From a virus, in IMG/VR virus record IMGVR_UViG_3300034066_000198, positions 1 through 22,371 of that record: DNA of 22,371 nt. The stretch is one strand, 5' to 3'. Shown one piece after another: positions 1 to 22,371 of the stretch (the first letter of the stretch is position 1; every line of letters starts with the position of its first letter). A program made the position numbers and the translations under genes. Below the pieces are notes generated by a model, which worked only from the letters and a program-made list of their open reading frames with translations, ran no database searches and was not told the origin of the DNA.

Positions 1-2
1 TG

Positions 3-128
3 CTAGCCGAGCAGGAAGCCAGCCAGAAATCACAGATCCACTGGCTGGCGCGAGAGGCGATGCAATCATGCAGCGTCCAAGAATGGCATCGAACAGCGGC
101 TAGCGAATTGCTTGCTGGCCGAGACTAA
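3..128 (+). CDS. possible C-terminal end of a rightward gene entering from the left (partial)
   Basis: An open frame runs from the window edge to a TAA at 126-128 and gives about 41 residues (LAEQEASQKS... ending LLAGRD). The composition looks protein-like, with two Trp, two His and several charged residues, but I recognise no family. It would converge on the dCTP deaminase gene and overlap its last 63 bp in antisense. If real, it is the tail of a rightward gene whose body lies outside the window. The open frame is short enough to be chance, so confidence is low. Confidence 0.3.
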   Translation, partial: LAEQEASQKSQIHWLAREAMQSCSVQEWHRTAASELLAGRD

Positions 129-620
129 CTTATCGTTGTTGTAACTACCCGTCACGGCGTAGCTCAATGCAGGCTTGCTGCTCATCCGCCAAAACACCAT
201 CTGCCCAATCTTGAGGCCTGGGTAGATCGGCAGTGGCTGCAGTTGCCGTGCATTTTTCAGCTCCAGCGTCAATGCGCTGCCATGCCAGCCGGGATCGGCG
301 TAACCGGCGTGCAGGTTTTCGTAACCCTCTCGTGCGCGGCTGGACTTAAGGAAGAACAGCCCGGCGATGTCCTCCGGCATGTGGAACACCTCTACCGTCT
401 GCGCCAAGATGAATTGCCCTGGCACCAACTCGTAGGGATGCTCAACGGTGTAACCGCTGATGTCCAGAGGGATCATCTGGTGAGATGTGACCGATTCAAG
501 CATGATTAAATTGCCAACACGCAGGTCCAAGCTGGCTGGGTTGATTAGTTCTGGCTGGTGATGCTGCACCATGGCGTGATTGGCAATCAGCTCATGGATC
601 TCGGTGTCGCAGAGAATCAT
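66..620 (-). CDS. dcd: dCTP deaminase / dUTPase-family protein
   Basis: 184 residues, the usual length for dCTP deaminase. The family signature is visible: an SSRAREG segment at residues 93-99, HAGYADPGW at 104-112, and LTLELKN at 117-123, whose Glu120 matches the catalytic glutamate of the Dcd family. An IGQ segment follows near 138. The enzyme deaminates dCTP to dUTP, feeding thymidylate synthesis; some relatives also hydrolyse dUTP, and sequence alone does not settle which reaction applies. The ATG at 618-620 overlaps the stop of the upstream gene (ATGA), so translation is probably coupled. It is the last gene of the leftward arm inside the window. Nucleotide-pool enzymes of this kind are common in phage early regions. 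Confidence 0.85.
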   Translation of the reverse strand: MILCDTEIHELIANHAMVQHHQPELINPASLDLRVGNLIMLESVTSHQMIPLDISGYTVEHPYELVPGQFILAQTVEVFHMPEDIAGLFFLKSSRAREGYENLHAGYADPGWHGSALTLELKNARQLQPLPIYPGLKIGQMVFWRMSSKPALSYAVTGSYNNDKLVSASKQFASRCSMPFLDAA

Positions 621-889
621 CGTGTTGTCGGCTTTGCGCCGCGTTTAGGTGAACGTTCGAGCTCTGCAGCCATCTCAGCCGCAGCGCGCAGCATAGTGCT
701 TAATGGGATGCCACGGATTGACCTTTCGGACATGTAACGAATTGCAAGACGGTAACCATGCGATGCGTTGCCATTGCCCAAATGCCGTGCCATTGCAATT
801 TCTTCATCCGTTACCCGGATATTGAGTGTCCGGTTGCGGGCTGCCAATGCCCTAGCGGATGGATTCAGGACTGTTGCTTGTGTTGGCAT
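617..889 (-). CDS. small ribbon-helix-helix-like DNA-binding protein
   Basis: 90 residues from the ATG at 887-889. A longer reading from a TTG at 911-913 is possible but would run into the upstream gene, so the ATG is preferred. After a basic N-terminus there is a strand-like RTLNIRVTDEE followed by two predicted helices (EEIAMARHLG and GYRLAIRYMS). That is the order expected of an Arc/MetJ-type ribbon-helix-helix domain. The tail is basic (RSPKRGAKPTTR). It sits between the zinc-ribbon protein, whose stop lies 2 bp upstream, and dcd, with which it has an ATGA overlap. A regulatory role is inferred from the fold only; no target site can be assigned. Confidence 0.6.
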   Translation of the reverse strand: MPTQATVLNPSARALAARNRTLNIRVTDEEIAMARHLGNGNASHGYRLAIRYMSERSIRGIPLSTMLRAAAEMAAELERSPKRGAKPTTR

Positions 890-891
890 GA

Positions 892-1224
892 TCAATCTGT
901 TACATGGGACCAACTTTTTGCCTTGACAATGCGGTACACCGTTGATGGGTGGATGCCGTACTGCTTGGCGATTACCTTGTAGGTGTTGTGCTGTGCGAGG
1001 TTACGGATGTCGCGCACATTCTGTTCTGTTAAAACGGCGAGGTTATTATCCTCGCCGCGTTTGATTTGCCTTGGATGCGTTTCCGTAATGGGGTGCAAAT
1101 AGGTTTCAACTGTGATGTACCGCTCTTCGCAATCAAGGCAACGGCAATACCGTTTGGTTGTGTTGCCTTGATGCTCAGTGCATGTAACCCTCGTGTTTTT
1201 GCTTTTGCAGGTTCTACAACGCAT
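892..1224 (-). CDS. zinc-ribbon plus helix-turn-helix DNA-binding protein
   Basis: 110 residues in two parts. The N-terminal 40 residues carry two cysteine pairs, CRTC at 3-6 and CRCLDC further on, followed by an EERYITVE stretch. This resembles the zinc ribbon of the NrdR regulators. The C-terminal half, roughly residues 64-105, reads as a homeodomain-like helix-turn-helix (LTEQNVRDIR, IAKQYGIHPSTVYRIVKAKSW) of the type found in phage recombinases and in HNH-associated modules. There is no ATP-cone domain, so it is not a full NrdR. The start ATG lies in an 11-bp overlap with the DUF3310 gene. It is probably a phage transcription regulator or accessory DNA-binding protein. Confidence 0.6.
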   Translation of the reverse strand: MRCRTCKSKNTRVTCTEHQGNTTKRYCRCLDCEERYITVETYLHPITETHPRQIKRGEDNNLAVLTEQNVRDIRNLAQHNTYKVIAKQYGIHPSTVYRIVKAKSWSHVTD

Positions 1225-1450
1225 TCAGTGGTTCGTTGAATACAGCATCAACCGCTAAATGATCGCAATACCATTCAGCTTTGCAATAATCTTGCGTTGG
1301 GTTGCCTTTGTGCTCAGCGCGCCAGAGATATTTAATCACCTGGCCTTTGCAGTATGCCTTGAACCCGTCAGGGCCTAGTGCGGCCCTGATCGCGTCAATG
1401 CACTCAATGTCGCCTTGCTTGTAGTGGTCAGGATTGATTGGGTCGTTCAT
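1214..1450 (-). CDS. DUF3310 family protein
   Basis: 78 residues that match the DUF3310 pattern throughout: INPDHYKQGDIECIDAI at the N-terminus, GQVIKYLWRAEHKG in the middle, then AEWYCDHL. The family is widespread in phages and is often labelled a nucleotide-kinase-like protein, but to my knowledge its biochemistry is not firmly established. The ATG at 1448-1450 overlaps the stop of the upstream secreted-protein gene (ATGA), which fixes the start. Its place next to dCTP deaminase fits a nucleotide-metabolism or early-takeover role; that is an inference from context. Confidence 0.8.
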   Translation of the reverse strand: MNDPINPDHYKQGDIECIDAIRAALGPDGFKAYCKGQVIKYLWRAEHKGNPTQDYCKAEWYCDHLAVDAVFNEPLNAL

Positions 1451-1986
1451 TTGGAATCACAGATTGCGAGGTCTGGGAACTTCTTGGCGTCTACCTGAAT
1501 ACCGCTGGTCTCTAGCTGTTTGCAGGCAAGGGCAAGCCTGACGCTGTTTTCAACAACAGCACGCTTACGGATTGCGGCTTGTACTGCATTGCAATCAGCT
1601 TGCCCGCCGATTGGCGTCGAAAAACCAATAGCTCCTTGTACTCCGTATTGATTACTGTAGGAGTCGGTGGTCAATGTTGAAGCGGTGGCAGTAAGTGTTG
1701 GTCCTTGGCAAGTCACAGAGTCAACAGAGACGCCAGATTGCGATGGGGCAACATTGATCCAATCGGGATAGCCGATGTAGTTGTTGGTGTTAGAGGTAGA
1801 GACGGAACTCAAGCCCGCTGGCGCGCTTCCGGTGGAAATGTTTACGGTGTTGACGTTGCTGCCAGTTGTGACATTAGTGGTTTGTTGCTGCTGCTGGGTG
1901 CGGTTACGGCTGTCATCAGCAATTGCAGGCCATGGCGCAACAAGCAATGCCAAGCAGACAAAGGCAGAATTCAGTGATTTGTTCAT
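1447..1986 (-). CDS. exported protein of unknown function with signal peptide
   Basis: 179 residues. The N-terminus is a textbook Sec signal peptide: MNKSLNS, a hydrophobic core FVCLALLVAPWP, then an AIA-DD cleavage site near residue 23. The mature part begins with a Gln/Thr/Asn-rich low-complexity stretch including a run of five Gln, followed by a Ser/Thr-rich middle. The C-terminal region carries charged helices. Four cysteines remain after cleavage (in VTCQG, ADCNA, ACKQL and ICDSK), enough for two disulfides outside the cytoplasm. It overlaps both neighbours by ATGA, so it is co-translated with replication and nucleotide genes. I recognise no family; periplasmic or cell-surface action during infection is an inference. 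Confidence 0.7.
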   Translation of the reverse strand: MNKSLNSAFVCLALLVAPWPAIADDSRNRTQQQQQTTNVTTGSNVNTVNISTGSAPAGLSSVSTSNTNNYIGYPDWINVAPSQSGVSVDSVTCQGPTLTATASTLTTDSYSNQYGVQGAIGFSTPIGGQADCNAVQAAIRKRAVVENSVRLALACKQLETSGIQVDAKKFPDLAICDSK

Positions 1987-2135
1987 TGGTTTGATTCAGG
2001 TTGCATCAGTTCCAACAGGGTCAGCAGGTACGCAGCAAAGGCAACGTGCGTCATGACGGCATGGGTGCCCGGAGGCACCCCATAGCTGTCACGCCACCAC
2101 TCCTCAAAGGCTGCTTTGATGGTGGCTTCGTTCAT
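1983..2135 (-). CDS. 50-residue conserved-looking phage protein
   Basis: A short gene fills the whole gap between ssb and the exported-protein gene. The ATG at 2133-2135 overlaps the ssb stop (TGATG), and its TGA at 1983-1985 overlaps the next ATG (ATGA). Both ends are therefore fixed by coupling, which strongly supports a real gene. It starts MNEATIKAAFEEWWRDSYG, continues VPPGTHAVMTHVAFAAYLL and ends TLLELMQPESNQ. The second half is hydrophobic and helical but interrupted by His and Thr, so a membrane helix is uncertain. Function is unknown. Confidence 0.75.
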   Translation of the reverse strand: MNEATIKAAFEEWWRDSYGVPPGTHAVMTHVAFAAYLLTLLELMQPESNQ

Positions 2136-2479
2136 CAGAAGGTAACCTCCTCAGATTGAGCGCCACGGGGCAGAAACTCAAACCGCTGCACGCTGAAGAC
2201 ATGCTTGCTGCGCTTAGCGGCAGTTTCCTTGTCTGCCCACTCTTGGCGGCGGATGTTGCCGGTCACAAAGATGCTGTCGCCTTTCTTGCAGCGATCAACA
2301 ATTAACTCGGCTGACTTGCCCCAAACCTCAATGTCGATTGCATTGTTGATCCAGTTGCCGTCCTTGTCCTTGCCCTCTTGGATGCCACCTGCAAAGTTGG
2401 CAACCATGGTGCCACTGTCAAAGGTGCGCAGTTGTGGGTCGGTGATGATGCGAATGATGCCGGATGCGTAGAGGCTCAT
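2135..2479 (-). CDS. ssb: single-stranded DNA-binding protein
   Basis: 114 residues with the bacterial SSB oligonucleotide-binding fold: GIIRIITDPQLRTF at the start, VANFAGGIQEGKDKDG in the middle, and IDIEVWGKSAELIVDRCKKGDSIFVTGNIRRQEW later. The flexible tail of bacterial SSB is almost absent; the protein ends SEEVTF, a short acidic tip with terminal Phe that loosely recalls the bacterial partner-binding tip. It coats single-stranded DNA during phage replication and recombination. It lies just downstream of the annealase and RecE-like nuclease genes, the usual partners, and its ATG overlaps the stop of the HTH gene. Confidence 0.9.
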   Translation of the reverse strand: MSLYASGIIRIITDPQLRTFDSGTMVANFAGGIQEGKDKDGNWINNAIDIEVWGKSAELIVDRCKKGDSIFVTGNIRRQEWADKETAAKRSKHVFSVQRFEFLPRGAQSEEVTF

Positions 2480-2685
2480 GTCAGTGGTGTAATGGAATTG
2501 GACTCTTCAAATGCCAGCACTTGCGCTAGCGGATACCGCACTCGTGGCGTACCAGCAGGGAAGCCGATACGTGGGATGGTGTAGTACCCAGGACCGATGT
2601 TGCGCGCGCGTTGGTTTTTAATGGCTGCTGGTTTCAGCCCCCAACGCGCTGCTAGCTGATCAGTCGTCAGGTAAGGCTCAGTCAT
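2476..2685 (-). CDS. small helix-turn-helix protein (excisionase/MerR-like)
   Basis: 69 residues from the ATG at 2683-2685. This start lies inside the end of the annealase gene (8-bp overlap, ATGACTGA) and is preferred over a longer reading whose first 17 residues are proline- and arginine-rich out-of-frame sequence. The segment YLTTDQLAARWGLKPAAIKNQRA is a winged helix-turn-helix start as in AlpA, excisionase or MerR-like proteins. The segment PRVRYPLAQVLAFEE matches the wing and last helix seen in such domains. No integrase is visible nearby, so an excisionase role is not supported; a regulatory role is more likely. Confidence 0.65.
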   Translation of the reverse strand: MTEPYLTTDQLAARWGLKPAAIKNQRARNIGPGYYTIPRIGFPAGTPRVRYPLAQVLAFEESNSITPLT

Positions 2686-3418
2686 CAAACGGATCCTCCT
2701 CGGTGGTGGCAAAGCTGGCTTCCTTCTCCAAGGCAAGCGCTAGCAGGGTTTCCTGCTGCTCGCTGGATAGGTCAGCCTTGCGGGCTTCCATGCGCTCGGT
2801 CACCTTGGCGAGGTCTTTCATGGTGGTTGCCTTTGCGATGGCAGCCTTGCCAGCGGTGAACACCTTGTCATCACCGGCTGGCACGGCGGTCACGGTGACA
2901 GGCTCGACAGCCTGCTCCATCTCATCGGTGCTGTAGACGCCGCTGAGGTCCGCAGGAAAGGCCTTGCGCAACGCCAATGCCTCGGAGCATTTGGCAATCA
3001 TCGTGGCGCCCATCTTGGACCACAGGCCTTGGCCGGCGTTGTAGTCGGCAAAGCGGGCAACGCCAGTAAATGGGTGGCTAGCACCTTTGCGCCAGATGGT
3101 GGTTTTGGCCGCAGCAGGTGGTTTGCTGCTGAGCCATACGTCCGTCCATTGGCCATCCTCGCCGCACCACATGGTTTCACTGCCATCCAGTTGGCCAGTG
3201 CGCTCGGCGATGCTGCGCAGGCCGTCGATGCCCGCTTGAATGGTCATCTTGCCGCCACGCTTGATGGCGTATATCTGCTTGCTGAACGGGTCAAGCCCGG
3301 TGCGCTGGCAGGCATAGGCAAACAGCCGCAGCTCGTCATTGCTGCACCCTGGCGCAATGGTGGTGCTAATCAGTTGGGTCTGCTCTGGCGTCCAGAGCGC
3401 GAGTGAACTAGAAGTCAT
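2678..3418 (-). CDS. bet: Bet-family single-strand annealing recombinase
   Basis: 246 residues. The phage lambda Bet / RecT-like pattern is clear across residues 30-170: LRLFAYACQRTGLDPFSKQIYA, MTIQAGIDGLRSIAERTGQ, MWCGEDGQWTDVW, then MIAKCSEALALRKAFP and LSGVYSTDEMEQA. The C-terminal 75 residues are variable and charged and end in an acidic EEDPFDD. The protein anneals complementary single strands generated by an exonuclease. Its partner is encoded immediately upstream (11-bp overlap), giving a two-gene recombination system with ssb two genes further on. The acidic tail may mediate protein contacts; that part is inference. Confidence 0.9.
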   Translation of the reverse strand: MTSSSLALWTPEQTQLISTTIAPGCSNDELRLFAYACQRTGLDPFSKQIYAIKRGGKMTIQAGIDGLRSIAERTGQLDGSETMWCGEDGQWTDVWLSSKPPAAAKTTIWRKGASHPFTGVARFADYNAGQGLWSKMGATMIAKCSEALALRKAFPADLSGVYSTDEMEQAVEPVTVTAVPAGDDKVFTAGKAAIAKATTMKDLAKVTERMEARKADLSSEQQETLLALALEKEASFATTEEDPFDD

Positions 3419-4196
3419 CGGAGGTCATAGTTGGGGTAGCGTTGAGCGCCCATTTGGGCAGACTCAGCGGTTGGATGGTGTTGCCGTAGCCGGGCCATTC
3501 AGAGATGACACGGCAATCAGCAATGGTCTGCAGGTTGCTGCGGCGTTCGTATTCGCCACATTGCACGGCATCAGCGTCCAGCTCGTACACGCCGACGGCA
3601 TACGGGTAGGTCTTCTCCACTGCGATGAAGATGAACCGCTCCGCAAAGGTGCCAGCGAGGTAGTGGTTTTGCTGGACGTGGTACCGCCACTGCGCAACTG
3701 ACTTGGCAAACCCTCGCGGGCTGGCATCCGTCGTGGTTTTAAGGTCCACGATGGTGTTGCCGTTATGCCAGTCAGGGCGGCACTTGCAGCGCAGGCCGGT
3801 CTGGAGGTCATCCCACCAGAAGCTCTGCTCTGCCTTGCCGTCACGCAATAATGCTGCAGCAGCTTGATGGCTGCGGACACTAGCGGCCATTGCTAGCGCC
3901 TGCTCCATATCGGTGCTGGTAACGGCTTCGATGCCGGATGCTTGCATCTCGGCTTCCATCTCCTTACCAGCTTTGGTATTACGCGGTAGGCAGATGCCAT
4001 ACCGCTTGCTCAGCTCATCCGGTTCCAGCACTGCGCAATGGGTCAGGCTGCCTAACTTCATCGCAGCCGTCTGCACCGATGGCGGACGGTCTGGGTTGAG
4101 GTACCGGCTCCAGTAGTGGTAGGGGCTGGCAGCAACAGCGTGCAGGTGGCTGGCGCTAATGGCTGGGTCGGCGTGGTACTCAGCGTTGCTGGTCAT
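3408..4196 (-). CDS. RecE-like PD-(D/E)XK exonuclease
   Basis: 262 residues of the RecE/DUF3799 nuclease type. Key elements in order: GSLTHCAVLEP at 49-59, Glu123 in KAEQSFWWDD, CRPDWH with Asp142, IVDLKTT at 149-155 giving the D-x-K pair Asp151/Lys153, and QQNHYLAG at 175-182 matching the QxxxY motif. These are the metal-binding and catalytic residues of lambda-exonuclease-type enzymes that resect double-stranded DNA 5' to 3'. The downstream bet gene supplies the annealase. E. coli RecE is much longer, but phage versions of about 260-300 residues are usual. The ATG overlaps the upstream gene's stop by ATGA. Confidence 0.85.
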   Translation of the reverse strand: MTSNAEYHADPAISASHLHAVAASPYHYWSRYLNPDRPPSVQTAAMKLGSLTHCAVLEPDELSKRYGICLPRNTKAGKEMEAEMQASGIEAVTSTDMEQALAMAASVRSHQAAAALLRDGKAEQSFWWDDLQTGLRCKCRPDWHNGNTIVDLKTTTDASPRGFAKSVAQWRYHVQQNHYLAGTFAERFIFIAVEKTYPYAVGVYELDADAVQCGEYERRSNLQTIADCRVISEWPGYGNTIQPLSLPKWALNATPTMTSDDF

Positions 4197-4393
4197 ACCA
4201 TCGCCCCACTGCGCAGGCCTTGGTGCAGCCTGCTAGCGGTGCCGTAAGTGGCGACCATCTCGGGGAATGCGTCAAGGATGCGTTGCTTGTTGCCGGGATC
4301 TGCCTTCATGCCAGCTTGGCCGAGGGCTTGATAAAAGCTGCCGCCGTATTGGCAGGCGGTAGCAAGTGTCCAAAAAATGTCTGAGTCAGTCAT
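4193..4393 (-). CDS. small conserved-looking phage protein, function unknown
   Basis: 66 residues, mainly helical. The sequence begins MTDSDIFWTLATACQYGG and ends ASRLHQGLRSGAMV, with a FPEMVATYG segment in between. I know of no function. It overlaps the RecE-like gene and the small membrane-protein gene by ATGA at both ends, which supports translation and fixes the start. No membrane segment or metal-binding cluster is visible. Position between recombination genes suggests an accessory role in early infection, but this is context only. Confidence 0.6.
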   Translation of the reverse strand: MTDSDIFWTLATACQYGGSFYQALGQAGMKADPGNKQRILDAFPEMVATYGTASRLHQGLRSGAMV

Positions 4394-4527
4394 TTGATCT
4401 GGCAGGCGTGTTGCTGCTGTTGGTGCGCCATCGTGGCTTGGTCGCGGCCACCGGCATAGCCAGCGGCGTAGATCGCTGCAAGCGTTACCAGTGCGGTGAT
4501 GCGGTTAACCCAAGGGTTGGTGACCAT
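4390..4527 (-). CDS. small single-pass membrane protein
   Basis: 45 residues from the ATG at 4525-4527. A longer in-frame reading exists, but it runs antisense-like through the gap and the end of the next gene with Arg-rich sequence, so it is rejected. After MVTNPWVNR comes one hydrophobic segment (ITALVTLAAIYAAGYAGG), then a polar tail with four Gln in a row and one Cys. One transmembrane helix with a short cytoplasmic or periplasmic tail is likely. It could be an accessory lysis, exclusion or membrane-anchoring protein; nothing in the sequence decides. The 64 bp upstream (4528-4591) holds no recognised signal. Confidence 0.55.
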   Translation of the reverse strand: MVTNPWVNRITALVTLAAIYAAGYAGGRDQATMAHQQQQHACQIK

Positions 4528-4591
4528 GGTTCTCGGTGTGGGGTGCCGGGTCGTCCGGCTTGCGTGAATCCTACACCATGCGCCGCCCTCG

Positions 4592-4960
4592 TCAACCCTG
4601 CGGTGTCGTAATCCGTAACGCATCCTCGACGGACCTAGCCACGCCAGCGATGCCACCTGCCGCTTGGACTGCATCAAGCCACTGTTGCTGCTCTGGCCGG
4701 AGCCTGCCGGTAGCAGTCTTGACTTCTATAGAGGTAAACACCGCCACTTGGGTGCCGACCATCTCTGGGGTGATGGTGACGGTGCGCCAGCCGATGAGGT
4801 CAGCGCTGCCCTTGCACAGCCCAAAGCTGACCGGGCGGCCATTGGCATCACGCAGGGTGCCGGTGTTATTGCGGAAAACCCTGGTATCGCCCTTGCTGAC
4901 AGCTAACCGGATCTCCTGTTGGATGCGTTGCTCGCTATCGCCCCCGCTGCGACCGGGCAT
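4592..4960 (-). CDS. VRR-NUC-type nuclease
   Basis: 122 residues. The N-terminus has a helix with a conserved Glu (SEQRIQQEIRLAVSKG). The core reads CKGSADLIGW with a catalytic-type Asp, then FTSIEVKTATGRLRPEQQQWL, giving the E-x-K pair of the PD-(D/E)XK fold, and GGIAGVARSVEDA at the end. This is the layout of VRR-NUC domain proteins, phage nucleases thought to resolve or trim branched DNA. The start overlaps the end of the helicase gene by 26 bp. Together with the helicase it probably processes recombination intermediates; the specific substrate is not known from sequence. Confidence 0.82.
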   Translation of the reverse strand: MPGRSGGDSEQRIQQEIRLAVSKGDTRVFRNNTGTLRDANGRPVSFGLCKGSADLIGWRTVTITPEMVGTQVAVFTSIEVKTATGRLRPEQQQWLDAVQAAGGIAGVARSVEDALRITTPQG

Positions 4961-6284
4961 ACATCACGTGTTTTGCCCACGCTACCGCGTTTTTGTATCC
5001 CCGGCTTTGGCCTAGTGCAATCAGGTCCTGCAGCGACTGAGCACTCCCCTGCTCGCGTTTGCGTTCGCGGGCGGCTACCTCAACCAACTCTCCCTCAACC
5101 TGCTGCAGCTCTCTGGTTTCCTGTGGCGCAAAGACATGCCCGCACTCGCGGCAGACCTGCGCAGCGCTCATGCTGGTGGCAAAGCACACCGGGCACACTT
5201 TGACTGATGGCGCCTGCTCGCGGTCGCGCTTTTTGAGGCCATCCAGCGTCCATTCACGCGGTTCTAGGTGATGGCCCAATCGGAGAACGTTGCCGACGTG
5301 ATCGAGTACCACTGCAGCAGCCTTGCCGGGTGATGGCCTTAGGCAGCGACCAATCATCTGCAGGTGCAAGCTGGTGGATGCAGTAGGGCGCAGCAGGATG
5401 CAGCCGCCAACGCTAGGCACGTCCACGCCCTCGCCGATGAGTGCGCAGCTAGTCAGGACCTTAATGCGGCCAGTACCTAGCGCCTGCAGCAGGTCACGCC
5501 GTTGCTCGCTGGTCATGCTGCCATCAATGCTGGCGGCTGGGATGCCAGCACTTATAAATAGACGCGCCACTGCCTCGGCATGGGCCACTGAGCAGCAGAA
5601 CGCTATCGCCGTCTGGCCATCGAGGTGCTTGCGGTAGTGGCTTAGGCAGTCGCCCATGATCGTGCCGATACGGTGCTCGGCCTCTTTGGTGTCGAAGTCG
5701 CCCATCCGCTTGCGCAGGCCAGTGGTATCAAACCCCGGCGGCCCAAACACGCGGGCGCTAGCCAGGTAGCCGTTATCGGTGAGCCACTGCGCGGTGGGGC
5801 CTTCCACCATCGCTTGGTAATGCTCGCCTAAGCCGCGACCGTCGAGGCGTATGGGGGTTGCGGTGACACCCAGCACATGCGCAGATTGGAAGTGCTCAAG
5901 CACCTTGGCCCAAGTGCCGGCATTGCTGTGATGCGCCTCGTCGATGATGACGAGCTGGAAGAAGTCACGCGGCAGCTTGTGCAGCCTGCGGGCTACGGTT
6001 TGCACGCTGGCGACCTGCACCGTATGGCTTAAATCCATGGCGCGACCGGCTGCAATAATGCCATGCGGTGCCGGAATTGCACGGCTGGCTTGATCCAGTA
6101 GCTCCTGACGATGCACCGCGATCAGCACGCGGTTGCCCTTGCGTGCGGCAGCTTGGGCGATGTGGCTAAAGCACACGGTCTTGCCAGCGCCAGTGGGCAG
6201 CACTGCCAGCACCTTGCGGTGCCCTAGCTGGTACTGCAGCCGAATGTCGGTTACTAGCTGCTGCTGGTAGGGGCGGAGGTTCAT
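4935..6284 (-). CDS. superfamily 2 DEAD/DEAH helicase with C-terminal zinc finger
   Basis: 449 residues. Helicase motifs in order: Q-like RPYQQQ at 4-9, Walker A PTGAGKT at 30-36, DEAH at 115-118, TATP at 141-144, GEGVDVP at 284-290 and QMIGRCLRP at 309-317. Residues 364-381 hold CPVC and CREC, a four-cysteine zinc finger, followed by a charged helical tail. The family unwinds or remodels branched DNA, like phage UvsW or the RadD-type helicases that also carry a terminal zinc finger. It lies between two nuclease genes and is transcribed with the annealase module, so recombination-linked replication or fork repair is the most likely role. It starts 8 bp after the preceding gene ends. Confidence 0.88.
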   Translation of the reverse strand: MNLRPYQQQLVTDIRLQYQLGHRKVLAVLPTGAGKTVCFSHIAQAAARKGNRVLIAVHRQELLDQASRAIPAPHGIIAAGRAMDLSHTVQVASVQTVARRLHKLPRDFFQLVIIDEAHHSNAGTWAKVLEHFQSAHVLGVTATPIRLDGRGLGEHYQAMVEGPTAQWLTDNGYLASARVFGPPGFDTTGLRKRMGDFDTKEAEHRIGTIMGDCLSHYRKHLDGQTAIAFCCSVAHAEAVARLFISAGIPAASIDGSMTSEQRRDLLQALGTGRIKVLTSCALIGEGVDVPSVGGCILLRPTASTSLHLQMIGRCLRPSPGKAAAVVLDHVGNVLRLGHHLEPREWTLDGLKKRDREQAPSVKVCPVCFATSMSAAQVCRECGHVFAPQETRELQQVEGELVEVAARERKREQGSAQSLQDLIALGQSRGYKNAVAWAKHVMYARSQRGR

Positions 6285-6292
6285 GACGCAAA

Positions 6293-6790
6293 TTAAAAAG
6301 TATCGGAATGCTTAAGTGAATCGATTGGCAGCAACTCTGATTTAGGAACGAAAAAAGCTTTTCTTCCGCCAGCCGGATCCTTGATCCATTTTTTATTCAT
6401 TGCGTCCTTACTGGTAATCCAACCATGGATTAAAGTTTGCCTAGCTTCAATTGTTACCAATACAAGTATCTTAAGAAGGCTTTCGTCAAGCTGACAAATT
6501 AAATCATAATAGTGCTTTGACCTTGTTTTTACGTCTATATTTGGCGGGAGATCACTGCTGCCTCGACGCGGAATTTTTTCTGCGTAAAGATATTCCTGCA
6601 GGCCAAGGTATTTTGCAACCGCAAACTCACCTGCGGCGCCAAGAATATGCATCTGCAAGGCTTTAGCGCCGATATCTGGCCCGCCGTTTCTGCCACTCAC
6701 TCCGTTGGCTTGGTTCTGGTTTTGACGCCTAAGAGCTTCATTGTTTATTGCCTCCCTATCGGCATCGGAAAATTCAATAGAAACAGACAC
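6293..6790 (-). CDS. possible PD-(D/E)XK-like endonuclease, AT-rich
   Basis: 165 residues from a GTG at 6788-6790, preceded by AAGG six bases upstream, one of the few Shine-Dalgarno-like sites in this arm. The middle reads LGAAGEFAVAKYLGL followed by PPNIDVKTRSKHYYDL. A conserved Glu in the first helix and a later D-x-K pair (DVKT) are what a minimal PD-(D/E)XK nuclease core needs, but I cannot name the family. Base composition is strikingly different from both sides: by hand count 6301-6600 is about 40% GC, while nearby stretches such as 5041-5100 reach 65%. It may be a recent acquisition. A structural or DNA-binding role without catalysis remains possible. Confidence 0.6.
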   Translation of the reverse strand: MSVSIEFSDADREAINNEALRRQNQNQANGVSGRNGGPDIGAKALQMHILGAAGEFAVAKYLGLQEYLYAEKIPRRGSSDLPPNIDVKTRSKHYYDLICQLDESLLKILVLVTIEARQTLIHGWITSKDAMNKKWIKDPAGGRKAFFVPKSELLPIDSLKHSDTF

Positions 6791-6820
6791 GGCTTACCTT
6801 GGTTTGATGGTAGTAAAGGT

Positions 6821-6988
6821 TCATGGCTTATCAATGCCAGCAGGCGAGCCGATAAAGGACCATTGATACCCTTCCCTTTTCCAAGTCAATTCCCATACGT
6901 TTCCGTCTTCGTCGAGGGCATACAGGCATACGTTGCCATCAGGGCAACTGTTGGTCGAAATCTGAATAAACTTTGGCTCGTAGCGCAT
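6821..6988 (-). CDS. small protein with LYALDEDGNVW motif
   Basis: 55 residues from the ATG at 6986-6988. A longer reading from upstream would cross the palindrome and promoter region, so it is rejected. The sequence includes KFIQISTNSCPDG, CLYALDEDGNVWEL and WSFIG. Short proteins with this 'LYALDEDG.VW' pattern occur in bacteria and phages and look like a single beta-sheet blade; their function is unknown to me. It is the first gene of the left arm, only about 16 bases from the predicted leftward transcription start, and has no Shine-Dalgarno sequence. As the first expressed protein it could be a host-takeover factor; this is speculation from position. Confidence 0.65.
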   Translation of the reverse strand: MRYEPKFIQISTNSCPDGNVCLYALDEDGNVWELTWKREGYQWSFIGSPAGIDKP

Positions 6989-7005
6989 GGTGACTGTGCA
7001 GTGCC

Positions 7006-7033
7006 TTGACACCGTAACCTCGGAGGCTACAGT
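7006..7033 (+). promoter_or_regulatory. rightward sigma70-type promoter for the replication block
   Basis: TTGACA (7006-7011), a 16-base spacer, then TACAGT (7028-7033), which matches TATAAT at four of six bases. Predicted start is near 7040, about 17 bases before the ATG at 7057. It overlaps the leftward promoter completely, so polymerase can occupy only one of the two at a time. Confidence 0.55.
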
Positions 7034-7039
7034 TGTCAA
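7011..7039 (-). promoter_or_regulatory. leftward sigma70-type promoter for the left arm
   Basis: On the minus strand TTGACA (7039-7034) is followed by a 17-base spacer and TACGGT (7016-7011). The -35 box is perfect; the -10 box keeps the key T, A and final T. Predicted start of transcription is near 7004, about 16 bases before the ATG at 6988. No other promoter-like site was noticed in the left arm, so this could drive the whole leftward run of genes. Confidence 0.6.
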
Positions 7040-7056
7040 GCACCTCAGCCACGCCC

Positions 7057-7221
7057 ATGCAGCTTTGCCGTCCATTTAGCCTCCGCTTATCCCCAGACCT
7101 GTTGGTATGGCTGGATTCTTGGCGTGCTGACCGCATGTCACGCGGCACTGCCATACGCCTGCTGCTAGAGCAGTCGATGCGCCTGCACCGCGACGGCATC
7201 CTGCCAGCTACTGACCGATGA
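7057..7221 (+). CDS. ribbon-helix-helix DNA-binding protein
   Basis: 54 residues from the ATG at 7057-7059; an upstream TTG at 7033 falls within the promoter and is not chosen. The pattern is RPFSLRLSPDLLVWLDSWRA followed by SRGTAIRLLLEQSMRL: a beta strand and two helices, as in CopG/Arc-type RHH repressors, ending in a short tail. Such proteins bind palindromic operators as dimers or higher oligomers. It is the first gene rightward of the 36-bp palindrome and overlaps the primase-helicase start by ATGA. Autoregulation at the palindrome, and so control of the left/right choice, is a reasonable inference, but no direct evidence exists in the sequence. Confidence 0.75.
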   Translation: MQLCRPFSLRLSPDLLVWLDSWRADRMSRGTAIRLLLEQSMRLHRDGILPATDR

Positions 7222-9581
7222 AGGAAATTGATTTCGACGAGGCCCGTCGGTTTATTGCCCTTCTCGGCAAACCGGCAGGCGCCATCAGGTTGCGCGCATT
7301 CCTCCACGCTGAGCACCCCGACAAGCCAACCGACAAAGGTCGCAAAGGTGGCAGCAGCAAGCGGCTTATCACCGAATGGCAGTCCGAAGGTCGCGGCGTT
7401 TATGTCGTTGTCAACGATGGCGGTGACACCAACGCCGACATCACCACCTGCCGTGCCTTCTTTGCTGAATGGGATGACCGACCCAAGGAATGGCAGCTCA
7501 CCGCATGGCAGGACCTCAAACTGCCAGAGCCGACGATGCAGATCGACACTGGCGGCAAGTCCATCCATAACTATTGGGTACTAGCTGACCCGATCACCCC
7601 AGCCCATTGGGAGCTAGTACAGGCTCGCCTACTCGATTACTGCGATGCCGACCGCAGCATCAAAAATGCTGCCCGCGTCATGCGCCTGCCTGGCACCTAC
7701 CACGCTGGCCCCGATGGCATCCTCGGTGAGCAGTGCCGCATGGTGTCATGCAGTGGCGCCCACTACGCAGTATCTGACATCGAGTCGGTGCTGCCATCTG
7801 AGACGTATTACCAGCACGAGGCGCCCGCCCGCACCTACACCGAGCAGGCCGAGCGCGGCATTGACGACATCCGCGAAGCACTCGCTGCAATACCACCCCG
7901 CCAGCCAGGTACCGGCACCTACCACATCTACCGCAACATCTTTTGGGGCCTCATCCAAGCCTGCGGCAGCCCCGAGCAGGCCATTGCTCTTATGCAGCAG
8001 CACAGTCCGCAATGGCAAGGCCTAGAGCAAATTGCCAGCTCTGGTGGTGACCAGATCACTGCCGGCACCTTCTGGTACTGGGCGCGGCATCACGGCTGGC
8101 GGCCACCAACGCCAACACGCAAGCGGCCCAAGCAAGCCGAACCGACTACCGCTGAAACCATCAACTGCCAGCTCTACAGCAAGACGGACACCGAATGGCT
8201 TGATATGACCGTTCAATACGTCTTTGAGTACCCAGCCGTCCGGTGGATTTGCGTCGATGGCATCCTCCACCGCTGGTGCGGCACCCATTACCAGCCCACA
8301 ACTGATGAGGAACTAGCGCCCAGCATTGCTCGGCTTTTGTCCATGCTGCATGTCGTAGATGGCAAAACCGGCGAGCAATCGCACCCATGGAAGCGCCCTA
8401 AATACGTCGATGAGGCCCTTGCATGGATGCGGCGTTTACTGGAGCCAGTAGCCGTCAACCCAGCCAATGCCATTAACTGCGCCAATGGTGTGGTGTCCTG
8501 GCTATGGAGCGGCAAAAAGCTGGACATCACATTCCAGCCACACACTCAAGAGCAAGCATTTACCTACGTCACCAACTACAACTACGACCCAGAAGCCAAT
8601 GCCCAGCATCTGTGGCGGTTATTGGAAGCCGTGGAACCCAGCGACCGTGACACGCTTCAACGCATCCTTGGCAGTGGCCTTGACCTTTCCAAATACCGCG
8701 CCACACGCGGCAGACCTAGGGCTGTGCTCATGATTGGTGCTGGCTCCAACGGCAAGGACACCATCCGCACCGCATTACGCGACACCCTTGGAAGCCGGAA
8801 TTTCACCTCCTGCACTCTTGCCGACTTCCGCCAATACGACCAAGGCCGCAAATTCCCTATCGCGCCGCTTCGTGGTGCATCCGTTAACTGGTCCAGTGAA
8901 AATAGCCAGTTTGTGCATATTGATAACCTCCAGTCACTGAAGGCTGCAATTAGTGGCGAGGAGCTGTCATATGAGCTGAAAGGTGTACAGGAATCGCAGT
9001 TCGTACCATCTGCGCTTTTTGTATTTAATCTCAACAAGGACCCATCCCTGTCCGGCGACCAAGTTGCTATTGAGACGCGGTTTCATGTCTTCAAGTTCCG
9101 CAAAACTTTTATGGCAACACCTACCGAATCAAGCCATATACAAGCTGACCCACGCCTTAAGGATGACCCATTTTTTATCCAGCAGCAGATATGCCCGGCA
9201 TTCCTTAATTGGTTGCTTGAAGGTATGGCACTCAGCATGGCCGATGGCATTGACTACGCCTCCGGTAGGCAGGCAATGGAAGATGTCCGCCGCGCTAGTT
9301 GTCACCTATGGGAGTTCTGCGATGCCGTTGGATTGACCTACGAAGAAGGTAGCCAGGTGTCAGTTAAACGGGTATGGGATGTCTTACACGCCTGGTACCG
9401 CGAGGAGGGGTACTTAGATGACCGCGACCGTTGGTTGGTGGACCCGCCGGCAGACCGCACCGTTAAGGCGGCTCGGCTTTTGGTGCCGGCATTGCGGCAG
9501 ATCTTCCCCAAACTTGCGTCCGCCAGAACCGGCAAGAGCCGCGACCGGCTTATCACTGGTCTCAAGTTGGACGCATGGTGA
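7218..9581 (+). CDS. primase-helicase (AEP primase plus D5/P4-type helicase)
   Basis: 787 residues. The N-terminal part has archaeo-eukaryotic primase features: FFAEWDD at 81-87 (acidic catalytic pair), GGKSIHNYW at 112-120 (the S-x-H motif) and RVMRLPGTYH at 153-162. The C-terminal part is a superfamily 3-type helicase of the D5/P4-alpha group: Walker A GAGSNGKDT at 507-515 with Lys513, a SENS segment near 560-563 in the Walker B area, and FVFNLNKDP at 601-609 as the sensor motif. The Walker B stretch lacks the usual Asp, with Glu561 the only acidic residue there. Residues about 690-787 look like the winged-helix tail seen in this group. In phage P4 the related protein also recognises the origin. 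The repeat array directly downstream makes the same role plausible here. Confidence 0.88.
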   Translation: MKEIDFDEARRFIALLGKPAGAIRLRAFLHAEHPDKPTDKGRKGGSSKRLITEWQSEGRGVYVVVNDGGDTNADITTCRAFFAEWDDRPKEWQLTAWQDLKLPEPTMQIDTGGKSIHNYWVLADPITPAHWELVQARLLDYCDADRSIKNAARVMRLPGTYHAGPDGILGEQCRMVSCSGAHYAVSDIESVLPSETYYQHEAPARTYTEQAERGIDDIREALAAIPPRQPGTGTYHIYRNIFWGLIQACGSPEQAIALMQQHSPQWQGLEQIASSGGDQITAGTFWYWARHHGWRPPTPTRKRPKQAEPTTAETINCQLYSKTDTEWLDMTVQYVFEYPAVRWICVDGILHRWCGTHYQPTTDEELAPSIARLLSMLHVVDGKTGEQSHPWKRPKYVDEALAWMRRLLEPVAVNPANAINCANGVVSWLWSGKKLDITFQPHTQEQAFTYVTNYNYDPEANAQHLWRLLEAVEPSDRDTLQRILGSGLDLSKYRATRGRPRAVLMIGAGSNGKDTIRTALRDTLGSRNFTSCTLADFRQYDQGRKFPIAPLRGASVNWSSENSQFVHIDNLQSLKAAISGEELSYELKGVQESQFVPSALFVFNLNKDPSLSGDQVAIETRFHVFKFRKTFMATPTESSHIQADPRLKDDPFFIQQQICPAFLNWLLEGMALSMADGIDYASGRQAMEDVRRASCHLWEFCDAVGLTYEEGSQVSVKRVWDVLHAWYREEGYLDDRDRWLVDPPADRTVKAARLLVPALRQIFPKLASARTGKSRDRLITGLKLDAW

Positions 9582-9879
9582 CGCAGTTGGCGGACGCAAC
9601 TTGCGTCCGCTACCACCCTTGGCGGACGCAAAGGCGGACGCAAAACCCCTTGCTATTACTCTCTTTTCTTTAGGCGGACGCAAATAGGGGTATATAAACG
9701 CCTATAGAAAAAAGAATGGTTATGTAACGGGGTGAACATTATGTAAACTATAGGGGGGAGTAGGAGAAGGCCGATTTTGCGTCCGCCTAGTGTTTGCAAG
9801 GCTTTTGGCGTCCGCCTAAGTGCAATTTGCGTCCGCCTTCGCTGAAAACCCAGTCATAGCCTCAATTTTTGCGTCCGCC
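9514..9879. repeat. inverted iteron array around an AT-rich core; probable replication origin
   Basis: An 11-bp repeat, GGCGGACGCAA, occurs four times in forward orientation at 9589-9599, 9621-9631, 9633-9643 and 9673-9683. It occurs in reverse (TTGCGTCCGCC) at 9777-9787, 9827-9837 and 9869-9879, plus one copy with a single mismatch at 9806-9816. Two further reverse copies lie at 9601-9611 (10 of 11 bases) and, perfect, at 9514-9524 inside the primase-helicase gene. The two sides point at each other across 9684-9776; by hand count 9691-9750 is 30% GC and contains TATATAAAC, CTATAG (twice) and TATGTAA (twice). The gap between genes, 9582-9884, is 303 bp and holds no coding sequence. Known iteron origins have this design. 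Partition site or operator are alternatives. Confidence 0.75.
9590..9610. repeat. 21-bp perfect palindrome made of two facing iterons
   Basis: GCGGACGCAA at 9590-9599 and TTGCGTCCGC at 9601-9610 are exact reverse complements with one C between them. This is the only closely abutting inverted pair in the array, and it lies 8 bp after the primase-helicase stop. The single-base loop makes a stable RNA hairpin with ten paired bases unlikely without opening the centre, and no T-run follows, so a terminator is not supported. A high-affinity dimer site is more likely. Confidence 0.7.
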
Positions 9880-9884
9880 TTCCC

Positions 9885-10169
9885 ATGCAAGAGATCAAAG
9901 TCCGTTTTCAGCCGTCAGACATCGCCGCCTTGGACCAGCAGGTGGCCACCGCTGGCACCACCAGAGCGCAGCTCATCCGTGACAGAGCGTTAAGCCTCCC
10001 TGTTGCACGGTTGACCACGGTGGATTACCATGCGCTGGTGGCTGATGCTGTTGCCGCTACTCGTGGTGACCTGCCTCGCCTTCAGGTGGAATATCTCGTT
10101 GCTTATGTCATCACCAAACTTGATCAACATTCCCGCCAAGCAGTCGCCGGTGATCAACCGACTCCATGA
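9885..10169 (+). CDS. ribbon-helix-helix protein next to the repeat array
   Basis: 94 residues. The N-terminus MQEIKVRFQPSDIAALDQQV followed by TTRAQLIRDRALSL is a beta strand plus two helices, as in RHH proteins of the CopG/MobC kind. The remainder (DYHALVADAVAATRG, VEYLVAYVITKLDQ) is helical and could be an oligomerisation region. The ATG lies only five bases after the last iteron (9869-9879), so a protein bound there would block ribosome loading or transcription into this gene. That arrangement is typical of autoregulated DNA-binding proteins encoded beside their own site, as in plasmid partition or copy-control systems. Binding to the repeats is an inference. Confidence 0.75.
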   Translation: MQEIKVRFQPSDIAALDQQVATAGTTRAQLIRDRALSLPVARLTTVDYHALVADAVAATRGDLPRLQVEYLVAYVITKLDQHSRQAVAGDQPTP

Positions 10170-10173
10170 CTGC

Positions 10174-10323
10174 ATGACGCAAGCGCTGGCATATGCCGCC
10201 GCCATCCGCGACAACGCACAAGATGACGGCGTGCCCATCCCCGTGGAACTCGTCGCCAGCTTTGAAGACGATTACAACAACATCATCGCCGCACTCCATG
10301 AAGCTCATCACCTCGCAGGTTGA
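10174..10323 (+). CDS. small helical protein upstream of the clamp
   Basis: 49 residues from the ATG at 10174, four bases after the RHH stop. An alternative ATG at 10105 in the same frame would give 72 residues and overlap the RHH gene by 65 bp; an AGGTGG lies upstream of it, but about 15 bases away. The sequence is helical and moderately acidic (TQALAYAAAIRDNAQDDG, VPIPVELVASFEDDYNN, IIAALHEAHHLAG). Its end overlaps the clamp gene by 26 bp, suggesting coupled translation. I recognise no family and cannot assign a function. Confidence 0.5.
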   Translation: MTQALAYAAAIRDNAQDDGVPIPVELVASFEDDYNNIIAALHEAHHLAG

Positions 10324-11338
10324 CCTCGACCACGCGCTACGGACCATCGCACCAGCCGTTGGCATCCGCAGCTCGCATCCGATCCTTGACTGCTGCCTCA
10401 TCACCGCTGCTCGTGGCACTGCCACCATCACCGGCTTCAACCTTGACCTCGGCATCACCGTCACCATCACAGCCGCAGTCGATACCGCTGGATCCGTTGC
10501 ATTGCCGTATCGGCTCCTAGCTGGCCTTGTAAGCCGCATGGACGATGGCGAGCCTGTGACCATCGCAGACGGCGCTGTGAGCGCCTCTGGGGCGTCCTAT
10601 GGCCTTGCTGCGTGTGATTCAGCCGATTACCCGGCAATGCCTGCTGTAGAGGCTCCTAGCGCTGACCTAGACATCACCGCTGGCGTGCGTGCCTGTCTCA
10701 TGGCCGCCAGCACCGACGCATCCAAGCAGGTGCTACAGGGCATCCACCTCGCCAACGGCTACATGGAGGCCACCGACGGTCATCGCCTCATCCGCCTTGC
10801 AGTGGACCTGCCCGATGGCGTTAACCTCACCCTGCCAGCCAGCACCATGAAGCTGCTGCAAGACCGCACCGTGGGCATCGCAGCCGCCAATGGTCAAGCG
10901 GTCATCGATGCCGGCGATGGCATCACCATCTACAGCCGCATCCTTGACGGCGCATACCCCGACGTGGCAAAGCTCATCCCCACTACCTTTGAGCACGTCA
11001 TCACCCTGGACCGTCATCGTTTCGCACGCTGCCTAGAGCGCGTCGCGCTCATTGCCGAGGCGCATAACTCAGTCGTCAAGCTCACCGCCACACCCGGCAG
11101 CCTTACCATCACCGCCGAAGCTGATGCCAGCAATGGCAAGGAACTCATCACCTACACCGGCACCGCATCTGGCGCCTGGGCATTCAATGTCCACTACCTC
11201 CTAGATGGCCTCAAGGCATTCCGCTCTGCAGAATCCGTTACACTGTCAGCAAATGGCCCCACGACTCCTGTAGTCTTGACGCCATCTAATGCATCAGATC
11301 AGACTTACCTGATAATGCCTGTGCAAATTCGTAACTGA
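10298..11338 (+). CDS. dnaN: DNA polymerase III beta subunit (sliding clamp), cyanobacterial type
   Basis: 346 residues from the ATG at 10298, slightly shorter than typical bacterial clamps (360-380). Family features: MKLITSQVDLDHALRTIAPAV at the N-terminus with RSSHPILD next, FNLDLGI, GSVALPYRLLAGLVSRM in the first domain, ADYPAMP in the linker, KQVLQGIHL with ATDGHRLIRLAVD in the second, and a C-terminus reading YLIMPVQIRN. The N-terminal SQ-x-DL...AV pattern and the PVQIR ending recall cyanobacterial DnaN from memory; no comparison was run. The clamp tethers DNA polymerase to the template. No polymerase is encoded in the window, so it may serve the host enzyme or a phage polymerase elsewhere. 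Upstream readings of this frame run antisense-like through other genes and are rejected. Confidence 0.88.
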   Translation: MKLITSQVDLDHALRTIAPAVGIRSSHPILDCCLITAARGTATITGFNLDLGITVTITAAVDTAGSVALPYRLLAGLVSRMDDGEPVTIADGAVSASGASYGLAACDSADYPAMPAVEAPSADLDITAGVRACLMAASTDASKQVLQGIHLANGYMEATDGHRLIRLAVDLPDGVNLTLPASTMKLLQDRTVGIAAANGQAVIDAGDGITIYSRILDGAYPDVAKLIPTTFEHVITLDRHRFARCLERVALIAEAHNSVVKLTATPGSLTITAEADASNGKELITYTGTASGAWAFNVHYLLDGLKAFRSAESVTLSANGPTTPVVLTPSNASDQTYLIMPVQIRN

Positions 11339-11342
11339 TTCA

Positions 11343-11666
11343 ATGGCGCGCAAGTGCACTAACGCTGAAGCAGATCAACGGGTAAATGCCGTTTATGATC
11401 TGCTTTTGCGCGCCAATAGTAGAGCGCAAATCATTCGATTTTGTGCGGATTCATGGGATGTTGGCGAGCGTCAGGCCGAAAATTACATGGCTCGCGCTCG
11501 TCAGCTCATGGCGCTTGATTCTGAGCTAGCGCGTCCGCAGTGGCTTGAAGCTGCTTTATCCCGGCTGCAGGAATACGAACGCCGCGCATCAGATAAAGAC
11601 CAACTGGGAACTGCGCTGATGGCGCTTGAAAAGCAAGCGCGGTTGCTGCGATTTGAGATGTCGTGA
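11343..11666 (+). CDS. terS: terminase small subunit
   Basis: 107 residues. The N-terminal half (CTNAEADQRVNAVYDLLLR, then RAQIIRFCADSWDVGERQAENYMARAR) is a helix-turn-helix DNA-recognition domain of the kind found in small terminases; the C-terminal half is helical and charged and suits oligomerisation. The protein recognises phage DNA and regulates the large subunit during packaging. It overlaps the large terminase start (GTGA at 11663-11666), and it begins four bases after the clamp gene ends, so replication and packaging genes are contiguous. Identification rests on the domain pattern plus the neighbour. Confidence 0.8.
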   Translation: MARKCTNAEADQRVNAVYDLLLRANSRAQIIRFCADSWDVGERQAENYMARARQLMALDSELARPQWLEAALSRLQEYERRASDKDQLGTALMALEKQARLLRFEMS

Positions 11667-13012
11667 GCCTTGTCGCAGGCATCTGCGAAGATGCGCCGCT
11701 GCTTAGCTTCATGGAGATGCCAACAGCGGCATCCATGGATGAGCTGGTAACAAGCATCCGCAGCGACCTACATCCCGGGCAGCTTGCATTTGTGGATGAT
11801 GCCACCACGCAGATCATCGGCATCTCTGCTGGCTATGGCGCCGGCAAGACACGGGCATTATGCGCCAAAGCGGTGATGCTTGCCGCGGCCAATCAAGGTT
11901 TTATCGGCGCTGTCATGGAGCCCACTGGCCCATTGATCCGCGATATTTGGCAGAACGATTTCGACGACTTTCTAGAGGCATACGACATTCCCTATACATT
12001 CCGGGCTAGCCCGCTGCCGGAGTACACGCTGCACCTGCCAGGCGGTGACACCAAAATCCTGTGCCGCAGCTTTGAGAACTGGTCACGCATTATTGGTTTG
12101 AACCTTGCTTGGGTGTTGGCCGACGAGATCGACACGGTGACGCCAAACATTGCCAACAAGGCATTTCCAAAGATCCTTGGCCGCTTGCGCTCAGGCAATG
12201 TCCGGCAGTTTGCCGCGGCCAGCACGCCCGAGGGTTTCAGGTGGATGTGGAACACCTTCGGCAGTGATGATGCCCAGCAGCGCACCGACCGCAAGCTCAT
12301 CAAGATGCGCACTGCTGACAACCCCCACCTGCCACCGGACTTTATCGAGCGGCTGCAGGCCAACTACGACCCGCAACTGTTGCGTGCATACCTCGACGGC
12401 GAGTTTGTCAACCTCACCACTGGTCAGGTCTATGACCGCTTTGACCGCAGCAAGCACATCACGACCAACCCGCCAGACACCAGCCGTGAACCGTTGAGGA
12501 TTGGCGTTGACTTTAACGTTGGCAACATGTCCGCCGTTATCGCCATCCGGCAGGGCAGCACCTTGTTAGTCATTGATGAGATCAGTGGCGCCCATGACAC
12601 CGACGCATTGGCGCAGGAGATCCAACGGCGTTACCCGCAACGGCAGGTGTACATCTACCCGGACGCCAGCGGCGGCAACCGCAGCACCAACGCAAGCCAA
12701 ACCGACATCCAAATCTTGGAGTCCTATGGCTTCAGCAACCAATCACCACGCAGTAACCCTCCCGTTCGTGATCGGGTGGCTGCTGTTCAGGCGCTGCTGG
12801 AAAATGGCAAAGGCCAAGTCAGGCTCACCATCGCCGCCACCTGCCGCAAGGTGATCGAGTGCCTAGAGCTGCAAAGCTACAACGAGAAAGGCGACCCCGA
12901 TAAGGATGCCGGCTACGACCACATGAACGATGCACTGGGCTACGTCATCTGGCGTGAGTTCAACCCACTCCACGCAAATGCTGGACGCGGGACTGGCATT
13001 AGGCTATATTAA
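11663..13012 (+). CDS. terL: terminase large subunit
   Basis: 449 residues if the GTG at 11663, coupled to the small subunit, is used; an ATG at 11711 would shorten it by 16. ATPase part: Walker A SAGYGAGKT at 55-63, Walker B VLADE with Asp154/Glu155, and AASTPEG at 185-191 as the coupling motif. Nuclease part: GVDFNVG with Asp283, YPDASGG with Asp334, and YDHMNDALGY with Asp419 and Asp423, an RNase H-like set. It drives DNA into the procapsid and cuts the concatemer. The headful or cohesive-end mode cannot be read from this alone. Confidence 0.93.
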   Translation: MSLVAGICEDAPLLSFMEMPTAASMDELVTSIRSDLHPGQLAFVDDATTQIIGISAGYGAGKTRALCAKAVMLAAANQGFIGAVMEPTGPLIRDIWQNDFDDFLEAYDIPYTFRASPLPEYTLHLPGGDTKILCRSFENWSRIIGLNLAWVLADEIDTVTPNIANKAFPKILGRLRSGNVRQFAAASTPEGFRWMWNTFGSDDAQQRTDRKLIKMRTADNPHLPPDFIERLQANYDPQLLRAYLDGEFVNLTTGQVYDRFDRSKHITTNPPDTSREPLRIGVDFNVGNMSAVIAIRQGSTLLVIDEISGAHDTDALAQEIQRRYPQRQVYIYPDASGGNRSTNASQTDIQILESYGFSNQSPRSNPPVRDRVAAVQALLENGKGQVRLTIAATCRKVIECLELQSYNEKGDPDKDAGYDHMNDALGYVIWREFNPLHANAGRGTGIRLY

Positions 13013-13036
13013 ACCCGCCCACCATTTACTATTCAA

Positions 13037-13354
13037 ATGCTCACTGGTGCTGAACTGCTCGCCAAAGTCAAGGAGCTTGGCGACTGCAATAAGTCTGATA
13101 TTGTCCGCGCTTGCGGTTACGTCAAAGCTGACAAGCTGTGCTTTACTCAGTTCTACGAAGCGCTGCTGGAAGCCAAAGGCCTCAAACTGACCACACCCAA
13201 GAAGCCGGGTCGTAAACTCAGCTACAAGACCAAGGTGCAATTCAACGGCAACCTGATGGTTGGCAGTGCCTACCTTGACGAGATGGGCTTCAAGCCTGGT
13301 GATGGCTTTGAGATCAAGGTAAACCGCAATAGCGTTACACTGACTGCAGCTTGA
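13037..13354 (+). CDS. cyanobacterial AbrB-like transcription regulator (cyAbrB type)
   Basis: 105 residues. The N-terminal domain reads LTGAELLAKVKELG, KSDIVRACGYVKAD and FTQFYEALLEAKGL, a signature I know from the AbrB-like regulators of cyanobacteria. The C-terminal half, about residues 58-103, has GRKLSYKTKVQFNGNLMVG, AYLDEMGFKPGDGFEIKV and a final beta strand, the swapped-hairpin DNA-binding fold of SpoVT/AbrB. Host proteins of this family control carbon and nitrogen metabolism genes. It lies between terminase and portal, in the middle of an otherwise standard packaging order, with its own 24-bp upstream gap and no visible Shine-Dalgarno sequence. It may act on host promoters or on phage late genes. 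Family identity is from memory. Confidence 0.85.
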   Translation: MLTGAELLAKVKELGDCNKSDIVRACGYVKADKLCFTQFYEALLEAKGLKLTTPKKPGRKLSYKTKVQFNGNLMVGSAYLDEMGFKPGDGFEIKVNRNSVTLTAA

Positions 13355-13371
13355 TGCGGTAACGGGGTCAC

Positions 13372-14826
13372 ATGTACACGGGTTTCAATTACTATGACCG
13401 CCCTACGGCTGAACGTAAGGTCACTCGTGTACAGGACCCCAATACTGCATGGTATGCGCAAGAGGCGCATTGGATTCTGATTGAAGACTTGCTGCAGGGC
13501 ACATTCGGGATGCGGCAAAAGCATCGCCGTTACCTGCCGCAGGAGCCGCGCGAGCTGGATGAGTCCTACGACAACCGTTTAGCACGCAGCGTATGCCCGC
13601 CGTATTACCAGCGTTTGGAGCGGTTGCTGGCTGGCATGTTGACGCGCAAGCCGGTGCGGTTGGTTGATACCAGCGACACCATCACTGAGCAGTTGTTTGA
13701 TGTTGACCTAAATGGCAATGACCTCAATGTTTGGACGTATGAAACCGCGCGCAAAATGGTCCGTTATGGCCACATTGGTACATTGGTGGATGCACCGGCT
13801 GATGGGGGTAGACCCTATTGGGTGAACTACACGCCACGCCAAATTCTTGGTTGGCGCACTGAAACCAACGAAGGCAAGCAGCAGTTGACCATGCTCAGGC
13901 TGCAAGAGCTGGCCAGCGTGCCTGATGGTTTGTACGGCGAGAAAGTAGTCCAACAGGTGCGGGTGCTGACGCCAGGTGAGTACCAGATCCACCAAAAGGG
14001 CGACAAGGGCGACTTTCAAATTGTTGACGAGGGCCGCACCAGTCTGAGCGAGATTCCATTCAGCATTGCCTACTCCAACCGCATTGGCTTTATGGAGTCA
14101 CGGCCACCGCTGGAGGATATTGCCGAGCTGAACCTAAAGACCTATCAGATCCAATCAGACCTCGACAATCAACTGCACATCTCGGCAGTGCCGATGCTGG
14201 CGTTTTACGGTTTCCCCAGTAGCGCCGAGGAGGTATCCGCTGGTCCCGGCGAGGCGATTGCATTTCCTGCTGAAGGCCGCGCTGAGTACATCGAACCCGG
14301 CGGCACCAGCTACGAATACCAGTTCAAGCGGCTGGAGCAACTTGCGGCGCAGATCAATGAACTTGGCCTATCGGCGGTACTGGGCCAAAAGCTGACGGCT
14401 GAAACTGCCGAAGCCAAGCGCATTAACCGCAGCCAAGGCGACAGCACCATGATGGTGATTGCGCAGAACATGCAGGACATGATCGACAACTGCCTGCAAT
14501 TCCATGCGCAGTACCTCGGTCAAAACGAAGCTGCTGGTAGCTGTCATGTCAACCGTGACTTCATGGGCACCAGGCTGGACCCGCAGGAGATCAACAGCCT
14601 GCTGCAGCTTTACACTGCAGGGACCATCACCCAAGAAACCCTGCTGCAGCAATTGTCTGATGGCGAGGTGCTAGGTGATGACTTTGATGTTGATGAAGAA
14701 CTGGAGGCCACAGCTAATGCGGGCATGGACGTACAACCTGCTAGACAACCTGATCAGTTGGTTAATCGACTTAGCAGTGATGATCGAACCGAAGAGGCCG
14801 AGGAAGCCGAGGAAGCAGGAACTTGA
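13372..14826 (+). CDS. portal protein (DUF4055 type)
   Basis: 484 residues. The N-terminal pattern WILIEDLLQGTFGMRQKHRRYLP followed by ESYDNRLARSVCPPYYQRLERLLAGML is that of DUF4055 portal proteins, and the order terminase - portal - MuF head protein agrees. The portal forms the twelve-subunit ring through which DNA enters and leaves the head and to which the connector docks. The C-terminus is acidic and repetitive (RTEEAEEAEEAGT), as many portals have. A GGGGT lies just before the ATG at 13372. The last 47 bp overlap the next gene in another frame. Confidence 0.88.
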   Translation: MYTGFNYYDRPTAERKVTRVQDPNTAWYAQEAHWILIEDLLQGTFGMRQKHRRYLPQEPRELDESYDNRLARSVCPPYYQRLERLLAGMLTRKPVRLVDTSDTITEQLFDVDLNGNDLNVWTYETARKMVRYGHIGTLVDAPADGGRPYWVNYTPRQILGWRTETNEGKQQLTMLRLQELASVPDGLYGEKVVQQVRVLTPGEYQIHQKGDKGDFQIVDEGRTSLSEIPFSIAYSNRIGFMESRPPLEDIAELNLKTYQIQSDLDNQLHISAVPMLAFYGFPSSAEEVSAGPGEAIAFPAEGRAEYIEPGGTSYEYQFKRLEQLAAQINELGLSAVLGQKLTAETAEAKRINRSQGDSTMMVIAQNMQDMIDNCLQFHAQYLGQNEAAGSCHVNRDFMGTRLDPQEINSLLQLYTAGTITQETLLQQLSDGEVLGDDFDVDEELEATANAGMDVQPARQPDQLVNRLSSDDRTEEAEEAEEAGT

Positions 14827-15046
14827 TTATCACGTCAGCAACCTGCCGGATGAGATCCTAGCGATCATCCGCGTTAGCTGGTATGTCGATGGCAAGCCGG
14901 ATGAGATTGATGAAATGGTGCTGATGGAAGATGGCCAAAATGGTTATGACGCATTTGCTGCAATTGTTACAAGTGCATTACAACGTGGCGCCAATGTAAG
15001 CATCCGTTCAGGGTATGCCGCCAAGGATTTAGGCATCATCCAATGA
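14780..15046 (+). CDS. small protein between portal and MuF protein
   Basis: 88 residues from the ATG at 14780, inside the end of the portal gene. A longer reading upstream begins in portal-coding sequence and looks out of frame, so it is dropped. The N-terminus is basic (KRPRKPRKQELD); the rest has mixed strands and helices (EILAIIRVSWYVDGKPDEID, GYDAFAAIVTSALQRGANVSI). It ends in an ATGA overlap with the MuF gene. No family is recognised. Small genes at this place are common among phages with this head type and may be assembly accessories. Confidence 0.6.
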   Translation: MIEPKRPRKPRKQELDYHVSNLPDEILAIIRVSWYVDGKPDEIDEMVLMEDGQNGYDAFAAIVTSALQRGANVSIRSGYAAKDLGIIQ

Positions 15047-16227
15047 GCACACCAGCGTCGCTATACCGCAATGCGATTGACCTTAACAGGTATAGCAATA
15101 GCGTGGCGCGACGTGTTATCAATGCATATAACGACATCATTATTGATGCGGTCAATCAATTGCGGGCCATTGATGATCTAGCTGCACCAGTAAAGGCAGC
15201 CAGACTGCGCGGCATCTTGGCGCAACTGAAAGACAGCCTCGGCACTTGGGCTGGTGATGCAACTGAGCTGACCGCATTGGAACTGCAGGGATTAGCGGAG
15301 CTGCAGTCGGAGTTTGTCACCGAGCAGTTGCGCCGTGCATTGCCAGCCGGTAGTCGTGATGCGGTACGCACCGTTGAGATCAGCCCGCAGTTTGCGCAAA
15401 GTGTGGTCACAACTGACCCGACCCAGCTCAATGTGGTGGCATTATCGGATGACCTATTTGCAGCAGTGCAAGGTGCACCGCAGACATTCAGCCTGACTGC
15501 TGCGCAAGGTGCAACCATCACGCTGCCCAATGGCGAGGTCATCACAAAGGCATTTCGTGGTGTCGCCGTTGATCAAGCTGAGCGGTTTTCGCAGGTGGTG
15601 CGGCAAGGGTTGCTCACTGGTGAGCCAACACCAGATATTGCCAAGCGGTTGATTGGTAGCTTGCAATTTGGCGAGGAGGCTAAAACCGTCCGTCAACTGG
15701 TAGCAGCAGGCGGGCAAGCGACAGCCGTTGCTGATAATCAGATCATCACGCTAGTTCGCACCAGCATCAACCAAGTGGCTAATACCGCCAGCCAGCAGGT
15801 ATATGAAGCCAATCAAGACATCACTAAAAAGTATCGCTACATCGCCACATTGGACACGCGAACCAGCGCCATCTGCCGCGCGTTGGATGGCAAAGAGTTT
15901 GAATACGGCAAGGGGCCAACACCGCCGCAGCATTTCAACTGCCGCTCGACAACCGTAGCAATCATCGACCCTGACATCTTGCCGCCATCCACTACGGCAA
16001 CCCGCGCCAGCAAAGATGGCCAAGTGCCGATCAACCAAAGCTATGGCGAGTGGTTATCCAAGCAGCCACGCAGTGTGCAAGCTGAAGCGTTAGGTTCCGG
16101 CAAGGTTGCATACTTCAACCGGCTTGCAGATAAGTACGGCCCACGTGATGCCATCGCCAAGCTGGTGCGTGATGATGGTTCAGAGTTAACCTTGGAGCAG
16201 CTCCGCAAACGATATGGACCTGCCTAA
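15043..16227 (+). CDS. MuF-like minor head protein
   Basis: 394 residues. The C-terminal third carries the Mu gpF / SPP1 gp7 signature: KYRYIATLDTRTSAICRALDG, EFEYGKGPTPPQHFNCRSTT and VAIIDPDILPP, with the C-x-R and N-C-R residues of this family. The N-terminal 200 residues are helical and Gln/Ala-rich. Members are head proteins next to the portal; some are injected or carry toxin domains, none of which is visible here. The tail after the motif ([38 protein letters not shown]) is common in versions from similar phages. The start is fixed by ATGA coupling. Confidence 0.88.
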   Translation: MSTPASLYRNAIDLNRYSNSVARRVINAYNDIIIDAVNQLRAIDDLAAPVKAARLRGILAQLKDSLGTWAGDATELTALELQGLAELQSEFVTEQLRRALPAGSRDAVRTVEISPQFAQSVVTTDPTQLNVVALSDDLFAAVQGAPQTFSLTAAQGATITLPNGEVITKAFRGVAVDQAERFSQVVRQGLLTGEPTPDIAKRLIGSLQFGEEAKTVRQLVAAGGQATAVADNQIITLVRTSINQVANTASQQVYEANQDITKKYRYIATLDTRTSAICRALDGKEFEYGKGPTPPQHFNCRSTTVAIIDPDILPPSTTATRASKDGQVPINQSYGEWLSKQPRSVQAEALGSGKVAYFNRLADKYGPRDAIAKLVRDDGSELTLEQLRKRYGPA

Positions 16228-16522
16228 CCTTCGGCATTTTGTCAACGGCCTGATCATTAGTGATACGGTAGAAGCGTTGATTGGTGAGGCGTGGGTTAAT
16301 GCCGTGCTATGCCAACGCGAAGATGGCACGCAGTTTTGGGCATCGCCAGACCTGCTTAAACTGGGTGAACCTAGCCAGTGGCGTCATGCCGTTGAAGAAA
16401 GGCAAATCAAAGGATGTGATCTCAGCCAACATCAAGGCGGAGATGAAGGCGGGCAAACCGCAAAAGCAAGCAATCGCAATCGCGCTGTCAAAAGCCGGAA
16501 AGTCACGCAAGCCAAAGGGTAA
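16214..16522 (+). CDS. small phage protein overlapping the DUF6496 gene
   Basis: 102 residues from the ATG at 16214, which overlaps the end of the MuF gene by 14 bp. The first ~65 residues look genuine ([35 protein letters not shown]). From about residue 68 the sequence becomes Gly/Gln/Arg/Lys-rich and seems to be a plain out-of-frame reading of the next gene, which starts at 16386. Either the protein really has this basic tail, or a base change has removed an earlier stop, or a frameshift links the two. Function is unknown. Confidence 0.5.
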
Positions 16523-16529
16523 AAAGTGA
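16386..16529 (+). CDS. small basic DUF6496-like protein
   Basis: 47 residues from the ATG at 16386. The pattern [20 protein letters not shown] followed by [17 protein letters not shown] and a Lys-rich end is that of a short basic family widespread in phages (DUF6496, from memory). Function is unknown; the charge suggests nucleic-acid or head association. It overlaps the previous gene by 137 bp in a different frame and the following gene by one base (TGATG), so it is probably translated with its neighbour. Longer upstream readings of this frame look like non-coding translation. Confidence 0.7.
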
Positions 16530-16690
16530 TGGCTAAGAAACCTGGCCTCTACGCCAACATCGCAGCCAAGCGCAAGCGCATTGAAGCTGGCAGCAACGAG
16601 CGCATGGCACGCAAGGGTGAAGCAGGTCGCCCTACTGCTGCTGCATTTAAGGCTGCGGCTAAGACTGCCAAGAAACCCAAGCGCAAGTGA
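16529..16690 (+). CDS. small basic conserved phage protein
   Basis: 53 residues from the ATG at 16529, coupled to the previous stop (TGATG). The sequence KKPGLYANIAAKRKRIEAGS, then NERMARKGEAGRPTAAAFKA and a Lys-rich end, follows a pattern I associate with short basic proteins found in many phage head regions. Roughly a third of the residues are Lys or Arg. The function is not known to me; DNA or scaffold contact is possible. Its stop codon abuts exactly the stop of the leftward gene 16691-16888. Confidence 0.7.
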   Translation: MAKKPGLYANIAAKRKRIEAGSNERMARKGEAGRPTAAAFKAAAKTAKKPKRK

Positions 16691-16888
16691 TTACCTAACA
16701 CGCTCCTGCGCGTGGATCCAGGTCTTTAGTTCAGAGATATACCACCGCAAGTCTTGTGCTTTGGCAGCGTGCCAGCCATTATCAGTTTTGCGGTACAGCT
16801 CCTCATGGCGATCAATTGCATCAAGGCATTGCTTGATCAGTTGATTCCATGGTTGACGAACTGGGGTGTCCCACTCACGCTTTGACAC
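16691..16888 (-). CDS. leftward small helical protein inside the head cluster
   Basis: 65 residues from a GTG at 16886-16888; no ATG is available near the N-terminus. The sequence is convincingly protein-like and helical: PWNQLIKQCLDAIDRHEELY, then DNGWHAAKAQDLRWYISELK and TWIHAQERVR. The opposite strand over the same interval offers only an unnatural Ser/Cys-rich reading. It is the only leftward gene among the late genes and ends base-to-base against the rightward gene on its left. No Shine-Dalgarno sequence or clear own promoter was found. The start codon overlaps the rightward promoter at 16882-16910. Function is unknown. Confidence 0.6.
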   Translation of the reverse strand: MSKREWDTPVRQPWNQLIKQCLDAIDRHEELYRKTDNGWHAAKAQDLRWYISELKTWIHAQERVR

Positions 16889-16910
16889 AATCGTGCCGCG
16901 CCATTACGAT
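16882..16910 (+). promoter_or_regulatory. sigma70-type promoter for scaffold and capsid genes
   Basis: TTGACA (16882-16887), a 17-base spacer and TACGAT (16905-16910). The -35 box is perfect and the -10 matches TATAAT in four positions. Transcription would start near 16917, about 23 bases before the scaffold ATG at 16940. It resembles the leftward promoter at 7011-7039 (TACGGT). It lies in one of the few non-coding stretches of the head region. Confidence 0.65.
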
Positions 16911-16939
16911 GACAGCGTAATTAAGCCTGCGGCTTATCC

Positions 16940-17611
16940 ATGTCTGACGAAACACAAACCCAGGAGCCTGCGGCTACCGGGGGCAACAATGAAGCATTGC
17001 AACGCAGTGTTGAAGCATTGGAACGCAAGAACCAAGAGCTGATTGCTGAATTGCGTGCGGCTAAGTCAAAGAAACTACCGGATGGCGTTGATGTCGATGA
17101 ACTACTTGAGTTCAAGCGACGTGCCGAACAAGCTGAACTTGAATCGCAAGGAAAATACTCCGAAGCACGACAAGCTTTGGAGCAGCAATTCCGTGAGGCG
17201 ACGGCGCAGAAGGACCAGCGCATTGCTGACCTTGAAACCCGCGTCCGTGAACTTGAACTTGTCACGCCAGCCGTGACCGCATTGGCTGAAATTGTCCATG
17301 ACCCCGACTTGGTACTAAAAACCAAGTTGACTAGCGATCAAATCGAACGCGACCCTGATGGCACGGTTGTGGTAGTCGATGGTTACCAGCGCACACCAGT
17401 TAGCGAATGGGCCAAGTCGCTGCCGGCATGGATGCAAAAGCAACCTAAGCCGCAAGGTAGTGGTGCACCATCAGGTCGCAGCAGTGGGGAGATGCCACTA
17501 GGCATTAAGAACCCATTTGCGCAGGAATCATTCAATTTGACCGAACAGTCACGGTTATTCCGTACCGACCGTGATATGTACGAACGGCTAAAAGCTGCTG
17601 CAGGACGCTAA
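16940..17611 (+). CDS. scaffolding-like head assembly protein
   Basis: 223 residues, directly before the major capsid gene, the usual scaffold position. Residues 17-110 are a long coiled coil rich in Glu, Lys, Gln and Ala (LQRSVEALERKNQELIAELR, ARQALEQQFREATAQKDQRI). The C-terminus has an ordered conserved-looking segment, KNPFAQESFNLTEQSRLF followed by RTDRDMYERLKAAAGR, probably the capsid-contacting part. Scaffolds of this composition guide coat assembly and are then removed or cleaved. No protease gene is seen in this window. A promoter precedes it. The 70 bp between it and the capsid gene shows only a short GGGCTGCGCCC inverted repeat without a T-run. Confidence 0.75.
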   Translation: MSDETQTQEPAATGGNNEALQRSVEALERKNQELIAELRAAKSKKLPDGVDVDELLEFKRRAEQAELESQGKYSEARQALEQQFREATAQKDQRIADLETRVRELELVTPAVTALAEIVHDPDLVLKTKLTSDQIERDPDGTVVVVDGYQRTPVSEWAKSLPAWMQKQPKPQGSGAPSGRSSGEMPLGIKNPFAQESFNLTEQSRLFRTDRDMYERLKAAAGR

Positions 17612-17681
17612 GCTATCCGCAACCGGCTGCGCTGGTGCAAGGGCTGCGCCCACACCGTAAACCATTTCCCCGAGATGAATC

Positions 17682-18710
17682 ATGGCGACTCTTCGCTCTG
17701 ACATCATCATCCCCGAGATTTTTACGCCTTACGTCATTGAGCAAACCACTCAACGTGATGCCTTCCTGGCATCCGGTGTGGTGCAGCCCATGGCGGAGCT
17801 TAATGCAACCGAGGGTGGTGATTTCATTAACGTGCCTTTCTGGAAGGCCAACCTGTCTGGCGACTTTGAAGTGCTGACTGACAGCACCTCGTTGACGCCC
17901 GGCAAAATCACTGCTGACAAGCAAGTTGGCGTGATCCTGCACCGTGGCCGCGCCTTTGAGGCCCGCGACCTTGCAGCTCTGGCTGCTGGTAGCGACCCCA
18001 TGGCCGCCATCGGCGCCAAGATTGCTGATTACGTTGCCAACCAACGGCAAAAGGATCTGCTGTCTTCCCTTGCTGGTGTTTTCGGCACCCTCGGCACCAC
18101 TAGCTCGTCTGCTGCCTTCTTTGGTCTGACCATTGACGGCGAGTCTGGCGACACCCCGACTGTGCTGGGCCCCCGTCACGTTGCGGAAGCCCGCAGCCTG
18201 CTGGGCGATCAAGGCGACAAGCTGACTGCTGTTGCCATGCACTCCAAGGTCTACTACGACTTGGTTGAGCGCAAGGCGATTGATTATGTCAGCACCCTTG
18301 ATGCACGCGGCACCACCACCACCCAATCTGGCGGCAGCTTGGTTGGCGCTTACGGCGGTGACGCTTCTGTGCCGACCTACATGGGTCTGCGCGTGATCGT
18401 CTCTGACGATGTGCAAACCGAAGGCAGCGGCAGCACCACCGAGTACGCAACCTATTTCTTCACCCAAGGCGCTGTTGCCTCTGGTGAGCAGATGGGAATG
18501 CAGACTGAAACCGACCGTGACATCCTCGCCAAGAGCGATGCCATGTCGATCGACCTGCACTACTGCTACCACCCGGTTGGCGCTAAGTGGGGCGTGACGA
18601 CCACCAACCCGACCCGCGCTCAACTGGCGACGGTTGGTAACTGGTCGAAGGTGTACGAACTCAAGAACCTTGGGGTCGTGAGAAGCACAAACCTCTCCAA
18701 CTTCGATTGA
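17682..18710 (+). CDS. major capsid protein
   Basis: 342 residues, in the expected place after the scaffold. The N-terminus ATLRSDIIIPEIFTPYVIEQ and the middle segments GGDFINVPFWKANLSGD, AFEARDLAALAAGSDPM and YVANQRQKDLLSSLAG match the pattern of a family of phage coat proteins that I take to have the HK97 fold. No N-terminal delta domain is seen, consistent with a separate scaffold gene. The codon choice is C-rich and uniform (for example GCC, ACC, GAC), unlike the AT-richer tail genes, which suits a highly expressed product. A weak GAG lies 8-10 bases before the ATG. Confidence 0.87.
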   Translation: MATLRSDIIIPEIFTPYVIEQTTQRDAFLASGVVQPMAELNATEGGDFINVPFWKANLSGDFEVLTDSTSLTPGKITADKQVGVILHRGRAFEARDLAALAAGSDPMAAIGAKIADYVANQRQKDLLSSLAGVFGTLGTTSSSAAFFGLTIDGESGDTPTVLGPRHVAEARSLLGDQGDKLTAVAMHSKVYYDLVERKAIDYVSTLDARGTTTTQSGGSLVGAYGGDASVPTYMGLRVIVSDDVQTEGSGSTTEYATYFFTQGAVASGEQMGMQTETDRDILAKSDAMSIDLHYCYHPVGAKWGVTTTNPTRAQLATVGNWSKVYELKNLGVVRSTNLSNFD

Positions 18711-18721
18711 GGTAACTGATC

Positions 18722-19120
18722 ATGGCACAACCTTCCCAGTTTGAACTGAGCACCGAGCAGTATCTCGAAGCCACTTTTTACGGGGCATCCTCGATTGCCG
18801 ACGTGCAATTCTGGACTGCTCCCGTTAAATGTGAAGTGGTAGCAGTGCGTGAAGTTCACGCCACTGCTGGTAGCGATGGCTCTGCTGTTACTGGCACCGT
18901 TCGTCGTTGCCAAGGCACTGAGGCCGCCACTGCTGGTGATGACCTGCTGAGCGCCACCATCAACTTCAAAGGCACTGCTCTTACCGAGCAGACTCCTGCC
19001 TTGACTGCCACCACTGCTGACCTCACCCTTGAGGTTGGCAACCGGCTGTCGCTGGACGTGACAGGTACCACCACCGCTTTGGCTGGTGTGATCCTGACCG
19101 TGCTGCTGAAGCGCATCTGA
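18722..19120 (+). CDS. head decoration-like protein
   Basis: 132 residues, Thr/Ala-rich and predicted mostly beta (VKCEVVAVREVHATAGSDG, TGTVRRCQGTEAATAGDD, LTLEVGNRLSLDVTGT). It lies immediately after the major capsid gene with a good GAGG 9 bases before the ATG. Proteins of this size and place commonly decorate the outer capsid surface or plug vertices. No specific family is identified, so the call rests on position and composition. Confidence 0.6.
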   Translation: MAQPSQFELSTEQYLEATFYGASSIADVQFWTAPVKCEVVAVREVHATAGSDGSAVTGTVRRCQGTEAATAGDDLLSATINFKGTALTEQTPALTATTADLTLEVGNRLSLDVTGTTTALAGVILTVLLKRI

Positions 19121-19308
19121 TGGGTTTGTTCGCCTTCAGGCGACTGCGTGAGCGTGAGGCTGCTTCTACGGAGGCGGCCTCTCTTTCTATGCCAGAGCCT
19201 AAACTGATACCAACGGAGCCGGACAATGGCGGTAGTAATCGTGGCCACACCAGGGGCCGCCGACGCAAACTCGTACCTGACGCTGGCAGCAGCGCAGTTG
19301 ATAATTGA
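19120..19308 (+). CDS. small protein with REREAAS motif
   Basis: 62 residues from an ATG that overlaps the previous stop (TGATG). It starts MGLFAFRRLREREAASTEAA and becomes basic and low-complexity at the end. Short proteins with an FxRxREREAAS start occur at this head position in other phages, as I recall, so the N-terminal half is probably real. The last 27 codons overlap the connector gene (83 bp) in another frame and may be unconstrained. Function is unknown. Confidence 0.5.
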   Translation: MGLFAFRRLREREAASTEAASLSMPEPKLIPTEPDNGGSNRGHTRGRRRKLVPDAGSSAVDN

Positions 19309-19789
19309 CGGCTTTGTGCAGGATGCTGATGTAACCGCATGGGCATCAGCTACAACTGACCAAAAAAACCGGGCATTGTTTACTGCAACGCAACGCTTGG
19401 ACCGTGAGCGGTTTCTAGGCGCAAGGGCAACTGATACGCAGGCATTGCAATGGCCGCGCACTGGGGTGCGCAAGCCTGACACTTACATCAACACCTATGC
19501 GGTTGGATTCCCGTTTCGCATTACTACTGATTATTTCACTGATACCGAAATTCCAACGCAAATTCAGTACGCGCAAGCCGTGCTAGCGGTATTCCTCCAT
19601 AACAACACCGACGCGCTTGGGCTTAGCGGATTGGAGGATTACAAGAATGTCAAAATCGGCAGCCTTGATGTGACACCCAGCGAAAGCTACGGCGCTGTTG
19701 GTGCTGATAAGGTGCCACCGCTGATGGAGCGTTACCTGACAGGGCTTAGAATAAGTGGACCTGGTAACGTTGCAATTCGCCGGTCATGA
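19226..19789 (+). CDS. head-tail connector (often labelled DnaT-like ssDNA-binding protein)
   Basis: 187 residues. The N-terminus VIVATPGAADANSYLTLAAA, the repeatedly helical middle (DQKNRALFTATQRLDRERFLG) with LQWPRTG, and the later PTQIQYAQAVLAVFLHNN fit a common phage head-completion protein. Databases often call this family DnaT-like, which I consider misleading: its place after capsid and decoration genes indicates a connector or adaptor that closes the portal. The gene ends with a four-base overlap with the next start. Confidence 0.75.
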   Translation: MAVVIVATPGAADANSYLTLAAAQLIIDGFVQDADVTAWASATTDQKNRALFTATQRLDRERFLGARATDTQALQWPRTGVRKPDTYINTYAVGFPFRITTDYFTDTEIPTQIQYAQAVLAVFLHNNTDALGLSGLEDYKNVKIGSLDVTPSESYGAVGADKVPPLMERYLTGLRISGPGNVAIRRS

Positions 19790-19989
19790 TGATTTCCATT
19801 GGCGGTGGTGATGCAGTCATGAGGGATGGGCTTGAAATCCCAACCCATGACTACATCGGCAATACATATACAGGCAGCAACCTGACTGGAGTGGTATTTA
19901 AGCGTGGCGGTGCTAGCGGTACTACGGTTGCGACGCTTACAATGACATATGACGGCAGCAATAACCTGCTCACCGTTACCCGGAGCTGA
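19786..19989 (+). CDS. small beta-rich structural-region protein
   Basis: 67 residues; two adjacent ATGs (19786 and 19789) are possible and the first overlaps the previous stop. The C-terminus, VVFKRGGASGTTVATLTMTY followed by DGSNNLLTVTRS, is a short Gly/Thr-rich beta sheet. It precedes the fibre gene by two bases. The family is not recognised; a tail or fibre-associated role is inferred from position only. Confidence 0.55.
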   Translation: MMISIGGGDAVMRDGLEIPTHDYIGNTYTGSNLTGVVFKRGGASGTTVATLTMTYDGSNNLLTVTRS

Positions 19990-19991
19990 TC

Positions 19992-21254
19992 ATGGGATAC
20001 AAGTTCAACCCATTTACAGGCACGCTCGACACGGTCGACAGCCCTAACGGGGTATTCGAGGAGCTTGATGTCAACGGTGACATCGTTCTAGATGATGGCG
20101 GCACCTACACCACCACGGTGCAGTGTGTCACGCCCACGGCCAACCGCACGATCAGCTTTCCGGATGCCACTGGCACCGTCGGACTAGTTGCAGGCTCTAG
20201 TGGGCAACTGCTGTATAACGCAAGCGGCGCCAATGCAGGGGCCTCAACGCTGACCTATGACGGCAGCATCCTGACCAGCTCTGGCAGGTTCATCAATAGC
20301 TACAACGCCACCGCATCAAGCCCGGCTAAGGCGTTCACTGGCACTTGGTTCACAGGTGGCACCAGTACCACCACCAAGCCTCAGGTGCTGATCGAGCCCA
20401 CTGGCGCAACATCCACTGCCTGGAGCACCAGCGGCACGGGCTTTGGTGTTAATGCGGCGAGTGGGTTTGCGGGGAACCTGCTGGATCTGCAGGTGAATGG
20501 GACCTCACGCGCCATTCTTACCAATGCTGGCCGCCTTGATATTGTCGGCACCGGCAACCCTTTGTTGACGATTAGAGGCTCTGACGCTGGTTACTCGGGT
20601 CAATTAACTATTCAATCGGCTGGCGGCGGAACGTCTCTTATTAACGGCACTGGCGGAAATAATGCGCTTGCGTTTTTAACTGGCGGCGGTGAACGCGCCC
20701 GAATCGACAGCTCCGGCGATGTTCTAATCAATACAACTGCGTCCCCCATCGCTTTCTTTGATGGCAAACTAAGGGCTGCAAGTTCCACAACGGTAACTTC
20801 TTTCCGTTGTACTGGCGTATCTGGGGCAATCCTGCAAAGCCTTTGGCACGAAGCTACGTCCGGTGACAACCAATTTGTTAGTTTTGGCACGGAAACTACG
20901 CGATTAACCAGAGGGTCGATTTCTTACAACCGCGCTGGCGGACTTGTTGCTTACAACACAACTTCTGACTATCGCGCCAAAACCATTCTTGGTGATATTG
21001 ATAACTCTGGTGAGGCAATCGACGCTCTCAAGGTTTATCGCGGCGTCATGAACGGAGCTACCGTGGAGCGCCCCATGCTGGTTGCTCACGAAGCTCAAGA
21101 GGTTGCACCGTATTGCGTCACAGGTGAAAAGGACGCTGTAGATGACGACGGCAACCCGATCTATCAGCAGATGGATCACCAAGCGTTGGTGCCTCTGTTG
21201 ATTGCTGAGATTCAGCAACTTCGCAACCGTGTCGCAGCCCTTGAGGGCGCGTAG
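19992..21254 (+). CDS. tail fibre with C-terminal S74 self-cleaving chaperone
   Basis: 420 residues. A GGAG lies six bases before the ATG. The N-terminus (MGYKFNPFTGTLDTVDS) is a typical particle-attachment start. Residues about 20-310 are repetitive Gly/Ser/Thr beta sequence typical of trimeric fibres. The C-terminal 97 residues are an intramolecular chaperone: TSDYRAKTILGDIDNSG with Ser325 as the likely self-cleavage residue, VAHEAQEVAPYCVTGEK, then DHQALVPLLIAEIQQLRNRV and a coiled-coil end. The chaperone trimerises the fibre and is then cut off. The fibre tip recognises the host surface. Base composition drops in the tip-coding part, about 20580-21000. Confidence 0.85.
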   Translation: MGYKFNPFTGTLDTVDSPNGVFEELDVNGDIVLDDGGTYTTTVQCVTPTANRTISFPDATGTVGLVAGSSGQLLYNASGANAGASTLTYDGSILTSSGRFINSYNATASSPAKAFTGTWFTGGTSTTTKPQVLIEPTGATSTAWSTSGTGFGVNAASGFAGNLLDLQVNGTSRAILTNAGRLDIVGTGNPLLTIRGSDAGYSGQLTIQSAGGGTSLINGTGGNNALAFLTGGGERARIDSSGDVLINTTASPIAFFDGKLRAASSTTVTSFRCTGVSGAILQSLWHEATSGDNQFVSFGTETTRLTRGSISYNRAGGLVAYNTTSDYRAKTILGDIDNSGEAIDALKVYRGVMNGATVERPMLVAHEAQEVAPYCVTGEKDAVDDDGNPIYQQMDHQALVPLLIAEIQQLRNRVAALEGA

Positions 21255-21285
21255 TCCCACTCACCAATTAACCCGCATCATCACT

Positions 21286-21546
21286 ATGGACTTCACTATC
21301 ACAATCGACGACACGCTCGTCCCCGGCATCATCGCTACCGCCAATCTTGAGGGCAAAGACCCCGAAGATGTTGTGGCTGAGTACGCCCAGGCTGTGGCCA
21401 ACAAGGCGTGCCAAGACCTCAAGGTCGGCCCGTACTACACCGGCCCCATCCCGCCCCAGTTCAACGCTGATGGGACGCCTTATGTGGCACCCGTTCCCCC
21501 ACTAGACAACGACACTAATCCGCCGGTGGTTGAGGAGGGCGTATGA
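21286..21546 (+). CDS. small proline-rich protein between fibre genes
   Basis: 86 residues from the ATG at 21286; an upstream in-frame reading starts inside the fibre gene and is rejected. The first half is a compact mixed fold (DFTITIDDTLVPGIIATANL, VAEYAQAVANKACQDLKVG). The second half is a Pro-rich linker (YTGPIPPQF, VAPVPPLDNDTNPPV). It overlaps the following gene by ATGA. It could be a fibre chaperone or adaptor; no family is recognised. The 31 bp between the fibre stop and this start hold no clear signal. Confidence 0.6.
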   Translation: MDFTITIDDTLVPGIIATANLEGKDPEDVVAEYAQAVANKACQDLKVGPYYTGPIPPQFNADGTPYVAPVPPLDNDTNPPVVEEGV

Positions 21547-22307
21547 CGCTGATCGTGCGGCCTGGGTTCCAGTTCGACACCGACGCTTCGACCTACATCG
21601 AGGCTGTTGAGGTCGCTGATGCCCAGGCCCTAGAGACGGCCACCCGGTACGCCATCAATGACTTCGTGATCGGCTGTAAGCAGGATGGCATCTGGTCAGC
21701 GATCAAGGCAAGCTGCATCCTTGCTGGGGCTAGGACGCTGGCTGGGGCGTTGATTCCGCTTGCTGGTACTGCGCCTACCAATAATAACTTTGTCTCTGGT
21801 GACTACAACAGGAAGACGGGGTTGGTGGGGGATGGAAGTACGAAGTACCTAAACAGCAACCGTGCTAACAATACTGACCCGCAAAACAACATGCACATTT
21901 CAGTTTTTAGGTCCGTTGCCGCTTCAAATGATGGCGGCCTTATTTACGCTGGAAATGGTTCTGGCGTTGAAAGTTATTTATACACAGGATTTAGTAACTT
22001 TTTTGTGTCGCTAAATGGGAGTGCTGGTATTGCTGCGGCGAGTCTTGCATCAAATACCGGTTCATTATTCTTTGGCGGGTCTAGGACAGGTAGCACAGCA
22101 GCAAACATAAGAGTGGGTTCTGCAACTGGTACCAGCAGTAATAGCAGTGGTACCCCAACGTCTCTTAATTATTTAGTTTTAAGAGATTCCATTAGGTATT
22201 CCAACGCCCGCCTCGCCTTCTACTCCATCGGCGAATCCCTAGACCTCGCTCTACTTGACGCCCGCGTCACAGCACTCATCACCGCATTTGGAGTAGCAAT
22301 ACCATGA
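21543..22307 (+). CDS. putative tail-surface or receptor-binding protein
   Basis: 254 residues. The N-terminal 70 residues are helical (DAQALETATRYAINDFVIGC, DGIWSAIKASCILAGARTL). The remainder is Gly/Ser/Asn-rich beta sequence (VGDGSTKYLNSNR, GSVESYLY-like turns, SGTPTSLNYLVLRD) that could form a lectin-like sandwich. The block 'W..IK......L.GA.TL.GAL.PL.G.APT..NF' is one I associate with phage tail proteins, from memory. The central part, about 21860-22200, is markedly AT-richer than both ends, suggesting a swapped domain. Sugar binding is not proven by any visible residue set. Confidence 0.6.
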   Translation: MTLIVRPGFQFDTDASTYIEAVEVADAQALETATRYAINDFVIGCKQDGIWSAIKASCILAGARTLAGALIPLAGTAPTNNNFVSGDYNRKTGLVGDGSTKYLNSNRANNTDPQNNMHISVFRSVAASNDGGLIYAGNGSGVESYLYTGFSNFFVSLNGSAGIAAASLASNTGSLFFGGSRTGSTAANIRVGSATGTSSNSSGTPTSLNYLVLRDSIRYSNARLAFYSIGESLDLALLDARVTALITAFGVAIP

Positions 22308-22342
22308 CCGAAACCTATAACACTACGAGGTGTCAGCCATGA
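22304..22342 (+). CDS. 12-codon minicistron, possibly non-functional
   Basis: An ATG at 22304 overlaps the previous stop (ATGA), and the reading MTETYNTTRCQP ends at a TGA (22340-22342) that overlaps the next ATG (22339) in the same way. It may be a translation-coupling link, the remnant of a longer gene, or chance. No protein function is implied. Confidence 0.25.
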   Translation: MTETYNTTRCQP

Positions 22343-22371
22343 GCCCGATTTATGTGCCGGGGAAGGTGGTG
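22339..22371 (+). CDS. start of a further tail-region gene (partial)
   Basis: The ATG at 22339 opens a frame (MSPIYVPGKVV) that continues beyond the window edge. Only 11 residues are visible. The position after fibre-type genes suggests another tail component, but the visible part is too short to identify. Confidence 0.5.
   Translation, partial: MSPIYVPGKVV

Follow-up and report, generated by a model that had tools for sequence, protein, structure and literature searches.

A probable replication origin of SaPI/PICI-like build downstream of the primase-helicase gene of a cyanophage-like virus

Genes and repeats at the locus

The window, i.e. the whole 22,371-base stretch of viral DNA that was analysed, contains a primase-helicase gene followed directly by an array of short repeats (iterons) in both orientations. 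To the left of this locus lie genes for a single-strand DNA-binding protein (SSB), RecT, an exonuclease and a helicase, and to the right genes for terminase, portal, scaffold, major head and tail proteins. At the DNA level the nearest isolates are the Synechococcus phages S-H1 and KBS-S-2A, with the similarity running through the structural genes. Judging from this phage similarity, the window appears to derive from a virus of photosynthetic bacteria. The features discussed below are the following:

2135..2479, minus strand: SSB (Pfam SSB, E 5.7e-15)
7033..7221, plus strand: upstream small RHH-like gene, 62 aa (phrog_4738, transcriptional repressor)
7218..9581, plus strand: primase-helicase, proposed initiator (Pfam D5_N/DUF5906; matches to PDB 6zp9 and 7ola)
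9438..9578, plus strand: C-terminus of the primase-helicase (residues 741-787), a proposed winged helix that would read the repeats (co-variation and AF2)
9514..9524, minus strand: iteron inside the primase-helicase gene, exact copy, which also encodes residues 766-769 (LASA)
9589..9599, plus strand: left-arm iteron, exact copy, left half of a near-perfect palindrome
9601..9611, minus strand: reverse copy AGCGGACGCAA, one mismatch, right half of the palindrome
9621..9631, plus strand: left-arm iteron, exact copy
9633..9643, plus strand: left-arm iteron, exact copy
9647..9660, plus strand: second conserved motif CCCTTGCTATTACT, within the window found in the array only; a similar motif occurs in relatives
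9673..9683, plus strand: innermost left-arm iteron, exact copy
9684..9776, no strand: central core, 93 bp, 40% GC, proposed melting site (position of the least stable DNA in relatives, and GC content)
9777..9787, minus strand: innermost right-arm iteron, exact copy
9789..9802, minus strand: second conserved motif on the opposite strand, GCCTTGCAAACACT (motif search in the window and relatives)
9806..9816, minus strand: right-arm iteron GGCGGACGCCA, one mismatch
9827..9837, minus strand: right-arm iteron, exact copy
9869..9879, minus strand: outermost right-arm iteron, exact copy
9885..10169, plus strand: downstream NikA-like RHH gene (Pfam NikA-like, E 4e-5, narrowly missing the curated cut-off)
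10298..11338, plus strand: DNA polymerase III sliding clamp, DnaN (Pfam DNA_pol3_beta domains 1-3)

The primase-helicase comprises, in this order, an N-terminal archaeo-eukaryotic primase (PrimPol), D5_N, a DUF5906 AAA+ helicase, and a C-terminal tail; residues 7-192 match PDB 6zp9, 'PrimPol AEP domain' (E 1.5e-29), and residues 450-589 match the primase 7ola (E 1.3e-4). The upstream RHH-like gene is a probable regulator of the initiator operon, and the DnaN clamp and SSB are likely partners at the replication fork. No DNA polymerase was found among the checked proteins of the 22-kb fragment, nor is one present in the S-H1 annotation, and this combination of a phage clamp and SSB with no DNA polymerase in sight suggests the use of host polymerase III.

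Ten copies of GGCGGACGCAA are present at 9514-9879, eight of them exact and two with one mismatch, and there is none with up to one mismatch outside this interval in all 22,371 bases. As described in the first-pass annotation of this DNA, four copies face four reverse ones (one of them, at 9806, with a mismatch) across a 93-bp centre; the two extra reverse copies reported at 9514 and 9601 are also there, although the mismatch in the latter had gone unmentioned. Apart from the in-gene copy at 9514, the array fills the intergenic gap of 303 bp (9582-9884). The copies at 9589 and 9601 form the near-perfect palindrome GGCGGACGCAAcTTGCGTCCGCT, a type of pair that is retained in many relatives. The dyad falls at about 9730, with repeat distances roughly mirrored on its two sides, and the segment 9691-9750, for which 30% GC had been counted by hand, has exactly this value and ties with 6449-6483 as the lowest 60-mer of the window. 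Chance repeats were ruled out by dinucleotide shuffles of the same 401 bp (9500-9900): the top 11-mer count is 8 in the real sequence and at most 2 in 2,000 shuffles. A search of Rfam returned no known RNA element at the array. Cumulative GC skew, recommended earlier as a means of locating the origin, was uninformative: there is no consistent extremum at the array in the window, in seven contigs or in S-H1, and the skew appears to track gene direction.

Several other observations concern the layout of the window. The iteron at 9514-9524, which lies within the gene of its own proposed reader, is kept in CGGACGCAA-type clades. In many relatives the second motif, (AAAC)CCCTTGC-A--ACTAGG, likewise stands among the iterons, and it can be recognized by eye in S-H1. 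A stretch of about 410 bp at 16530-16939 is without an obvious plus-strand gene and holds a minus-strand ORF of 65 aa (16691-16888).

Conservation of the array and its candidate reader

A primase-helicase search yielded 80 virus loci, 77 of them with readable 3' DNA, and the array follows the primase-helicase gene at the same place in 77/77 of the latter; a look for the repeat beside this gene in relatives had been proposed earlier. The array is kept in the relatives that keep the initiator; its loss from relatives that retain the flanking genes, and an even spread of the repeat through the genome, had both been named as arguments against an origin, and neither is seen. In contigs of 38-56 kb each phage has the array at a single site. 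In ten contigs of 38-46 kb that carry the word, all or nearly all CGGACGCAA sites lie inside the single array, and contigs carrying other words have at most one stray CGGACGCAA site each. When the viral collection was scanned with the DNA word as the sole query, the same family came to light: among the matches listed, every two-sided cluster adjoins this initiator gene or a contig-end remnant of it, and none is an initiator-less satellite with the same array. Two further loci lack an initiator within the sequence covered, namely L446, with direct repeats alone, and L470, with just a right arm at the end of its contig.

The repeat word varies by clade and is common to the copies inside one genome (GGCGGACGCAA, TCGGACGCAA, TGCGGACGCAA and CGAAGGCAA, with CGGAGGCAA, GAAGGCAA and CGGACCCAA in loci that are less closely related), i.e. 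the layout is constant while the word changes in concert, e.g. from CGGACGCAA to CGAAGGCAA, CGGAGGCAA and CGGACCCAA. The most distant loci (L153-L155) have a degenerate array with 4-6 recognisable copies. Layout statistics for 29 non-redundant loci reveal that 119/121 copies right of the core point left and 134/180 copies left of it point right; most of the exceptions are accounted for by the in-gene copy and the partner in the palindrome. In the same loci the distances between repeats on one strand show a phase of about 10.5 bp (vector length 0.74). The core contains the least stable 50-mer in 27/29 cases, and mean GC is 0.43 in the core vs 0.53-0.55 in the arms.

In order to relate the word to the protein, we used partial Mantel correlations for 32 non-redundant proteins in windows of 41 residues, with permutation p-values that retain some shared ancestry. 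The word tracks residues 741-787 of the primase-helicase most strongly (r=0.57-0.60). Inflation of this correlation by the in-gene repeat was controlled by dropping residues 765-770, after which r=0.57 and p<0.001 at 741-787, a p-value not fully free of shared ancestry; the other 41-residue windows have a mean r of 0.0 (sd 0.14), the best of them reaching 0.40 at 621-661. Four natural chimaeras (L218, L332, L333 and L341) possess an N-terminus that matches the window primase at 53-57%, and a C-terminal half that matches S-H1 at 40-43% and has no match to that of the window. Their words are S-H1-like, namely ACCGTTACA, and AGCGTCACA in L333, next to ACCGTTAGG in S-H1 itself, and not GGACGCAA; thus, the word follows the C-terminal half.

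S-H1 (MK105819) provides a complementary comparison. It has the same flanking genes as the window, i.e. RHH, RHH and clamp, both RHH families being 42% identical to those of the window and the clamp 44% (in the alignment the S-H1 clamp begins opposite residue 36 of the 10193 ORF), and its repeat array occupies the same place and is mostly mirror-arranged. It differs in having a zinc-ribbon/TOPRIM primase with an unrelated helicase, and in its word, ACCGTTAGG. The RHH protein encoded at 9885 had been put forward as a candidate binder of the array; this suggestion did not hold, as the gene is not detected in 5/5 TGCGGACGCAA loci, in eight or more TCGGACGCAA loci and in the majority of distant loci, all of which keep the array. 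The upstream RHH is likewise of unrelated types or not detected in relatives with the array kept, so that, as judged from gene content, both neighbouring RHH genes are dispensable for it. The locus survey, together with S-H1, in which the RHH families are kept and the word is changed, rules out an RHH protein as the reader of the array.

For the C-terminal half, AF2 gave a model with confidence limited to the end (pLDDT about 70-90), where it predicts the order helix-helix-strand-helix, helix, two strands; the full-length model was discarded (pLDDT 49). This predicted arrangement suggests a resemblance to a winged helix, with a proposed recognition helix at about 752-760 and a proposed wing at about 767-784. 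A Foldseek search with the C-terminal half returned largely winged helices, none of them significant. Taken together, the array appears to be best explained as being read by the winged-helix-like C-terminal end of the primase-helicase.

Proposed function and comparison with known origins

We consider it highly probable that the array is a replication origin of SaPI/PICI-like build, bound by the winged-helix-like C-terminus of the upstream primase-helicase. The earlier reading of the region as a probable origin beside its initiator thereby gains strong support from sequence comparison, in which the array is conserved and confined and its word follows the initiator C-terminus.

The comparison with SaPI/PICI origins is based on satellites from Staphylococcus, E. 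coli and streptococci (PMC6092414, PMC7581432). In these, two iteron sets flank an AT-rich region 3' of pri-rep (PMC6092414), the iterons are recognised by the C-terminal domain of SaPI Rep, which binds them apparently as two hexamers, and SaPI5 Rep is described as Primase_Cterm/D5_N type (PMC7581432). The window resembles them in all of the following: its array (9589-9879) lies directly 3' of the initiator gene, which ends at 9581; two iteron sets surround an AT-rich region, here and in relatives; the iteron word is probably specific to the initiator, as suggested here by co-variation with the C-terminus and by the natural chimaeras; and the window helicase is of the same Primase_Cterm/D5_N type as SaPI5 Rep. 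Origins of this type are further characterized by an initiator that unwinds DNA and by autonomous replication in its presence. C-terminal recognition of the iterons, reported for SaPI Rep, is predicted for the window protein from the co-variation and the winged-helix-like model. As a positive control, Javan437, a Streptococcus satellite, was analysed likewise and revealed the same two-sided array. The differences are that the window primase is fused to the helicase, that one iteron is embedded in coding sequence and a second motif is interleaved, and that the window belongs to a full-size tailed phage and not to a satellite. A PICI is a small satellite with a helper-dependent virion, whereas the window encodes its own terminase, portal, scaffold, major head and tail proteins; its layout would therefore represent a SaPI/PICI-type origin carried by a non-PICI phage. 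A 2018 paper states that this layout occurs in no other known bacterial replicon. The first-pass annotation knew of no two-sided inverted layout described in a cyanophage-like genome, and we found no report for cyanophages in the open-access literature; the layout as such is known from SaPI/PICI origins (PMC6092414).

From the DNA architecture and the co-variation observed in the window and its relatives, we infer a course of events that begins with iteron binding and loading of the rings and leads through melting and priming to replication in both directions. The primase-helicase would seat on both arms via its C-terminal end; as the arms face each other, two helicase rings in opposite orientation would face one another, one on each side of the core. 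The AAA+ part would open the AT-rich core, the N-terminal primase would lay down primers, and host polymerase with the phage sliding clamp and SSB would elongate outward in both directions. The mirror arms are compatible with such two-way initiation.

RHH genes flank the locus, and two other interpretations can be considered. RHH proteins bind short repeats, and the array, with its interleaved second motif, is situated upstream of the RHH-clamp-terminase gene run, so that it might be an operator or promoter at which the primase-helicase or an RHH protein controls the clamp and the late genes. We regard this as improbable, because no sigma-70-like promoter was found in the region (those of cyanophages may be different), the downstream RHH is undetected in array-bearing loci (5/5 with TGCGGACGCAA and at least eight with TCGGACGCAA) and the upstream one is replaceable, and the word follows the initiator C-terminus instead; the array could nevertheless act as a regulator in addition to its proposed role as an origin. 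Repeat arrays are also bound by RHH-type partition proteins in some plasmids, but a centromere-like partition site with an RHH protein as its binder is very improbable here: there is no ParA-like ATPase among the window proteins checked, both RHH genes are missing or replaced in array-bearing relatives, and S-H1 retains both RHH families yet has different repeats.

Classical iteron plasmid origins (RK2/pSC101) have iterons in one orientation and a Rep without primase and helicase, whereas the arms in the window face each other and the proposed initiator is a primase-helicase. The alpha protein of phage P4 is described in PMC4234260 as combining primase, helicase and C-terminal winged-helix repeat binding in one protein, as proposed for the window protein; alpha has a bacterial (TOPRIM) primase, and the window primase is of the AEP/PrimPol type. 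The gene order of pRN1, namely a small RHH-type regulator (orf56), an AEP-SF3 protein (orf904) and a 3' origin, is identical to that of the window, and in pRN1, too, primase and SF3-type helicase are united in one protein and the required element is located just 3' of its gene (PMC4234260). Its authors, who suggest bidirectional forks, describe a 100-nt stem-loop and no iterons (PMC4234260); the window has about ten iterons, and its strand can fold. By analogy, the working element could be a cruciform or stem-loop origin in which the repeats matter only through pairing, and a single strand of the window indeed folds far better than shuffles (z -7.7). We find this interpretation improbable as well, as a strong fold is expected from any inverted repeats, and a stem-loop could do without about ten copies of a single word, without 10.5 bp phasing with variable spacers and without a copy of the word inside the gene.

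Distribution of the design

Two-sided arrays next to primase genes extend beyond close relatives of the window. Relatives of the S-H1 primase have arrays too, mostly mirror-arranged and with drifting words, and four loci from picocyanobacterial genomes (L219-L221 and L226) share the N-terminal primase, possess an AAA_25 or DUF3987 helicase and have two-sided arrays. A full-size cyanophage family with such arrays, together with arrays 3' of primases with other helicases, would make this a general phage origin design, and candidate origins are gained for many uncultured picocyanobacterial phages and for the isolate S-H1. No array was found just 3' of the S-2L PrimPol, nor just 3' of D5- or S-H1-type primases in phages of Arthrobacter, Streptomyces, Microbacterium, Vibrio, Morganella, Lactobacillus, Bordetella and Pseudomonas, and TM4 and the Enterococcus phage Vaquero are borderline. 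As several isolates with D5-type or S-H1-type primases have no array just 3' of the gene, an array in this position is not universal for these enzymes.

The related words and the domain-swap chimaeras constitute a natural specificity series, which makes origin reading by the initiator directly testable. One can speculate that cyanophages exchange initiator C-terminal halves and matching two-sided origins as cassettes, with the word drifting in concert under selection, although we hold this for rather less than likely; an equally tentative example of a selection pressure would be the denial of the initiator to co-infecting phages or satellites. If the cassette exchange were real, initiator-origin specificity would serve phage populations as a fast-evolving identity code.

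Some additional loci broaden the range of primases and arrays. In Synechococcus and Cyanobium genomes (L219-L221) the arrays downstream of the primase gene are CAAAGAATC-like and are possibly origins of prophages or satellites. The N-terminal PrimPol-type primase is fused to at least five helicase types, namely D5/DUF5906, S-H1-like AAA, AAA_25, DUF3987 and VapE-like (this variety is seen in L218, L220, L226, L332-L341 and S-2L, L216). Finally, AGCCCACAC is the word of a mirror-like array in L348 and L349, which lies at a distance of about 60-330 bp 3' of a primase gene with a different C-terminus.
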